DNA of 64,000 nucleotides, from NCBI RefSeq assembly GCF_900103165.1, contig NZ_FNKY01000001.1, positions 310,001 to 374,000 on the forward strand. The letters run 5' to 3'. Position 1 is the first letter of the stretch. The number at the start of each line of letters is the position of its first letter. The position numbers and the translations under genes are program-made. The stretch is from Nitrosospira multiformis. GTDB lineage: Bacteria; Pseudomonadota; Gammaproteobacteria; Burkholderiales; Nitrosomonadaceae. This document shows, piece after piece, positions 1 through 64,000 of the stretch. The notes under the pieces were generated by a model. It saw nothing but the letters and a program-made list of their open reading frames with translations. It made no database searches and was not told the origin of the DNA.

Positions 1-638
1 ACTTTCAACCCGACCAGTTCACACATTCGACGGATCTGACGTTTCTTGCCTTCACGTAAAATGAAGCGTAGTTGATCCTGATTCTGCCAGCTTACCTCCG
101 CATGTTTTAATTCTTCGCCGTCAAGGCTCAGACCATGGTTCAACAGGCCTAATGCATGCTTCGAGAGCATCCCTTGCACGCGTACCAGATACTCTTTGTC
201 AACACGTGACTCCGCACCAATCAGTTGCCTGGCGATGCGGCCATCCTGCGTGAATACCAGCAATCCCGACGAATCAATATCCAGCCGGCCGGCCGGAGCC
301 AGTCCTTTCAAGTGCAGTGGACTGAAATGTTGCTCGGCCTGATCACCACGAAAACGGGATTCCCGACGTATCAGGCTGATTGCCGGCTGGTATCCCGGCT
401 CCGGCTGTCCGGAGACGTAGCCAATAGGCTTATTCAACAATATGGTAACTTGACCCTGTTGCTGGGCTTGCGCCGTGTTGTTAAGCTTTATTTTCTGTGC
501 GGGATAAATCTTCGTGCCCAGCTCAGTTATGCGCTCACCATCCACAAACACCCATCCACGTTCGATGTAGCCATCCGCCTCTCTGCGCGAACATAATCCT
601 TGCTGGGACATGAGTTTGGACAGTCTGACTTTTTCCAT
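1..638 (-). CDS. 23S rRNA pseudouridine synthase, RluB/E/F (RsuA) type, 3' part missing
   Basis: Partial gene running off the left edge; I translated it by hand from ATG at 638. The first ~60 residues form an S4 RNA-binding domain (RLSKLMSQQGLCSRREAD, then a GWVFVDGERI strand). The RsuA-family catalytic motif follows as GRLDIDSSGLLVFT, with Asp in GRLD as the expected nucleophile, and then the RQIRRMCE motif near the edge. Members isomerise a specific uridine in 23S rRNA (RluF: U2604; RluB: U2605). The NKPIGYVSGQ segment and the spacing look most like RluF, but the specificity-bearing C terminus is outside the window. Stand-alone gene, divergent from the tRNA-Val gene. Confidence 0.9.
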   Translation of the reverse strand, partial: MEKVRLSKLMSQQGLCSRREADGYIERGWVFVDGERITELGTKIYPAQKIKLNNTAQAQQQGQVTILLNKPIGYVSGQPEPGYQPAISLIRRESRFRGDQAEQHFSPLHLKGLAPAGRLDIDSSGLLVFTQDGRIARQLIGAESRVDKEYLVRVQGMLSKHALGLLNHGLSLDGEELKHAEVSWQNQDQLRFILREGKKRQIRRMCELVGLK

Positions 639-719
639 AAATTCGTTTAGCACTATTATGTTTTGTATGAAAAATGTGATTGCGTCAGTGCGCATATTGC
701 CAGAACTTGGCATTATAGT

Positions 720-748
720 TTGAACCCTTGTCTTGTTTCAGATAAAAT
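720..748 (+). promoter_or_regulatory. sigma-70 promoter of tRNA-Val
   Basis: TTGAAC (720-725), a 17-base spacer, then TAAAAT (743-748), ending 11 bases before the tRNA. Spacing and position are as expected for a stable-RNA promoter. Confidence 0.6.
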
Positions 749-759
749 CTGTTCCTCCC

Positions 760-836
760 AGGCGCGTAGCTCAGCTGGTTAGAGCACCACCTTGACATGG
801 TGGGGGTCGTTGGTTCGAGTCCAATCGCGCCTACCA
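760..836 (+). tRNA. tRNA-Val (anticodon GAC)
   Basis: Complete cloverleaf with encoded CCA. The acceptor arm AGGCGCG pairs with CGCGCCT, the anticodon stem CCACC/GGTGG encloses TTGACAT (anticodon GAC), and the T-arm carries TTCGAGT. It borders the accessory patch at 0.85-3.3 kb, so its 3' end could be an integration site, but I found no duplicated 3' end. Confidence 0.96.
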
Positions 837-1415
837 ATTTCCCGATATTTGTCAGCCACTTAGACAAATTCAAGTAACCGTCCCTGCTGCATTCTTTGTC
901 ACTGTGCCATACCTGTGACGGACCTACCCCTCCGTCCCAGTGTGACGAGTGTTGCTCACCACCAGCGCCAGCGCGGGCCTTTCCACCCAAGCCCTGAGAT
1001 GTTCGCCGGATAGATGGCGTATCGCCGCACTATCATTACCGAGGACCATCCGCCGAGCTCCTGGAGTATATGTAGAGGAGTTCCATCTTGCACGTGCCAG
1101 GCTGTTCAACTTTTCTAGCAATATGAAGGACGGCCAATGACGTGGTTTGCGGGACGTAGTGGCGTTGGCGTCGACTGGCGCACATTCGAACGTCGCGTTA
1201 TGGTCATGAGCTGTTAAAAGTTGAAATAGCCCGGGAGCATGAGAAAATCAGGCAATATCGCGCTGCGATCCCGGCATTCGCAAAAGAAGAGGACGAGATC
1301 TACAACGCGGCTTCAAGAAAGGAAAATGTGATGTAATCCATTGCATTTTGTGTCTGGACGAAGGTAAAGTTTATTTATTTCAAAAAAGATCAGGCCACGA
1401 TAAAGAGCCAACGCT
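837..1415. other. intergenic/accessory stretch with short unrecognised reading frames
   Basis: About 580 bases without a convincing gene. Two overlapping short frames cover 949-1140 (+) and 924-1121 (-), and neither resembles a family I know. A frame ending at 1336 encodes a charged, helix-like peptide (EIAREHEKIRQYRAA) but lacks a good start. A second frame from ATG 1137 runs into a stop at about 1216, as if one small gene had been frameshifted. I read this as decayed mobile DNA behind the tRNA. Confidence 0.4.
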
Positions 1416-2633
1416 ATGAATAAGGAAGAAAGTTTGGCGTTACTTGCGCAAGGAAAGGAAGCCTGGAATGAGTGGGCTCAAAGAATACTGGCCGAACGCG
1501 CTGAATTGGAGGCAACCGGTCTGTGGGAAGCGATTGAGGGTGCGGTCGATATCGAGGCCCAGAATCTGCAAACACATGATTGGTTACAAGACTCTCATGT
1601 CAATTTTCGGGGGCATGTTTTTGAGGACGTCACATTTGATGGATTTGTATTTCCAGGGTATACAGACTTTTTTAACGCGAAATTTTCGAAGGGCGTGGAC
1701 TTTAATAATGCCCTATTTAAAGCCAAGGTCGTGTTTACTCGTGCAACATTTATGGACTTTACAGATTTCAGTAACTCAACGTTCATGAAGGCAGTAGAGT
1801 TTAGTCTAGCGGTCTTTGAAGGACCCATCAGTTTCCAACACATTTTTTTTCACGGTTATGCCAGCTTTGTTTCCGTTCAGGGCAAAAGTCTATTTCTCAT
1901 GACTAGTGTCAAGTTTCAAACTCTGCCTTACTTCTTGCAGGCGCAATTCCACGAGGCGCCGATATTGGAGGATTTGCGTTTTTTTATGGGCTCTAAGATA
2001 GTGCATGAAGAGGGTGAAGCTGTGCTCTGGCGCGCCTTAAAGCGTCTCGCGATCCAAGCGCACAACCATGAAGCAGAACAGTTTTATTTCGCTGAAGAAA
2101 TCAAGTCTTATCGGGGTACAACTGACGCAATATTACCTGATACAGATAATCTTCTCGTGAATAAGCCTTTGTGGCCGGGCGGGGGCCGATACTGGGCAGG
2201 ACTTTTCTATGAAGTGTTTTCGGATTTTGGTCGCTCCATTATTAGACCGTTGATTTGGTGGATTGTTGTCATGGTTGCCGCCGCCACATATTATAATGCC
2301 TCGTCGGCAAATATCGATCGCGTAAGCTCATATAATCAATCGACGGCGAATGCGACAGCGCCCTCCGCTCGTGGCAACATCGCATTCCAAGTTGATGACT
2401 GTCACAAAGAAAAAGCAGCTGTGTATCTTGCAATTCATAATGGGTTGGTTTTTTCCGGACTTGGTCAGTCAAAAAAGCTAGATAAAAGCTATGCCTGCTT
2501 ATATGGTGATGAAAAAAACGGCCCAGTAATGCCAGATGCTGCGGTCTACGTTGGTTTGATACAAACCTTATTATCGGCAATTTTTATATTTTTGTTACTG
2601 TTAGCGGTAAGAAATCTTTTCAGGATCAAATAG
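1416..2633 (+). CDS. pentapeptide-repeat protein with C-terminal membrane segments
   Basis: 405 residues. Residues ~65-160 contain degenerate F-centred pentapeptide repeats (for example FEDVTFDGFVF, FNAKFSKGVDF, FTRATFMDFTDF), which normally build a right-handed quadrilateral beta-helix. Two hydrophobic segments follow: one at ~278-295 (IIRPLIWWIVVMVAAATYY) and one at the very C terminus (LIQTLLSAIFIFLLLLAV) ending in basic residues. Between them lies a soluble loop with two Cys. It is probably an inner-membrane protein with a cytosolic repeat domain. The biochemical function is unknown; similar repeat-plus-membrane proteins occur in genomic islands. It stands alone, is followed by a clear terminator, and sits next to a phage-type methylase remnant, consistent with acquisition. 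No strong Shine-Dalgarno is visible. Confidence 0.75.
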   Translation: MNKEESLALLAQGKEAWNEWAQRILAERAELEATGLWEAIEGAVDIEAQNLQTHDWLQDSHVNFRGHVFEDVTFDGFVFPGYTDFFNAKFSKGVDFNNALFKAKVVFTRATFMDFTDFSNSTFMKAVEFSLAVFEGPISFQHIFFHGYASFVSVQGKSLFLMTSVKFQTLPYFLQAQFHEAPILEDLRFFMGSKIVHEEGEAVLWRALKRLAIQAHNHEAEQFYFAEEIKSYRGTTDAILPDTDNLLVNKPLWPGGGRYWAGLFYEVFSDFGRSIIRPLIWWIVVMVAAATYYNASSANIDRVSSYNQSTANATAPSARGNIAFQVDDCHKEKAAVYLAIHNGLVFSGLGQSKKLDKSYACLYGDEKNGPVMPDAAVYVGLIQTLLSAIFIFLLLLAVRNLFRIK

Positions 2634-2705
2634 CTTGTTACTTGACAAGTGTGTTTTGTCGGTTTATTCTCCGCATTGTCAGATTTTGATAAGTCCGTCC
2701 AGAAC

Positions 2706-2733
2706 AAGCCAGCCATCCGAGCTGGCTTTTTTA
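2706..2733 (+). terminator. rho-independent terminator of the pentapeptide-repeat gene
   Basis: AAGCCAGC (2706-2713), 7-base loop, GCTGGCTT (2721-2728), followed by a T-run to 2732. Confidence 0.8.
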
Positions 2734-2996
2734 TTGCCCTCAGAAAACCCAAGGTACTTCCAGCGTCAAAGGCTGGCACGGCACGCAAGGACGCGAAAAA
2801 GCGCTAGTGTCTGAACTCAATGGGGTGGCCGCTCTTGGGGTGGCCGGTGGCCTTATTTGGTGGCCTTTCGTGGCCACTTCATAAAAAGTGGATGAGGGAA
2901 TGGCAGAGTTTGTTTCGATACGAGAATTTGCTAAGCTGCTACGTACGCAGCGTGGAGAGCTTAGCACATCATTCTCGCATTTTCGAGGAGGCTTAT
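2734..2996. other. accessory DNA with GTGGCC repeats, no recognised gene
   Basis: Between about 2824 and 2875 the hexamer GTGGCC recurs five times at irregular spacing. A small frame from ATG 2900 (MAEFVSIREFAKLLRTQRGE...) overlaps the methylase remnant in another frame. I do not recognise it. Confidence 0.35.
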
Positions 2997-3176
2997 ATGT
3001 CTGCACCCATCATTCCCTGGCTGGGCGGCAAGTGTCGTCTTGCCGATCGCCTTATCCCACTCTTCCCGCCACGCGAGTGTTACGTCGAGGTATTCTGCGA
3101 CGGAGCCGCACTCTATTTCCTCCGACCCACGCCGCAAGAAAGCTTGATCCCCGCGGCTGGACGTGGGGTCACATAG
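2997..3176 (+). pseudogene. truncated DNA adenine methylase (Dam/D12 class) fragment
   Basis: About 59 residues from ATG 2997, with a Shine-Dalgarno GAGGAG at 2985-2990. The translation has the N-terminal signature of D12-class N6-adenine methyltransferases: PWLGGKCRLADRLIPLFPP, then YVEVFCDGAALYFLRP (SAM-binding FxGGAA-type motif, here with Asp for the second Gly). The family runs to ~260-280 residues and needs a downstream DPPY motif. Here the frame diverges after FLRP and stops, so the protein cannot be active. Such genes are common in prophages, so this is most likely a phage remnant in the patch behind tRNA-Val. Confidence 0.75.
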
Positions 3177-3301
3177 GAATGTAACGTCATCCCGGGTATC
3201 CCCATGCTACCCACAGCCAAGTTGCTGCAAAAACCGTGCAATTCACTCAGTAGCGACTCACAGAAATAGGGGGATTAAGGTCGCTTCAAAATGGTACTCG
3301 T

Positions 3302-3350
3302 GAATCATAGCCCCAATACCGAAAAATGAGCGATCAAGCGCCGATCCAAT
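3302..3350 (+). repeat. half copy of the dispersed palindromic repeat family
   Basis: GAATCATAGCCCCAATACCG followed by AAAAATGAGCGATCAAGCGC and CGATCCAAT. It matches the right half of the copy at 59951-60087 (GAATCATG, AAAAATGAGCGGCCAATCAC). The left half is missing. See the finding on this family. Confidence 0.6.
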
Positions 3351-3354
3351 AAGA

Positions 3355-3377
3355 AACGGCCTCCAGCGGAGGCCGTT
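3355..3377 (-). terminator. terminator of the PEP-CTERM gene at 3419-3991
   Basis: Perfect 10-bp stem AACGGCCTCC / GGAGGCCGTT with a 3-base loop. On the minus strand it is followed by TTTCTT. It lies 42 bases past the stop codon. Confidence 0.75.
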
Positions 3378-3418
3378 AAGGATGAATCCTGAGCGGGGCA
3401 GAAAGCCCCATGGATCCA

Positions 3419-3991
3419 CTAGGAAGTTTTACGCGTACTCCGGCGCCGAACAACTGCACCCATCAGCCCCAAGCCGGCCAGCAACATGGCATAAGCTTCG
3501 GGCTCGGGAACCGGCGTCACACTGATTGAGCCGCTATACAAGCCGCCCAGTGTACCGCTCGTTACCCCGGTGATATTGAGATATGCTGGGCCATTAAGAG
3601 GCTGATCCCACGATAAACTCAGATGATCGCTGGTATTTCCGGCTGAAGGCAGTACCGTCGACTTCAAAACTTGGTCATCGGTAGTACCTTGCAATCCATC
3701 GGCTCCGTACGAAATTAGCGATAACGTGGCAAGCACCGTCCCGAATGATCCTAGTTCCGGAATATTCAGCGGAAAATTAACCACGCTATAACCCGAGCTC
3801 GCATTAGGTTCTGAAAGACTAAAGGTGAAAATATCGCTGAAGCTTTGTGAGCCTCCTAATACGCTGCCCGTAAAGGTTGTCGGAGCAGCAAAAGATACTT
3901 TACCAAGATCCGTTGTCGTGGCATTAGCCCCGACGCTGGCGCCCGCCAGTATTGCCACAGCAACAGCTCGCTTCAAAGAAGAATTCATCAT
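3419..3991 (-). CDS. PEP-CTERM sorted secreted protein (FxDxxxF type)
   Basis: 190 residues. Signal peptide at 1-24 (MNSSLKRAVAVAILAGASVGANA), a beta-rich middle with FSDIFTF (the FxDxxxF element seen in one PEP-CTERM family), and a classical C-terminal sorting tail VPEPEAYAMLLAGLGLMGAVVRRR. That tail has the PEP motif, a transmembrane stretch and an Arg cluster. Such proteins are exported and processed by an exosortase; the matching enzyme is encoded at 20946-21866 in the same window. Its function on the surface is unknown. It lies beyond manC, 0.9 kb from it, with its own terminator, so it is probably separately transcribed. Confidence 0.85.
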   Translation of the reverse strand: MMNSSLKRAVAVAILAGASVGANATTTDLGKVSFAAPTTFTGSVLGGSQSFSDIFTFSLSEPNASSGYSVVNFPLNIPELGSFGTVLATLSLISYGADGLQGTTDDQVLKSTVLPSAGNTSDHLSLSWDQPLNGPAYLNITGVTSGTLGGLYSGSISVTPVPEPEAYAMLLAGLGLMGAVVRRRSTRKTS

Positions 3992-4906
3992 ATTTTTGAC
4001 TCCTATTGGTTTGTGTTCTAAATATTTCCTAGTGCCAGACCATCCATATAGCTCATCTATACGGTAATCCTATTGCAACCAAAATGCATAATAATTTTTG
4101 GATATTTTTATATTATAAATACCGAGCTCCGGGAAAAATGGATTGATGAAGCTCGATGGTTGGAAGGCTACACTAAACAATGAGGTCTTCCAATAGACCG
4201 ATCGGGCTACCGAAAGGAAAGCAAGTGATGATGAAATTAATCTCATGAAGAAAATCAAGCATGAATCATGCCATTTATGGAAGAGACTAGCGTCCACTCA
4301 GTCACATTTGCGCTGAAACAACATATAACCTGCTTTGACCGGCGAGGGAGAGAAGCCGGAGTCAGCGATGCAACATTCTGAAGCAGTCTGGAATAGAAAA
4401 AACCAGGGAACGTCAGAGCCGCATCAGCTCAGGTGATGAGGAAAAAAATAAAATAGTAGTCCTGGGATTTGGCTGCCAACTGGGACCTGGACAGCGTTTA
4501 TGACTTTGGGAGTCTAAGGCAAGCGCCTTATAATCCTATATCCGGCAGTTGGATGGATTGGAAGTTAGTGTGCGGTTTGGGTACAGGGCAAGGTGCAACG
4601 ACGCGGTATGGTTATTCCATTCCAGGCGGTCAACTACCCGAATCTGGAATAGTAAGTTCTTGTCACCGTGTCAGTTTTTATAAACTGTGTATTGCGTGCT
4701 CGCGCATACCAGCATGCTGGGGAATGGGAAGCCTGAATGGCGGTTTTTGGGAGGAGCGCGATAGGGATGTTTACCGGGGAGCACCAACAGTATCTCAGCG
4801 TCCACTGCTATGGTTTTTCTATCTTCATTCAAATGCGACCACACGCACAATGGTTAACTCGGTGCTCTCCACTGATGGCATCCGCTCATCAGATGAAACT
4901 TATCTG
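3992..4906. other. intergenic region with one full dispersed repeat
   Basis: No credible gene. The frames at 4070-4297 (-) and 4469-5155 (+) have no family resemblance, and the second runs antisense into manC. It contains the repeat copy at 4533-4650. The part next to 3991 should carry the promoter of the PEP-CTERM gene, but I could not pick a convincing -35/-10 pair. Confidence 0.5.
4533..4650 (+). repeat. dispersed palindromic repeat, complete copy (118 bp)
   Basis: Left end ATCCTATATCCGGCAGTTGG (4533-4552). The right end, at 4627-4650, reads CGGTCAACTACCCGAATCTG then GAAT, an imperfect inverted copy. The interior GTGTGCGGTTTGGGTACAGG then GCAAG closely matches the copy at 59951-60087. Confidence 0.75.
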
Positions 4907-6355
4907 TCACCCTTCTTTCCGCCCGTAAACATCTTCAAAGCGCACAATATCATCTTCGCCCAGATACGAACCCGATTGCACCTCGATCATCTCAAGAGGC
5001 ACACAGCCGGGGTTTTCCAAGCGGTGGCGAGTACCCAGCGGAATGAAGGTGGACTCATTTTCCGATACCAGGTAGCTTGTGTCTCCGCGTGTCACCTGTG
5101 CCGTGCCGCGCACGACGATCCAATGTTCCGCGCGGTGATGATGCATTTGCAGTGATAGAGCGGCGCCCGGTTTAACGACAATGCGCTTTACCTGGAAACG
5201 CTCGCCAGCATCCACACCATCATACCACCCCCATGGACGAAACACCTTGCGGTGCACTTGTCCCTCGGGCCGTCCCTCGCGTTTAAGGTTATCGACAATT
5301 TTCTTCACATCCTGCGTCCTGCTCATATGGGCAACAAGGATGGCGTCCGGCGTTTCGACTACAACCATATCGTCCACCCCCACGCATGCCACCAGCCGGT
5401 CTCCCGACATGACCAGCATATTATGACAGTCATGTAACATCACGTCGCCTTGAGATACATTGCCCCATTGGTCTTTCGGCAGTACTTCCCACAAGGAATC
5501 CCACGCACCCACATCGGACCAGCCGGCCGAGAGCGGGATGACCGCGCCGATAGGCAGCGAACCATCACCGGCAGCAATGCGCTCCATGACCGCATAGTCG
5601 ATCGAATCACTCGGGCACTGTATAAACGCCTCTCTGCTTACACGCAAAAAATCGCCATCGATTGCACCCTGATCCCAAGCCGCACGGCACGCCGCCAGAA
5701 TATCCGGCCGGCAGAAACCGATGGCCGAGAGCCATACCGAGGCTCGCAACATGAATAAGCCGCTATTCCAGAAATAAAACCCGGCATCAAGATAAGCCTC
5801 TGCCGTGGCAAGGTCGGGCTTCTCCACGAAGCGCGCTATGCGACAGGTTCCATCCTGGTCAATGGGCTCGCCGGACTGGATATAGCCGTAACCCGTTTCG
5901 GGAGAATCCGGCTTGATGCCAAAAGTGACCACTGCGCCTTCATCGGCAAGCGTCACACCTTTACGGACCGCCGACTGAAAACGTTTTGTATCCGAGATGA
6001 CATGATCGGCAGGCATGACCAGCAAAATCGGATCAGCCCCTTCACGCGTTACCGCCAAGGCAGCCAAAGTCAGGGCAGGTGCCGTGTTTCGTCCCGCAGG
6101 CTCAAGCAGGATCGAGCCTTTCTTGCCTATCAACCGTAGTTGCTCCGCGATTACGAAGCGGTATTCTTCATTGCAAACCACCAATGGCGCCCCGAGTTCT
6201 ATGTCCGCCAATCCTTCCATGCGACGCACGGTAGCCTGCAATAAGGAGTCGTCCCCAATCAGGGGCAAAAGCTGCTTGGGGTATTTTTCACGTGAGAGTG
6301 GCCACAAGCGTGTGCCCGAACCTCCGGAAAGCACAACCGGAATTAATAATGACAT
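4907..6355 (-). CDS. manC: mannose-1-phosphate guanylyltransferase / mannose-6-phosphate isomerase (type II PMI)
   Basis: 482 residues, full length. The N-terminal nucleotidyltransferase has the family signature VVLSGGSGTRLWPLSREKYPKQ at residues ~7-28. The C-terminal cupin PMI domain has RPWGWYDGVDAGERFQVKRI and the metal-binding QMHHHRAEHW motif. The protein converts fructose-6-P to mannose-6-P and mannose-1-P plus GTP to GDP-mannose in the cytoplasm; the intervening phosphomannomutase is not in this window. GDP-mannose feeds gmd and fcl of the same locus, giving GDP-L-fucose. It is the last gene of the EPS block, 151 bases after galE. Confidence 0.95.
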   Translation of the reverse strand: MSLLIPVVLSGGSGTRLWPLSREKYPKQLLPLIGDDSLLQATVRRMEGLADIELGAPLVVCNEEYRFVIAEQLRLIGKKGSILLEPAGRNTAPALTLAALAVTREGADPILLVMPADHVISDTKRFQSAVRKGVTLADEGAVVTFGIKPDSPETGYGYIQSGEPIDQDGTCRIARFVEKPDLATAEAYLDAGFYFWNSGLFMLRASVWLSAIGFCRPDILAACRAAWDQGAIDGDFLRVSREAFIQCPSDSIDYAVMERIAAGDGSLPIGAVIPLSAGWSDVGAWDSLWEVLPKDQWGNVSQGDVMLHDCHNMLVMSGDRLVACVGVDDMVVVETPDAILVAHMSRTQDVKKIVDNLKREGRPEGQVHRKVFRPWGWYDGVDAGERFQVKRIVVKPGAALSLQMHHHRAEHWIVVRGTAQVTRGDTSYLVSENESTFIPLGTRHRLENPGCVPLEMIEVQSGSYLGEDDIVRFEDVYGRKEG

Positions 6356-6506
6356 GAAAATTCCCAGTTTGAATAATATATGCTATCGGCTAAATTCATC
6401 TTTTCTTCATCAGAAATCTCTTCCATGCAACCAAGTTCTTGAGGGGTTTAATCCCGGTGTGTCGAGTACAAGAACTCCCCCGCCGCCCCTCCTGTTTGCC
6501 CTTGAT

Positions 6507-7532
6507 TCAATTTCCATATCCTTCGGGATTAGCCTTCTGCCAGCGCCAGGCGTCCGCGCACATCGCGTCCAATCCAAGCCCCGCCCGCCAACCTAGTAAA
6601 TTCAACGCAAGCGCTGGATCAGCGTAACAGGAGGCGACATCGCCAGGACGCCGGGGAGCGATCCTGTAGGGTACCGATTGTCCACTTGCTTGTTCAAAAG
6701 CACGCACCATATCCAACACACTATATCCCGTGCCCGTGCCGAGATTCACGGTCATACACCCACCCTGCCCTTGCCGCTCCAGAACGTCCAGAGCTTCCAG
6801 GGCCCTGATGTGACCTAATGCCAGATCCACGACATGGATATAATCTCGTACCCCGGTACCATCCGGCGTTGGGTAATCATCACCCCATACGTTGAGGAAT
6901 TCTCTTCGCCCCACCGCCACTTGGGCGACGAAAGGCATCAAATTGTCGGGAATACCCTGCGGGTCTTCTCCGATCAAGCCGCTCGCATGTGCACCCACCG
7001 GGTTGAAATAACGCAGGATTCCGCAGCGCCAGGAGGAATCGCTGCGATGCAGGTCGCGCAAAATTTCCTCGACCATCAGCTTGGTGCGTCCATATGGGTT
7101 GGTGGCGGAGAGCGGGTGGTTTTCAGTTAGCGGCAGCCATTGCGGATCACCATAAACCGTAGCAGAAGAACTAAATACCAGGGTTCGCAAACCGCACTCG
7201 TCCATTGCCTCCAGCAGACGAAGGGTGCCAACAACATTATTATCATAGTATGCCAGCGGCTGCTTAACCGACTCCCCCACTGCCTTGAGACCGGCGAAGT
7301 GAATGACCGCGTTCGCGCCGCTCTCATGCAAGGCTGATACCAGTGCGGCACGGTCCCGGCTGTCGCCTTGCACCAGATTCAATTTTTTACCGGTAATACG
7401 TTCCACCCGCGCCAATGCCTCGGGATGACTATTGCAGAAATTGTCAAATACCGTGATATCAAAGCCCGCGTTCAATAATTCCACGCAGGTATGCGAACCG
7501 ATATAACCCGCTCCGCCGGTAACAAATACCAT
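6507..7532 (-). CDS. galE: UDP-glucose 4-epimerase
   Basis: 341 residues. Extended SDR fold: NAD-binding [10 protein letters not shown] at residues 6-15, catalytic Ser in FSSSATVYG and the YxxxK motif YGRTK, then the UDP-binding C-terminal half ([14 protein letters not shown]). It interconverts UDP-glucose and UDP-galactose (or the GlcNAc/GalNAc pair). Next to wecB and a WecG-type transferase it probably supplies Gal or GalNAc for the exopolysaccharide. 67 bases separate it from the upstream wecG-type gene, and the strand is the same. Confidence 0.95.
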
Positions 7533-7599
7533 GGAAATCCCGATTAAAAATTACAGCCGTTCAAAACTTGTTTCTATCTGTGGTTGACAGGCGCAAATG

Positions 7600-8337
7600 T
7601 TATCGACGCACGTATTCCTTCAACAACAACCAGAAAAAAAACATATCATCAACAAAATAGCGCTTGAACATGCGGCGAGGTTCCTGCAGAAATCGATAAA
7701 ACCACTCAAGTCCCGCCCCCTGCATCCAAACCGGTGCGCGCTTGACCTTGCCAACCGCTACATCGAAAGTTCCACCGACACCCATGGCAAAAGGAATTTT
7801 CATCTCCGCCTGATAGCGCCCCAGAAAATGTTCCTTCATTGGAGAACTGATGGCAACAAACAATAGATCAGCCTGCGCAGCCTTGATCTGCTCAACTACT
7901 TCGGCCTCCTCCTCCGGCTTCCAGTAGCCATTGCGGTAGCCAGCCACGGTCAAGCCAGGGTATTTCCGCATATAAATCTGCTTTACTCCCAAAACTACCT
8001 CCTCCCGGGCGCCAAGCAAATATACGCGCCAACCCTTCTCCGCCGAACGCTTCATGAGTGACTCAAACAAGTCCACCCCGGCTACACGTTCTTTGAGCGG
8101 CTTGCCAAGCAAGCGCGAGGCCCATACCACCGGCATTCCATCCACGTTGATCAGCGGGCACTCATTGATAATACGGCGCAACTCCACATCGCGGCTGGCT
8201 TTAACCAATTTGTCGACGTTGACCACCACATGTTGATGAGGGCGCCCACTTTGGATAAATTTCTCGATGGTATGCAGCGTTTCTTCCATCGAAAGATTAT
8301 CGATTTGGCAACCCATCATTTCGATACGCCGGCTCAT
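7600..8337 (-). CDS. WecG/TagA/CpsF family glycosyltransferase
   Basis: 245 residues, typical length for GT26. Family landmarks are VDGMPVVWASRLLGKPLKERVAGVDL, with the conserved Asp and the GxD element, then VYLLGAREEV, and AISSPMKEHFL near the C-terminal third. GT26 enzymes transfer ManNAc(A) to lipid-linked GlcNAc. Its ATG overlaps the wecB stop codon by 4 bases (ATGA), so it is translationally coupled to the gene that makes UDP-ManNAc, which supports that donor. The acceptor is presumably the lipid-linked EPS repeat unit, and the enzyme is likely peripheral at the inner membrane. Confidence 0.88.
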   Translation of the reverse strand: MSRRIEMMGCQIDNLSMEETLHTIEKFIQSGRPHQHVVVNVDKLVKASRDVELRRIINECPLINVDGMPVVWASRLLGKPLKERVAGVDLFESLMKRSAEKGWRVYLLGAREEVVLGVKQIYMRKYPGLTVAGYRNGYWKPEEEAEVVEQIKAAQADLLFVAISSPMKEHFLGRYQAEMKIPFAMGVGGTFDVAVGKVKRAPVWMQGAGLEWFYRFLQEPRRMFKRYFVDDMFFFWLLLKEYVRR

Positions 8338-9443
8338 GACAATTCCCTCGCGAGTATCTCAACAATCCGCTCTGCCGCTTTACCATCCCACAAATGCGGG
8401 CGGCGACCTTGCTTGCCCTCGCCTCGCAGCACCTTGCGTACTTCCACAACGATGCGTGCGGGATCCGTTCCGGCTAATACGTTGGAACCCTCTTCCACTG
8501 TCACGGGACGCTCGGTGTTCTCACGGATGGTGATGCATGGCACACCAAGCGCGGTGGTTTCTTCCTGCAAGCCGCCGCTGTCCGTCAGCACCACGGCGGC
8601 ATCCTTCCATAAATGGAGAAAGGCCATATAAGCTTGTGGTCCCATTAATGTGATGTTCGGCCCGAGATTGATTCCAAACTTTTCCAGATTGCCTCGCGTG
8701 CGCGGATGTACCGGAAAGATTAGTGGCAGCTCATTGGCGATTTGCTTCAACGCCTCTCCGATACGTGCCATGGCCTCAATGCTATCGACATTGCCTGGCC
8801 GGTGTAGCGTTACCACTCCATACCGCCCACCATTAACTCGATGCGCTACCTTGACGCCATTTGTTTCAAAACTCAAGGCATCGGAACTGACCAGCTTTTC
8901 TGCTTGATACAATAAGTTATCGACCATTACATGCCCTACATAATGAATCGCTGCGTCCGGCTTGCCTTCTTTTTTCAGATGTACAATGCCACTTGGCTCC
9001 GTTACAAAAAACCAATCTGAAATACTATCAGTGACCAAGCGGTTAATTTCTTCCGGCATGGTCATGTCGCCGCTGCGTAAACCCGCTTCAACATGACCCA
9101 CCGGGATATCAAGCTTCTTGGCGGCAATCGAGCAAGCCAGAGTCGAATTCACATCCCCTACCACCAAAACAGCGTCAGGTCGCTCAATCTGGCATAGTTC
9201 CTCAAATGCGATCATGATCTTACTTGTCTGCTGTGAGTGACTGCCGCCGCCAGCCGCCATGAAGACATCCGGTTGGGGAATGCCCAATTCCTCGAAAAAT
9301 ACATCGTTCATGTCCCGATCATAGTGCTGGCCGGTATGGATGATCTTGAACGCCAAGCCGCCATGCGCTTGTAGAGCGCGCACGATGGGGGCGATTTTCA
9401 TAAAGTTCGGACGAGCCCCTGCAACCAGATATATTCTTTTCAT
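8334..9443 (-). CDS. wecB: UDP-N-acetylglucosamine 2-epimerase (non-hydrolysing)
   Basis: 369 residues. Begins IYLVAGARPNFMKIAPIVRAL; VVGDVNSTLA and GHVEAGLRSGDMTMPEEINR are diagnostic, as are HPRTR and DSGGLQEE near the C terminus. It converts UDP-GlcNAc to UDP-ManNAc in the cytosol. It overlaps the following GT26 gene and the preceding PEP-CTERM gene by 4 bases each. That gives a tight coupled triplet within the EPS block. Confidence 0.95.
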   Translation of the reverse strand: MKRIYLVAGARPNFMKIAPIVRALQAHGGLAFKIIHTGQHYDRDMNDVFFEELGIPQPDVFMAAGGGSHSQQTSKIMIAFEELCQIERPDAVLVVGDVNSTLACSIAAKKLDIPVGHVEAGLRSGDMTMPEEINRLVTDSISDWFFVTEPSGIVHLKKEGKPDAAIHYVGHVMVDNLLYQAEKLVSSDALSFETNGVKVAHRVNGGRYGVVTLHRPGNVDSIEAMARIGEALKQIANELPLIFPVHPRTRGNLEKFGINLGPNITLMGPQAYMAFLHLWKDAAVVLTDSGGLQEETTALGVPCITIRENTERPVTVEEGSNVLAGTDPARIVVEVRKVLRGEGKQGRRPHLWDGKAAERIVEILARELS

Positions 9444-10372
9444 ATGCCTAGCCTATCCTGCCGGCCAACTCGGCCGTATACACGGAGACCGACACCAAAC
9501 AATCCGACCATCATCATTAAATAGATACTGGGCTCTGGAACAACGGACATAGACATGGATTGAAACGTTTCCCCTCCATCTCCGATCTTGACCCCGGAGG
9601 AGTATGTCGTGACGGATGGCCAAGTAGATTGTGTGGGAAAAACATAGGTACCCGTCTTAAACCATACCCCCAACTCGTCATTGAAGGTATTGATATGATT
9701 CGCTTCCTGAAAAAGCAGCACGCCATCCTTCCAGAACTCAAGGAAACCCGTATTGTCCGCAGCCCACTTTACATGTAAATCCAGGGAAGTCCATTTCTCT
9801 GTGTCAAGCGTCCATGACGCCAACTCACGGCGCTCAAAATCAATACCCGGTTTCGGAGAAGTGCCCAGCGGAGAAGTAATCCTATCGTAATCAAATGAAT
9901 TGGAAAGCTTTATCCTGTCATCTTGGACAACGAGGGATAGCGTAGGGTACCGCAGATTGCTCTCCCCCACATCGACAAGGCTTTGGATCTGTGCGATAAC
10001 GATCTCGTTTTTGACGCTTCGCAATGAATCAGGCAAAAAATAACTCCATGAGTACCAGCGCTCCGAGCCCATTGGATCCTTCGGTGCGCTCACTTCGGAG
10101 CGAAATCCGCCACTCGTCGATACGTCCCCGAACCACCGTGTTGCCCGCATCACCACTTTACCGGATCCTGCCGGGTCGACCATACGCTCTAAATGGCCCG
10201 GAATGCCAAAAGGTGTTAAAGCGGCATTAATGGCCTTACCGTTCGCTTCGACCGCCGCATAGCGGGAAAAATTACCTTCATTGAATCTGCCGTCGAAGAC
10301 AACATCTGCGGAAACAGGTCCGCAAAAGAATACTAAGACAAGATTGGCAACAATTACTTTAATTTTTTTCAT
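9440..10372 (-). CDS. PEP-CTERM protein with heparin-lyase-like (polysaccharide lyase) fold
   Basis: 310 residues from ATG 10372. I prefer it over GTG 10378 because AGGATG lies 8 bases upstream. It has a signal peptide at 1-~23. The body resembles the beta-jelly-roll of heparin lyase I-type proteins: FNEGNFSRY, GGFRSEVSAP, WYSWSYFLP, KWTSLDLHVKW and GFLEFWKDGVLLF. The C terminus is a PEP-CTERM tail, VVPEPSIYLMMMVGLFGVGL plus basic residues. It is likely exported, sorted by the XrtB exosortase, and able to bind or cleave the exopolysaccharide; activity is inferred from fold only. The stop overlaps wecB's start. Confidence 0.82.
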   Translation of the reverse strand: MKKIKVIVANLVLVFFCGPVSADVVFDGRFNEGNFSRYAAVEANGKAINAALTPFGIPGHLERMVDPAGSGKVVMRATRWFGDVSTSGGFRSEVSAPKDPMGSERWYSWSYFLPDSLRSVKNEIVIAQIQSLVDVGESNLRYPTLSLVVQDDRIKLSNSFDYDRITSPLGTSPKPGIDFERRELASWTLDTEKWTSLDLHVKWAADNTGFLEFWKDGVLLFQEANHINTFNDELGVWFKTGTYVFPTQSTWPSVTTYSSGVKIGDGGETFQSMSMSVVPEPSIYLMMMVGLFGVGLRVYGRVGRQDRLGI

Positions 10373-10757
10373 ACCCACATCCTATAAAAAGAGAGCAATA
10401 CGTCAAAAATCCCTAAGGAACTTTTACTGTTGTTGCAGGGATGACGATTCAAAAACGCGTTAATTTACGATTCGGTAGGCGGTATATCGCTAAGTTTGGA
10501 TCACTTGTCCGCGGTTCAGGGGCCATAAACTTGAGTGGGCGCCCGCGTGTCCCACCACTACCACTATCTGGGCTCAACCGCTCCCTTTCAGCCCTGGATG
10601 CAGCTAACCATTAAATAACAAAGGGCTATTTATGAGTAGCTGTAACATCTTACAGGTGCATTGCGGCACCATGATCTGCTTCTTCATGGAATCAATGCGA
10701 CGTCGAGTTGGTAAAGCTCAACGCCGCAGTCAACAACCGGAAAACTCCAAGACTACT
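10373..10757. other. 385-base gap inside the EPS block
   Basis: No recognisable gene; the plus-strand frame from 10632 is antisense to the glycoside hydrolase gene. It could hold an internal promoter for the last five genes (PEP-CTERM lyase to manC). I could not identify convincing promoter hexamers. Confidence 0.4.
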
Positions 10758-12131
10758 CTACCAGGCCGCTGGCTCAGCTTTGACCAATATCGGGACTGGG
10801 CCAATGGGAATTTTCTGGCCCGGATCAATCGCAGCATCGGCCCGGCCGATCTGCTCAAATGCCACTGCCCGGAAGGGCGAAGGATTCCACTCGCCTCCCA
10901 CTTTCTCCGACCAAACCAGCACACCACGCCGGGAACCTCGTTCAATCCCACACGACCATACTTCCAGGGAACTGCGTGTACATCCGGTGAGCCGGCTGCC
11001 CACCAGCCAATTGAATACTTTATTGTACGCGATGCTCATAGTAGTTGGGCTGTGTCCCGCAGATCCAGCCAGCCCCATTGTCGGATGAGGCGGCTCCCCA
11101 TCCCAATTGAACCAGTACACTCGCTGAATACCGCTGCCCGCAGAAAGAATCAGCGCACGCGCTACATAACCGGCTCCCTGCTCGTGATCAAGAATATCCT
11201 GCCAGCGGCCTTTAGGCGCTTGTGATTGAATACCCAGGTCCGCTCGTGCAAACTGGTAGCCCATTTCTGTATTCCAGATTGGCTTATTCGACAAATCATA
11301 GGTATTCAGCAAGGTGCGCAGGCGTGAAGCCACATCAGCTATTACTTCCGGAGGCGCTACGTAAAAGTGGAATCCGATAGCATCGGCCCAGCGTCCGCCC
11401 CCTAGTTTGAGAAATGCTTCAAGTCGTTTCAAGCCATTGCCCTCAATTGTGACAGAAGGCGAAACCACCGTAATTGCCGGATCAACCTCTTTGAGCGTTG
11501 TGTAGGCGACTTTAGCCAGTTCAACCATCTTTGCCGCAGAACCCGAGTAGGACTGCGCGGCTCTTCCGTCCCGGAATGTTGCTTCCACTTCTGAGAAAGC
11601 GGGTTCGTTCCAGATTTCGTACACGGAAATACGTCCCTTATACCGGCTTGCTACGGTACGAACGTAATCGGCCCAGTCGTTCAAATCACTCGGCTCGGCG
11701 GCACAACCAAGACCCTGCCCGCATGGCTCTTTTGGCCGTGATGAAGCCCATTGAGGCGTACGCCCGAGAGTCAGCATCACGTCAACATCATGTTTTTCCG
11801 CAAGTTCGACATACCGATCGAGCCGAGAAAAATCCCATTTACCTTTAGCTGGTTCAAGCTCGTACCAATTCGTATAGGTCCACCATAATCTCCAGGAGCC
11901 AAAGGGTATGAAGGGCCACCCTGAGCGCTGCCCCTTCGGATATGGCACATCAAGATGATGGATATGCATTCCAAAAAATTTTCGATCAATTTCCTTTGCG
12001 GGAACTGTATTTTCTGCCGCGACCGCACCCCCTGATGACAGAACGCCAGCTAAACCCATCAGGAGAATCATATACGCCGCTTTGACTTTGAATCCGGCTA
12101 GCCAGAATTTTCCATTTACATGGTGTGTCAT
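10758..12131 (-). CDS. secreted glycoside hydrolase-like protein (GH39/GH5-like TIM barrel)
   Basis: 457 residues from ATG 12131, preceded by GAAGGAGAACG. The longer frame to 12260 lacks a ribosome site and would bury the signal peptide. Signal peptide at 1-~39 (ends GGAVAAE). Clan-A TIM-barrel landmarks are YEIWNEPAF (general acid/base Glu after Asn) and KPIWNTEMGY (nucleophile Glu), plus WDFSRLDRYVELAEKHDVDV. The predicted site is periplasm or cell surface, perhaps trimming or remodelling the exopolysaccharide. The ATG overlaps the stop of the upstream GT2 gene by 4 bases. Substrate cannot be read from sequence. Confidence 0.85.
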   Translation of the reverse strand: MTHHVNGKFWLAGFKVKAAYMILLMGLAGVLSSGGAVAAENTVPAKEIDRKFFGMHIHHLDVPYPKGQRSGWPFIPFGSWRLWWTYTNWYELEPAKGKWDFSRLDRYVELAEKHDVDVMLTLGRTPQWASSRPKEPCGQGLGCAAEPSDLNDWADYVRTVASRYKGRISVYEIWNEPAFSEVEATFRDGRAAQSYSGSAAKMVELAKVAYTTLKEVDPAITVVSPSVTIEGNGLKRLEAFLKLGGGRWADAIGFHFYVAPPEVIADVASRLRTLLNTYDLSNKPIWNTEMGYQFARADLGIQSQAPKGRWQDILDHEQGAGYVARALILSAGSGIQRVYWFNWDGEPPHPTMGLAGSAGHSPTTMSIAYNKVFNWLVGSRLTGCTRSSLEVWSCGIERGSRRGVLVWSEKVGGEWNPSPFRAVAFEQIGRADAAIDPGQKIPIGPVPILVKAEPAAW

Positions 12132-13009
12132 ATCGTTCTCCTTCGAAATAATGTCCGGGATAACCAGGCAATGCTCCACGTCGCGAAAACCCGGACGTAG
12201 GGAAAGAACCAGTAAAATACCCACGCAGGACCGCAATGCCGACGTGTAAAAACCGCCCATGCGTGGGGCGGCCGCCCTTTCGGGCCTAAAATAATCTTCA
12301 GTCGTTTTCTGAGAGGTAAATTCCTATCCATAAACGTTCCTTCAATTCTATTTCTATCGCAGACCCCGACGAATCCAGGTGCAACCCAGAGTGCAATACC
12401 CGCCTTCCGGGCACGAAGACCATAGTCAAAATCGCCAAGTCCATGAACGAATATGGTGTCCAGATTTCCCACCACGGAAGCAACTGCCACTGGAATCCAT
12501 ACGCAATTGCCGTTTACCGTCTCGCATGCAACAGCTTCGGTCTCTGAATACACCAGTTGCGGGGTCGTGCGTTTCCACCAGGAAGAAAACACGACCCCAC
12601 CATAGGTTACCTTTTCCCTCTTGCGATCTTGAACAGTTCCCACGACGATAGCATATTCACCACTTATTGCACTCCTTGTATTGAGCGTGTGTTCAAGCCT
12701 GAGCAATGTGTCCTTTACCAGATGCGTATCGTCGTTAAGCCACAGAAATCGATCATGACCACCTTGGAGGGCCTTTTCAAACGATATATACATGCCTCCG
12801 TTCCAGTATGCGTTTCCGTCAGTTCGCGTAATAAAAACTTCTGGATAAAACTCTTGAACAATTTCATACGTGCCATCGCTGCTGCCATCGTCCGTAAGAT
12901 AAACGGTCAGCTCCCAGTCAGATGGTTTATCCAGCGAATAAAGCGCTTCCAAACAAGCTAGCGTGCTTTCACGGCGATTATGGCAAGTGAGTATTGCGGC
13001 GACTTTCAT
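12128..13009 (-). CDS. glycosyltransferase family 2
   Basis: 293 residues. GT-A fold: VAAILTCHNRRESTLACLEAL at residues 3-23, VYLTDDGSSDGT with the first Asp motif, and LWLNDDTHL as the metal-binding DxD-like motif. This is followed by WNGGMYISFEKAL and an acidic GDFDYGLRARKAG motif where the catalytic base is expected. The C terminus is hydrophobic and basic, so it may be membrane associated. Resembles rhamnosyl/galactofuranosyl-type transferases; donor uncertain. It lies 3 bases after the polymerase gene and overlaps the hydrolase gene by 4. Confidence 0.88.
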   Translation of the reverse strand: MKVAAILTCHNRRESTLACLEALYSLDKPSDWELTVYLTDDGSSDGTYEIVQEFYPEVFITRTDGNAYWNGGMYISFEKALQGGHDRFLWLNDDTHLVKDTLLRLEHTLNTRSAISGEYAIVVGTVQDRKREKVTYGGVVFSSWWKRTTPQLVYSETEAVACETVNGNCVWIPVAVASVVGNLDTIFVHGLGDFDYGLRARKAGIALWVAPGFVGVCDRNRIEGTFMDRNLPLRKRLKIILGPKGRPPHAWAVFTRRHCGPAWVFYWFFPYVRVFATWSIAWLSRTLFRRRTI

Positions 13010-13012
13010 AAT

Positions 13013-14413
13013 TTAGCGATGCCTGGAATCTGATAAGGAATCGTTCGCGGCAAAAAGCAGAAATCCAAAAATCATGAAATGCATAAAAAACGTTGCATCA
13101 ATAACCGCGAGAGTCCTAATAGGGGTTTCGGTTCCACATCTGAGCAACAAGAAGGAAACCAGCGCAAGAGATATCCCTCGCGTATACGACGCTGTCCGTA
13201 TCGCATATACAACCAGGGTACCCAAATAGATGAGGAGGCCGGCAAGACCCACTAAACCGGAATCACCCAGCGTTTGAATTACCTGATTATGCGCTTGACC
13301 CACATAGAGCATCAGAAACTTCGCTCTAAACTCCTGTCCCCACAAAGTGGGCCCATAACCAAACCACGGGTTCCTTTCCCAAAGCTGGAGCGTTATCTCC
13401 CAAATCTCGGTCCTTCCGGTAAAGGTAGACAACGATGCCAGTGCGGAATAACGGAAACTCGATCTGATCAATAACTCATCCGAGAAGAGCACTCCGGCAA
13501 ACGCAATAACGGAGAATACGCCTGCTACCGACAATATTAATGCAGCCCGGAATCGCATTTCTGATGAGCCTTTCTCGGACAGGAAACGTGACGAAATCAG
13601 ATAGTAAGCGGCCAGAACGCCTACTGCTACTATCGCGGCAATCCAGGCTGTTTTGGACTGCGCAAGCAGCAGCGTCAGTAAAGCTGCTCCTAAGAAAAAG
13701 ATACGGACGCCGGCTCGAGATGGTTGATACCATTCAAGCAACAAATAAATGACAGCGAGCGGTCCCAGCTGATTTGGATGCGCCGTCAACCCGGCAAGCC
13801 GCCCCGATAATCCTGGAATCAGGATCCCTTGTGCAGTATAAGAAAATGCCCAGTCCGGTTTTACACATAGCAGCAAGCTCCCCACCAATACAACTCCAAT
13901 CACCAGTTTTAAATGGTAAACGAATCCCTTGAGCGGTATATCGTTAAGCATGAATAACGCCAACAGCATTATGGGACCGTAAAACAACTGGGGAACAAAT
14001 GCCGGCACTGTGCCAAAGAGTGAACTCAGTACAAAACTCGCGATGATAAAGATAAAGTATGCACTGATCAAACCAGTGCCGGTTTTGAGCACTCGGTCTT
14101 TTCCAGTTGAAAAATGCGCGATCACACCAACGGCCGTCACCAATGAGAGCGCCGTCACTATCCGCTTGAACCAAATCGCCCCGATAGCAATGAATCCACC
14201 TCCACCCGTTTCGCCAATCACAGGATCATATTCCCCCCCGCCAATTCGAATAACCGCAAACAGGAGGGTGCCGCCAAGACCGATCATCCAAACCAGTAAA
14301 TAGGCTAAGCGGGTGCGTCCGAGGTATCCGACCCCTCGTTGCAGGGAAAAGAAACTCAAAATCGAGCCTGCCGCGAGCACGAAACTTGAGAAGATCAGGA
14401 TTGTTTCAACCAT
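13013..14413 (-). CDS. O-antigen ligase/polymerase family (Wzy-type) membrane protein
   Basis: 466 residues with about 11-12 hydrophobic segments. The family (Wzy_C) signature is the periplasmic loop RTEIWEITLQLWERNPWFGYGP followed by AHNQVIQTLGDSGLVGLAGLLIY; GGLTAHPNQLGPLAV-like residues lie earlier. In this position, between a flippase and transferases, it is the best candidate for the EPS polymerase. A WaaL-like ligase role cannot be excluded by sequence alone. Inner membrane. Confidence 0.85.
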   Translation of the reverse strand: MVETILIFSSFVLAAGSILSFFSLQRGVGYLGRTRLAYLLVWMIGLGGTLLFAVIRIGGGEYDPVIGETGGGGFIAIGAIWFKRIVTALSLVTAVGVIAHFSTGKDRVLKTGTGLISAYFIFIIASFVLSSLFGTVPAFVPQLFYGPIMLLALFMLNDIPLKGFVYHLKLVIGVVLVGSLLLCVKPDWAFSYTAQGILIPGLSGRLAGLTAHPNQLGPLAVIYLLLEWYQPSRAGVRIFFLGAALLTLLLAQSKTAWIAAIVAVGVLAAYYLISSRFLSEKGSSEMRFRAALILSVAGVFSVIAFAGVLFSDELLIRSSFRYSALASLSTFTGRTEIWEITLQLWERNPWFGYGPTLWGQEFRAKFLMLYVGQAHNQVIQTLGDSGLVGLAGLLIYLGTLVVYAIRTASYTRGISLALVSFLLLRCGTETPIRTLAVIDATFFMHFMIFGFLLFAANDSLSDSRHR

Positions 14414-14516
14414 ACCGGTATTTAATGGAACCTTTGGCTGGATGTATCTGGATGGAGCAAACTGGTAGTTCGTATGCCACTAAATATTTCGCTGCGATCT
14501 TCTGCCAGGGGGGATT

Positions 14517-15239
14517 TCAGCTACGATGATAAACGCCGTCAACCTGTAGCAGATGACCGGAATCCCTATCTGAAAACCCATGCTCTATAGATACGAGCTT
14601 GTAACCCTTTTCTGTAAGAAGACTATTCAAATCATTAAAAAGTATCTGCCCCTGGTATAGCGGAACCAATGACATTTCCAATTGAATCATGCATATGCGG
14701 TCGAGAGACTTATCTGCCCCTTTTATTACCTTATGCTCAAATCCTTGCGTGTCGATCTTGAGATAGATATTGTTTTTCAATGAACAATAGCTATCAATCA
14801 CGGAATCCAGGGTCTTGATGCAAATGGTTTCGCGCCCGATATATCCTGAACTGGGGGCTGATTTCAGATGCGAAGGCAACATATTGAAAAGTGAACTGCT
14901 GTATGAATTCCCGGCAATATTAATATCCGCCGTTCCATCTTCATCCCCTAGAGCAAAATTGTTCACCTCCCATCTTGAATCGCGTACCGCATTTTTCTTC
15001 AGCGTTTCAAATGCTGAACTCTGTGGCTCGAAGGATATGATCTTCCCGGAAAATTCCAAGTCTCTTCTCAGCTCTCTGGCAAACTGACCGATATTGGCAC
15101 CCACATCCAGGACGGTATCTATTGCATAGGTCTCCAATAATTTTTTTCTCCGTGCCAACGAATGGGAAGCCGGATCAAATCGAGATACGTCATATCCCAC
15201 CTTCCGCAGTAAACTTCGGAGCTCTTGCCTTAATCCCAT
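14517..15239 (-). CDS. FkbM family methyltransferase
   Basis: 240 residues. SAM-binding motif I is VLDVGANIGQFARELRR (residues ~41-57), then IISFEPQSSAFETLKKNA (motif II) and YLKIDTQGFEHKVIKGA, the FkbM-typical post-II motif. These enzymes O-methylate sugars or other small molecules. Inside the EPS block the most likely substrate is a sugar hydroxyl of the repeat unit or its lipid-linked precursor. Flanked by ~100- and ~165-base gaps. Confidence 0.88.
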   Translation of the reverse strand: MGLRQELRSLLRKVGYDVSRFDPASHSLARRKKLLETYAIDTVLDVGANIGQFARELRRDLEFSGKIISFEPQSSAFETLKKNAVRDSRWEVNNFALGDEDGTADINIAGNSYSSSLFNMLPSHLKSAPSSGYIGRETICIKTLDSVIDSYCSLKNNIYLKIDTQGFEHKVIKGADKSLDRICMIQLEMSLVPLYQGQILFNDLNSLLTEKGYKLVSIEHGFSDRDSGHLLQVDGVYHRS

Positions 15240-15404
15240 ATCGTATTTCCCGTTGTCACGTTCTCATCAAGTAAATCAAGATTGCCGCACAATAGCTGTT
15301 CACCCATAATTTCTTTTTGGCTACATGTCCGCAAGTCTGGAGAGAAATCATCCTGCGAAAACTACGCTATGCTCCTAATATGTATCTGATGTGGCAGGAT
15401 AAGG

Positions 15405-16619
15405 TTATTGAAGCACGCGGTGATAAGCATTGAGATACTGCCCGGCTATTGCTTCGGGACTGGCAATCTGCCATATCCGCTTTTGAGCATGACTGGCAAG
15501 AACTCTTACCTCATCGGGCCTTTGCAGTACTCGAAGTATCGCTGTCTCGACCGCAGCGACATCCATCACATCCACCAATTGGCCTGCTGCGCCATGCTCC
15601 AGCAACCAGGGTATCGCGCCGGACCGGATTCCGCCGATAATCGGTACTCCCAGCGCCATGGCTTCAGCCACAGCCATGCCGAACGACTCAGTAATAGCTG
15701 TATGCACCAATGCATCAGAGCCGGACAACTCTTCCAATAGCTTGCGATGTGGCACGCCGCCCCGTAATTTTATGCCATCGAGGCGCACACCCGCCGCCCG
15801 TATATATTTCTCGGCCTTCCCATTAGGGCCAAAGTCCGGGCCATACAAATGCAGCTCGGGGGCTTGCCCGGTTGTTTGTCGAATATTCGCAAAGGCTTTT
15901 ATTCCCGGCAGTGGATTTTTAAACCCGTTCCAATATCCTGCGACCATTGATATAACCGGAAACCGTCCATTGACAGGAAATCCTCCCCGCACCGGTTCAA
16001 GATCCTTGAGCCAGACTGGCAAAGGATTTGCAATCACGTCTGCCGGACTGATACCTTTTTGTGCCAACCTGTCTGCCAGATAACCGGAAACAACGGTTAA
16101 TGGCAGGTTTCTTGCCAGTATTTTCCGAGCCATCAGGTAGCGGCCGAAATAATAGGGACTCAAGGTAAAACGTAAAATGTCTTCAGGCACGTCATGCATT
16201 GTGGCAATGGCAGGAATACCCGATTCTTGAGCTACCATTGCAAATTCGTAAGTCCAGTGTGCATGGAGAATATCGATCTTTTCCTGCGCGACCGCCAGTG
16301 CCAGTTTCTGACGCTCGAGGGAGAAGAAATCACAGATTCGTCCCAGTCGCCCGTGGCGAGGAAACGTTCCATTTGGCCGGGCCGGACAAAGCCACAGGCG
16401 GAAACCTGGTCCATCCAGGTATTGAGGATCATTCGATGGATGAAGGCTGCGGTCCGAAGTAAATGCAACGACGTCGTGACCCATTCCCAGATATGTGGTG
16501 ATAAGTGTAGCGATAAAAGGTGCGCCAGGGTAGCCCGGTGGCAAGGGCATGACGTCGCCAACATCAAGAAGATGCCGTACATCTGCTGTTGCTACTGGAC
16601 TGATAATACCAATCCTCAT
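15405..16619 (-). CDS. glycosyltransferase family 4
   Basis: 404 residues, GT-B fold. The N-terminal domain has a Gly-rich start, the acceptor-side HAHWTYEFAMVA, and the C-terminal donor domain ends with the GT4 motif ITESFGMAVAEAMALGVPIIGG (Ex7E). It builds the EPS repeat unit at the cytosolic membrane face. Its ATG overlaps the flippase stop by 4 bases, so it is cotranslated with it. Sugar donor not predictable. Confidence 0.9.
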   Translation of the reverse strand: MRIGIISPVATADVRHLLDVGDVMPLPPGYPGAPFIATLITTYLGMGHDVVAFTSDRSLHPSNDPQYLDGPGFRLWLCPARPNGTFPRHGRLGRICDFFSLERQKLALAVAQEKIDILHAHWTYEFAMVAQESGIPAIATMHDVPEDILRFTLSPYYFGRYLMARKILARNLPLTVVSGYLADRLAQKGISPADVIANPLPVWLKDLEPVRGGFPVNGRFPVISMVAGYWNGFKNPLPGIKAFANIRQTTGQAPELHLYGPDFGPNGKAEKYIRAAGVRLDGIKLRGGVPHRKLLEELSGSDALVHTAITESFGMAVAEAMALGVPIIGGIRSGAIPWLLEHGAAGQLVDVMDVAAVETAILRVLQRPDEVRVLASHAQKRIWQIASPEAIAGQYLNAYHRVLQ

Positions 16620-18205
16620 CTCTGTTCTCTGTTTGTCCGATGCTCGTTCTCACGCATAATGGCCTCTATGCGTGACGCGACAGATTGCGGAAGGCGGCCG
16701 GAAAACCGGCGCAACACCCTGGCGAGGCCTGGAGCCAGCACCCACCCGGGAGCCAGCCAAAACAACGCAAAGGAAAGCGAACCCGCGATGACTATAGCAA
16801 GTCCAATCTGAATTAGAGCGTAATGCGCATTAGCAAATGCTACCGCCAGGACGGCGCTGCCTGCAGCGACACAAGCCAGAACTAAAGGTCCACGAAAACA
16901 ACCTATCACTTCACCCAGCCGCAAATCGAGTATACGCATAACAGTCAACACCAGTAAAAAGGCCCTTATAAGGTAGACCCCAAACACCACCCAGGCGAGC
17001 TGAACAGGTGTAGCCAGACCAAGAACAATAACCAACCCAAGAAAACAAAATACTGTGAACCATTGAAGCAGGGATTCGGTCCCCACACGGTTCATCCCCC
17101 ACAAAAGGGGCCCGGATACGGCTGTCATCGCATGCAAAGGCATGGCTAGGGCGAGCGGTTGCATCATTGCAATGGCCTCTTTCCATTCCTGACCATACAA
17201 GACAAGTATTAGAGGCTCTGCAAGTATTGCAGCGGAAATAAAAACAGGCACCGTGACAACGGCGACGAGGGACAGGGTCGCAAGATAGGCCGCACGCAAG
17301 GCACTGGGATCATTCTGGATAGCGGCGCTGGTGGGGAAAAGGACCGATTGCAAGGTCGTTACCAAATGATTGGTTGGGTAGCGGACGAGGTTGTAGCTCA
17401 CGGCATAAAATCCCAGCGAACGAGCACCAAAGAAACGCGCCACCAAAAGATTGTCGAGATTCTCTATCAGCCAGTTAGCGATATTGGTCGTAAGGGCGCG
17501 CGCACCAAACCAGGACAAATGATTTATGCCTTGGGGCCAAGCGGGGATAAGCCGATGCCTGACTGTAGTGAACATAAGTATCCATGAAATCAACAACTGA
17601 ACTAACCAGGCCCAAAGCATTGCCCAAGCGGTATGTAATATCACGGCAAGGGTAAACCCGACAAAAACCTGGCCAACAATCATTCCTGTCAGTTGCGCCA
17701 GTTGAATACGTTTGAAATCGAGTGATTTTCTCAATAACGCAAGAGCAACAGATGCAATAACCTGAAGAAAAAGGGGAATGGCAGCAAATCTCAGATATGC
17801 TGCCGCTTCCGGGTTGCCAAGCAGGAGCGCCAGTTGCTCAGCGACTGCGGCGAGCAAACCTGCCCACAGCAGACCACTTATCACAAGCAGTGTCCAGACA
17901 CGCTGAATGTCGTTGCTGGTCAGCGATCGTGTCTGGATTAACGCTGAACTCAAACCCATTTCGGCGAGGAGATAACCCACTCCAACCACCATAAAACACA
18001 GAGCGTAATAACCAAATTCGGCTGGCCCCAGGAACCGTGCCAGTACGATTTGTGCAATCAATTGAATTACAACGCGAAATACTACACCGATGTAATTCCA
18101 CTTAGCAGCACGGAGCGCAAGATGAGCAACTGTGCTCCGGGATATCGTTGCATCATCCCTATTAACAGGGTCAAGCGGAGCTTTGGCCACGAAGGAAGTC
18201 TGCAT
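16616..18205 (-). CDS. Wzx-type oligosaccharide flippase
   Basis: 529 residues from ATG 18205 (a GTG two codons upstream is the alternative). About 12-14 membrane segments with the polysaccharide-synthesis flippase N-terminal domain ([20 protein letters not shown]) and the [20 protein letters not shown] repeat. It probably moves undecaprenyl-PP-linked EPS repeat units across the inner membrane for polymerisation. Its start lies inside the end of fcl (35-base overlap), and its stop overlaps the GT4 start. Confidence 0.9.
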
Positions 18206-19172
18206 ACGCACGGCCTAGTCCCTGAACCAGAGAAGTTTGGCTAGACCAACCAATACGTTGTAATCGGGAAACATCCATCAATTTCCTGGGCGTTCCATCT
18301 GGTTTACTCGTATCAAACACAATCTCGCCAGTGTAACCCACCGTATTTTTCACCATCTCAGCCAGTGTTTTGATGTTGAGGTCATCGCCCACTCCGATAT
18401 TCACGAGTGGCGGCTCAAATCTCCCCGTCCTCGATTCATCATCACCCAAAAGACTTTCATAATCTTCATCCGGCAGATTCATGAGAAAGACGCACGCATC
18501 AGCCATATCATCACTGTAGAGAAATTCTCTTTTGGGATTACCGGTGCCCCATACGACCACTTCCTTGCTGCCAGCCTGCTTGGCCTCATGGAATTTGCGA
18601 ATCAATGCTGGAATTACATGACTATTGTTCAGATCATAATTATCGCCGGGTCCGTAGAGGTTTGTCGGCATCACGGCAAGAAATTTGGTGCCGTATTGCC
18701 GGTTATAGCTCCAGCACATTTCAATGCCCGCAATCTTGGCCACAGCATAGGGCCGATTAGTCGGCTCCAGCGGGCCAGTCAGCAGGGACTCCTCCTTCAT
18801 CGGCTGCGGAGCCAGTTTTGGGTAGATGCAACTTGAACCTAAAAACATGAGGCGCTTGACCTGAGCTTTGTAGGCGGCGTGAATAACGTTGGTCTGGATA
18901 ACGAGATTGTCACGAATGAAGTTGGCCGGATAAAGATTGTTAGCCAGAATACCGCCAACTTTGGCGGCGGCGAGAAAAACATAATCGGGTTTTTCCCGTA
19001 CAAAAAAAGCCTCGGTGGCGACCGGATCAATCAGGTCGAGCTCAGTATGGGTACGGGTGAGAAGGTTATCGTAGCCCTTGCCCTGAAGATTCCGAACAAT
19101 GGCAGAACCAACCAATCCACGGTGGCCGGCTATATAAATTCTGGCATTTCTGGCTACCGGGTTATTACTCAT
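18171..19172 (-). CDS. fcl: GDP-L-fucose synthase
   Basis: 333 residues from ATG 19172, which gives the family-type N terminus [18 protein letters not shown]; an ATG at 19196 is also in frame. SDR with the GSSCIYP active-site Ser/Cys region and YAVAKIAG (YxxxK). It reduces and epimerises GDP-4-keto-6-deoxymannose to GDP-L-fucose with NADPH. It overlaps the gmd stop by 8 bases, so the two consecutive pathway enzymes are translationally coupled. Confidence 0.95.
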
Positions 19173-20250
19173 GATAGTCGTAGGCAGCGAATCCATGTTT
19201 CTTTACCAGCTCATCTCGCTCGGCACTTTTCAGGTCCTCACATACCATCTCAGCAACCAACTCCTTAAAACTGGTTTTTGGCTCCCATCCAAGTTTTTCT
19301 TTGGCCTTGGTCGAATCGCCGAGGAGCGTTTCCACTTCGGTAGGACGGAAGTAGCGCGGATCGACTTTAACGATGACCTTGCCATGTTGGTCGGTACCGG
19401 TTTCCCCGACACCCTGACCTCGCCAGTCGATGCTGATATCCAGCTCCCTGCCAGCGAGGTTGACGAAATCCCGAACTGTATGCTGCACACCGGTGGCGAT
19501 GACAAAATCTTCAGGCTTTTCCTGCTGGAGTATGAGCCATTGTGCTTCAACGTAGTCTCTAGCATGACCCCAGTCACGCAGCGCATCCAGATTGCCGAGA
19601 TACAGGCAATCCTGCAAGCCAAGCTTGATGCGGGTTAGCGCCCGGGTAATCTTGCGTGTGACAAAGGTCTCGCCGCGAATAGGGCTCTCGTGATTGAAAA
19701 GGATGCCGTTGCAGGCGTATAAGCCATAAGCCTCGCGGTAATTGACGGTGATCCAGTAGCCGTAGAGCTTGGCAACCGCATAGGGGCTGCGCGGATAGAA
19801 AGGGGTTGTTTCTTTCTGAGGAGTCTCTTGCACAAGGCCGTATAGTTCGGACGTGCTGGCCTGATAGAAGCGGACTTTCTTTTCAAGCCCCAAAATACGG
19901 ATGGCCTCCAGAACTCGCAACGTGCCGATACCATCGGCATTGGCCGTATATTCCGGAGTCTCGAAGCTGACCGCAACATGACTCATGGCAGCAAGATTAT
20001 AAATTTCGTCGGGCTGCACCTGCTGGATAATGCGAATAAGATTCGTCGAATCCGTCAGATCGCCATAGTGCAAAACAAAGTTGCGTTGGGAAACATGCGG
20101 ATCTTGGTAAAGGTGGTCGATCCGGTCAGTATTGAATAACGAGGAACGGCGTTTGATACCATGCACGATGTAACCCTTCTTAAGAAGGAAATCAGCAAGA
20201 TAAGCGCCATCCTGGCCAGTTATGCCGGTGAGAAGTGCAGTTTTCTTCAT
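19165..20250 (-). CDS. gmd: GDP-mannose 4,6-dehydratase
   Basis: 361 residues. [22 protein letters not shown] at 5-26, then HGIKRRSS (NADP-binding loop typical of Gmd), the catalytic Thr/Ser in [10 protein letters not shown] and YAVAKLYG (YxxxK), and [16 protein letters not shown]. It converts GDP-mannose to GDP-4-keto-6-deoxymannose. It works with manC upstream in the pathway and fcl downstream. Confidence 0.96.
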
Positions 20251-20254
20251 TGGA

Positions 20255-20941
20255 TCAGTTGAGTGAAAGATTACCGTTTAGCTTTTTGCGGTACTCGGGT
20301 GTTAAAGCATTAAGCATTTGATCGGCAAACTGAGTCTGCATCTTATATGCATTAGTAGCTTCAGCGTCGATGGAAGAAATACGAATCAGCATACCATCGG
20401 GAATTTTTCCGTTCAGGCCGTAACTCATCTCGGCTAGTTTCTTCTGGATTCCCCCCCGAAACACACGATCGCCTACCGTGGTCCAATACGTAACCGGCTC
20501 ATTGCGTTGTCCCAGATTGGTCAAGATCCGGGTGACTGGAATTGAACCGGCCGAAGTTGCCAAGCCGCCTGTTTGCTTTGACTGAAGCGAAAATCCTTGC
20601 GCGGGATAGCACACTTCAGGGTAGTGCATTTGCATGGAGTCTCTCTGATTATCGCCATAGGCTATTGCAAGCATGATCCGATAGCCGTTGGCATTCACGT
20701 AAGTGCGGCTAAGGGTCTGGGTGTAGATTTTATCTATGAGTTCTTTTTGCTGTGGATCAACCATCTGAATTAAATGCTTCTGATCTTCGTACCACTCACC
20801 AAAGCGGTGCGGTATTATTGTTTCCAGATCGATGGCCGGCCCTTGTTCAGCGATCTTGTGGGTTGGGCGCAGAGCCAGCGCGAGACCGGAGGCGGCGAGC
20901 ATCAAGACCAGAAGAGCAAAATTTCTGAACCAGAGATTCAT
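20255..20941 (-). CDS. epsI: exosortase-associated protein EpsI
   Basis: 228 residues: an N-terminal membrane anchor (~8-25), then the EpsI (DUF3485) domain with the characteristic [13 protein letters not shown] segment containing an invariant Cys, and [11 protein letters not shown]. EpsI-type proteins sit beside, or are fused to, exosortases and are needed for exopolysaccharide and PEP-CTERM systems; the molecular role is unresolved. It lies 4 bases downstream of the exosortase gene and 4 upstream of gmd, so it is in one transcript. Confidence 0.92.
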
Positions 20942-20945
20942 CGTT

Positions 20946-21866
20946 TCACGCTCCTCTCAACGCGCCATCACGGGCACTTCGCAGCTTGACGCCCAACTGC
21001 AGCAATGAGTCCACCCCAATAATCAATAACAATGCACTAAGAAATAGCACCATGCCCGCAAACCCGTGCAAAAAGCCTTGTCCGGCCTCATCGCCAAAGT
21101 GATAGGTAATCAATGTCAATACCATTACACGAATAACGTTGGCGGTAAAGGAAATAGGCACGATCAGGATAGCGAGGGCAATGTTGCGGAAGAGCGAGTC
21201 GTGCCGAATAATGTTAAGGTAAAGAAGTCCCAGTGCTTCAAGTGTAAATAGGGTATGCAGGCCCGCGCAGGCGTCCGCCACCAATAGTTTATACTGCCCG
21301 ATCTGAAGAATGACACCAGTCCTTGCAACAGGATAATTCGCCCAGAAAAGAATATTTTCCGCTACATAAGAGACAGCCATTTTCATTGGCATAGTCAATA
21401 CGTCTACTACTGCACCGGGCAGCGGAACCATGAAAAGCATGAAGAAAAGCGGGAACCACAGCGCCTTAAGCGCAGCCACGCCACGCATGAACAAGAGAAT
21501 GGCGGCAAGCAGCCAGATGACCGAACCGACCTCGAAAACCAGAATATCTTGTGAGCGACCCACAATATAAAGCACCAGGCCAAAAATGAAGACAGGCCAA
21601 CCGGCTGCTGCAGAAGCTGACTGACCTTCACTGACTTGCCACATCTGTGGCCACTTGCGATATATAAGCCAACAAGCAATACCAAGTACAATGGGGCCGT
21701 GTGCTTGCTGATCGGTACCCCATACTCCCCGAAACAAATCAACCAGGGTGGGTAAATAAAGTACTATTAATCCGGCAATAATCGGTAGCCAGACAAGCAG
21801 CGGATTGGTCCAGCCTTTCGGCTGGCCCACTTGTCTGATAAAGGTTGCTGGAGAATTCATACTCAT
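20946..21866 (-). CDS. xrtB: exosortase, XrtB/EpsH type
   Basis: 306 residues, about eight membrane segments. The transpeptidase-like triad is in place: Cys in VADACAGLHTLFTLEALGLL, Arg in TANVIRVMVL and His in GFLHGFAGM. Exosortases cleave PEP-CTERM tails at the PEP motif on the periplasmic side of the inner membrane. The company of EpsA/B/L/D/E/F/G/I matches the XrtB class. Substrates within this window are the proteins at 3419-3991 and 9440-10372. ATG 21860 is an alternative start. Confidence 0.93.
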   Translation of the reverse strand: MSMNSPATFIRQVGQPKGWTNPLLVWLPIIAGLIVLYLPTLVDLFRGVWGTDQQAHGPIVLGIACWLIYRKWPQMWQVSEGQSASAAAGWPVFIFGLVLYIVGRSQDILVFEVGSVIWLLAAILLFMRGVAALKALWFPLFFMLFMVPLPGAVVDVLTMPMKMAVSYVAENILFWANYPVARTGVILQIGQYKLLVADACAGLHTLFTLEALGLLYLNIIRHDSLFRNIALAILIVPISFTANVIRVMVLTLITYHFGDEAGQGFLHGFAGMVLFLSALLLIIGVDSLLQLGVKLRSARDGALRGA

Positions 21867-22007
21867 TGTTGTTTCGGCGACGAGCGATATCTCGTGAATC
21901 CAGCGTCGTAGCTGCCCGTAAACGACGCCGTCAGGGGGCCACTATTCAGGTTGAAATTATTTATCGGAACATATGGCGCCGGCATCGATTCCATTCTTCT
22001 TCTTTGC

Positions 22008-22946
22008 TCAAAAATCATTAAGTACTGAACCCACCAGCGCAGTACGGGTCTGCTGAAGGCTCCGGGTTAATTTAATCATCTCCGAGACCGAGCTTTGATT
22101 CTTACGGGCGAGTATGAGAGCCGAGCCGGAGCCGGCCGCGATCATTTGAGCTTCAGCGTATTCATTTGCAGCCGGTGTATCCAGGATGACAATATCAAAA
22201 TCACGGATCAGTGATTTCAGCAGTTCGGCAAAGCCAGCACGGCCAAACAACTCTTGGGGATTCGGCGGCACAGCCCCTGCCGGAAGCACATACAATTCCG
22301 GTAGAGTAGGTATGCGTGCAATCGCTTCGGTACCGATGCGACCCGCAAGCATGCCTGAAAGGCCGATAGTATTGCCGAGCTTGAATAGTTCATGCTGGGA
22401 CGGCGTCCGCAAGTCGGCGTCAATAAGCAAAGTACGCTCGCCAAGCTGCGAGAAAACGACGGCCAGATTAGCAGCAATAAAGCTTCGCCCCTCTCCGACG
22501 CTAGAACTCATAATGGCAAGAGCGTTGTGATGCGTCTCGGCGTTGAACCAGCGAAGCATAAGTTGGCTGCGTAACGCTCGCAGCTTCTCGACAACAGGGC
22601 TGAATGGTTTATAGGCGGCTACCACCTGATGATTCAGACTGGTATCATCCGCAGGAAGATAAAGATCATCAAACTGGCGGGAAAGGGCAAATCGTATATC
22701 GTCATCCGTCAGCAGGCCCAATTCGATTGCGAGGTCGCCAAAACGCTTGCCCTGATCGCTTTGCAGCCGCGAGATACGCTCGGCGTTTTCTGCGGACAGA
22801 CGTCCACTTTCAATAAGGATGGTTCCAATCGCACTGCCACCGCTACCAATGGGCGGGGTCTTTCCATAAACAAGCGGGTCAGCGGAATTCGTGGCCTGAT
22901 TTCGCTTGAGAGTGGAGAAGCTGGTACTCACTGGTTTCATAGTCAT
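22008..22946 (-). CDS. epsG: EpsG: chain-length-regulating tyrosine kinase-type ATPase (CpsD/CapB family)
   Basis: 312 residues. Residues ~38-105 form a small N-terminal domain like those before BY-kinases and MshE (ILIESGRLSAENAERISRLQ). The P-loop ATPase domain has SSVGEGRSFIAANLAVVFSQ as Walker A (Arg replaces the usual Lys), LLIDADLRTPSQH as Walker A' and IVILDTPA as Walker B. No clear Tyr-rich C-terminal tail is present. It partners EpsF, encoded 11 bases upstream, to control polymer length. Confidence 0.9.
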   Translation of the reverse strand: MTMKPVSTSFSTLKRNQATNSADPLVYGKTPPIGSGGSAIGTILIESGRLSAENAERISRLQSDQGKRFGDLAIELGLLTDDDIRFALSRQFDDLYLPADDTSLNHQVVAAYKPFSPVVEKLRALRSQLMLRWFNAETHHNALAIMSSSVGEGRSFIAANLAVVFSQLGERTLLIDADLRTPSQHELFKLGNTIGLSGMLAGRIGTEAIARIPTLPELYVLPAGAVPPNPQELFGRAGFAELLKSLIRDFDIVILDTPAANEYAEAQMIAAGSGSALILARKNQSSVSEMIKLTRSLQQTRTALVGSVLNDF

Positions 22947-22957
22947 TCCGATTGATA

Positions 22958-24382
22958 TCAGGAGGCCTTAATTCCGAGTACCTGCCTGGACACTTTCTGA
23001 CGGGAAAGTTTCTTGGGAAATCTGCGCAAAGTCGACGGTGAAACTGCGGATGGGACCATTGCCAGTACTGGCAGATCAATAATCTCGGCGAGATCTTCTA
23101 CTGAACGCACGCGACGATTGCCGAGTTCAAGTATCAACGCGAGGCCTACTCCAAGTAGCGTGCCAAGAAAAACGGAAATCAGTACGTTGAGAAGAATCCT
23201 GGGGCGAGAATGTTCGGTGGGGACTGAGGCGGGATTGAGTGTTGCAATATTCGTCTGGACCGAATGACTCTCAAGCCGGGTTTGAGCAGAACGCAGGCTG
23301 ACACCTTCAAAGTTGCGTTGAGCAGCTTCGACATCTCGCTGGAGTACGCTAATCTGATCACGCTGCCCGTTCAGCTCAAGTACACGTTTTTTTTGCACCT
23401 CCATTGCTTCGAGCAACTCCTTTTCCTTGTGCTTGCCAACTTGGAAGGAAGTCCCGATGCTGTCATGAATGTGTCGTGTCTCACTAGCCAGCTTGCTCCT
23501 GAGCGATGCGAGTTCGGATTGGGCACGCTTGGTTTGCGGGTGATTCCTGCCAAGATTGACACTACCTTCCTGTAGCTTGGCCTCGAGACGAGCGATATCC
23601 GATTTAATGGTGTTAATCAGTGGGCTTTGTATCACCTCTGTCAGCGTTTCGGGATTGCCTGTGGATTTGCGCTTACTGCTACTGTCGGAAGTCTGTCCTT
23701 GCACGATGGTTAGCTGCGTTGAAAGTTCATTGAGTTTCGCGACTTCATAATCAAGGCGTTCATCGGTAGCGACGATACCTGTTTTTTGCTGATAGGCGGA
23801 GAGCGCCTGTTGAGCCTTTTCAAGTTTATCGCGAAGTATTTTGATCTGATCTTCAAACCACGTAGCATATTGACGGGCGGGTTCGACCTTTAAATCAAGA
23901 TTGATGTCGATGTAAGCCTGCGCAAAGGCATTGGCCACAGCCGCAGCAAAACCAGGTTCGCTGCCACTGAAATCAATGTTGATGACATTGCTTTCGCGCG
24001 AAGGTTTGACGTCAAGTTTCTGCTTTATCAGAGCGGCCAGCCAGACGGTTAATTCGCCTTCACCGTTGGTAGCTTCCATCCATTGTTCGCGGATAACAGG
24101 GCTCTCATCCATGCGAAGCAACTTGACGACGCGCTGAGCTACGCGGTCACTATTAATGATATCTATCTGCGTAGCCATATAGCCAGGGGCCGCGAGGCCG
24201 GGTAAAACCACTCCCGCCAGGGGATCAGGCGACTTGACATCAACCACTACGGCGGTGCTGGCAGTATATTGCTTGGGCAACAGCAGGCTGATCACAAGTG
24301 TAGCGATCACAATAATCAATAGTGTGAAGACCACTACCTTGTAGCGTGCCCGGAGAATAAGCAGGAATTGCTGGAATGTCAT
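22958..24382 (-). CDS. epsF: EpsF: Wzz-type chain-length determinant
   Basis: 474 residues. Wzz N-terminal domain with a first transmembrane helix at ~16-36, a long periplasmic coiled coil (~165-370, with repeated KLEKAQQAL-, ELASLRSKLA- and LEAMEVQKKRV-type heptads), and a second helix at ~408-430 (ILLNVLISVFLGTLLGVGLALI) followed by a cytosolic tail. It forms an inner-membrane polysaccharide co-polymerase with EpsG. It lies 13 bases downstream of epsE. Confidence 0.92.
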   Translation of the reverse strand: MTFQQFLLILRARYKVVVFTLLIIVIATLVISLLLPKQYTASTAVVVDVKSPDPLAGVVLPGLAAPGYMATQIDIINSDRVAQRVVKLLRMDESPVIREQWMEATNGEGELTVWLAALIKQKLDVKPSRESNVINIDFSGSEPGFAAAVANAFAQAYIDINLDLKVEPARQYATWFEDQIKILRDKLEKAQQALSAYQQKTGIVATDERLDYEVAKLNELSTQLTIVQGQTSDSSSKRKSTGNPETLTEVIQSPLINTIKSDIARLEAKLQEGSVNLGRNHPQTKRAQSELASLRSKLASETRHIHDSIGTSFQVGKHKEKELLEAMEVQKKRVLELNGQRDQISVLQRDVEAAQRNFEGVSLRSAQTRLESHSVQTNIATLNPASVPTEHSRPRILLNVLISVFLGTLLGVGLALILELGNRRVRSVEDLAEIIDLPVLAMVPSAVSPSTLRRFPKKLSRQKVSRQVLGIKAS

Positions 24383-24395
24383 GACTTATTGACTG

Positions 24396-25199
24396 TCAGA
24401 AAATGCTTTCGCGTACATAGATAATATCGTTGGGTTGCACCTCATCGGTCATCTCTGGCGAAATATTCTCGACCTTGCCCTCGTTATTCTTCCGGTGGAG
24501 ACGCAATCGCCATTCGCTACCGCGCGCGGTGGGGCCGCCGCCTTGAGCCAGTGCCTGCATTACCGTCATGCCACGTTCTATACGATACGGGCCCGGCCGC
24601 TGGGCCTCACCATATATATAAAAGACCGGGGCACGGTGCACGTAGATAATATCCCCGCCGGCGAGAAAGATATCTTCGTCCGATGTTTCCTTGAGGTAGA
24701 GTGCGGGAATATCTATAACTTTACGGAAGGGCTTGCCATTCCGTATGCCTGTAATGATGGCGTGGTCATCTCCGAGCATCGTCGCTCCCCCCGCCATCGC
24801 CAGCATGTCGCTGACTCGACTCAACGTCTCAAGGGGAAAACGCCCTGGCCGATTAACCTGCCCAAGCACACTCACTTGGTTACCGCGCATTTGTAATACG
24901 ACAATGTTAATTTGCGGCTGCTGAACGAAACCACCGTTTTTGAGTGCGGCGGCAATCTTCTTTTCCGCAGCAGCAATAGAAAGACTGCCCACTTCAACGG
25001 CGCCAATCAACGGAAAAGTGATGGAACCATTTTCAGATACACGGGTTTCAGTCGTAAGATCAGGATTCTGAAAAACTTGGATACGCAGCACATCTCCCGG
25101 ACCGAGTGGATAGTCGAGATTATTCTCCGCAAAAACGTTCGTCGCTAACAGGGTAAAAGCAATTAGTGTTCGAATTAGTAGCTGGGTCATAAATGTCAT
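24396..25199 (-). CDS. epsE: EpsE: Wza-like polysaccharide export protein
   Basis: 267 residues. Signal sequence at ~1-24 without an obvious lipobox Cys. The poly_export domain starts YPLGPGDVLRIQVFQNPDL, followed by two SLBB-type domains (NQVSVLGQVNRPGRF and FYIYGEAQRPGPYRIERGMTVMQALAQGGG). Such proteins form the periplasmic/outer-membrane export channel. It lies 32 bases after epsD. Confidence 0.92.
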   Translation of the reverse strand: MTFMTQLLIRTLIAFTLLATNVFAENNLDYPLGPGDVLRIQVFQNPDLTTETRVSENGSITFPLIGAVEVGSLSIAAAEKKIAAALKNGGFVQQPQINIVVLQMRGNQVSVLGQVNRPGRFPLETLSRVSDMLAMAGGATMLGDDHAIITGIRNGKPFRKVIDIPALYLKETSDEDIFLAGGDIIYVHRAPVFYIYGEAQRPGPYRIERGMTVMQALAQGGGPTARGSEWRLRLHRKNNEGKVENISPEMTDEVQPNDIIYVRESIF

Positions 25200-25231
25200 G
25201 CTTTCTTATGCATTCAGTAAATTAACAAGTT

Positions 25232-26200
25232 TTATTTTAAACCGGCGACACCTTTTTCAACATTGATGTCAACAGCAGACTTCGATGCGACGGGGCCTGC
25301 AGCAGGTGCAGCGGCTGGCGCAACGGCTGCCTGAGATGTGGCACTCCCGCCTGCGTCAGCGAATTCGCCCATATAGGTAATTTTGGCTTTGGCCTTGAGC
25401 GATTTGATCTCTTGCTTGGCCGCTTCCGCCGTGCGCTGGTTACCGAGAAACTGTTGAATTCGTGGTAGTGCGGCATCTTCGGATATCGGGACCGACTGCG
25501 AAGCGGCAAGTCGCATCACCGTAATGGATTGGGGACCTTCCATAAGTAAGCCTTGCCCGACTTTGAGCGGATGTATTTTGGGGAGCAATTCAAGCGGAAT
25601 CTGCTCGGCTGAACGTGCGGCACTCCCGCCCGCAAATTTTATGTCTTTACCTTTTAACCAGTTGGCAATATCCTCCATTGATTTGCCGCCATTGAGCATC
25701 TCACGTAACTCGTCCGCAATTCCGGGTGTTGCGGGAAGCACAATTTCCTGGATATTGTAAATGCGCCGCTCGGCAAAAAGCTGCGGATGCTCAGCGTAGT
25801 ATTTCTTTGCTTCATCGACAGTTGGCTTGTCCATCGCCGCGGCGACCTGTTCAACGTAGGCACGGGCAAGAATTTCCCGACGTGCATTTTCGATGGACAT
25901 GAGAACGTCAGGCGAGCGATCGAGTTTTCTCTCAATAGCTTGTTCGACGGCCAGTTCCTGATCCACAAGCCTGTCGAGAACTTCCCGACGCATCTTAGGC
26001 GCCATTTCAGGGGTGCTTGCCCCGGCACCCGTGCGGCTAAGTATGTAATTAATCTGGTGTACTGAGATCTCCCCCGAATTGACTTTTGCCGCAATCTGGC
26101 TGGCGGGCTTTTCGGCCTCCTTGCTGTTACAGGCGGCAAGCCCAAGCGCAAGTGACACAAATAGTGTTGGGAATATTAATTTTTGACGAATGACTTGCAT
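25232..26200 (-). CDS. epsD: EpsD: SurA/PpiD-like peptidyl-prolyl isomerase lipoprotein of the EPS system
   Basis: 322 residues. Type II signal peptide with lipobox LAAC (Cys at ~24). A SurA-N-like helical region holds VLDRLVDQELAVEQAIERKL, and a degenerate parvulin-like section has RIYNIQEIVLP. The C terminus is Ala/Pro rich. EpsD proteins are fixed members of XrtB-type loci and probably assist outer-membrane assembly of the export machinery. First gene after a 621-base non-coding gap, so it may begin a transcript of its own. Confidence 0.88.
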   Translation of the reverse strand: MQVIRQKLIFPTLFVSLALGLAACNSKEAEKPASQIAAKVNSGEISVHQINYILSRTGAGASTPEMAPKMRREVLDRLVDQELAVEQAIERKLDRSPDVLMSIENARREILARAYVEQVAAAMDKPTVDEAKKYYAEHPQLFAERRIYNIQEIVLPATPGIADELREMLNGGKSMEDIANWLKGKDIKFAGGSAARSAEQIPLELLPKIHPLKVGQGLLMEGPQSITVMRLAASQSVPISEDAALPRIQQFLGNQRTAEAAKQEIKSLKAKAKITYMGEFADAGGSATSQAAVAPAAAPAAGPVASKSAVDINVEKGVAGLK

Positions 26201-26821
26201 GTGTACCTTAAATGAAATGATGTTGATGTCCGCAATAATTAAAATTCAAATTATACGCCTGACAATTCTATTAATCGGTTACATGGCCAGGCATCGGACT
26301 ATCCAGCCAGGCTCGAAAACGTTTAACAAGGTATCTTAGGTTTATAGTGTTACGTGCTCGTGACTGTTGCTTACGGAACATTGGTTGCGATGCCAGTAGG
26401 TAATTGGCAAATGCAAGAAGGTACAAGAACATATACCCGAGATACAATAATAACCGTCAATGTAGTCTGTACGCAATATTTGAGAATTTAATAAAGATAC
26501 TCTGAATACTTTGAGAAAAATTAGATCGGGTTGGTAAGGATTTTTGTTGCAACCAGTCGACTCTATTTAAATTAATAGGATAATTCGCCATTGCGACTAT
26601 TTTGTAAATCTATCATCCGGGTGTAGCAGTTAGTGTGACTGATAGATCAGTATGGCATACGTCGCAAACTCATTATATAAATAATTGTCACTACGATATA
26701 CGAATTAAACTATCCAGCAAATGATTACAAAGTACTACTTGAGTTTTGGAAAGGAAAATCAAGTAACGGTCTTAGAAGTTTCCACCAGATCGATCATTGA
26801 TGGATCTGGCCTAACCGATTA
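26201..26821. other. AT-rich 621-base intergenic region between epsL and epsD
   Basis: No gene. On the minus strand a -10-like TATAAT (26250-26255, about 45 bases from the epsD start) suggests a promoter, without a good -35. Just past the epsL stop is a hairpin with arms CCAGATC (26785-26791) and GATCTGG (26803-26809), lacking a T-run. Unusually long for the inside of an EPS operon. Confidence 0.5.
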
Positions 26822-28096
26822 TCAAAAATTGAGTCTAGCCGAAATAGTGGCGATAGTATTGTCATACTTGTAGGTTTCGAGATTGGACGAGCGATGATCC
26901 CTTTGTAGCGAGGCGCTAACGAAGAGCGAGTTCAATGGTTGCCAGTCCATCGCGATGAGGCCGGTATGCTGCGTGTCGGTGCGGTGATCGCCAGGGATGG
27001 GAATGACGGCACCAAGGAAGTCACGGGTTATATAATCGTAGCGAAGACGCAATGTTGTTTTTTCGCTAATCTGCCAGACGGGCATCAGAGAGAGGCGATT
27101 AGTTGCTGCATAGCTGCTGGAGAAAGGCTGGAATTGGGTAAGCTGGAAGGTCGCTGCGGTCTGAAAATTGGAGAGAGTACGCGTCCAACTTGCGGTAAGC
27201 CGGGTTTTGCTGGTGACATTCCAGTTGAAATCAAAATTACCTACGAAACCAGCGAAATTGCGCTGGGAAAAATGGTCGTGTTTACGATCTAAATGTGCAA
27301 TCCGTGCATCAATGGAAGTCTTGATAGTAACCGGCCAGATTAATTGGAGTCCATGTTCCGTTTCCTTAAAACCGGTATCGAAGAGACTGGAGGTAATCGG
27401 CTGCGGTCGTTTAAAGAAATCCCCGTCACCGATTCTCGTTTTATAGGTAAGCGAGCTGCCGGAGGGGAAGACGTAACGAAGTCCTCCCTCGACGGAAAGA
27501 ACTTTATTGTCAAAATCCTGCACCGTAAGCTGGCTATTCTCTAGTTTGGCTTCGGAAACGCCGCCGACAACATGTAAAGCGCGGTTGATTTCGAAAATGC
27601 CGTCAAAACGCTGATTAGTGTCAGTACGAAGATTGCGGTTAGTCGAGTTGATGAATCCCGTAAGGTTGGCGAAGTTGTTAAGTGACTCTTTGTAATCGCT
27701 ACTCAATTTACCATGAAGATAAGGAGTAAGTTGCCAATGCCACGCCGCTAAATAATTTTTTCCGATAAAATTCAGAAAATCAAAATTATGGTAGCGATTA
27801 TCGACAATGCTGCCATTAGCCTCGAAACGCTGCAATCCATAAAATTTGTTCAGACTGAGTGCCGCCGTGGAGGTGATGATTTGATCGGATTTAGTAGGTT
27901 GGCCTAAAATAGTAACTGGATCGATAACGGGTGATAAACGAAAAACGTTACTGTCGTACATAATATTTGTACCCACATTCAGATTGAACGTGTCTCTAGC
28001 ATCAGCCTCGGCATTTCGGGCAAATAGCGGTAGCATTATCAAGATGGCAATTGCCAGCCAACGGCGATAATAATGGGAAAGATTCAGCAGCAACAT
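26822..28096 (-). CDS. epsL: EpsL: outer-membrane beta-barrel protein of the EPS locus
   Basis: 424 residues. Signal peptide at ~1-30 (ends ARNAEADA). The mature part alternates polar and aromatic strands throughout (YDSNVFRLS, GLRYVFPSGSSLTYKTRIGDG, TLRLRYDYITRDF) and ends in an outer-membrane-type aromatic residue (SARLNF, terminal Phe). EpsL family members of XrtB loci are thought to form part of the outer-membrane secretion path. 133 bases separate it from epsB. Confidence 0.88.
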   Translation of the reverse strand: MLLLNLSHYYRRWLAIAILIMLPLFARNAEADARDTFNLNVGTNIMYDSNVFRLSPVIDPVTILGQPTKSDQIITSTAALSLNKFYGLQRFEANGSIVDNRYHNFDFLNFIGKNYLAAWHWQLTPYLHGKLSSDYKESLNNFANLTGFINSTNRNLRTDTNQRFDGIFEINRALHVVGGVSEAKLENSQLTVQDFDNKVLSVEGGLRYVFPSGSSLTYKTRIGDGDFFKRPQPITSSLFDTGFKETEHGLQLIWPVTIKTSIDARIAHLDRKHDHFSQRNFAGFVGNFDFNWNVTSKTRLTASWTRTLSNFQTAATFQLTQFQPFSSSYAATNRLSLMPVWQISEKTTLRLRYDYITRDFLGAVIPIPGDHRTDTQHTGLIAMDWQPLNSLFVSASLQRDHRSSNLETYKYDNTIATISARLNF

Positions 28097-28229
28097 TTTT
28101 TATCGATAGTTTTATCTTTCCAAGCAAGAGTAATACCGCAAAGGGCATCATCCTGGCCGCAACGAAGGTAACGGAGGTGTGGGTCACATACAATAGCCCA
28201 TAGGAGCTATTGGAGAGAGTCTGAAACTC

Positions 28230-29645
28230 TCAGTATGCGGCCCGATCCTTGAAGACTACGATGACGGTTTTCAGGATGATGTGCAGGTCGAGCCGCAGCG
28301 ACCAGTTGCGCAGATAATCGAGATCGTGATCGATGCGCGCCTGCATCTTGTCGAGCGTCCGGGTTTCACCGCGGTAGCCGTTGACTTGGGCCCAGCCGGT
28401 GATGCCGGGCTTGACCTTGTGGCGGATCATGTAGCCTTTGATCAGATTGCGGTAGATTTCGTTGTGCGCCACGGCATGCGGCCGGGGCCCGACGATACTC
28501 ATGCGCCCCTGCAGGACGTTGATGAATTGCGGCAATTCGTCCATCGAGCTCTTGCGCAGAAAAGTACCGATGCGCGTGATGCGGCTATCGCCTTTTTTTG
28601 CCTGGTGAATGGTCTCGCCATCTTCGCACACCCGCATCGAGCGGAATTTGTAGACCAGGATTTCTTCTCCATCGAGGCCGTAGCGGCGCTGTTTGAAAAT
28701 GACGGGACCGGGGGAATCCAGCTTGATGGCCAGGGCGATGATCAGCAGAAGCGGCGAGATCAGCATCAGGATGAGCAGGGAGAGGACGATATCACTGGCC
28801 CGCTTGATGATTCCGTTGGAACCGGTGAAAGGCGATTCGCACACGGAGATGACCGGCGTGCCGCAAACGGCTCCGCTGCGGCCCTGGATAAGGTCGGTGA
28901 TGAACATGTCGGGCACGAAGTAGATGGAGGCGGTGGTGTCTTTCAGTTCGTCGAGCACATGGAGAATGCGCGGCTGCGAGGCCATCGGCAGCGACAGATA
29001 GATGTACTGGATGCGGTTTTCCTTGACGAAACCGGGAAGCTCGCGCAGTCTGCCGAGCAACTCGCTGTTTGCGGCCTGGTTGAGCCGGCTCGGGCTGCGA
29101 TCATCGAAAAACCCGGCCAGTTCAATTTTCGAATAGCGCGTCTCGTGAATACGGCTGGCCAGCGCGGCGCCCTGATCGTTCATGCCGACGATGATGGCGC
29201 GCTGCGGCGGCCCTTGCAGCATCAGCAGAAAGGGCGCGCTGGCCCGCAGTGCCAGATGGGCGCCCACCTGGCTCAGCGGCGCCACCCAGAGCCACGTGAT
29301 CAGCGCCTCGCTGGAGAATTCGGCTATATAGCCGGTGGCAACGCCCAGAAGCAGCAATAGCAAAACCACCCAGAACCAGCTATAAAGAACGTCGAAAATC
29401 AATCTCTTGATTGAAAATTGCAGGCGCGAGGTGCCCGGAAAGGTGATCGAAAATACGATCACTGCAAGAATCAGGTAGGGGGGCCGCAATTCTCCTTCAA
29501 TACCGGCGCTCACCAGCCAGAGTGATAACGCCAGTACCGCAGGGTCGAGAATGGCCTCGACAGCGCTCAGCATGTTGTTGCCAAGCGGTCCCTTGGTATG
29601 GGTAGAAACCGTAGAGGCGGAAAATGTCGGATTGGCTTCAGCCAT
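28230..29645 (-). CDS. epsB: EpsB: undecaprenyl-phosphate sugar-1-phosphate transferase
   Basis: 471 residues. Four N-terminal membrane helices, a CoA-binding-like middle domain (AIIVGMNDQGAALASRI) and the C-terminal bacterial sugar transferase domain from ~275. That domain has the re-entrant helix VLSLLILMLISPLLLIIALAI, then SPGPVIFKQRRYGLDG, YKFRSM and SIVGPRPHA. It transfers hexose-1-P (usually glucose) to undecaprenyl phosphate, starting the repeat unit. It overlaps epsA by 8 bases, so regulator and priming enzyme are coupled. Confidence 0.94.
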   Translation of the reverse strand: MAEANPTFSASTVSTHTKGPLGNNMLSAVEAILDPAVLALSLWLVSAGIEGELRPPYLILAVIVFSITFPGTSRLQFSIKRLIFDVLYSWFWVVLLLLLLGVATGYIAEFSSEALITWLWVAPLSQVGAHLALRASAPFLLMLQGPPQRAIIVGMNDQGAALASRIHETRYSKIELAGFFDDRSPSRLNQAANSELLGRLRELPGFVKENRIQYIYLSLPMASQPRILHVLDELKDTTASIYFVPDMFITDLIQGRSGAVCGTPVISVCESPFTGSNGIIKRASDIVLSLLILMLISPLLLIIALAIKLDSPGPVIFKQRRYGLDGEEILVYKFRSMRVCEDGETIHQAKKGDSRITRIGTFLRKSSMDELPQFINVLQGRMSIVGPRPHAVAHNEIYRNLIKGYMIRHKVKPGITGWAQVNGYRGETRTLDKMQARIDHDLDYLRNWSLRLDLHIILKTVIVVFKDRAAY

Positions 29646-30426
29646 GGCTGAGGCTGCGCTCTATTTTGGATACGGCTTGCATCCGGTTATAAACGTCAAG
29701 TTTTTTGAAGATATGCTGCAGGTGGTTTTTTACGGTGAAGGCGCTGATGGAGAGGATGCTGCCGATCTCGGCATTGGTTTTGCCCATCTTGACCCAGTTC
29801 ATTATTTCGCTTTCACGCTCGCTCAATCCATGGTCTTCGCTTTCCAGAGAATCCGCCAGCAGCACTCCCCCCGCACAAGAGGGATACGACAATGGTGCCA
29901 CACGGCGCAATGCCGTATCCAGATAAGGCAGCAGAATTTCCATTGCGCTGAGCGTGGAACTGTCGAGCTCATCTTTCGAACTAAAAAATACATAAAGACA
30001 ATCATGACGCCCGCGCTTGTCGCTGATGCCATGCATCAGGGAAGAATGCATGCCTTGCAAGGCTTGGCCAAAAGAGCATTGCAGACCGCCATCTTCATAT
30101 AGCGCATCCGGTCGAACGCTCGATGCGCAAGCCATCCTTCCCAGTTCATCCCACCGATTATAGAGTTTCCGCAGTAACGGTAAAAGAACTTCCGGTTCCA
30201 GGTGAACAGTTCTAACGCCAGGGAGTGCGGAAACGATGTCGTACCGGATGAAATTCGAGCTGAAATCTCCCCAGGCGGCGAGCATGATCTCGTGAGGCAG
30301 ATAATGCTGAACTTCTCCCTGTAGCCATCTGAACAGATCAAGATGGCCGCGCACCGCTATCCCTTCCTGAATAATGCGGGCGTAACGTTGAAGATGGTCA
30401 GAAGAAAGTGAAGAGAAAAAACCCAT
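29638..30426 (-). CDS. epsA: EpsA: LuxR-type transcriptional regulator of the EPS locus
   Basis: 262 residues. The C-terminal LuxR/GerE helix-turn-helix at ~190-255 reads LSERESEIMNWVKMGKTNAE and TVKNHLQHIFKKLDVYNR. The N-terminal ~170 residues lack receiver and autoinducer-binding motifs and match the EpsA-type sensor region. First gene of the EPS block, preceded by 1 kb of non-coding DNA with several perfect inverted repeats that are candidate operators. Confidence 0.9.
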   Translation of the reverse strand: MGFFSSLSSDHLQRYARIIQEGIAVRGHLDLFRWLQGEVQHYLPHEIMLAAWGDFSSNFIRYDIVSALPGVRTVHLEPEVLLPLLRKLYNRWDELGRMACASSVRPDALYEDGGLQCSFGQALQGMHSSLMHGISDKRGRHDCLYVFFSSKDELDSSTLSAMEILLPYLDTALRRVAPLSYPSCAGGVLLADSLESEDHGLSERESEIMNWVKMGKTNAEIGSILSISAFTVKNHLQHIFKKLDVYNRMQAVSKIERSLSHG

Positions 30427-30808
30427 ATTGTGATGCTCAGTTAGCTGTTTAGTTGTTAGCGGCTTAGGTTTGGGAGGGTGGGCAACTTGATTCTTGGACG
30501 CAAAACCGATATTCCTCCACAGGCTGACCTAGCACGAACGCAGAGTATGCAAAAGCCATGACGCTGGTGGGAGCAATGTCACGCTATCATTCCTGCGCGA
30601 CAATCTCACTGTTTAAAATACCTCATTCCGCCAGAAACGGATCATCATCGTTACCGAAGAAATCTTTGACGAATAATTCTCCAGGCTGCAAGGACGGCTG
30701 ACATCAAACCCATCTTGCATGGCGAGACCAGCAAGCTACATTTCATATTTCCTCGCTGGATATGTCGGTGCGATAACCCACATAACACCAAAATGAAGAA
30801 GGAGCGCC

Positions 30809-30823
30809 TGTCTTAATAAGACA
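30809..30823. promoter_or_regulatory. 15-bp palindrome TGTCTTAATAAGACA
   Basis: Perfect 7-bp arms about one central base, 380 bases upstream of epsA. Size and symmetry suit a dimeric DNA-binding protein; too short and without a T-run to be a terminator. Confidence 0.45.
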
Positions 30824-30889
30824 AGCATAATTCATGCCAGGACTTTAAAATGTTTATAATCACTTAATTATCGGATAATACAAGGGTAC

Positions 30890-30934
30890 AGTTGTCGCCA
30901 AACCAAGTGGATTTTTTGCTGTTATGCGACAACT
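30890..30934. promoter_or_regulatory. inverted pair AGTTGTCGC ... GCGACAACT
   Basis: 9-bp arms at 30890-30898 and 30926-30934, with 27 bases between. The TTGTCGC core is shared with the adjacent 16-bp inverted repeat, giving four copies of one heptamer in 95 bases. Confidence 0.5.
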
Positions 30935-30948
30935 AGCTGTTTATGCTC

Positions 30949-30984
30949 ATATTTTATTGTCGCTAAAGAGCGACAATAAAATAT
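30949..30984. promoter_or_regulatory. 16-bp perfect inverted repeat, 4-base loop
   Basis: ATATTTTATTGTCGCT (30949-30964), AAAG, AGCGACAATAAAATAT (30969-30984). Neither side has a trailing T-run, so a terminator is unlikely. Candidate operator or RNA hairpin. Confidence 0.55.
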
Positions 30985-31233
30985 ATTAGGAAAATGCTAC
31001 TGATCAGTTGAATTCGTAGAACGACGGGATGATAAGGGTCACGTTGTGACAGGTCGCCGCTTCATCGGTATGGAATGGAAGCGGATTAACAAAGGTAAGG
31101 GTTGATTCCTGGAAGTAAACTGCCTGCTGATACCGTATTGCTGACGAATTCTAAGTGAGGCTACTGAATAGGTGCCAGACAGGTATTGGGCGTAAAAGCA
31201 TCACCGAGAAGCCGATCAAGTGCGCTTCTTTAA

Positions 31234-31323
31234 ACCTAATCCGATTACTGTGATGGGTAGAGAATTTTTGTATACTCGATTCTCATCTTTTGGGTGAATC
31301 CGCCCAACTACCGGATTTAGGAT
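31234..31323 (+). repeat. dispersed palindromic repeat, copy of ~90 bp
   Basis: Left end ACCTAATCCGATTACTG. The right end, at 31289-31323, reads TCATCTTTTGGGTGAATCCG then CCCAACTACCGGATT and TAGGAT. The right half is nearly identical to that of the copy at 47695-47812. No gene follows this copy. Confidence 0.7.
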
Positions 31324-31413
31324 GAGATACTGATTCAGGAAATATCCGATAACCCATATCAGTCCATTGCAAGATAGAATCTGATGGTTACCATAGTATC
31401 CATCTTTGGGTTA

Positions 31414-31489
31414 TGGGGTGGCTGATGGGGATCGAACCCACGACAACCGGAATCACAATCCGGGACTCTACCACTGAGCTACAGCCACC
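31414..31489 (-). tRNA. tRNA-His (anticodon GTG)
   Basis: Complete cloverleaf with encoded CCA. Anticodon stem CCGGA/TCCGG around TTGTGAT; acceptor GTGGCTG/CAGCCAC with an extra encoded G at -1 opposite discriminator C, the tRNA-His hallmark. Last of a three-tRNA minus-strand cluster. Confidence 0.96.
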
Positions 31490-31546
31490 ATCCGAAAATA
31501 ATACACAAGCCTGGAATTCAGCCACCATCTGCTAGAAGATAGCCTA

Positions 31547-31623
31547 TGGCGTGCCCGACAGGAATCGAACCTGTAACCCCCAGCTTAGAAGGCTGGTGCT
31601 CTATCCGGTTGAGCTACGGGCAC
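31547..31623 (-). tRNA. tRNA-Arg (anticodon TCT)
   Basis: Complete cloverleaf with encoded CCA; acceptor GTGCCCG/CGGGCAC, anticodon stem CCAGC/GCTGG around CTTCTAA. Middle gene of the cluster. Confidence 0.96.
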
Positions 31624-31659
31624 CACTCAAATCGGACTTCGCCCCACATTAGCATGAAT

Positions 31660-31736
31660 TGGTCGGGGTGGAGAGATTTGAACTCCCGACATCCTGGTCC
31701 CAAACCAGGCGCGCTACCAGGCTACGCTACACCCCG
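31660..31736 (-). tRNA. tRNA-Pro (anticodon TGG)
   Basis: Complete cloverleaf with encoded CCA; acceptor CGGGGTG/CACCCCG, anticodon stem CCTGG/CCAGG around TTTGGGA. First gene of the cluster, 11 bases from the -10 box. Confidence 0.96.
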
Positions 31737-31747
31737 GAAAGGGCGTT

Positions 31748-31776
31748 ACTATACCTTTCCATCCATAAAAGGTCAA
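31748..31776 (-). promoter_or_regulatory. sigma-70 promoter of the tRNA-Pro-Arg-His cluster
   Basis: On the minus strand TTGACC (31776-31771), a 17-base spacer, then TATAGT (31753-31748). Near consensus and correctly placed. Confidence 0.75.
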
Positions 31777-31871
31777 TTTATGGCCTTCTTCCGCAAGAAT
31801 TATCATGAACCTGGAATGCAGCCGGAACACGCAGCCTCATGATGATATGTCAAAATGAACCTTGTGGCACG

Positions 31872-32687
31872 CTAAGCGCTGCACTCTCGGCCCTTCATCT
31901 TATTCCGCTCGATCAGGGCATAAGCCGAATGATTGTGAATGGACTCAAAGTTTTCGGATTCCACCACGTAAGCGTCTATGCGCGCGTCTTGATCCAGGAC
32001 CGCAGCTACATCGCGTACTGTATCCTCGACAAATTTCGGGTTGTCGTAGGCCTTTTCGGTAACGTATTTCTCATCCGTACGTTTCAGCACTCCATATAGT
32101 TCGCATGACGCCTGGCCTTCTGCGATTCTTATCAGATCCTCGATCCAGACAAAGCTGTTGACACAAATGGAGATCGACATATGGGAGCGCTGATTGTGCG
32201 CGCCGTAAGCGGAAATCTCCTTGGAGCACGGGCACAGGCTGGTCACCGGCACGATGACCTTCATGGTGAACTTGTAGCCTCCTTCTCTGATTTCTCCGAT
32301 AAAAACCACCTCATAATCCAGCAGGCTTGTTATCCGGGAAACCGGCGCCGTTTTGTTGATGAAATAAGGAAAGGTCATTTCGATACCGCCGGATTCGGCT
32401 TCGAGCTTTTCTACCATGGCTCGCAGAATACTCTCAAACGATTCAACGGAAATTTCCCGCTCGTGGCTATTGAGTATCTCCACAAAGCGCGACATATGCG
32501 CGCCTTTTATATTATGAGACAACTTTACATACATATTGAATACTGCGACGGTATGCTGTTTGCTGCCATCCTTGTCTGTAATCGTCACCGGGTGACGAAC
32601 AGCCTTGATACCCACTCTATTGATTGCGATACGTCGGGTATCCAGGACGCTTTGGACATCCGCAATGGGAAAATTCATGTCATTCAT
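31872..32687 (-). CDS. folE2: GTP cyclohydrolase FolE2 (type IB)
   Basis: 271 residues. FolE2 signatures: [27 protein letters not shown] at the N terminus, [14 protein letters not shown] with the metal-binding Cys, and [10 protein letters not shown]. It converts GTP to dihydroneopterin triphosphate, the first step of folate synthesis. Where known, FolE2 tolerates zinc limitation better than FolE. ATG 32678 is an alternative start. 64 bases downstream of dxs on the same strand. Confidence 0.95.
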
Positions 32688-32751
32688 GATACCTGTTTTC
32701 CAAAAAGGGGCGCCTGCAGACCAGGTAGAATGGCTGAAACAGCGAAGTTAA

Positions 32752-34596
32752 CTACTCGGGAAGTCTTGATCTGACCGATCTGATGATTCCTGCCTTATCC
32801 AGTCCGCAGTCAGTCAGCATTTGCGAAGGATCGCCTTGATCTATAAAAATATCCGGCAATCCCAATTGCAGCACTGGAGTGGCAAAGCCCCTGCTTTCAA
32901 GCGACTCCAGTACCGCGCTGCCCGCTCCGCCCATCACCGTATTCTCTTCCACCGTCACCAATAATTCGTGATTCTCCGTCAAAGAGGCAATCAGGTCTTC
33001 GTCCAATGGTTTGACAAAACGCATATTAACAACGGTCGCATTTAATTCTTCCGCCGCTTCCAGACAGGGTCTAAGCATGCTGCCAAAAGCCAGAAATGCG
33101 ATTTTTTCTCCGTTACGGCGAATCTCGCCACGTCCCACGGGGAGTGCTTCCATGTGCTTTTGCGGCGCTATGCCGGTTCCCACGCCCCGTGGATATCGTA
33201 CCGCTGTCGGCGTATTCATTTGAAAGGCGGTATAGAGCATCTGACGGCATTCATTCTCGTCGGCAGGGGTCATCACGGTAATATTCGGGATGCATCGCAA
33301 ATAGGTTAAATCAAAACTGCCGGCATGAGTAGGACCATCCGCGCCTACCAATCCGGCGCGGTCTATGGCAAATACCACCGGCAGGTTCTGGATCGCGACG
33401 TCGTGAATCAACTGATCGTAGGCCCGTTGCAGAAATGTTGAATAAATGGCCACTACCGGCTTCAGGCCATCGCAGGCCAAGCCTGCCGCGAAAGTGACTG
33501 CGTGCTGCTCGGCAATACCGACATCAAAATAACGATCGGGATACTCCTCGGAAAATCTCACCAACCCCGAGCCCTCGCGCATCGCTGGTGTAATTCCGAT
33601 CAAGCGCTCATCCAACGCCGCCATGTCGCACAGCCAATCCCCAAAAATCTGGTAATAGGCAGGCTTACCCGCGGCTTTAGGAACAATGCCCGCCTCCGGA
33701 TTAAACTTGGCTACACCATGGTAGAGAATCGGATCTTCTTCCGCCGCCTTATAGCCAGCGCCTTTGCGCGTTACTATGTGCAGGAATTGGGGGCCGTTAA
33801 GATGCTTTATGTTGTTGAGCGTGGTTACCAATATGTCAAGATCATGACCATCGATGGGACCGATATAATTGAAACCGAATTCTTCAAACAAAGTGCTGGG
33901 CGTTACCATGCCTTTCACGTGCTCTTCCGCACGTTTGGCCAGTTCCAGCATCGGTGGCACCACACCCAGCATTTTCTCGCCAGCACGCCGTGCGGTTGCA
34001 TAAAATTGCCCCGACATGAGTCTGGCCAGATAGTTGTTAAGCGCCCCTACCGGACGCGATATCGACATGTCATTGTCGTTGAGGATCACCAGCAAATTAG
34101 TGTTCATGGCGCCAGCATTATTCAACGCCTCGAAAGCCATGCCAGCGCTCATGGCACCATCGCCGATAATAGCCACCGCGCGCCGGTCCTTTCCTTCCCG
34201 TTGCGCCGCTACCGCCATACCGAGCGCGGCACTGATGGACGTACTGGAATGTGCCGTACCGAATGCATCGTATTCACTTTCATCACGGCGCGGGAATCCC
34301 GCGACGCCGCCTTGCATTCGCAATTTGCTCATGCCTTCACGACGGCCGGTAAGTATCTTGTGAGCGTAGGTCTGGTGGCCAACGTCCCATACCAAACGGT
34401 CATGGGGCGTGTTGAAAACATAATGCAATGCGATGGTCAACTCGACCGTGCCAAGGTTCGACGATAGGTGTCCGCCTGTTTTAGCTACTGATTCAACAAG
34501 GAACCGGCGCAATTCATCCGCAAGCTGCGGTAGCAACTTGCGTTCCAGCCTTCGCAACTTAGAAGGAACACTGATGGTATCAAGCAATGGATACAT
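32752..34596 (-). CDS. dxs: 1-deoxy-D-xylulose-5-phosphate synthase
   Basis: 614 residues. Thiamine-PP-binding [18 protein letters not shown] with [13 protein letters not shown], the transketolase pyrimidine domain with [30 protein letters not shown], and a C-terminal transketolase domain. It condenses pyruvate and glyceraldehyde-3-P, the first MEP-pathway step. Downstream of ispA and xseB in the conserved xseB-ispA-dxs order. Confidence 0.97.
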
Positions 34597-34644
34597 TTAA
34601 ACCCTAAAAAATTGTTGTCTTCTTTACTGTGGCAAACATCAACT

Positions 34645-35538
34645 TCAAAATTCTCGGTGGATGATGAAATCGGTGAGTTGCCGTAATCGTTCCGCCGTTG
34701 CACCAAAAACCTCCAGCGACTGGTATGCGTCGCGCCGCAATTCCTCGGCCAGCTCACGCGCCCGGCTGCTTCCCAGGATACTTACATAGGTAGGTTTGTT
34801 GTTTTCGGCATCCTTGCCCGCAGTTTTGCCCAAGGTCGCAGTGGTAGCCTCGGCATCCAGCAAATCGTCGACCACCTGGAAGGCAAGACCAATGCATTTG
34901 GCGAAGTGATCAAGACTTGTCAGTTGACTCTCGTTCAAGCTGTTGCCGCAATAGGCACCGAGCATTACCGCGGCCCGAATAAGCGCCCCGGTTTTATGAA
35001 TATGCATAAATTCCAGTTCCGGCAGACTCAATGTCTTGCCAACACTGGCGAGATCAACCGCCTGTCCACCCGCCATACCCCGCGAGCCCGCTGCCTGTGC
35101 CAGCCGCTTGATCATTTCCAGCTGCATTTGAGGGCTATCCGCCAAGCGATACTCAGCCAGCAATTGAAAGGCAAGACTTTGCAAACTGTCTCCTGCCAGC
35201 AACGCCGTAGCTTGATCGTATTCTACATGACATGTAGGCTTACCCCGCCTCAGTACATCGTCATCCATGCAAGGCATATCGTCATGTACCAGTGAATAAG
35301 CATGTATCAGCTCCACCGCCACCGCCGCGATCGTTACACGCTCTTCATCCGCGTTGTTCAATTCTCCAGCGGCGAATGAAAGCAGCGGGCGCACTCGCTT
35401 TCCCCCACCCAGAACGGTATAACGCATGGCGTCATGCAGGCGCTCGGGAGGAATATCTGCGGCGGGAAGTAAGGTCTGCAGGGAAGTTTCTATGCGTACC
35501 TGGCGGCTCCTCGCCCAATCCTGGAAATCAGTGATCAT
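34645..35538 (-). CDS. ispA: farnesyl diphosphate synthase (short-chain prenyl synthase)
   Basis: 297 residues. First Asp-rich motif DDMPCMDDDVLRRGKPT, second motif FQVVDDLLDAEATTATLGKT, and GGKRVRPLL near the N terminus. It joins IPP and DMAPP to C15 farnesyl-PP, feeding quinones and undecaprenyl carrier lipid. Its start overlaps the xseB stop by 11 bases. Confidence 0.95.
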   Translation of the reverse strand: MITDFQDWARSRQVRIETSLQTLLPAADIPPERLHDAMRYTVLGGGKRVRPLLSFAAGELNNADEERVTIAAVAVELIHAYSLVHDDMPCMDDDVLRRGKPTCHVEYDQATALLAGDSLQSLAFQLLAEYRLADSPQMQLEMIKRLAQAAGSRGMAGGQAVDLASVGKTLSLPELEFMHIHKTGALIRAAVMLGAYCGNSLNESQLTSLDHFAKCIGLAFQVVDDLLDAEATTATLGKTAGKDAENNKPTYVSILGSSRARELAEELRRDAYQSLEVFGATAERLRQLTDFIIHREF

Positions 35539-35782
35539 CGATACCAGGCGAGGAGAAATTTTTCAGCGTATCAGCCTCAAGGAGACGCACCTGTTGTTGC
35601 GCATCCTGTAACTTGGACTGACAATATTGCAGCAACTCCGCACCACGCTTGTGGGCTGAGAGCGATGCTTCGAGCGGCATTTTCCCCGCCTCCATTTCGA
35701 CCACAATATTTTCCAATTCCGTCAATGCCATTTCAAAACTTTCTGGCCGCGAAAATTTGACGGGTTTAGCAGGCTTTGTCAT
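35528..35782 (-). CDS. xseB: exodeoxyribonuclease VII small subunit
   Basis: 84 residues from ATG 35782, chosen because it gives the family's usual length and N terminus; the frame extends to 35839 without family similarity. Core FEMALTELENIVVEMEAGKMPLEASL then YKRG-type (HKRGAELLQYCQSKLQDAQ) helices match XseB. It associates with XseA (not in the window). Leads the xseB-ispA-dxs-folE2 group. Confidence 0.92.
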   Translation of the reverse strand: MTKPAKPVKFSRPESFEMALTELENIVVEMEAGKMPLEASLSAHKRGAELLQYCQSKLQDAQQQVRLLEADTLKNFSSPGIDDH

Positions 35783-36027
35783 GATAAGCACAGTGTCACA
35801 GAATAGATACATCGCTGGGAATTTGTAAAAATAACGCAATAAGCAGGGTCAGGTCAATTAAATACATGAAACTTTCTTCAACAGCATCTTTTAGTCGAGA
35901 TTATAGGCGTTTTAGAAAAGATATCACGCTCTTCCGGCTTGACTAATTGCGTTTTTCCGGCAAATGCCGGGTTTTTCGCATGGCAATCATCTTTTTTTGA
36001 ACCCCTTGAGGAGGAAAAGTACCCGAT

Positions 36028-37131
36028 ATGTCCAATCTTGTTGACGTTTCCCAACTGACGCAAACAACCACGCCGCTGCCTACCGACTGGTATGTCGATC
36101 CCGGTATCCTTGATTTGGAAAAACGCCTTCTATTCGATCAAGGGGCAGGCTACGTCGGCCACGAAATTATGTTGCCGAACGTCGGGGACTACCATGTGCT
36201 GGAGTGGATGAATAGCGCCAAGGTGCTGGTACGCAACAAGGATGGCATTGAGCTATTGTCAAATGTCTGCCGTCATCGGCAATCTCTTTTGCTCAAGGGC
36301 CGCGGCAATACCAGAAATATTGTTTGTCCCGTGCATCGCTGGACTTATGATATGAAGGGTACGCTGCTGGGCGCCCCTCAATTTTCCGAAAATCCTTGCC
36401 TTAATCTGAGCAACACGCCATTACAGAGCTGGAATGGCCTGCTGTTTACGGGAAAACGAGATGTAACACGCGACATGGCTCATCTGGGCGTCCTGAAGAA
36501 TTTCAATTTTTCCGGCCATGTGCTGGAGCGGGTACAGATAGAAGAATATGCCTGCAATTGGAAGACTTTTATCGAGGTGTATCTGGAAGACTATCATGTC
36601 GAATCATACCATCCCGGCTTGAGCAATTTCGTGAATACCACCGAGTTGAAATGGGAATTCGGCGAGTGGTATAACGTGCAGACGGTAGGGATAAATCGTG
36701 GACTCGCCCACGCCGGCACGCCGGTTTACGCCAAATGGCAGGAACAATTGTTGCTCCAGACCGGGGGAGAGACGCCGGCCTACGGCGCCATCTGGATGCT
36801 CTACTATCCTAATATCATGCTGGAATGGTATCCTCATGTATTGGTAATCAGCACATTGTTGCCGACGGGAGCAGAGCGTTGCACAAACGTGATCGAATTC
36901 TATTATCCTGAAGACATTGCCTTGTTCGAACGCGAGTTTATTGAGGCTGAGCAAGCCGCCTATCACGAAACCGCCGTCGAGGATGACGAAATCTGCAAGC
37001 TGTTAACCGCCGGGCGTCGCGCGCTATATGAGCAGGGCATTAATGAAATCGGGCCATATCAATCGCCAATGGAAGATGGCATGGCACACTTTCATGAATT
37101 TCTGCGACGGGAAATCGGATCACACATTTGA
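36028..37131 (+). CDS. Rieske non-haem iron oxygenase, alpha subunit
   Basis: 367 residues, strong Shine-Dalgarno (GAGGAGG). The Rieske [2Fe-2S] ligands Cys81, His83, Cys100 and His103 are all present (CRHR, CPVHRW). The catalytic domain has the mononuclear iron motif DYHVESYHPG (His-x4-His). The overall layout is like choline monooxygenase-type and other ring-hydroxylating oxygenase alpha subunits. Substrate unknown. No ferredoxin, reductase or beta subunit is adjacent, so electron donors would be encoded elsewhere. Followed after 41 bases by a SpoIIAA-like gene; upstream of, but not contiguous with, the sphingolipid-type operon. Confidence 0.88.
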   Translation: MSNLVDVSQLTQTTTPLPTDWYVDPGILDLEKRLLFDQGAGYVGHEIMLPNVGDYHVLEWMNSAKVLVRNKDGIELLSNVCRHRQSLLLKGRGNTRNIVCPVHRWTYDMKGTLLGAPQFSENPCLNLSNTPLQSWNGLLFTGKRDVTRDMAHLGVLKNFNFSGHVLERVQIEEYACNWKTFIEVYLEDYHVESYHPGLSNFVNTTELKWEFGEWYNVQTVGINRGLAHAGTPVYAKWQEQLLLQTGGETPAYGAIWMLYYPNIMLEWYPHVLVISTLLPTGAERCTNVIEFYYPEDIALFEREFIEAEQAAYHETAVEDDEICKLLTAGRRALYEQGINEIGPYQSPMEDGMAHFHEFLRREIGSHI

Positions 37132-37172
37132 TCCCGGCGCATTGAACTTACCTATAATGAGTGACTTAGCCC

Positions 37173-37517
37173 ATGATTACGATTGAAGAAAGTGATAATC
37201 TTATAAACGTTGCCGTTTTCGGTGAATTCACCCTGGCAGATTATAAGGAATTCGAAGAGCAGGTGATCTACAAATCCCGATCCGAAAACCGGGTGAACCT
37301 TCTGCTAGACTGGCGCGACATGCTCAGCTACACCGTGGATGTCGCATGGGAAGATATCAAGTTCATCCGGGAGCACGGCAGCGAATTCAACCGGATTGCA
37401 ATTATCACCAATAATCAATGGCAGGCATGGGGCGCCTGGGTATCCAATCTTTTCATTGATGCCAGCATCAGAGTATTTAGCGATTACGCCGACGCGAGGG
37501 CATGGGTAGTCGCTTAG
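37173..37517 (+). CDS. SpoIIAA-like (STAS/SEC14-type fold) protein
   Basis: 114 residues, full length for the family: MITIEESDNLINVAVFGEFTL, WRDMLSYTVDVAWEDIKFI, then RIAIITNNQWQAWG and a C-terminal DYADARAWV helix. The SpoIIAA-like family has no assigned biochemical role; many members are stand-alone lipid- or anion-binding domains. Probably cotranscribed with the Rieske gene. Confidence 0.82.
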   Translation: MITIEESDNLINVAVFGEFTLADYKEFEEQVIYKSRSENRVNLLLDWRDMLSYTVDVAWEDIKFIREHGSEFNRIAIITNNQWQAWGAWVSNLFIDASIRVFSDYADARAWVVA

Positions 37518-38166
37518 TATTGCTTGCCTTCATGCTTACTTAACGAACGAAAGGTATAGCCAAGAACGAAAGGCGGACAGACTCCCCATATCTTTTCAAT
37601 CCGAATTCCGGCTCATCAAAAAGCGGGCAATCGCCACGACCTGCACAGCCCTTTCGCAGGCATCCAAAAATGATTACACTGCAAGCCCTTTATCTGCACA
37701 ATTTTGTTAATAGCTGACTGATCAAAATACACAGAAGATTTTGTTGCAAAAAAACGACACATTTCCCTCTCATTCTCCAAAATCTCTTTATATTGATCCC
37801 CAACTCGTCCAAAATGGAACCTGTTATTCTTGTAAGCGGCAGGTGGGGGCTCATAAATATTTCGATGGTATTTCATATGCCGGGAAAATTGATGCTTTAC
37901 CTGATTTTGGAGAACTATATGAATAGTGATTCAATATCGCCTTGACAGAGAAATTCGCCATAAGCTCGGAAGTTAATTTAATTAACACCTATGATTGCAT
38001 TAGTCATTACTTGTTATCACAGTGATTATTCTCGGTATTGAAGATTGAAATTCAAATCAAGCGGTGAATAGATTAACAACCAGAACCAGTGCGTATCCAA
38101 CCAGACAACCAGAATCCTTTACATTATAAAAAAATGACCAGTCCCATTAATTTGGAGGGGAAGACC
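37518..38166. other. intergenic region upstream of the sphingolipid-type operon
   Basis: About 650 bases, AT rich. The frames inside (37616-37876 minus, 37741-37926 plus) lack ribosome sites and family resemblance. It should carry the promoter of the operon starting at 38167; I could not define it. Confidence 0.4.
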
Positions 38167-39996
38167 TTGAGTTCAACAATAGCGAAGTTGAACGCTCCGC
38201 TAACGCAAGCGTTTAATCCTCAATCGTCAAGCGAGTCGCCGATAGCAAACACTCCAACACCGACTTCCAGCAGCCAATCTCAGAGATTAGCTGACTTTGA
38301 GACATTGACGGCTGCCTTGGAATACGCGGCGGACGGAAATGCTGGATATAACTTCTACGATGCCAAGGGCAATTTACGTTCGGTCCTTTCCTATCAGGCG
38401 TTAAGGCAAAATGCCCATGTCTTGGCCCGGCGTTTAGCGGGTCTTGGCCTGGTTCATGGTGATCGCGTAGCACTTATTGCCGATACCACTCCCGAATTTG
38501 TCGAATTATTTTATGCGTGCCGCTACGCGGGATTGATTCCTTTTGCAATGCCGGTTCCGGTGAATCTTGGTAGCCACGCAGTGTATGTTCAGCAGCTCCG
38601 GGGGATGCTTGATAGTGGTCAAGCAAGTGCGGCACTGGCCAATGTAGACTATATAGGCTTTCTCAAAGAAGCTGCCGAAGGATCTCAAGGGTTGAGATGG
38701 GTTGGCACACCCGAGCAGTTGGGAGAACTCCCGGCTCTGGAGACATCGCTGAAAGCAAATCATCCTGACGAAGTCGCTTATCTTCAATTTACCTCGGGCA
38801 GTACGCGTACCCCTCGCGGAGTAATCATTACCGAACGGGCATTAATGAGCAATCTGCAAGGGATTGTTCGTAATGGCCTGGAGATACGGCCCGGTGATCG
38901 CTGTGCGTCATGGTTGCCCTTTTATCATGATATGGGGCTGGTAGGGATGGTAATGGCGCCGATGGTGGCGCAAGTTTCGGTCGACTATCTGGCTACCCGT
39001 GATTTTGCAATCCGGCCTCTGCAATGGTTGCGTCTGATTAGTCGAAATCGTGCTACCGTCGCGTTTAGCCAGCCATTTGGCCTCAAGCTCTGCACCCTGC
39101 GAGTTCGTGATTCCGATTTGGAGGATCTCGATCTTAGCAGCTGGCGTGCGGCGGGTGTCGGTGCTGAAATGATACGGCCGGACACCTTAAGAAATTTTGC
39201 TGAAAAATTTGCCCCGGCGGGTTTTGACGCACGCGCCTTTCTGCCCTGCTATGGACTGGCCGAATCGACGCTTGCTGTTACCTTCTCCCAGGTTGGCCGT
39301 GGCTTCCAAAGCTTGCGGGTTGATGCCGGCACGCTGGTGGATAAAAAGATGGCGGTGCGCTTGCAAGCGGAAGGCAGAAAATATAGCGAATTTGTAAATT
39401 GCGGCCGCGCCTTGCCCGGGCATACCGTCAAGGTTGTCGACGATGCCGGGTTGACTCTGTCTGATATGAGAGTAGGCAGCGTATTGGTATATGGTAGTAG
39501 TATTATGACGGGCTACTTCAATAATCCGGAAGACACCCAAAAAACTCTCCGTCCTGGTAACTGGTTGGATACCGGCGACCTTGGCTTCCTTTTTGAGGGA
39601 GACCTGTATGTTACCGGGCGCCGTACGGATGTCATTATTGTCAATGGACGTAATATCCGTGCCCAGGATATCGAAGAGCTTGCCGAACAGCAGCCGGAGG
39701 TGAGGGCCCGTGAAGCATCCGCCTTTGGTATAACGGATGCCAATGATGTTACGACGATCGTATTGGTTATAGAGTGCCGCTTGACCTCCATAACGGATCG
39801 GCAGTCTCTTACCAGCCGGTTGCAACGGCTGGTGTATATGGCATTTGGTGTTAATTGTCTGGTTGAACTGGTTTCGCCACACACCTTGCCCCGTACCTCA
39901 TCCGGCAAACTGTCGCGTTTTGCGGCACGCCAAGGTTTCATACAGCGGACAAATCTGACAGACCAGTTATCTGCCGCCGAGTCCGGGGACAAATAA
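38167..39996 (+). CDS. fatty acyl-AMP ligase / acyl-ACP synthetase
   Basis: 609 residues from TTG 38167. I chose it because GGAGGGG at 38154-38160 lies at ideal spacing; GTG 38089 and ATG 38134 in the same frame have none. ANL-superfamily motifs: YLQFTSGSTRTPRGVII (P-loop A3), SWLPFYHDMGLVGMVMAPM (typical of fatty-acyl-AMP ligases), YGLAES (A5), WLDTGDLGFL (A7) and SGKLSR near the C terminus. It should adenylate a fatty acid and load it onto the ACP encoded downstream. The position matches the acyl-ACP synthetase of bacterial ceramide clusters such as that of Caulobacter. Separated from the SDR gene by 7 bases. Confidence 0.88.
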   Translation: MSSTIAKLNAPLTQAFNPQSSSESPIANTPTPTSSSQSQRLADFETLTAALEYAADGNAGYNFYDAKGNLRSVLSYQALRQNAHVLARRLAGLGLVHGDRVALIADTTPEFVELFYACRYAGLIPFAMPVPVNLGSHAVYVQQLRGMLDSGQASAALANVDYIGFLKEAAEGSQGLRWVGTPEQLGELPALETSLKANHPDEVAYLQFTSGSTRTPRGVIITERALMSNLQGIVRNGLEIRPGDRCASWLPFYHDMGLVGMVMAPMVAQVSVDYLATRDFAIRPLQWLRLISRNRATVAFSQPFGLKLCTLRVRDSDLEDLDLSSWRAAGVGAEMIRPDTLRNFAEKFAPAGFDARAFLPCYGLAESTLAVTFSQVGRGFQSLRVDAGTLVDKKMAVRLQAEGRKYSEFVNCGRALPGHTVKVVDDAGLTLSDMRVGSVLVYGSSIMTGYFNNPEDTQKTLRPGNWLDTGDLGFLFEGDLYVTGRRTDVIIVNGRNIRAQDIEELAEQQPEVRAREASAFGITDANDVTTIVLVIECRLTSITDRQSLTSRLQRLVYMAFGVNCLVELVSPHTLPRTSSGKLSRFAARQGFIQRTNLTDQLSAAESGDK

Positions 39997-40003
39997 CCGG
40001 CAT

Positions 40004-40918
40004 ATGTCGGGCTCATGGGTGGCGGTGACCGGGGCCACCGGCTTTATTGGTAGCGTACTTTTACAATCCCTGATTAAAGAGGGATGGAAAATTAAGGCAT
40101 TGGCCCGCCGTCCTCGTGCCAATGATGAGTTTACGCAATGGATTGAAGGTGACTTAGACAACCTGGATGCATTGCAGAGTCTCGTTGAAAATGTATCTGC
40201 TGTCGTACATTGCGCAGGCCGGGTTCGAGGCAGCTCCCTTGATGATTTCATCGCTACCAATGTCGCGGGCACGAGCAATCTTGTGCGAGCTTCAATACAG
40301 CAGGCGTCTCCGCCTCGCTTTCTGCTCATCTCTTCTCTGGCTGCCAGACAGCCGGAACTTTCGTGGTATGCAACCAGTAAGCGCATGGCTGAGCAGTTAG
40401 TGATTGACCACTCTCATGTTATGCCGTGCGCGGTTTTCCGTCCCACTGCGGTTTATGGCCCGGGTGACAAGGAAATGAGCCCACTCTTCAGGGTCACACA
40501 ACGTGGCATATTACCTATGGTTGGGCAAGCTGCAATGCGCTTTGGTTTATTGCATGTCAATGATTTGGTAGCCGCCATTCTCTGCTGGCTCTCGACCGAG
40601 GCCCCCGTGAACGGTATCTATGAACTTGATGACGGGCTACCGGGGGGCTATGACAGTCAAACTGTGGCCGCCATTGCGCAAGATGTTTGGAAACGGCCGG
40701 TACGTTGCCTCTTTTTGCCGGCACCCCTTGTTTCGCTGGTTGCTAACATTAACTTGTGGTCGGCACGGCTGCTGCGTTACTCGCCGATGTTGACCCCCGG
40801 AAAAGTTAGAGAGCTACGACATCCGGACTGGGTCTGCGATATTACGCCTCTAACCCAGGCGCTTCCGAATTGGCGGCCTCGCATACGCTTGCGTGATGCC
40901 CTGCCTCAGGCAATATGA
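40004..40918 (+). CDS. NAD(P)-dependent SDR, candidate ceramide/3-ketosphinganine reductase (CerR-like)
   Basis: 304 residues, extended SDR: VAVTGATGFIGSVLLQSL (GxxGxxG) at 6-23, LLISSLAA with the catalytic Ser, YATSKRMAE (YxxxK), then FRPTAVYGPGD. Annotated by family only as a nucleoside-sugar epimerase/dehydratase type. Its place between an acyl-ACP synthetase and ACP-SPT mirrors cerR in Caulobacter, which reduces the keto group of the long-chain base or oxidised ceramide. That role is inference from gene order. A hydrophobic stretch near residues ~240-255 could anchor it to the membrane. Confidence 0.82.
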   Translation: MSGSWVAVTGATGFIGSVLLQSLIKEGWKIKALARRPRANDEFTQWIEGDLDNLDALQSLVENVSAVVHCAGRVRGSSLDDFIATNVAGTSNLVRASIQQASPPRFLLISSLAARQPELSWYATSKRMAEQLVIDHSHVMPCAVFRPTAVYGPGDKEMSPLFRVTQRGILPMVGQAAMRFGLLHVNDLVAAILCWLSTEAPVNGIYELDDGLPGGYDSQTVAAIAQDVWKRPVRCLFLPAPLVSLVANINLWSARLLRYSPMLTPGKVRELRHPDWVCDITPLTQALPNWRPRIRLRDALPQAI

Positions 40919-40953
40919 TCCCTATAACAATCAAATCGATTCAGAATTGAGCC

Positions 40954-41208
40954 ATGTCTAACGATTACAGTGATATCCTTCAGAAACTTTGTCATCATCT
41001 TAGGCAATTTACCGGTCCTGATGTGGAGATTACGCCGCAGACTGATCTCATTAATCAACTCGCCATTGATTCCGTCAAATTATTGAACTTGATTATGGAA
41101 ATCGAGGATGAGTTTGATATTTCCGTGCCGATAAATGCTCTCGCAGATGTTCAGACGGTTCATGAGCTTGCAAATTTGATTCACCAGATAGAGTCGGCTA
41201 AAAAATAA
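40954..41208 (+). CDS. acyl carrier protein (dedicated, SPT-associated)
   Basis: 84 residues. Phosphopantetheine attachment Ser40 in LAIDSVKLLNLIMEIEDEF, acidic helix II typical of ACPs. It differs from housekeeping AcpP (DSV instead of DSL). Its last base overlaps the start of the serine palmitoyltransferase gene (TAATG), so the two are translationally coupled, which suggests it presents acyl-ACP to that enzyme. Confidence 0.92.
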   Translation: MSNDYSDILQKLCHHLRQFTGPDVEITPQTDLINQLAIDSVKLLNLIMEIEDEFDISVPINALADVQTVHELANLIHQIESAKK

Positions 41209-42395
41209 TGGGTTTGCTGGATAAACTGGATGCCGTTGCCGCAGCGAGAAAAGCCTTGCTACCCGAGGGTGTTGATGTTTTTGGCATACCCATCGGACAG
41301 ATTTATTCTGCGACAGAGGCAAAGATTGGTGATCGTCGTATACTTTTCCTGGGTACGAACAACTATCTCGGACTGACCTTCGCGCCGGAATGTCTGCGAG
41401 CGGCGCATGAAGCACTTGAAAGTGAAGGCACCGGCACCACGGGATCGCGCATGGCCAGCGGTAGTTATGGCGGACATCGCGCCCTTGAGCGGGAGTTCGC
41501 GGATTTTTATAACTGCCTGTCGTGCATTGTTTTTACGACGGGTTATCAGGCAAATCTCGCTACAATCTCCGGCCTGGCGGGGGCTGGTGACGTTGTGCTC
41601 ATTGATGGCGACTCTCATGCAAGCATCTATGATGGATGCCGCTTGAGTGGCGCCGAGATAATCAGGTTCCGTCACAATGATATAACGGATCTGGATAAGC
41701 GTCTCCGCCGCCTGGGAGAGCGCTCGCGCTCGACGCTGATCATTGTTGAGGGTATTTACAGCATGCTGGGCGATCGCGCACCGCTTGCGGACATTGTCAA
41801 ATTAAAAGATGCTTACCAGAGCACCCTTCTGCTTGACGAGGCTCATTCTCTCGGGGTTCTGGGCCGGACGGGCCAAGGTTTGGTGGAAGAAACGGGGCTC
41901 ATTGGCGGAGTCGATTTCATCACAGGCACCTTCAGCAAAAGTCTCGGTGGTATAGGGGGCTACTGCGTAAGCAACCATCCCCAACTCGATCAACTACGCT
42001 ATGTCAGCCGGCCGTATATATTTACGGCATCACCCTCGCCAGCCACCATTGCATCGACGCGGGCGGCGCTCAAATTACTGCATGACGGTACTGGATTGCG
42101 TGAGCAACTTTGGAAGAATGCACGCCAGCTTTATTCAAGACTTCAGGAACTCGGCTATCAGCTTGGTCCGGAGCCCAGCCCCATCATTGCAACCATACTT
42201 GATACGCCACAGCAGGCGCTGGCTTTATGGAATGGCTTGCTTGAACACGGCATCTATGTCAACCTGATGCTGCCACCCGCGGCACCGGATGGTAAATCGC
42301 TGGTACGTTGCAGCGTAAGCGCAGCCCATACCAGTGACCAAATGGATTATGCCGGTCAGGCTTTTGCCGAGCTGCGTGGAACGATTTTCCAATAA
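41208..42395 (+). CDS. spt: serine palmitoyltransferase
   Basis: 395 residues, alpha-oxoamine synthase family. PLP-binding Lys244 in TGTFSKSLGG, Asp210 and His213 in LLLDEAHSLG, the PLP-stacking His137 in DGDSHASIYDGC. AEIIRFRHND, EGIYSMLGD and SRPYIFTASPSP are, from my knowledge of the family, much closer to Sphingomonas-type SPT than to AONS (BioF) or KBL. It condenses L-serine with an acyl thioester to 3-ketosphinganine in the cytosol. ACP, acyl-ACP synthetase and a CerR-like SDR in the same operon support a sphingolipid role. No bio genes are nearby, arguing against biotin synthesis. Confidence 0.88.
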   Translation: MGLLDKLDAVAAARKALLPEGVDVFGIPIGQIYSATEAKIGDRRILFLGTNNYLGLTFAPECLRAAHEALESEGTGTTGSRMASGSYGGHRALEREFADFYNCLSCIVFTTGYQANLATISGLAGAGDVVLIDGDSHASIYDGCRLSGAEIIRFRHNDITDLDKRLRRLGERSRSTLIIVEGIYSMLGDRAPLADIVKLKDAYQSTLLLDEAHSLGVLGRTGQGLVEETGLIGGVDFITGTFSKSLGGIGGYCVSNHPQLDQLRYVSRPYIFTASPSPATIASTRAALKLLHDGTGLREQLWKNARQLYSRLQELGYQLGPEPSPIIATILDTPQQALALWNGLLEHGIYVNLMLPPAAPDGKSLVRCSVSAAHTSDQMDYAGQAFAELRGTIFQ

Positions 42396-42527
42396 ACATT
42401 CCTGCTGCCCGGTTATTTCGTACGACAACGTGCAAAGAACTCAACCTTGTGTTCCAATCCCACAATGGTTCCTATCGCGCTGTATCAACAGTAAATCCAA
42501 AGAATAAAATAATTATCATGAAACGGC

Positions 42528-44276
42528 ATGCGTACTCTCCTTACCTATAGCATGGTTTTTCCTCGGCGCAGCGCATACGTGCTACTGGCACTGTTGGCTG
42601 CGGGGATTGCCGAGGGGCTCAGCCTGACCGCTCTTCTCCCTTTAATTTCGATTGCGATAGGCGGGACAGGAGACTCGGATATTGGACGAGTCATCGTGGG
42701 TACCCTGCAGGGCATTGGAATTACACCCACAATAGGCGTCATGCTGTTGATTATCGTCGGTGGCATGCTTGTCAAAAGCTTGATATTACTGTTAGCCAAC
42801 AGGCAGGTTGGCTATACCGTGGCGCATGTCGCAACCACGCTGCGCCTGGATTTCATCAAGGCGCTGCTTGCCAGCCGCTGGCAGTATTATTTGCGCCAGC
42901 CCATAGGTTCGCTTGCCAATTCGGTCGCCACAGAAGCATATCGGGCAGCGAATGGTTTTGAGCATAGTGCCAATGTTCTCGCTCTGTCGATGCAAGTGCT
43001 GGTTTATTCAGTTGTGGCCTTATTTATTTCATGGCAGGCAACCCTTACCTCCCTTCTCATCGGCATGATTCTGCTCCTGGCGCTGCACCGCCTGGTGCGC
43101 GCCACGCGCAGAGCCGGCTCTAAGCAGACGCATTTGATACGCCATCTATTGACTTATCTTTCCGATATACTCAACTCGGTAAAATCATTAAAAGCTATGG
43201 GGCGAGACAATGTAGCCGATGCCATTCTTCGTGACCAGACCCAGCAACTGGAGAAAGCTACGCGCCGGGAAGTCATGAGCAGGGAAGCTTTATTAGCCTT
43301 GCAGGAGCCCATACTTGCCGCCTTGACGGCGAGTGGTTTATATCTGGCACTTGTAATTTGGGAACTTTCATTACCTGAGGTAATGGTGATGGCCTTCCTG
43401 CTGACCCGCATCCTTGGCTTGCTCAATAAAACACAAAGGCGTTTTCAGCAACTGACCGCGCAGGAAAGCGCTTATTGGGCAATGCGAGCAGCGACCGAAG
43501 AAGCGCAGGCCGCGGCTGAAAGAACTACCGGGACCCTCCAGCCCACGCTGCAACAGGGGATCAGCCTTAAGCATGTAAGCTTCGATTATGGGACGAAGTC
43601 GATATTTCGTGATCTCAACATCGAGATATCCGTGAAATCGTTTACTACTATTACGGGAACGTCGGGAGTTGGCAAAAGTACGTTGCTCGATCTTCTCTGC
43701 GGGCTGGCAGAACCCAAGTCTGGGGAAATCCTGATTGACGGCGTATCGCTGCATGACATTAACTTGCGTCTATGGCGGTACATGATAGGTTACGTATCTC
43801 AGGAAACCATTCTTCTCCATGACACTATTCTGACCAATATTCTTGTCGGTGCGCCCGATCTCGCTTATGCCGATGCGGAACGGGCACTGCACCAGGCAGG
43901 TGCCTGGGATTTCGTCAGTGCTCTTCCAGAAGGCTTGCATACTGTGGTGGGTGAACGTGGGGGACTTCTGTCAGGTGGACAACGTCAGCGCATCGCAATT
44001 GCCAGAGCGCTCGCCCATCAACCACTTTTCCTGCTCCTGGATGAGCCAACCAGCGCTCTCGATCCAGATAGCGAACAGATAATTTGTGAAACACTGCAAA
44101 GGTTGGCGCAGAATTTTACTATTATTGCCGTATCTCATCAGCCCGCGGTGGTCAACGCTGCCGACACCGTTTATGCGCTCTCAAAAGGTAAAGCAGAGCG
44201 AATACAACGGTCGCCTGGCAGCGATAGTCATTCAGAATCGCTGGGGATCTTGAATGTTGCTGCTGATAACACTTAG
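42528..44276 (+). CDS. ABC exporter, fused membrane and ATPase domains
   Basis: 582 residues. Six-helix type IV exporter domain at ~1-320, then an ATPase domain with Walker A ITGTSGVGKSTLLDL, Q-loop SQET, signature LLSGGQRQRIAIARAL and Walker B FLLLDEPTSALD, His switch VSHQP. MsbA/lipid-A-exporter-like organisation. Located 132 bases after spt on the same strand. It is a plausible flippase/exporter for the lipid product, though EPS or other substrates cannot be excluded. Confidence 0.88.
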   Translation: MRTLLTYSMVFPRRSAYVLLALLAAGIAEGLSLTALLPLISIAIGGTGDSDIGRVIVGTLQGIGITPTIGVMLLIIVGGMLVKSLILLLANRQVGYTVAHVATTLRLDFIKALLASRWQYYLRQPIGSLANSVATEAYRAANGFEHSANVLALSMQVLVYSVVALFISWQATLTSLLIGMILLLALHRLVRATRRAGSKQTHLIRHLLTYLSDILNSVKSLKAMGRDNVADAILRDQTQQLEKATRREVMSREALLALQEPILAALTASGLYLALVIWELSLPEVMVMAFLLTRILGLLNKTQRRFQQLTAQESAYWAMRAATEEAQAAAERTTGTLQPTLQQGISLKHVSFDYGTKSIFRDLNIEISVKSFTTITGTSGVGKSTLLDLLCGLAEPKSGEILIDGVSLHDINLRLWRYMIGYVSQETILLHDTILTNILVGAPDLAYADAERALHQAGAWDFVSALPEGLHTVVGERGGLLSGGQRQRIAIARALAHQPLFLLLDEPTSALDPDSEQIICETLQRLAQNFTIIAVSHQPAVVNAADTVYALSKGKAERIQRSPGSDSHSESLGILNVAADNT

Positions 44277-44618
44277 TACACTCACTAGAGACGCGCCCCT
44301 GCCAGAGCCAGAGTGAGCCATCAATGGAATTCCGGCCACCATCACCATCATCTTTTACAACCGTTTCCTATCCTGAATCCGGCGATTGGGTGAGATAAAA
44401 CTATGTGATTCTGGGGATGCGAGACAAGGCGCGATGAAAATAGAATGAGCGGTCGACTGCCGGATTCAGGATGGTTGGCTTAAGAAACCATACATTCATT
44501 CAGGACTGGTACGTCCAACCCCGATTGACAACGATAAGGAATGCTGCTGGCAAAGCTTGCTGGCCAGCAGGTCCAAACACACTACACGGTTTTGCGACCA
44601 GAGACGAGGTAGTTAGTG
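44277..44618. other. convergent intergenic region with one full dispersed repeat
   Basis: Between the ABC exporter and the convergent gene at 44619-45215. Contains the repeat at 44370-44472. No T-tailed hairpin seen; the repeat itself could fold and terminate transcription. Confidence 0.5.
44370..44472 (+). repeat. dispersed palindromic repeat, complete copy (103 bp)
   Basis: Left end ATCCTGAATCCGGCGATTGG; the right end reads GCGGTCGACTGCCGGATTCA then GGAT. The terminal 14 bases (ATCCTGAATCCGGC) are perfect inverted repeats. Interior TTCTGGGGATGCGAGACAAG matches other copies. Confidence 0.8.
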
Positions 44619-45215
44619 TCAGGATGCTTTCGCACTCGTCCGGCGGCGCAGCCAAAAGAAGGCCCCGACACCCCCAACGCCCAGCAATAACGCGATCTCC
44701 GTCATGCCAAAACCTCCGCCATGACTGCCGTGGCCTCCGCCGCCACCCACATGTACCGGAATGCGCACCGCCGTAGTCATCTTGCCAGCTTTCTCAGTCT
44801 CCAGCAGCACCGCATATTGGCCAAGTTCCTCCAAATTGACGGTAAATGCGATACTTCCAGATGGGTATTGCTTGGCTGGTACGGACAGAATCTCATGTCC
44901 CCCTTCTCCATGTCCTTCCATCACCAGACGTACTGCGATGGGGATCTCACGAGACTCGGCATCGGTCAAATCCACCGAGAAATACAATTCGCCGGTTTCC
45001 GGGACATGATCGCAATACGCATGAGTGGGTGGAAGATCGCCCTTCGGTTTCTCATAGGCACTGAAGGCCACGGGGAAAGCGCCCGATTTGATGGCACAGT
45101 CTCCTGAATGATGGCCTTCATGAGCGAGCATCAGTTGCGCATGAACCGGCACCGCTGCCAGTGCCACCAACATGGTGCATGCCAACCCTACAGCCCGCTC
45201 AAACATTCTATTCAT
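44619..45215 (-). CDS. secreted, Gly/His-rich C-terminally anchored protein of unknown function
   Basis: 198 residues. Signal peptide at 1-~26 (ends VPVHAQ). The mature domain contains Cys in SGDCAIKSG and YCDHVPE and acidic beta-strands (ELYFSVDLTDAE). The C terminus is tripartite: Gly/His-rich VGGGGGHGSHGGGFG, hydrophobic EIALLLGVGGVGAFFW, then RRRTSAKAS. That is the layout of a protein-sorting tail, most like GlyGly-CTERM. His-rich stretches could bind copper. I do not recognise the family. Adjacent to nirK but on the opposite strand, so not in one transcript. Confidence 0.7.
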   Translation of the reverse strand: MNRMFERAVGLACTMLVALAAVPVHAQLMLAHEGHHSGDCAIKSGAFPVAFSAYEKPKGDLPPTHAYCDHVPETGELYFSVDLTDAESREIPIAVRLVMEGHGEGGHEILSVPAKQYPSGSIAFTVNLEELGQYAVLLETEKAGKMTTAVRIPVHVGGGGGHGSHGGGFGMTEIALLLGVGGVGAFFWLRRRTSAKAS

Positions 45216-45760
45216 AATATCTCCGGTTCAAATCCGCAAATTAATCGTACGTCCAGCATTTTTAGGTGAACAATATAATCGCGGATTGTATACCAAACTC
45301 GCTGCGAATAGGAAGCAGTGTATGGCCGGAAATCCGCAAACAGCCGAGCTTCGCGAAAGTTTGGCAACCCGGACACGGGCATGTCACCCACACTTTCCAG
45401 CTCATTCGCTTCAAGTATCCTGTCAGGATAAAGGCCCCGCTCAGATGGCCATGCCGATATGATTTTGCCGTCTCTCTCACTAACACTATTACACGCCAGA
45501 CAGGCTGCCGGCGTTTCGTGGCGTCGGCGTCCCACCCGATCTTGTTTTACTGCTACCAGAAAACTATAAAAATTCTGATTCCTCCGGAACCCCATTAATG
45601 CGCGCTAATGAGCTCTATAAATTCGGCGCCCATATTCATTTTTTTGAAATCGTAGTGATATGTGAGGGAATATTACCCCATGGAAAACGCGCTTTGAGAG
45701 TCAATGCAGCATGGACAGGTATATGTTAAAGCTGTATAGTTGCCGAGCCTTCGCTCTTTA

Positions 45761-45933
45761 GGGCATCTCTAAGAATTCGAAACTTGCCGCAATGGGTTGT
45801 TGCTCCTCGGTTGTCAAATGAGAATATTTCCTGCCTGCCGGACAGGTGCGGCAAGATGTTGTGTGCGCCGCATACGGGCACTTGTGGCCAGCGGTGGAGA
45901 GTCTGCCGGGACATTGAGTTTTTAGAGATGCTC
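45761..45933. mobile_element. MITE-like element with IS5-type ends, 173 bp
   Basis: Left end GGGCATCTCTAAGAATTC (45761-45778). The right end, read on the minus strand, is GAGCATCTCTAAAAACTC (45933-45916). 15 of 18 bases match, and CATCTCTAA is perfect. No transposase frame inside. Flanks TTA and TTC are only an imperfect target duplication. The end sequence resembles those of IS5-group elements; I infer a non-autonomous derivative. Confidence 0.65.
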
Positions 45934-45983
45934 TTCAGAAAAGGATGGGATGTTAGCCATTGAATGCCGGGCGGAAAGAAATG

Positions 45984-45999
45984 GCGCATGCATATGCGC
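45984..45999. promoter_or_regulatory. palindrome GCGCAT-GCAT-ATGCGC upstream of nirK
   Basis: 6-bp arms about a 4-base centre, ending 27 bases before the nirK start codon, where it would overlap the promoter or 5' leader. Candidate operator, for example for a nitrite/NO-responsive regulator; identity not determined. Confidence 0.35.
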
Positions 46000-46026
46000 G
46001 GTAAATAAACATTTATGGAGGGAAAC

Positions 46027-47127
46027 ATGAACAAAGTTGTTCAAGGGGCAGTCGGGTTCGGATTGCTGTGTATGAGTGCGGGTGCCGCCATGGCGGCGAC
46101 GGACATTTCCAAGTTGCCGGTGGTCACCCAGGAATTGGTGGCGCCGCCTTTTTTGCCCAAGCATGACCAGGTGGCCAAAGGGGGTCCCAAGGTCGTCAAG
46201 GTGCGCATGGAGACCATAGAGAAACTGGTGCAGGTTGCACCGGATGGCACCAAGATGTGGGCACTGACTTTCAACGGCACCGTTCCGGGTCCGCTGATCG
46301 TCGTGCATGAGGGCGACTATGTCGAGCTGACACTGGTCAACCCCAAGACCAGCACCATGGCGCACAATGTTGACTTTCATGCGTCCACCGGTGCGCTGGG
46401 TAGCGCCGGCCTGACGCTGGTGGCACCGGGCGAAGATGTGGTCGTGCGCTGGAAGGCGACCAAGGCAGGCGTATTTGTCTACCATTGCGCCCCGGGCGGA
46501 ACCATGATCCCGTTCCACGTCATTTCGGGCATGAACGGCGCCATCATGGTATTGCCGCGCGATGGCCTGAAGGACAACAAAGGCAAATCGGTGCGCTATG
46601 ACCGTGCCTACTACATAGGCGAACAGGATCTGTACCTGCCTAAGGACAAGGACGGAAAGTACAAAGTGTATTCCCAGCCTGCCGAAGGCATGGCTGAGAT
46701 GCTCGAAGTTGGCAAAGGGCTGATTCCGACCCATGTCGTCTTCAATGGCGCGGTCGGTGCGCTGACGGGCGACAATGCGCTCAAGGCCAAAGTCGGAGAG
46801 AAGGTACTGTTCATTCACTCGCAAGCCAATCGTGATTCCCGCCCGCACTTGATCGGCGGCCATGGCGATCTGGTATGGCAGGGTGGCAAGTTCAGCGATC
46901 CTCCCATGACCAATCAGGAAACCTGGTTCGTCCCAGGGGGCGGTACCGGAGTGGCCTTGTATGAATTCAAGCAACCCGGCCTCTATGTCTACCTCAGCCA
47001 TAACCTGCTGGAAGCCGTATTGCTGGGTGCCGCAGCACACATGAATGTCGAGGGCAAATGGGACGACGATCTCATGATCCAGCTCAAGAAACCGAATGAG
47101 AATTCAACCCCGGCGATGGATCACTAA
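46027..47127 (+). CDS. nirK: copper-containing nitrite reductase
   Basis: 366 residues from ATG 46027 (GGAGGGA just upstream; the in-frame ATG at 46015 would overlap it). Signal peptide at 1-~23. Two cupredoxin domains. Type 1 copper ligands: His113, Cys154, His164 and Met169 ([21 protein letters not shown]). Type 2 ligands: His118, His153 and the C-terminal His in YLSHNLLEA; catalytic Asp116 in HNVDFH. It reduces nitrite to NO in the periplasm. In ammonia oxidizers it acts in nitrifier denitrification and nitrite tolerance. Monocistronic here: a terminator follows directly and no ncgABC-type genes precede it. Confidence 0.96.
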
Positions 47128-47153
47128 CAAGAATCCATTAACAGCCTTTCCGG

Positions 47154-47189
47154 CGCGGCTTCAACGTTACGTTGAAGCCGCGTTTTTTT
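47154..47189 (+). terminator. nirK rho-independent terminator
   Basis: 12-bp perfect stem CGCGGCTTCAAC / GTTGAAGCCGCG with a 5-base loop and seven T's, 27 bases after the nirK stop. Confidence 0.92.
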
Positions 47190-47223
47190 GTACGGGATAC
47201 TGATCTGGAATATGAAATAAAAT

Positions 47224-47522
47224 GAAGCTGGCCGATAAGCCGGGTTCTGTCATGGACAATCATTCCTCTAGACGCACGGTTGCCCGTACGTTCAAGCAAC
47301 CTACCCGCAGGCTCAGCGAGCAGCATCATCGCCTGCCTATTTGGTCTTGCTCCGGATGGAGGTTACCGCGTTTCACCGTAACTTAATACGCTCGTCTCTG
47401 TGGCCCTGTTCCTCACCTCACGGCGGCCGGCCATTAACCGGCATCCTGCTCTATGGAGCCCGGACTTTCCTCCCCCTGTCTTTCATGACTGAAAGCAGGC
47501 AGCGATTGTCTAGCCAGCTTCG
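47224..47522 (-). ncRNA. rnpB: RNase P RNA, bacterial type A
   Basis: About 299 bases. On the minus strand it begins GAAGCTGGCTAGACAATCGC, contains the conserved P4 strand region GGGGGAGGAAAGTCCGGGCT and, near the 3' end, ACAGAACCCGGCTTAT. The first and last bases (GAAGCTGGC / GCCAGCTTC) pair as P1. Catalytic RNA that matures tRNA 5' ends. Convergent with nirK. Confidence 0.95.
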
Positions 47523-47528
47523 GTTAGG

Positions 47529-47534
47529 ATAGTA
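47529..47534 (-). promoter_or_regulatory. probable -10 box of rnpB
   Basis: TACTAT on the minus strand, about 7 bases before the mature rnpB 5' end. The upstream -35 (TTGTCT) is at a poor 19-base spacing. Confidence 0.35.
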
Positions 47535-47694
47535 TCACCAAACCGGAAGTATGAGACAAGCTTCCCTCAAGCTTTCCTTGCGAACTTATTTTTGTGTACT
47601 GTCTTTGTGAAAGCATCGTGTTTCGAGAGCGAAAGCCCTTCGATTCCAAAATATTCGAGTTATGATTCCAGATCCCAAAAACCGGTAACCCATA

Positions 47695-47812
47695 ATTCCA
47701 AATCCGGCAGTTGTTACTCATTTATTAGGCTGATGCTATGATTGTTAAGGATGCTTTGTGCTATTTAGCCCTCATTTTCTGGGTGAGCCCGCCCAACCAC
47801 TGGATTTAGGAT
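47695..47812 (+). repeat. dispersed palindromic repeat abutting a start codon (118 bp)
   Basis: Left end ATTCCAAATCCGGCAGTTG; the right end reads CCCAACCACTGGATTTAGGA then T at 47812. The ATG of the lipoprotein gene begins at the very next base. Confidence 0.75.
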
Positions 47813-48286
47813 ATGAATCGTTGCGTACTACTCATTTCCACGCTGCTCCTCATTTTATCCGGATGCGCGGCACTCCGTCTGCATGAACCGCTTCGCGTCT
47901 CCGTAGCCGGAATCGAACCATTGGAGGGAAGGGGTATGGAAGCACGTTTCGCGGTACATCTCAGGATTCAGAATCATGATGGCACGCCCCTTGACTATGA
48001 TGGCATCGGACTCGATCTCGATTTGCGTGGGATGAGCTTCGCGAGTGGAGTAAGCGATCAGCAGGGCACGATACCCCGCTTTGGGGAAACGGTAATCACG
48101 GTGCCGGTAACAGTTCCTGGGACGGCTATGATTCGTCATGCCTTCGGGTTCGCCACCGGCGATCGTACCAAGGCCGATTACCGGCTGCGTGGGCACCTTG
48201 GCGGACAGGGATTTTCCATCGGGCGGTACTTCGACTCAAAAGGAGAAATTACGCTGCCAGCCATGCCGCCGGAGCAGGTACACTAA
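47813..48286 (+). CDS. LEA14/WHy-domain lipoprotein
   Basis: 157 residues. Type II signal peptide with lipobox LSGC (Cys at ~18). The rest fits the LEA type 2/WHy fold: LRVSVAGIEPLEGRGMEARFAVHLRIQNHDGTPLDYDGIGLDLDL, with the conserved N-P/D-Y segment and beta strands. Such proteins are linked to desiccation or hypersensitive stress in plants; in bacteria they are periplasmic lipoproteins of unknown role. Stand-alone. Its start codon directly follows a dispersed repeat, so the repeat end must supply the ribosome-binding region. Confidence 0.85.
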   Translation: MNRCVLLISTLLLILSGCAALRLHEPLRVSVAGIEPLEGRGMEARFAVHLRIQNHDGTPLDYDGIGLDLDLRGMSFASGVSDQQGTIPRFGETVITVPVTVPGTAMIRHAFGFATGDRTKADYRLRGHLGGQGFSIGRYFDSKGEITLPAMPPEQVH

Positions 48287-48693
48287 CGTTAATCATCCTG
48301 GCAACGCACGGAACAGCGCCTTTCCCGGGAGGGTGTGACCCCGCCGCGGATGCCGGTGCCATGAAATGTGATCGGGCATTCCCTTTGCCTGATCCCCGCT
48401 TCGCCGAGACCCCGCGTGCGAGGGGCCCCTCGTGAGGCTCTGGGACATCCCATTCCAAAGCATTGCAATGCAACCATGCGCTACGAAAGCCGTGAAACCC
48501 AGCCCATAACGGACCTCGTCAGGAAGACAAGAATCAGATTTCGAAACAATCTCTGTGGGTGATGGCTCGTTAGATTAACGAATGAGTGAGTCAAACTGCC
48601 GGACTCAAGATCATTCGCCGGAATCAAAAAAGTTTGCCCGGACGCTGCGTGAAACGACCCTGATACCGAAACCTGCCTATAGCCTCTCCTGGA
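48287..48693. other. 407-base intergenic region with a palindrome and a repeat remnant
   Basis: Contains the perfect 14-bp palindrome CGAGGGGCCCCTCG (48419-48432) and, at 48580-48611, a half copy of the dispersed repeat (GAATGAGTGAGTCAAACTGC then CGGACTCAAGAT). No gene recognised. Confidence 0.5.
48580..48611 (+). repeat. half copy of the dispersed palindromic repeat
   Basis: CGAATGAGTGAGTCAAACTG followed by CCGGACTCAAGAT matches the right end of the copies at 44370-44472 and 59951-60087. No left half found. Confidence 0.55.
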
Positions 48694-49332
48694 TCAGGAA
48701 GCCCCGTATTGTGCACGGTAGCTTTCTATCGCACGAAGATTGTGCCCCAGATTCCTGTTCCGCAGATAATTTGCAATGTCGTCCAGATTAACGATGCTGG
48801 CGACCTGAATTCCATATGCATGATGAACCTCCTGCGTAGCAGAAAATTCTCCATTACCGCGCTCCATCCGGTCAAGCGCGATGATAACCCCACAAGGCAT
48901 GGCGCCGGAAGCACAGATATGGCTGACAGACTCACGCACTGAAACACCAGCGGAAATGACGTCATCCACAATCAGCACACGCCCGGCAAGGGGGGCGCCA
49001 ACGAGGTTTCCCCCTTCGCCATGGTCTTTCACTTCCTTACGATTGAAACAGAAAGGGTAGTTATGCCCGCTCTCCGCCAGCGCAATGACGATAGCGCTAA
49101 CCAGCGGAATGCCCTTGTAGGCGGGACCAAATAGCATGTCAAACGGAAGCTGGGCACCGAGAATGGCTTTGGCGTAAAATTGCCCCAGTTTCCTGAGAGA
49201 GTCGCCGTCGTTGAACAACCCGGCATTAAAAAAATATGGCGACATTCTCCCTGCCTTGGTTTTAAATTCGCCGAAGCACAATACATTGCGGCTAACGGCA
49301 AACTCAATGAATTCCTGACGAAAATCGGGCAT
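48694..49332 (-). CDS. pyrE: orotate phosphoribosyltransferase
   Basis: 212 residues from ATG 49332, the start that gives the family-type N terminus (MPDFRQEFIEFAVSRNVLCFG). PRPP-binding motif VLIVDDVISAGVSVRES, catalytic-loop region RKEVKDHGEGGN, and PYFFNAGLF. It makes OMP from orotate and PRPP in pyrimidine synthesis. Divergent from xth, with only 28 bases between start codons, so the two promoters must overlap or lie within coding sequence. Confidence 0.95.
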   Translation of the reverse strand: MPDFRQEFIEFAVSRNVLCFGEFKTKAGRMSPYFFNAGLFNDGDSLRKLGQFYAKAILGAQLPFDMLFGPAYKGIPLVSAIVIALAESGHNYPFCFNRKEVKDHGEGGNLVGAPLAGRVLIVDDVISAGVSVRESVSHICASGAMPCGVIIALDRMERGNGEFSATQEVHHAYGIQVASIVNLDDIANYLRNRNLGHNLRAIESYRAQYGAS

Positions 49333-49360
49333 CGCTATATGACAAACTGGAAAAATAGAC

Positions 49361-50134
49361 GTGAGAATTATAACGCTTAACCTGAATGGCGTGCGCTCCG
49401 CCGCAAACAAGGGGTTCTTTCGGTGGCTGCCAACACAGCAGGCGGATATCGTATGCGTGCAGGAACTGAAAGCTCATGTTGTCGACATAACCGGAGAAAT
49501 GGCCTCTCCTGATGGCTACCACGGTTATTTCCACTGCGCTGAAAAGAAAGGATACAGCGGGGTGGGTATTTACAGCCGGCACAAGCCCGACAATATTATT
49601 GAGGGCCTTGGCATTGCGGAAATTGATGCGGAGGGACGCTTTCTTCGCGCTGACTTTGGCCCATTGACTGTGATATCGATCTATTTTCCTTCCGGCTCCA
49701 GTGGCGAACACCGGCAAGCTGCCAAATTCTTTTTCCTTGAGCGATTTCTCCCCATGCTCAAAGAACTCGCGGGCTGCGGCAGGGAGATCATATTATGCGG
49801 CGACTGGAATATTGCCCACAAGGAAATCGATCTGAGGAACTGGCGCTCCAATCAGAAAAACTCCGGCTTCCTGCCCGAAGAGCGCACCTGGCTGAGCGGG
49901 GTTTTCGATGAGCTCGAATTCGTCGATGTATTCCGGCGAATTAACGCTGAGCCTGAGCAATACACGTGGTGGTCCAATCGCGGGCAGGCGTGGGCCAAAA
50001 ATGTGGGCTGGCGCATTGACTATCAGATCGCCACGCCAGAGATCGCGGCCAAAGCGACTGAAGTTTCGATTTACAAAGCGGAGCGTTTCTCTGATCATTC
50101 CCCGCTTACCATCGACTATGACTACAACATATGA
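49361..50134 (+). CDS. xth: exodeoxyribonuclease III (AP endonuclease)
   Basis: 257 residues. MRIITLNLNGVRSAANKGF with the metal-site Asn, VCVQELKAH (metal Glu), LCGDWNIAHKEIDL, and DHSPLTIDY at the C terminus (catalytic Asp-His). Cuts at abasic sites and trims 3' ends in base-excision repair. Its stop codon lies at the edge of a short dispersed repeat copy. Confidence 0.95.
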   Translation: MRIITLNLNGVRSAANKGFFRWLPTQQADIVCVQELKAHVVDITGEMASPDGYHGYFHCAEKKGYSGVGIYSRHKPDNIIEGLGIAEIDAEGRFLRADFGPLTVISIYFPSGSSGEHRQAAKFFFLERFLPMLKELAGCGREIILCGDWNIAHKEIDLRNWRSNQKNSGFLPEERTWLSGVFDELEFVDVFRRINAEPEQYTWWSNRGQAWAKNVGWRIDYQIATPEIAAKATEVSIYKAERFSDHSPLTIDYDYNI

Positions 50135-50202
50135 TTCCACATCCAATGGCTGATCGCTCATCTTGCGGTATCACCAGCTCGCCCGAATGCTGGATCTAGG
50201 AT
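50134..50202 (+). repeat. short dispersed repeat copy before a start codon (~69 bp)
   Basis: Left end ATTCCACATCCAATGG is a diverged family end. The right part CTCGCCCGAATGCTGGATCT then AGGAT is clear. It fills the whole xth-permease gap, and the permease ATG begins one base after it (GGATCTAGGATAATG). Confidence 0.6.
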
Positions 50203-50203
50203 A

Positions 50204-51592
50204 ATGTCCACTGCCTTATCCGGCTGGCTGCATGCTTTTCGCATTTACGCCCATCCACGGGTATTGGGGATGCTGTCACTGGGTTTTTCTGCCGGGTTGC
50301 CGCTGTTGTTGGTACTGGGCACCCTGTCGTTCTGGTTACGGGAAGCAGGTATCGACCGCTCCACTATCGGCCACCTGAGCTGGATCGGCCTGGCTTATGG
50401 TTTTAAATGGCTGTGGTCACCGTTGGTGGACCGTTTGTCATTGCCGTTATTAACCCGCCTTCTAGGCCGGCGGCGTGCCTGGCTGTTGCTGTCGCAAATC
50501 GTTATAACCATCGCACTGGCTGGTATGGCGAGTACCGACCCGATCGAGAACTTGACGTATATGGTTTTCTTTGCACTTGCTGTAGCTTTCGCTTCCGCCA
50601 CCCAGGATATCGCGCTGGATGCTTATCGAATCGAAGCCGTAGCGCCGAGACTCCAGGGCGCCATGGCCGCCACCTATCAGGCGGGTTATCGCGTGGCCAT
50701 GATCCTGGCTTCCGCTGGCGTATTGTGGATAGCGGCAGCGGTAGATCCTTCGGAAGCCACCTACGACTATGCGCCTTGGCGCACTGCCTATCTGGTGATG
50801 GCTGTATGCATGGGTGTGGGTATTATCACCACGCTTATCATCCGCGAGCCGGAAGTTCCTGTTACGCGTCTTATCGAAGAAAATGAGAACCACGCCCGAG
50901 GGATCATTGCACACTGGAATCTGAATGCACGACTCGCGCAAATACTCGCCTGGCTGTATGGAGCAATGATTGCACCCTTCCGGGATTTTATTGTGCGCCA
51001 TGGCCGGCAGGCGTTGGTGATTCTGGCATTGATCGCGCTCTATCGCATCTCGGATGTCGTGATGGGTGTAATGAGCAATCCTTTTTATGTGGATATGGGC
51101 TACACCAAGGATGAGGTGGCAACGATATCCAAGGTTTATGGAGTTATCATGACGATTGCGGGCGCGGCCATCGGCGGGGTACTCACGGCAAAAATCGGCG
51201 TCATGCGTACATTGTTTCTGGGAGCAGTATTATCAGCAGCAACCAATTTGCTGTTTGTCTGGCTGAGCGGACGCGGGCACGACGTAACCGGGCTTATATT
51301 CACCATCTCCGCCGATAACCTGTCTGGCGGCATCGCCTCTTCCGCTTTTATAGCCTATCTTTCCGGCCTGACTAATTCCGCCTACTCCGCCACGCAGTAT
51401 GCGCTGTTCAGTTCGGTAATGCTGTTATTGCCAAAATTCATCGCTGGATTCAGTGGTGAATTCGTCGACGCTTACGGTTACGCCAGTTTTTTTACCGGTA
51501 CGGCGTTGCTTGGCCTTCCGGTATTGGTATTAGTCTGGCTGGCGGGGCAGGCAAGATTTAAGACAATGGATTCCCCGCCGCATATCAAGTGA
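50204..51592 (+). CDS. AmpG-type MFS permease
   Basis: 462 residues, about 12-14 membrane helices. AmpG family features: LGFSAGLPLLLVLGTLSFWLREAG and SWIGLAYGFKWLWSPLVDRL, then AFASATQDIALDAYRIEA. AmpG carries GlcNAc-anhydroMurNAc peptides into the cytosol for cell-wall recycling; whether this paralogue does so is inferred. Convergent with metW, with three bases between stop codons. Uses a repeat-derived translation start region. Confidence 0.88.
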   Translation: MSTALSGWLHAFRIYAHPRVLGMLSLGFSAGLPLLLVLGTLSFWLREAGIDRSTIGHLSWIGLAYGFKWLWSPLVDRLSLPLLTRLLGRRRAWLLLSQIVITIALAGMASTDPIENLTYMVFFALAVAFASATQDIALDAYRIEAVAPRLQGAMAATYQAGYRVAMILASAGVLWIAAAVDPSEATYDYAPWRTAYLVMAVCMGVGIITTLIIREPEVPVTRLIEENENHARGIIAHWNLNARLAQILAWLYGAMIAPFRDFIVRHGRQALVILALIALYRISDVVMGVMSNPFYVDMGYTKDEVATISKVYGVIMTIAGAAIGGVLTAKIGVMRTLFLGAVLSAATNLLFVWLSGRGHDVTGLIFTISADNLSGGIASSAFIAYLSGLTNSAYSATQYALFSSVMLLLPKFIAGFSGEFVDAYGYASFFTGTALLGLPVLVLVWLAGQARFKTMDSPPHIK

Positions 51593-51595
51593 TGA

Positions 51596-52207
51596 TTATT
51601 TTTGTTGTTCAAATCGATAAAATGCCAATGTTCCCAGTAAATTGGGCAGAAATGTAATTTGATGATCCCCACTCATTACCCTGCGCTCGAGAATACGTGC
51701 GCCGTGCTGGCTGCAGAATTCTTCAAAATCACCGAGTGTACAATTGTGAATGTTAGGCGTATCGAACCACTGATAGGGTAGCGTTTCCGAAATAGGCATG
51801 TGGCCGGACATAACCTGTAGCCGGTTTTTCCAGTAACCAAAATTGGGGAACGATACGATCCCCTCTTTGCTTACCCGCAGCATTTCCTTAATGATTCCCT
51901 CGGTGTGTTTTACCGCCTGCAACGTTTGCGAGAGAACCACGTAATCGAACGATCCTGATTCGAAACTTAGCAATCCCGATTCCAGATCACTCTGGATTAC
52001 ATTGACCCCGTTATTGAAACAAGCCAGGACATTGTCGTCGTCTATTTCCACGCCATAGCCACGAATATTGCGCATATCGCGCAAGAAACATAGCAGGGAA
52101 CCGTCGCCACAGCCTAAATCGAGCACCTTCGCACCCGGTTTCACCCATGTGGCAATGGCAGCGAAATCGGGCCTGGTGGCGGTGGATGAGATAGTAAGGT
52201 TAGTCAC
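51596..52207 (-). CDS. metW: methionine biosynthesis protein MetW
   Basis: 203 residues from GTG 52207, chosen because family members start just before RPDFAAIATWVKPGAKVLDLGCGDGSLL. The longer frame starts with TTG at 52297, and an ATG at 52276 is also in frame. SAM-type motif I (VLDLGCGDGSL), then DYVVLSQTLQAV and ISFPNFGYWKNRLQ. MetW supports the homoserine O-acyltransferase MetX. Usually directly after metX, but here a HugZ-like gene intervenes. Confidence 0.9.
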   Translation of the reverse strand: MTNLTISSTATRPDFAAIATWVKPGAKVLDLGCGDGSLLCFLRDMRNIRGYGVEIDDDNVLACFNNGVNVIQSDLESGLLSFESGSFDYVVLSQTLQAVKHTEGIIKEMLRVSKEGIVSFPNFGYWKNRLQVMSGHMPISETLPYQWFDTPNIHNCTLGDFEEFCSQHGARILERRVMSGDHQITFLPNLLGTLAFYRFEQQK

Positions 52208-52333
52208 GTCTTCAGTATCTGCGGGACTTGTCGCCCGCTGGTAATCATGGCAGTCTTCATCGAAAAGCAACGGCATCCCAGAGGGGATGCAAGGCAAACA
52301 GGATAGTATATGCCCGATGAAATGAAATTAAAA

Positions 52334-53029
52334 TTATCTTGTTCTTTTCGCCATTTCGACTAAGGCATGCCGCGCCTGTTGTGCGTCGAGTACCATCTCC
52401 TCAAAATCGAAACGCAAATTTCCACCATCGGCGCATACGTCGAAGCCATCGCAATCGATCCCCAGCATTTCGACATCCACCGCCTCGCATTGGTGGAAAT
52501 GTTCACAATAGCGGCGCAAAGTATCGCGATGATCTACATTCATGTGCGCAATGACGTCGTCCTCCTGCGCGATCAGTGGATAGGGGGGTACCAAATAACT
52601 GATCGCCGAGACCCAATGAATTTTGCCGAAGCCGCCAATGTAACGCAGTGTCCGCGGCAATATGCGGTAGAAAGAAAAATCGCTCATGGCGAGATAGCTT
52701 TCCGCTTCCGGAAAATGGCGCAGATAGCGCACAGCAATACGGGGGTCGTTCTCCGCTGGTTGCGCCACCCCCACCACGGTGACACGCCCTTGCGACTGGA
52801 TGTTTAAATCATTCTGGTTGTGCGTAATAAGGCTTACGCGGGCATCATGCCGGATATTTTTGGTATGTTCGGCAAGTGTGCTAATCAGGATAAGCAGGCT
52901 GCCGTCGTGATCCACCAGATAGAACATAATCGAACCGAACGGATGGCCATTGAATTTTTCCGACAAAGTGCTCAAGGCCCCGTAGCGGTGGGCGCGTAAC
53001 ATCTGGCGAGCTGCGCGCGCGTTACTCAT
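52334..53029 (-). CDS. FMN-binding split-barrel protein, HugZ/DUF2470 type
   Basis: 231 residues. The N-terminal pyridoxamine-phosphate-oxidase-like barrel (RYGALSTLSEKFNGHPFGSIMFYLVDHDGSLLILIS) is followed by a C-terminal DUF2470 domain with IAHMNVDHRDTLRRYCEHF. Similar proteins bind haem and aid its degradation (HugZ); a flavin- or haem-binding role is inferred. Lies between metX and metW on the same strand, with gaps of ~125 bases each side. Confidence 0.85.
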   Translation of the reverse strand: MSNARAARQMLRAHRYGALSTLSEKFNGHPFGSIMFYLVDHDGSLLILISTLAEHTKNIRHDARVSLITHNQNDLNIQSQGRVTVVGVAQPAENDPRIAVRYLRHFPEAESYLAMSDFSFYRILPRTLRYIGGFGKIHWVSAISYLVPPYPLIAQEDDVIAHMNVDHRDTLRRYCEHFHQCEAVDVEMLGIDCDGFDVCADGGNLRFDFEEMVLDAQQARHALVEMAKRTR

Positions 53030-53166
53030 GGAAGCTTCTCTGATACCTCAAGCACCCCGGAGAGCTCATTTGCCCACCAATCATCGCGGTGAACTGTCCC
53101 GGCAATCCTCGAAGCGGTTGCTTGCAGATACAAGCTTCAAGGACATCCATGACCACGATCTCCGGC

Positions 53167-54306
53167 TTATATGACAATGTTGTCCATATAAGCCCGCATC
53201 AGCCTGTGATAATGACGATCTTCCATCAAGAAAGAGTCATGGCCATGACTGGAAGTGATTTCCGCATAGCTCACGTTGAGTTCATTATCCAGCAATGCTC
53301 TGACAATGGCACGCGAGCGCTCGGGCGAAAAACGCCAATCCGTGGTAAATGACAGCACCAGAAACTTTGCCTTGGCGGCGCGGAATGCCGCGCTCAAATC
53401 GTTGTTGTGCAGGTACGCGGGGTCAAAATAGTCGAGCGCCTTGGTCATCAGCAGATAGGTATTGGCATCGAATTGATCGGCGAACTTATCCCCCTGGTAG
53501 CGCAGGTATGACTCAATCTCGAACTCCACGTCGAAACCGAATGCAAGGGCTCCGTTACGCAACTCCCGTCCGAATTTCGCGGCCATCGCGTCATCCGATA
53601 AATAGGTGATGTGCCCCAACATGCGGGCAAGCCTTAAACCGCGCCGCGGCACCGTGCTGTGCGAATAATAGTCTCCGCCGTGGAAATCCGGGTCGGTAAT
53701 GATTGCCTGACGCGCCACATCGTTGAATGCGATGTTCTGCGCAGTCAGCTTGGCGGCGGCGGCGATCACCAGCGCATGCCGCACCCTTTCCGGAAAATCG
53801 AGGGTCCACTGCAACGCCTGCATCCCGCCAAGGCTACCACCCGCCACTGCGGCGAACTGATCGATACCAAGGTGGTCTGCCAGCCTTACCTGGGTTTGCA
53901 CCCAATCTTCTACCGTCACCACCGGAAAATCCGGGCCATAGCATTTTCCGGTCTTTGAATTGATGCTGGCCGGCCCGGTGGAACCATGACAGCCACCGAG
54001 GTTATTCACGCCCACCACAAAAAACTTGCGCGTATCAATAGACTTGCCAGGACCGATCATGTTGCTCCACCAGCCAACGTTTTTGGGGCTGTCCGCGTAA
54101 CAGCCGGCTAAATGATGATTGCCGGAAAGCGCGTGACATACCAGCACCGCGTTGGATCTGGCCGCATTAAGGTCGCCGTAAGTCTCGTATACCAGCTCGT
54201 AGTCTTCAAGCACGGCACCGCTCTTTAAATATAGCGGTGTATCGAAGCGTGCACGTTGCGGCGCGACAATGTCAATCGAACTGGAATCTTGCATCGGAAA
54301 GTTCAT
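53167..54306 (-). CDS. metX: homoserine O-acyltransferase (MetX)
   Basis: 379 residues, alpha/beta hydrolase. Nucleophile Ser in [27 protein letters not shown] loop, and the catalytic Asp and His in the C-terminal [13 protein letters not shown] and [10 protein letters not shown]. It acylates homoserine with acetyl- or succinyl-CoA; donor not decidable by eye. First step of methionine synthesis, paired with metW downstream. Confidence 0.95.
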
Positions 54307-54672
54307 TCATGAAAAAAAACGTTTATGCGTCGCGGCGTGCCGAAACAGATCGCACTTCGCAAGAATGCCAGGAGAATAACCAGTGACTTTGACTATCTCC
54401 AAGGTTCAGTCGCATCGACGGCTGGCATTCGCGCAATCCATGATCAGTCATTGTAATCAAATACATCGTTAATAATCCGTGCGCACACGCTAGCCTGGGC
54501 GGAATGGTTGCCTCCGCTCTCCATTTCTATACCTCGTTGCTCGAAGAAAAATACTCATTCATCCCGACATCATGCCGTGCCACGTTCTCTTCCACCACTG
54601 CTTGGCACTCAATTGGAGAATAAGTTGGCAAACAAGTTCACCCGGGATCTGCTTTCCGGGAGCTCACATCAA
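54307..54672. other. 366-base region between metX and ptsI
   Basis: No gene. I looked for SAM- or SAH-type riboswitch cores upstream of metX and did not see one. No convincing terminator for ptsI. Confidence 0.4.
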
Positions 54673-56400
54673 TCAGCTATTCAATTTCACCAATAATGCT
54701 TGAATTTTTGCCGGATCATCGGCTTTGAGCATCTTCTGTGTGAGCGGGATGATATCAGACAGACTGCTCCTTAACACTTCTCGCTTCACAGTCAATAGTT
54801 GTGCCGGGTGCATGGAAAAAAGCCGTAGCCCGAAGCCCAGCAGCAACCGGGTAAATAATATATCTCCCGCTAGTTCACCACAAACCGTCACGGGCACGCC
54901 GGTTCGGTTGGCACTGCGAATGATATGTGCAACCAGCCGCAGCACTGCCGGATGCAGGGAATCATAGAGGTGCGCCACCGAATCGTCGGCGCGGTCTATG
55001 GCAAGCGTATACTGAATCAAATCATTGGTGCCGATGGACAGAAAATCCAGTTTGCGCATAAAAATATCGAGACACAGCGCTGCGGCGGGCACCTCAATCA
55101 TGCCACCTACCTGAATTTTCTCGTCGAATAAAATTTTTTCCTGGCGCAAGCTTTGCTTGGCGTTTTCAATCAGGTGCAATGTCTGCGTAATTTCGGTAAT
55201 ACTGGAGAGCATCGGCACCAGAATACGAATCTGGCCATAACGCGAAGCGCGCAAAATCGCTCGCAATTGCGTATGGAACATTTGTGGTTCGGCCAGGCAC
55301 AGGCGGATGGCGCGCAATCCGAGTGCCGGGTTGGCTGCCACGCGCTTGGCACTATCAAGGTTCTTGTCGGCGCCCAGATCGAATGTACGAATCGTCACCG
55401 GCAGACCTCGCATTTTTCGCGCCACAGTACGATAGGCTTCGAATTGTTCTTCCTCGTCAGGCAGACTGTCGCGGTTGAGAAATAAAAATTCGCTGCGAAA
55501 CAAGCCGATGCCGGTGGCACCGTTTTCTTTGACCTGTTCGATATCCTGGGGTAGTTCGATATTGGCGTGCAGCTCTACTATAGTGCCATCAAGCGTCGTG
55601 GCAGCGGTTGTTTTGATGCGTTTGAGCTTCTGCTTTTCCAGCTCAAACTGGCTCTGGCGCAACCGGTATTCCGACAGCACATGCCTGTCAGGATCAACAA
55701 TTACGACACCCTGATTACCGTCCACAATCAGGATGTCATTATCGCGGATCAGGCGGCGAGCTTGATGCAACGCCACGATAGAAGGAATATTGAGACTGCG
55801 CGCAACGATAGCAGTGTGGGAAGTCAAGCCGCCCAAATCAGTAAGAAACGCGCTAAACCGGTGCTGCTTATATTGAATGACATCGGCGGGACTTAAATCA
55901 TGGGCAACCAGAATGCTGTCGCCATCGCGCTTTAGCGAGCTGGGCACATAACCTGGATGCCCCAGCAAGACTTTCAGCACGCGCTCCACTACTTGAATCA
56001 CATCGGTTTTGCGCTCGCGCAGATAAGGATCTTCAATCTCCTCAAACTGCGCCATCAATACGTCCATCTGTTGAGTAATCGCCCATTCGGCATTGCACTG
56101 ATTTTGGGCGATGTAAGTTTTGGCTGCGGTGGAAAGCGTTGGATCGTCCAGAATCATTCGGTGCAAATCAAGGAATGCGCCATATTCTGCCGCCGCGGGA
56201 CCATCGACAACAGAAGTATGCAGGACTTCAAGCTCCTCGCGAACCGCTGTGAAGGCAGTGTCGAGCCGGGATATTTCATTGTTGACTTGATCCCGCGGCA
56301 CAATGTGGTGTGCCACCTCCAGCGCGGCATGGGAAGCAAGATAGGCGTGGCCTATGGCAATGCCGCCGGAAACGCCCACACCATGCAACGCAAAGCTCAT
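54673..56400 (-). CDS. ptsI: phosphoenolpyruvate-protein phosphotransferase (enzyme I)
   Basis: 575 residues, full length. Phospho-His in GGLTSHTAIVARSL, PEP-binding FRSEFLFLNRDSLPDEEEQ, FLSIGTNDLIQYTLAIDR, and the catalytic Cys in VTVCGELAGD. It moves phosphate from PEP to HPr. The start overlaps the ptsH stop by 4 bases. No sugar-specific EIIB or EIIC nearby, so the pathway is probably regulatory. Confidence 0.96.
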   Translation of the reverse strand: MSFALHGVGVSGGIAIGHAYLASHAALEVAHHIVPRDQVNNEISRLDTAFTAVREELEVLHTSVVDGPAAAEYGAFLDLHRMILDDPTLSTAAKTYIAQNQCNAEWAITQQMDVLMAQFEEIEDPYLRERKTDVIQVVERVLKVLLGHPGYVPSSLKRDGDSILVAHDLSPADVIQYKQHRFSAFLTDLGGLTSHTAIVARSLNIPSIVALHQARRLIRDNDILIVDGNQGVVIVDPDRHVLSEYRLRQSQFELEKQKLKRIKTTAATTLDGTIVELHANIELPQDIEQVKENGATGIGLFRSEFLFLNRDSLPDEEEQFEAYRTVARKMRGLPVTIRTFDLGADKNLDSAKRVAANPALGLRAIRLCLAEPQMFHTQLRAILRASRYGQIRILVPMLSSITEITQTLHLIENAKQSLRQEKILFDEKIQVGGMIEVPAAALCLDIFMRKLDFLSIGTNDLIQYTLAIDRADDSVAHLYDSLHPAVLRLVAHIIRSANRTGVPVTVCGELAGDILFTRLLLGFGLRLFSMHPAQLLTVKREVLRSSLSDIIPLTQKMLKADDPAKIQALLVKLNS

Positions 56401-56666
56401 TCATTCTCCCCGAAATAATCCTCGATCAGGTTTACCAGCGCCTGCATGGCTTCGGTTTCATCCGTACCGTTCGTTTCGATACTCAAAATAACTCCCTTGC
56501 TTGCGGCCAGCATCATCACGCCCATGATACTTTTTGCATTCACCCTACGATCGTTTCGCGATAGCCATACCTCACACCTAAATTTACTGGCCAACTGGGT
56601 TAATCTGGCGGAAGCACGCGCATGCAAGCCCAGTTTGTTGATGATTTCAATCTCTCTACATTGCAT
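56397..56666 (-). CDS. ptsH: phosphocarrier protein HPr
   Basis: 89 residues from ATG 56666, which matches the family N terminus (MQCREIEIINKLGLHARAS; active-site His15). Regulatory Ser in NAKSIMGVMML. It receives phosphate from enzyme I and passes it to the mannose-type EIIA encoded just upstream, which it overlaps by 11 bases. Confidence 0.95.
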   Translation of the reverse strand: MQCREIEIINKLGLHARASARLTQLASKFRCEVWLSRNDRRVNAKSIMGVMMLAASKGVILSIETNGTDETEAMQALVNLIEDYFGENE

Positions 56667-57060
56667 TTTGCGGCCTCGATTCGATGCGCATGACACCTTC
56701 CCTGCCACCGGTCAGCGCCTTATCCCCAACCACTGCCAGCGGTTCGTTACGATAAGTGAGCGCTCTCACCAGCATGGGCAGATTGACTCCGGCAAGACAT
56801 TCCACCCTGCCGGGGCTCACCAGCCGAGTGGCGATATTGCAGGGCGTTGCTCCGCAAATATCACTCAATACAAGCACACCATCACCACAATCGACCTGTT
56901 TGATCAATTCCAGCGCTTTGGGCATAACAGCATCGGGATCGTCTCTGTTGGTAATACTTAGATACGTCAAATGCGGCGACTTCTCCCCCATGACATGGTT
57001 GGCGCAATGGATAAGACTGTCACCCAGATTGCCATGAGAAATAACCAGAATTCCGATCAT
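56656..57060 (-). CDS. PTS mannose-type EIIA domain protein
   Basis: 134 residues from ATG 57060. Phosphorylated His in GILVISHGNLGDSLI, then VLSDICGATPCNIATRL, both typical of the EIIA-Man family. It stands alone without EIIB, C or D, as in many betaproteobacteria, where EIIA-Man, HPr and EI form a signalling chain rather than a sugar importer. Confidence 0.92.
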   Translation of the reverse strand: MIGILVISHGNLGDSLIHCANHVMGEKSPHLTYLSITNRDDPDAVMPKALELIKQVDCGDGVLVLSDICGATPCNIATRLVSPGRVECLAGVNLPMLVRALTYRNEPLAVVGDKALTGGREGVMRIESRPQNAM

Positions 57061-57097
57061 GTTCGGTTCCGCCACTTTATATCAAAGGACGAATACA

Positions 57098-58045
57098 TTA
57101 ATTAAGCATCTTCTCAAGTGCGTCCATCATCATTCCAGCGGCGTTGAAACCCGTCTGCTCAGCGATCTCCCGCATGCAGGTTGGGCTCGTAACATTAATT
57201 TCGGTGAGATAATTGCCGATCACGTCCAACCCCGCCAACATCAAGCCCTTATCATATAACGCGGGACCCAGCGCTTCAGCGATTTCACGGTCGCGCCGGG
57301 TGAGCGGCTGCGCCACGCCGGTACCGCCCACGTTAAGATTACCGCGCGATTCACCCGCCTTCGGGATGCGCGCAAGCGCGTAAGGCACAGGCTCTCCAGC
57401 TATCAGCAGAATACGTTTATCACCTTGCGTGATTTCGGGGATGTAGCGCTGCGCCATAATCGTACGCGTACCATAATGCGTAAGCGTTTCCAGAATCACG
57501 CTGATATTGTGATCAGCGCTATGAATTCGAAACACGCTGGCCCCACCCATGCCGTCAAGCGGTTTCAGCACGATATCGCCATATTCAGCAAGGAAATCGC
57601 GAATCAAAGATTCCTGTCTTGTCACCAAAGTCGAGGCGGTAAATTGCGGAAACTTCGCTATGGCGAGCTTCTCGTTATGATCCCGCACCGCTTGCGGGCT
57701 ATTAACGACACGAGCGCCCCGCTTCTCCGCCAGTTCCAGCAGGTAGGTACTGTAGACATACTCCATATCGAATGGAGGGTCCTTGCGCATCAACACCACG
57801 CTAAATTCTTGCAATGGCGTTTCCTCCGGTTCCTCTGTCCGATACCAATGATGCCCGTCTGCCTCAGCTGTTAGTTCCAGCGCGCGCGCAAGTCCAACTG
57901 TCTCGCCGCTCCTGCATACCAAGTCCCCCTGCTGCATACTAAATAGCTGATGACCGCGGGAGGCTGCTTCACGCATCATGGCAAAGCTTGAATCCTTATA
58001 AGGCCTGATGGAATCCAGTTGGTCTAGAATGAAGGCGAGTTTCAT
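57098..58045 (-). CDS. gshB: glutathione synthetase
   Basis: 315 residues. GSH_synth N-terminal domain (LAFILDQLDSIRPYKDSSFAMMREA) and ATP-grasp domain with DIVLKPLDGMGGASVFRI, ITQGDKRILLI and GNLNVGGTGVAQPL. It ligates glycine to gamma-glutamylcysteine. Upstream of the PTS genes on the same strand, a common betaproteobacterial arrangement. Confidence 0.95.
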   Translation of the reverse strand: MKLAFILDQLDSIRPYKDSSFAMMREAASRGHQLFSMQQGDLVCRSGETVGLARALELTAEADGHHWYRTEEPEETPLQEFSVVLMRKDPPFDMEYVYSTYLLELAEKRGARVVNSPQAVRDHNEKLAIAKFPQFTASTLVTRQESLIRDFLAEYGDIVLKPLDGMGGASVFRIHSADHNISVILETLTHYGTRTIMAQRYIPEITQGDKRILLIAGEPVPYALARIPKAGESRGNLNVGGTGVAQPLTRRDREIAEALGPALYDKGLMLAGLDVIGNYLTEINVTSPTCMREIAEQTGFNAAGMMMDALEKMLN

Positions 58046-58335
58046 TTATTATTGCTGATCACAACTTAAATATCGGGGGTCGATGAGTTATTTTTGTATG
58101 GCTCCAGCAAGCTGCCGGACGTGAAGATCGAAGCCAGAAAACAATGGGATGAAGACAGGTTTTGACGATTTTCCGATCCACAATCGGGCTCGCCCGGAAC
58201 AGCGGCAAGATAGGCTTCAGCATGGAATAAATATGATGTTTACTGAAAGTTTACATTGTAGCATCACGTATTGGCGGAACCCGTGAATATTGGAAATCGT
58301 GTATGGGTTCAGAGACCAGGGCCTGTTAACAGACC

Positions 58336-59901
58336 CTAGCGTAGTTCGCCCATTGTATACAGCTCCGTTTGGAAATCAGTTTTGTATTTTTGTGGAAGCT
58401 CGGTCTCCGCCACACTGGCTTGGTCGCGGTTGACATAAATTCCGTACGAAACCCTGAATCTGGCCACGCCGTCGTTGGTGACCGGATGTATAAAAAGATC
58501 CGATAAATTGACTAGGCTCTGAGCACGAGTCAGAAACCGCTCCATCCGGTCAGGCCGCACATTTTCAGTTGTAAATAATTGAATAGTATAGTAATTTTTA
58601 TCAACCGTGGCCATAATTTGCTTGGTGGCCTCGATTCGCTGTTCTAACAGCTTATGTCCCGCCAACTTGACTCCGCCAAAATCCAGCTTGGCGGTTACGT
58701 GTTGTTCGGTTGTGGGAGCTGACCCACCCTGAGTGGACACAATTGCTCCCGCCGCAGTCGCGGATAATCCTTGTGGCGCAGAGGGTCGGGGCGGTGGAGG
58801 AGACTCGGCAGGCACAAGTGGGGCGGAGGGTACGGGAGATCCGGATACCGGTGCTGAGGCTGCCGGAGAGAGACTGGGAGTGGCTAATGCAACCGCCGGT
58901 GGAGATAGTGGGGTCGAGAGCGGAACGGGTGCTGTCGCCTCAGCGGATACCGAAGCAACAGTGGAGGTAACGTTCGTTGGCGTAAAAAGCTGGGCCTGCC
59001 AACCCAGTACCGCCAGCATTACCACGGCGAGTATGGCGCCCGCACCCGCTATGCGGAGATTCGGCAAATGGCGGCGCTTGATTCCGGAATCGTTAACAGC
59101 CGTTCTGGCATGAGGGGCTTCTATGCCACGAGTATGGGCGGCAAACGCCGCCAACAGAGACTTATCGGCAAGAATGTTTATCCGCTGAATGAGTCCACCG
59201 GAAGCGGCGGCAATTAATCTTACCGCTTCAGGAGTAAAAACATCCGGACCGCGATGGCCAGCAGCGCGCATGCGGAACATGAGATAGCCATTCACTGCTT
59301 TAGCGTCGAACGGCTGCATTATTAAATGATGCGTGATGCGATTCTTCAACTGACGCATGGGTGGCAAAGCGAGCGTATGCTTCAGTTCTGGCTGGCCAAA
59401 CAGAACAATTTGCAGCAATTTGTGGTGAGATGATTCGAGCTCGTAAAGTAATCGTAAGGCTTCCAGAGTCTCCGCCGGCATGGTGTGGGCTTCATCCACC
59501 AGCAACACCACTTGTTTGCCATCATATTTCTCGATCAGCGCATTTTGCAGGTCACATATCGCGACGATGGTGCGTGCTTCGATCATCGCGCTTTCAGCAA
59601 GCTCAAACCTTAATTCGTCGGCAATTGCGTGGAAAAGCTCATCTCGTGACAAATTCTGCCCGCCCAGATAAATAGTTTTCATCCCGGCGGGCAACCGTGT
59701 CATCAGTACCTGACATAAGGCGGTTTTTCCACTGCCCTCATCTCCAGTGAGCTGGATAATGCCCTCGACCCCCTCACCATGGGTCAACATATAGATGAGC
59801 GCATCCAGGGTTGCGCCTCTATCACCTCCTTCATAAAAGCAATCGGTGATTATTGTATGGGCAAATGGCTGTTTAGAAAGTCCAAAATGGCCAAGATACA
59901 T
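58336..59901 (-). CDS. ExeA/MshM-like AAA ATPase with membrane helix and SPOR-like C terminus
   Basis: 521 residues. N terminus FGLSKQPFAHTI is the ExeA-family opening. Walker A is QLTGDEGSGKTALCQ, Walker B VVLLVDEAHTMP. A transmembrane helix lies at ~283-303 (GAGAILAVVMLAVLGW), followed by a Pro/Ala/Ser-rich linker (~320-405). The last ~85 residues start YYTIQLFTTENVRPDRMERF and resemble a SPOR-like domain. ExeA-type ATPases help place secretin or pilus structures in the wall; peptidoglycan binding here is inferred. The start codon follows a half copy of the dispersed repeat by one base. Confidence 0.82.
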   Translation of the reverse strand: MYLGHFGLSKQPFAHTIITDCFYEGGDRGATLDALIYMLTHGEGVEGIIQLTGDEGSGKTALCQVLMTRLPAGMKTIYLGGQNLSRDELFHAIADELRFELAESAMIEARTIVAICDLQNALIEKYDGKQVVLLVDEAHTMPAETLEALRLLYELESSHHKLLQIVLFGQPELKHTLALPPMRQLKNRITHHLIMQPFDAKAVNGYLMFRMRAAGHRGPDVFTPEAVRLIAAASGGLIQRINILADKSLLAAFAAHTRGIEAPHARTAVNDSGIKRRHLPNLRIAGAGAILAVVMLAVLGWQAQLFTPTNVTSTVASVSAEATAPVPLSTPLSPPAVALATPSLSPAASAPVSGSPVPSAPLVPAESPPPPRPSAPQGLSATAAGAIVSTQGGSAPTTEQHVTAKLDFGGVKLAGHKLLEQRIEATKQIMATVDKNYYTIQLFTTENVRPDRMERFLTRAQSLVNLSDLFIHPVTNDGVARFRVSYGIYVNRDQASVAETELPQKYKTDFQTELYTMGELR

Positions 59902-59902
59902 T

Positions 59903-59946
59903 ATCCTAAATCCGGTAGTTGTAGCGAGCTCGCCAAAAGGTGAACG
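59903..59946 (-). repeat. half copy of the dispersed repeat before a start codon
   Basis: On the plus strand ATCCTAAATCCGGTAGTTG then TAGCGAGCTCGCCAAAAGGT and GAACG, the reverse of the right half of the copy at 47695-47812. Read toward the gene it ends CCGGATTTAGGATA-ATG, the same junction as at 50204. Confidence 0.7.
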
Positions 59947-59950
59947 TTAA

Positions 59951-60087
59951 ACCTAAATCCGATAGTTGGACGGGGTGAAGTGTGCGGTTTCTGGGGTACA
60001 GAGCAAGTTAAATGGCCCAAATAGTGTTTGTATATCATAGCGCCACTGAATCATGAAAAATGAGCGGCCAATCACCGGACCCAGGAT
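59951..60087 (+). repeat. dispersed palindromic repeat, complete copy (137 bp)
   Basis: Left end ACCTAAATCCGATAGTTGG; interior GTGTGCGGTTTCTGGGGTAC then AGAGCAAG; the right end reads GAGCGGCCAATCACCGGACC then CAGGAT. It stands immediately beside the half copy at 59903-59946, suggesting nested or successive insertions. Confidence 0.75.
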
Positions 60088-60361
60088 TATCACTTCTTGT
60101 GGTCAGGAATCCGCCGGTATGTTCGCAAGTGTGACCTTTAATCGAGCCTGCATCGCCGTGCAAAACGCTCGGTACGATCCTGCTCCACCCTTCTGAGCAG
60201 CAGAAAAGCACGGCTCCAAGTTTCGCTGGCCTGGAATAAGATATCACTATAAATGTAAAATTTCCTGATTCCAATCGCGGAAAAAGCATTTTCAACATAC
60301 TATTTACCTTGTCTTGATCCCCGTTGCTGGAGTATAGTGCGAGTCTGCTATTTATAATCCA

Positions 60362-60560
60362 AGCGGAAGAGTGCGCCGGTTTCATCGTCGCCGCCGAAGG
60401 CGCAACCCCCCGGAATCGCTCAGGCGTAGATCAGATCGATCTTGATCTTTAGAACCGCTTGCGACAAGCAATCTGGAGAGTGCCGGCATTGAATGCCGGC
60501 CACCGAAGGGGCACACGGACAGGATTCCGTAATCTCTCAGGTAAAAAGGACAGAGGGGTG
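60362..60560 (+). promoter_or_regulatory. tandem glycine riboswitch of the gcv operon
   Basis: Aptamer 1 (~60363-60455) has GCGGAAGAGTGCGCC, GCCGCCGAAGGCGCAA and CGCTCAGGC. Aptamer 2 (~60469-60560) has TCTGGAGAGTGCCGG, CCACCGAAGGGGCACAC and CTCTCAGGTAAAAAGGACAG. These are the paired conserved cores of the gcvT glycine riboswitch. A weak hairpin (AGGTCA/TGACTT) plus a T-rich run at ~60580-60596 precedes the gcvT start and may be the expression platform. Glycine binding normally turns the cleavage system on. Confidence 0.92.
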
Positions 60561-60608
60561 AGGTCATATGATGTGACTTCGCCTTTTTTATTTTTGGGAC
60601 ATCCATTC

Positions 60609-61697
60609 GTGAAAACAACCTCTCTTAATCAAACCCACCGCGAGATGAAGGCCAAAATGGTCGATTTCGGCGGTTGGGATATGCCCCTGCATTACGGCTC
60701 CCAGCTGGATGAGCATCACAAGGTACGTAGTGACGCCGGCATGTTCGACGTATCGCATATGTTGGCGGTAGATATCAAGGGCGAATCAGCACGTAGTTTT
60801 TTGCGGCGGCTGGTCGCCAACAACGTGGATAAGCTGACGCAGCCGGGAAAGGCACTTTATACGTGCATGCTCAATCCCCAAGGAGGCGTAATAGATGATC
60901 TGATCATCTATTTTTTGACGGAATCGCATTTTCGCATGGTAGTCAACGCGGGTACCGCTGACAAGGACATGGCGTGGATGCAGGCGCAACGCGATGAAAC
61001 CGCACCCGGACTGGAAATCATTCCCCGCCGTGATCTAGCCATGATTGCGGTGCAAGGACCTAACGCACGCGCCAGGGTTTGGCAGGTCATTCCCGGTGCC
61101 CAGGCTGAGACAGAGGGCTTGAAGTTGTTTCAAGCGGCAACGTATGACAAATATTTCATCGCCCGTACCGGCTATACCGGGGAGGACGGCTTTGAAATCA
61201 TGCTTCCCTCGAAGGATGCCGCGGAATTCTGGCACGCGCTCCATGCCGCGGGCGTAGCGCCAGCGGGGCTCGGTGCGCGTGACACTTTACGGCTTGAGGC
61301 TGGAATGAATCTTTACGGTCAGGATATGGATGAGACGTCCAACCCATTGGAATCTGGATTGGCCTGGACGGTTGATCTAAAAAGTGATCGGGATTTTATT
61401 GGCAAGCCGGCACTACTGGAAAAACCCGTTAAGCAACAATTGATTGGTTTGATTTTACTGGAGCGGGGCGTGCTGCGCAGCCACCAGAAGGTTGCTACGC
61501 AGTATAGCGACAACGAAGGCGACGGTGAGATAACCAGCGGCGGGTTCTCTCCCTCGCTTAATCAGTCTATCGCCCTGGCGCGCTTGCCGTTACAGGTATC
61601 CGCGGGAGATGAAGTACAGGTGTTGGTGCGGGACAAAATGCTGCGAGCGAAAGTGGTGAAGCATCCTTTCGTGCGAAACGGCAAGAGCTTGATTTGA
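60609..61697 (+). CDS. gcvT: glycine cleavage system T protein (aminomethyltransferase)
   Basis: 362 residues from GTG 60609; the open frame continues upstream through the riboswitch but that part is not protein-like. Begins [35 protein letters not shown], with [21 protein letters not shown] and the folate-site Asp region [18 protein letters not shown]. It transfers the methylene group to tetrahydrofolate and releases ammonia. First gene of the riboswitch-controlled operon. Confidence 0.96.
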
Positions 61698-61739
61698 TTA
61701 GAACGGAAAAGCGATATCATTTAATTCTGGAGCAAAAAC

Positions 61740-62129
61740 ATGATTATTCCAAACGATCTGAAATACACTAAATCCCATGAATGGGTCAGGCTTGAAGACG
61801 ACGGGACAGTGACAATCGGCATTACTCAGCATGCTCAAGAGTTACTGGGCGACATGGTGTTCGTAGAGACGCCGGACGTCGGACGTAAACTTAAACAGGG
61901 GGAGGAATGCGCCGTAGTGGAGTCAGTCAAGGCTGCGGCCGACGTGTATACGCCCATCGCGGGAGAAGTCACCGCGGTTAATCCTGATCTTGAGCCGGCC
62001 CCGGAAAAAATCAATCAGGATGCCTACGCAGCATGGCTCTTTAAGCTAAAGCCAGTCAATGCCGCGGATCTGAACAATCTGCTCGATGCCGCAGGCTATC
62101 AGAAAATACTTGAGAGCGAGGAAGATTAA
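61740..62129 (+). CDS. gcvH: glycine cleavage system H protein
   Basis: 129 residues. Lipoyl-attachment Lys in [45 protein letters not shown] is the family core. It shuttles the aminomethyl group between P, T and L proteins. 42 bases after gcvT. Confidence 0.97.
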
Positions 62130-62231
62130 TAAAGCCATGGACCTGCGAAAATTAAGGCTGGGATAATATTTTCCGGCTTGTCTTTCACTTCTCCTTTTCA
62201 ACTTTCATACCCATGATTCACGGAACAAACC

Positions 62232-63590
62232 ATGCCGTTCATTCCCCACACTGAAGAAGATATACAAGCGATGCTTGCAAGCATCGGCGCAAAAACCATC
62301 GATGATCTGTTCGATGAGATCCCTCCCGCTCTGAAAGGCGGCAGCTTGAAACGAGTGCCTCCCGGTTTGAGCGAAATGGAAATTTCGCGATTGATGCTGG
62401 AACGGGCCGAAGCGGATGGGCGTTATCTCAGTTTCATCGGTGCAGGTGCCTATGAGCACCATATTCCGGCAGCAGTATGGCAAATAACCACTCGCGGCGA
62501 ATTCTATTCCTCATACACCCCCTATCAGGCGGAAGCGAGTCAAGGCACGCTGCAATTGCTCTACGAGTATCAGACCATGATGGCGTCGCTGACCGGAATG
62601 GATGTCTCCAATGCGAGTATGTACGATGGCGCTTCCGCACTGGCTGAAGCGGCATTGATGGCGGTACGCTCGCATAAATCCTCGCGCCGTATTCTGATGC
62701 CCGCAACGGTGCATCCCATCTACCGTAGCGTGGTACGCGCGATCGTCAAAAATCAGGGTATTGACGTGGTTGAAATCCCTTATTGCAAGGAGTCTGGCCA
62801 GACCTTGCCCGAATCTCTGAATGCGTTCGACAAGGAGGAATTTGCGGCGTTGGTCATTCCCCAGCCCAACTTCTTCGGTGTGCTCGAACAGGTTGATGCC
62901 CTCACCGATTGGGCGCATAGCAAGAATGCGCTTGCGATCGGCGTGGTCAACCCCATTGCGCTGGCATTGCTTAATCCACCCGGCGAATGGGGGGCGAAAG
63001 GTGCGGATGTAGCGGTGGGTGAAGGGCAGCCATTGGGAATTCCCCTTTCGAGCGGTGGGCCCTACTTCGGTTTCATGGCCTGCAAGCAGGCACTGGTGCG
63101 TCAGATGCCCGGGCGTATCATCGGCCGGACTACAGATCAGGATGGCAAGCCTGGCTTTGTTCTCACGCTACAGGCACGTGAGCAGCACATTCGACGCTCC
63201 AAGGCCACTTCCAACATCTGTACTAACCAAGGATTGATGGTCACCGCCGCCACCATTTATATGGCGCTGACGGGTCCGGAAGGGTTGCGGCGGATTGCCG
63301 CTCAGTCTCATGCAAACACCTTGGTTCTGCTGGAAAAACTGGAAGCCCTGAAAGGCGTAAAGAGAATTTTCAATGGATCATTGTTTCATGAAACAGTGAT
63401 TTCGCTACCGGGACCGGTTGATGAGTTATTGCGGACGCTCAAAAATCAGCAGATATTGGGGGGACTGAGTCTAAAAGATTTTTATCCAGAGCTTGGCAAC
63501 GCAATACTGGTATGCGCCACCGAAACCAAAACACCGGCGGATCTGGAAAATTACGCAGGGTATTTAGGCAAGGCAATTGACAAGCTATAA
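62232..63590 (+). CDS. gcvPA: glycine dehydrogenase (decarboxylating) subunit 1
   Basis: 452 residues, the N-terminal half of split P protein: [53 protein letters not shown]. The PLP-binding Lys is carried by subunit 2 (gcvPB), which does not follow directly; a thiol peroxidase gene does. gcvPB must lie beyond the window or elsewhere. Confidence 0.96.
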
Positions 63591-63653
63591 CATGGTTCCC
63601 CGTCGATTCCTGGCCATCCTCAATTAAATCATTCTTAACTTAAGGAGAACAGC

Positions 63654-64000
63654 ATGGTTACGCTTGCAGGCAATCCCATCAAAATTGAAGGAACCTTTCC
63701 CAAAACAGGCGAAAAAGCACCGGCATTTTCGCTGGTTAACAAGGATTTGAAGGATGTCACGCTGGCTGACTTTGCCGGCAAGAAAAAAGTACTTAACATT
63801 GTTCCCAGTTTGGATACCCCCGTCTGTGCCATCTCTACCCGCAAGTTTAATGAGAAGGCCAGCAACATGGAGAATACCGCGGTGCTGATAATCGCCGCTG
63901 ACTTGCCTTTTGCAATGAGCCGTTTCACTGATACCGAAGGATTGGACAAAGTGGTGGTATTGTCCACCATGCGGGGGGCGGAGTTCATGAAGAATTATGG
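63654..64000 (+). CDS. tpx: thiol peroxidase (Tpx), 3' end cut by the window
   Basis: 115 codons visible from ATG 63654, Shine-Dalgarno AAGGAG at 63642-63647. [23 protein letters not shown], then [15 protein letters not shown] with peroxidatic Cys58, [13 protein letters not shown], and [13 protein letters not shown] near the edge, all diagnostic of Tpx. In E. coli Tpx the segment after RF reads CGAEG and holds the resolving Cys95; here it reads TDTEG, so that Cys is absent. Reduces peroxides in cytoplasm or periplasm. 63 bases after gcvPA. Confidence 0.93.

Follow-up and report, generated by a model that had tools for sequence, protein, structure and literature searches.

Within the 64,000-nucleotide stretch of DNA analysed here (the window), which belongs to a Nitrosospira-type genome (G000), three unrelated genes begin exactly where a dispersed repeat ends. 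This raises the question of how a repeat comes to stop at a start codon and what it does there. Nitrosospira are soil ammonia-oxidising bacteria. The original prediction placed the repeat ends at ATG 47813, ATG 50204 and, on the minus strand, ATG 59901, and all three are present at these places: CTGGATTTAGGAT abuts the ATG at 47800-47815 (+), CTGGATCTAGGATA at 50190-50206 (+) and CCGGATTTAGGATA at 59915-59899 (-) (Table 1). With up to three mismatches allowed, the end pattern occurs 16 times in the window versus 3.4 times expected. The explanation that we consider highly probable is that copies of an IS1380-type MITE landed on start codons, that duplication of the target re-made the ATG, and that these copies were retained with the right end towards the gene.

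Table 1. Positions of the three MITE copies, their target duplications and the adjoining genes in the window.
Feature	Position	Strand	Model
Left target duplication of element 1, ATAAT	47692..47696
MITE copy 1, short type, 114 bp; right end adjoins LEA14-like gene	47697..47810	+
Right target duplication of element 1, now ATATG (apparently ATAATG minus one A), holding the start codon	47811..47815
LEA14-like protein gene	47813..48286	+	PF03168
Exodeoxyribonuclease III gene; TGA stop inside left target duplication of element 2	49361..50134	+	TIGR00633
Left target duplication of element 2, ATGAT (ancestral ATGA stop/start overlap)	50131..50135
MITE copy 2, 65 bp, eroded	50136..50200	+
Right target duplication of element 2, ATAAT, whose final AT begins the ampG start codon	50201..50205
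AmpG-family muropeptide transporter gene	50204..51592	+	TIGR00901
AAA ATPase gene, ATG at 59901-59899 (ExeA-like in the original prediction)	58336..59901	-	PF13401
Target duplication ATTAT with the AT of the ATPase start codon (minus strand ATAAT followed by G)	59900..59904
MITE copy 3, 181 bp, with a further right-type end inside it near 59950	59905..60085	-
Distal target duplication of element 3, ATTAT	60086..60090

The repeat behind the three junctions is a family with sizes of about 116, 236 or 385 bp, whose outer end, CCGGATTTAGG, is bounded by 5-bp target duplications of the form WTNAW. Across the entire genome, CYGGATYTAGGAT was matched 96 + 92 times when one mismatch was tolerated, whereas a control, the pattern read backwards, gave 0 + 1 matches. 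A search for ends gave 251 matches, from which 50 with fewer than 12/17 identities were dropped; the 201 counted are a lower bound for G000, as weaker copies elsewhere in the genome would be missed. WTNAW follows directly after 157 of the 201 ends. There are 69 paired elements, most commonly of 236 (22), 116 (6), 235 (5) and 385 bp (3), and the 5-bp flanks are identical in 34 of them. The family has the features of a MITE: a target duplication of fixed length, seen in these flanks and in empty sites of relatives; terminal inverted repeats, which in the 236, 385 and 116 consensus sequences read CCTAAATCCGGTAGTTG and CAACTACCGGATTTAGG (variable at one position, T/C and A/G) and are predicted to pair with each other in consensus folds; and no transposase of its own, while an autonomous insertion sequence with very similar ends exists. 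GGAT had been read as the element's end; the sequence is present, but its final AT belongs to the target duplication and not to the element, and the AT of the ATG is likewise part of the duplication. Apparent loss of an A from ATAATG makes the junction at 47813 look closer by one base. Copy 2 is an old insertion, recognisable in other Nitrosospira. Rfam searches spoke against a known RNA family as the identity of the repeat: three loci had no match at the gathering score, and a 701-base stretch had none at E<=1. Plasmid records held no match to the 236-bp element. One 236-bp copy with its surroundings contained one promoter-like match versus 0.5 expected by chance, and no terminator-like site.

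A 1,639-bp IS1380-like insertion sequence in a genome from another family of the order (G127) has ends very similar to those of the MITE and the same target, WTNAW. Both ends were found in 12 of 13 stretches of that genome, eleven of 1,639 bp and one of 473 bp, and the flanks of these twelve were identical in 8 and one base off in 4; stretch L394, with a single end, lies outside the twelve. The transposase scored 84.9 bits against PF13701, exceeding the cut-off of 34.7, and its best NCBIfam model, NF033539 (IS1380), gave 153.3 bits (E 7e-45), under the cut-off of 180. The ends and the WTNAW 5-bp duplication shared with this transposase-coding element identify the repeats as an IS1380-type MITE, and an insertion sequence of the G127 kind is the likely parent type. 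It is the match of ends and target that relates the two, and mobilisation by such an insertion sequence is putative. Neither a PF13701 match nor a homologue of the G127 transposase was found in G000, and no autonomous parent was found inside G000 or G006, a genome of another species. Other candidates for the parent were rejected: the open reading frames around two wide end pairs of G000 look on reading like host genes, IS1380-type fragments in G006, G005, G026 and G018 have no CC...GG terminal repeats with matching flanks, and an IS1380-type element in G016 differs in its ends, although TTAAT flanks it on each side. Outside Nitrosospira's family, a single exact end occurs in five genomes, in two of them at a gene start (carbonate dehydratase in G082 and an ABC permease in G179).

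Two arrangements account for nearly all junctions between ends and gene starts: phase 0, in which the element end GG is followed by ATGAW, and phase 3, in which it is followed by WTNATG. A gene start lay in phase 0 at 19/201 ends of G000 and in phase 3 at 14/201, and one more was shifted by a lost base; these 34 junctions include weak cases, namely three TTG starts besides a fmt-like one and some in which our gene-calling script put the start further down. By the starts that this simple codon-usage script called, 26/201 MITE ends were in phase 0 or 3, compared with 100/4314 ends of other intergenic WTNAW sites. When weighted by pentamer usage, the comparison was 26/157 versus 2.2% expected (p about 2e-15), the 44/201 ends without WTNAW in the next five bases being excluded from the weighted test only. 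This genome-wide excess and the empty sites in sister species bear out the earlier suggestion of insertion at start codons followed by retention. Stop codons within the target duplication were also in excess, at a distance of 0-1 in 12/201 ends versus 73/4314 null ends.

That the repeat fits the start codon exactly follows from its target motif together with duplication of that motif, neither of which the original prediction had recognised. The transposase may simply prefer WTNAW at gene starts, for example in open, transcribed or AT-rich DNA, the element being inert there. WTNAW readily fits start codons in phases 0 and 3, and the motif alone predicts a spike (null 2.2-3.3% per end); a moderate excess of ends, 1.4 to 2.2 fold, is seen also 4-60 bases upstream of starts; and in G000 the long elements already show an excess at starts (7/70, p 0.008), although compared with all other ends of G000 this reaches only p 0.075. 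A recent burst in G006, however, placed 5/89 ends at starts, not clearly above a null taken from G000 (p 0.17) and below the share of 34/201 in G000 (p 0.009), and because this burst lacks a clear excess, retention is favoured over targeting. A near-palindromic target should also favour neither end, yet in G000 21/81 typed right ends and 2/72 left ends were at start codons (p 6e-5, leaving out 48/201 untyped ends, 10 of them at start codons). The corresponding counts in G006 were 3/38 and 1/39 (p 0.36), and orientation relative to genes away from start-codon junctions was not significant (p 0.11). We therefore regard pure target preference as a possible but rather doubtful account. From the excess and the orientation we infer that start-codon insertions were kept more often than other intergenic ones, with the right end towards the gene.

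Orthologous loci in relatives contain empty sites, at which orthologues without the element share the start codon. Of 68 loci from other genomes, covering accA, pyk, ethe1, bamB and an ABC gene, 64 gave a protein match beginning at residue 1 and 60 had no element at the start codon. Copy 1 is absent from the LEA14-like start codon in all 9 rows of relatives, and the empty sites of xthA/ampG and of the gene pair before ruvA are ATGA overlaps. At the recO start, G000 and G014 have a short copy, G021 has no copy and G006 has a separate copy of the 385-bp type. In some relatives the terminal repeat drifts even at start codons, as at ampG in L133, L134, L136 and L153 and at hemY in L364, L377 and L380, and the far repeat is eroded (<13/17) in 16/34 junction copies. 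In the sister species G004, accA retains only CGGATTTAGG (10 bases), fused to ATG. Decay of the far repeat was stronger at start-codon copies (p 0.013 and 0.04), the direction expected under selection but an effect too modest to count as proof of it.

The probable course of events is as follows. As ATGAW or WTNATG, the target coincides with a start codon in a favourable way, and WTNAW is also compatible with an ATGA stop/start overlap; reading frames survive insertion at these places. The empty sites show how: a phase-0 insertion leaves, by duplication, one more ATG beyond the element; in phase 3 the duplicated bases and the G that follows them restore ATG; and where stop and start overlapped as ATGA, the upstream gene retains its stop and the downstream gene gains a start of its own. 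The native leader is displaced, and therefore the outer end, by its position, becomes the leader touching the start codon. The MITE end may then serve as an initiation region for translation, of weak to average strength; later the interior and the far repeat decay or are deleted, in one case down to the 10 bases before ATG. Loss of the far repeat would release the start from the terminal stem.

Because of the start-codon excess and the empty sites in sister species, the element's last bases are, by position, the upstream part of the initiation region. The claim that the GGAT/TAGGA end must supply the ribosome-binding site thus stands as regards position but not as regards a good site, since anti-Shine-Dalgarno pairing was average, at -3.3 for phase 0 and -3.7 for phase 3 beside a mean of -3.39 over 341 called genes. 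None of the 19 phase-0 starts reached -4, a level attained by 39% of genes and by 26% of random 20-mers. In phase 0, AGG touches ATG, and therefore only the GGA further upstream reads as lying at a usable spacing. It had also been suggested that a hairpin perhaps regulates translation. A masking hairpin is indeed predicted, the start region being unpaired at 0.25 in the 34 junction genes versus 0.44 in 100 control genes, and elements with both repeats intact are predicted to bury the start region in a stem, but any regulation by it is hypothetical. If start-codon copies were regulatory RNA switches, with the terminal stem masking the start until upstream translation or a signal opened it, this lower accessibility and the pairing of the terminal repeats would be expected; however, the far repeat is eroded in many junction copies and gone from accA of G004, the junction genes are unrelated in function, and the loci tried gave no Rfam match, so that we find such a role improbable. 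That the start codons are mis-assigned, with the ends inside or well upstream of the real starts, is scarcely credible: a coding-score caller sets the ampG start 69 bases downstream of the element edge and picks another start for 7/33 phase-0/3 ends, but element-free orthologues of ampG, accA, pyk, ethe1, ruvA, gph, kdpC, purE and rpoN begin at the same residue, and the three window starts are real, with the same agreement in AmpG relatives, in 9 rows for the LEA14-like gene and in one (L379) for the ExeA-like gene.

Mobile elements are known for bringing promoters or breaking genes. In this case the five-base duplication allows insertion on a start codon with the gene left intact, so that leaders of core genes were replaced and overlapping genes unlinked. 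It is an evenly balanced proposition that the element repeatedly rewrote translation initiation of core genes in the genus (as read here, accA, pyk, bamB, fmt, ruvA, recO and ampG), its end being recruited, one orientation selected and the rest lost, with the 10-base scar leader as the extreme. The many natural before-and-after pairs in one genus, a gene with versus without its native leader, allow tests of how far a bacterium relies on its Shine-Dalgarno sequence and on stop/start coupling, and of the way in which a transposon end is incorporated into a gene.

Like REP/REPIN and ERIC-type repeats, the Nitrosospira MITE is dispersed, palindromic and intergenic, and can fold; the sequences and targets of those families differ from its own. 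Searches of mostly freely accessible literature returned no description of the Nitrosospira MITE, and on these searches a start-codon MITE appears not to have been described before. Bacterial IS-derived MITEs such as MITEAba12 (PMC6382973) and pneumococcal BOX/RUP (PMC3049150) are similarly short and non-coding, with terminal inverted repeats and target duplications; they too have no transposase of their own and are thought to be mobilised in trans by insertion sequences with the same ends. MITEAba12, as described there, makes 9-bp duplications with no identifiable sequence trend (PMC6382973), whereas the Nitrosospira family has the WTNAW target and the start-codon excess. BOX elements are described as forming new reading frames (PMC3049150), whereas the Nitrosospira MITE lands exactly at the start of existing genes. 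The piggyBac target is given as mostly TTAA, with IS1380 transposases taken as the outgroup to piggyBac, in PMC10813416; the WTNAW 5-bp duplication and its link to start codons come from the present analysis. With IS1380 and eukaryotic piggyBac elements the family shares a PF13701 transposase in its parent type, ends beginning with CC and an AT-rich symmetric target, and it differs from them in that the Nitrosospira copies carry no transposase.

The three repeats that the original prediction had placed at start codons were all confirmed, and they belong to one MITE family. The end motif, CYGGATYTAGGAT, had 96 + 92 matches with no more than one mismatch in the 3.5-Mb genome that contains the window (G000), and the backwards control had 0 + 1. 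AmpG assigns the host to the Nitrosospira-type ammonia oxidisers: of the named genomes, Nitrosospira sp. NpAV matched it best (95%). Stretches round the motif matches held 251 end-like matches; the 201 retained formed 69 outward-facing pairs, most commonly of 236 (22 pairs), 116 (6), 235 (5) and 385 bp (3). The bases adjoining the terminal GG were variable, mostly AT or TT, and tended to equal the opposite flank, so the element ends at CCGGATTTAGG and lies between 5-bp target duplications, WTNAW. Identical 5-bp flanks were found in 34 of the 69 pairs, asymmetric ones included (e.g., ATAAA/ATAAA). Left (A) and right ends (B in the long type, C in the short type) were distinguishable, and the consensus sequences of the three types show nesting.

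Copies, ends and adjoining starts in the window, and element types of the family
Feature	Window position	Description
LEA14-like gene start	47813	family end at ATG
ampG start	50204	family end at ATG
ExeA-like ATPase gene start	59901, minus strand	family end at ATG
Element 3	59905-60085	contains a second right-type end, as if a copy had inserted into a copy
Second right-type end	about 59950	within element 3
99-bp copy	44372-44470	CCGGATTCAGG at both ends; flanks CCTAT/ATGGT, no clean duplication
101-aa ORF	44471 (ATG)	begins at edge of the 99-bp copy; not called as coding
Further copies or single ends	about 4535-4646 and 31311-31321	edges without a called gene start
116-bp type		short type
236-bp type		left part similar to 116-bp type, plus palindrome of ~120 bp
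385-bp type		adds a further GC-rich palindrome of ~150 bp

For every G000 end, distance was taken to whichever in-frame start codon of a called gene lay closest, the caller being a simple codon-usage script applied alike to MITE ends and null sites. Phase 0 (GG followed by ATGAW or TTGAW) accounted for 19 of the 201 ends and phase 3 (GG followed by WTNATG) for 14, and every other distance up to 12 was represented by 0 to 3 ends; the motif itself dictates these phases, since an ATG in phase 1 or 2 is incompatible with WTNAW. The LEA14-like gene is one additional junction, its ATAATG apparently minus one base. Restricted to called starts, the counts were 14/201 (phase 0) and 12/201 (phase 3) vs 68/4314 and 32/4314 for the ends of the remaining intergenic WTNAW sites of those stretches, so that the genome-wide tabulation bore out an excess at start codons, of 4.4-fold and 8.0-fold. 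Weighting by the pentamers actually used gave 26/157 observed vs 2.2% expected. A lesser excess (1.4 to 2.2 fold) was present 4-60 bases upstream of starts. At 12 of the 201 ends, a gene that runs into the element had its stop codon within the target duplication. Whichever base N is, one of the two strands of TNA reads as a stop, which means that insertions at gene ends can be harmless too.

The true starts might have lain further downstream, but orthologues did not bear this out. Gene names (accA, pyk, bamB, ethe1, ruvA, recO, rpoN, purE, kdpC, gspF, gph, hemY, fmt) were read from protein sequences, without family searches. A joined query of five genes was run against 22 genus genomes and stretches were taken for selected matches, giving 68 aligned loci (20 accA, 19 pyk, 11 ethe1, 12 ABC gene and 6 bamB). 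Alignment began at residue 1 in 64 of the 68, the remaining four being distant bamB copies; by these alignments, the junction starts are genuine. An element or remnant touched the start in relatives at accA (3/20), pyk (3/19) and bamB (2/6), and at none of the ethe1 (0/11) or ABC-gene loci (0/12), two of the latter having a copy that ended ~30 bases upstream. Among twelve further genes compared in the genomes G021, G014 and G004, some insertions were common to G000 and relatives (e.g., gspF and hemY), and those of gph, purE, rpoN and the LEA14-like gene were in G000 alone. The element-edge start of an fmt-like gene is TTG in G000 (C1:919755, L080) and G021 (L362), and ATG in G014 (L357) and G004 (L367).

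Some insertions occupy stop/start overlaps. In element-free relatives, xthA and ampG overlap as ATGA (L141, L150, L164, L165, L131 and L138), and the gene preceding ruvA ends within the ATGA of the ruvA start (L355, L371). After insertion at ATGA, the stop of the upstream gene survives in the left copy of the duplication, and the downstream gene takes its start from the right one. The ampG insertion is old: the element end can still be made out in NpAV, L130 and L135; in L134 and multiformis (L153) a spacer about as long ends in AATAATG and retains little of the repeat, and L133 and L136 are doubtful. At recO, G000 has a short copy and G014 an eroded one, G021 has none, and G006, another species, has a copy of the 385-bp type flanked on either side by ATGAT, indicating by parsimony two separate insertions at one start codon.

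The excess could reflect selective retention of insertions at starts or insertion preference alone. Adjoining ends at start codons were preserved like other ends (15.06 vs 15.09 of 17, among ends scoring at least 12 of 17), and drift of the adjoining end in certain relatives at ampG and hemY shows that conservation is not strict. The far end fell below 13 of 17 in 16/34 start-codon copies vs 47/167 others (p 0.04; rank test 0.013), and at accA of G004 (L246) the copy has shrunk to CGGATTTAGG between native upstream sequence and the ATG. The share of G000 ends at starts was 7/70 for long elements, 10/48 for short, 2/19 for other paired and 15/64 for unpaired ends (long vs all others, p 0.075). 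Pure targeting gains from the long elements, which already exceed the null (p 0.008), but in G006, which had a recent burst, 5/89 ends were at starts (40 of about 50 places read), not clearly above the G000-derived null (p 0.17) and below the G000 share (p 0.009). Far-end erosion, the element-type shares and the low G006 share together favour retention over pure targeting.

Right ends adjoined starts more often than left ends in G000 (21/81 vs 2/72; p 6e-5), with 10/48 for untyped ends; the G006 counts were 3/38 vs 1/39 (p 0.36). Outside junctions, no significant orientation bias was found in G000 (p 0.11). The left end carries an ATG 26 bases before its edge, out of frame with the gene, and competition from this ATG as a start may possibly explain the scarcity of left ends.

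By position, the element serves as leader and holds part of the initiation region; its Shine-Dalgarno match is average. Anti-Shine-Dalgarno values were -3.3 (phase 0) and -3.7 (phase 3), seldom strong, vs -3.39 for 341 genes and -2.80 for random 20-mers. Seven hand-picked native leaders, not a sample, ranged from +1.4 to -6.4, five being weaker than -2. Predicted openness of the start region was 0.25 vs 0.44 in 100 control genes, a reduction we put down to predicted pairing between the two end repeats.

Exact ends occurred in 7 of 300 genomes of the order: G000, G127 from another family (16 ends) and five with one each. Among these five, G082 has an end directly at the start of a gene for carbonate dehydratase, and G179 has a complete copy of the 236-bp type, flanked on either side by ATGAT, touching an ABC permease gene whose family matches start at residue 2 (second ATG, phase 3). 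The 19-base family pattern was present in 20 of 101 genomes (G000, 12 of 22 others of the genus, 6 of the 9 from sister genus g2 and one less closely related genome), with 0 matches in the sampled g3 and g4 genomes of the host's family.

No transposase of the IS1380 parent type was found in G000. The G127 ends enclose a 1,639-bp element encoding a 513-residue protein that scored above cut-off for PF13701; its best model was NCBIfam IS1380, below that model's cut-off. Twelve of thirteen stretches read (L383-L395) hold both ends; eleven elements measure 1,639 bp and the twelfth 473 bp, with 5-bp flanks identical in eight and one base different in four. This IS1380-type element is present in many closely similar copies and was apparently active recently. 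One of its ends starts CCTAAATCCGG, as in the MITE, and the other CCTATTTCCGG. In G016, TTAAT likewise flanks both sides of an IS1380-type element that is unrelated. Given the ends and target shared with the G127 element, the Nitrosospira elements are best filed as IS1380-type MITEs, and a transposase of the G127 type would have moved them. As an IS1380-type MITE family it is new, but ordinary in kind; its unusual features are that it systematically occupies start codons and stop/start overlaps, which the duplication renders harmless, and that its ends are retained one-sidedly.
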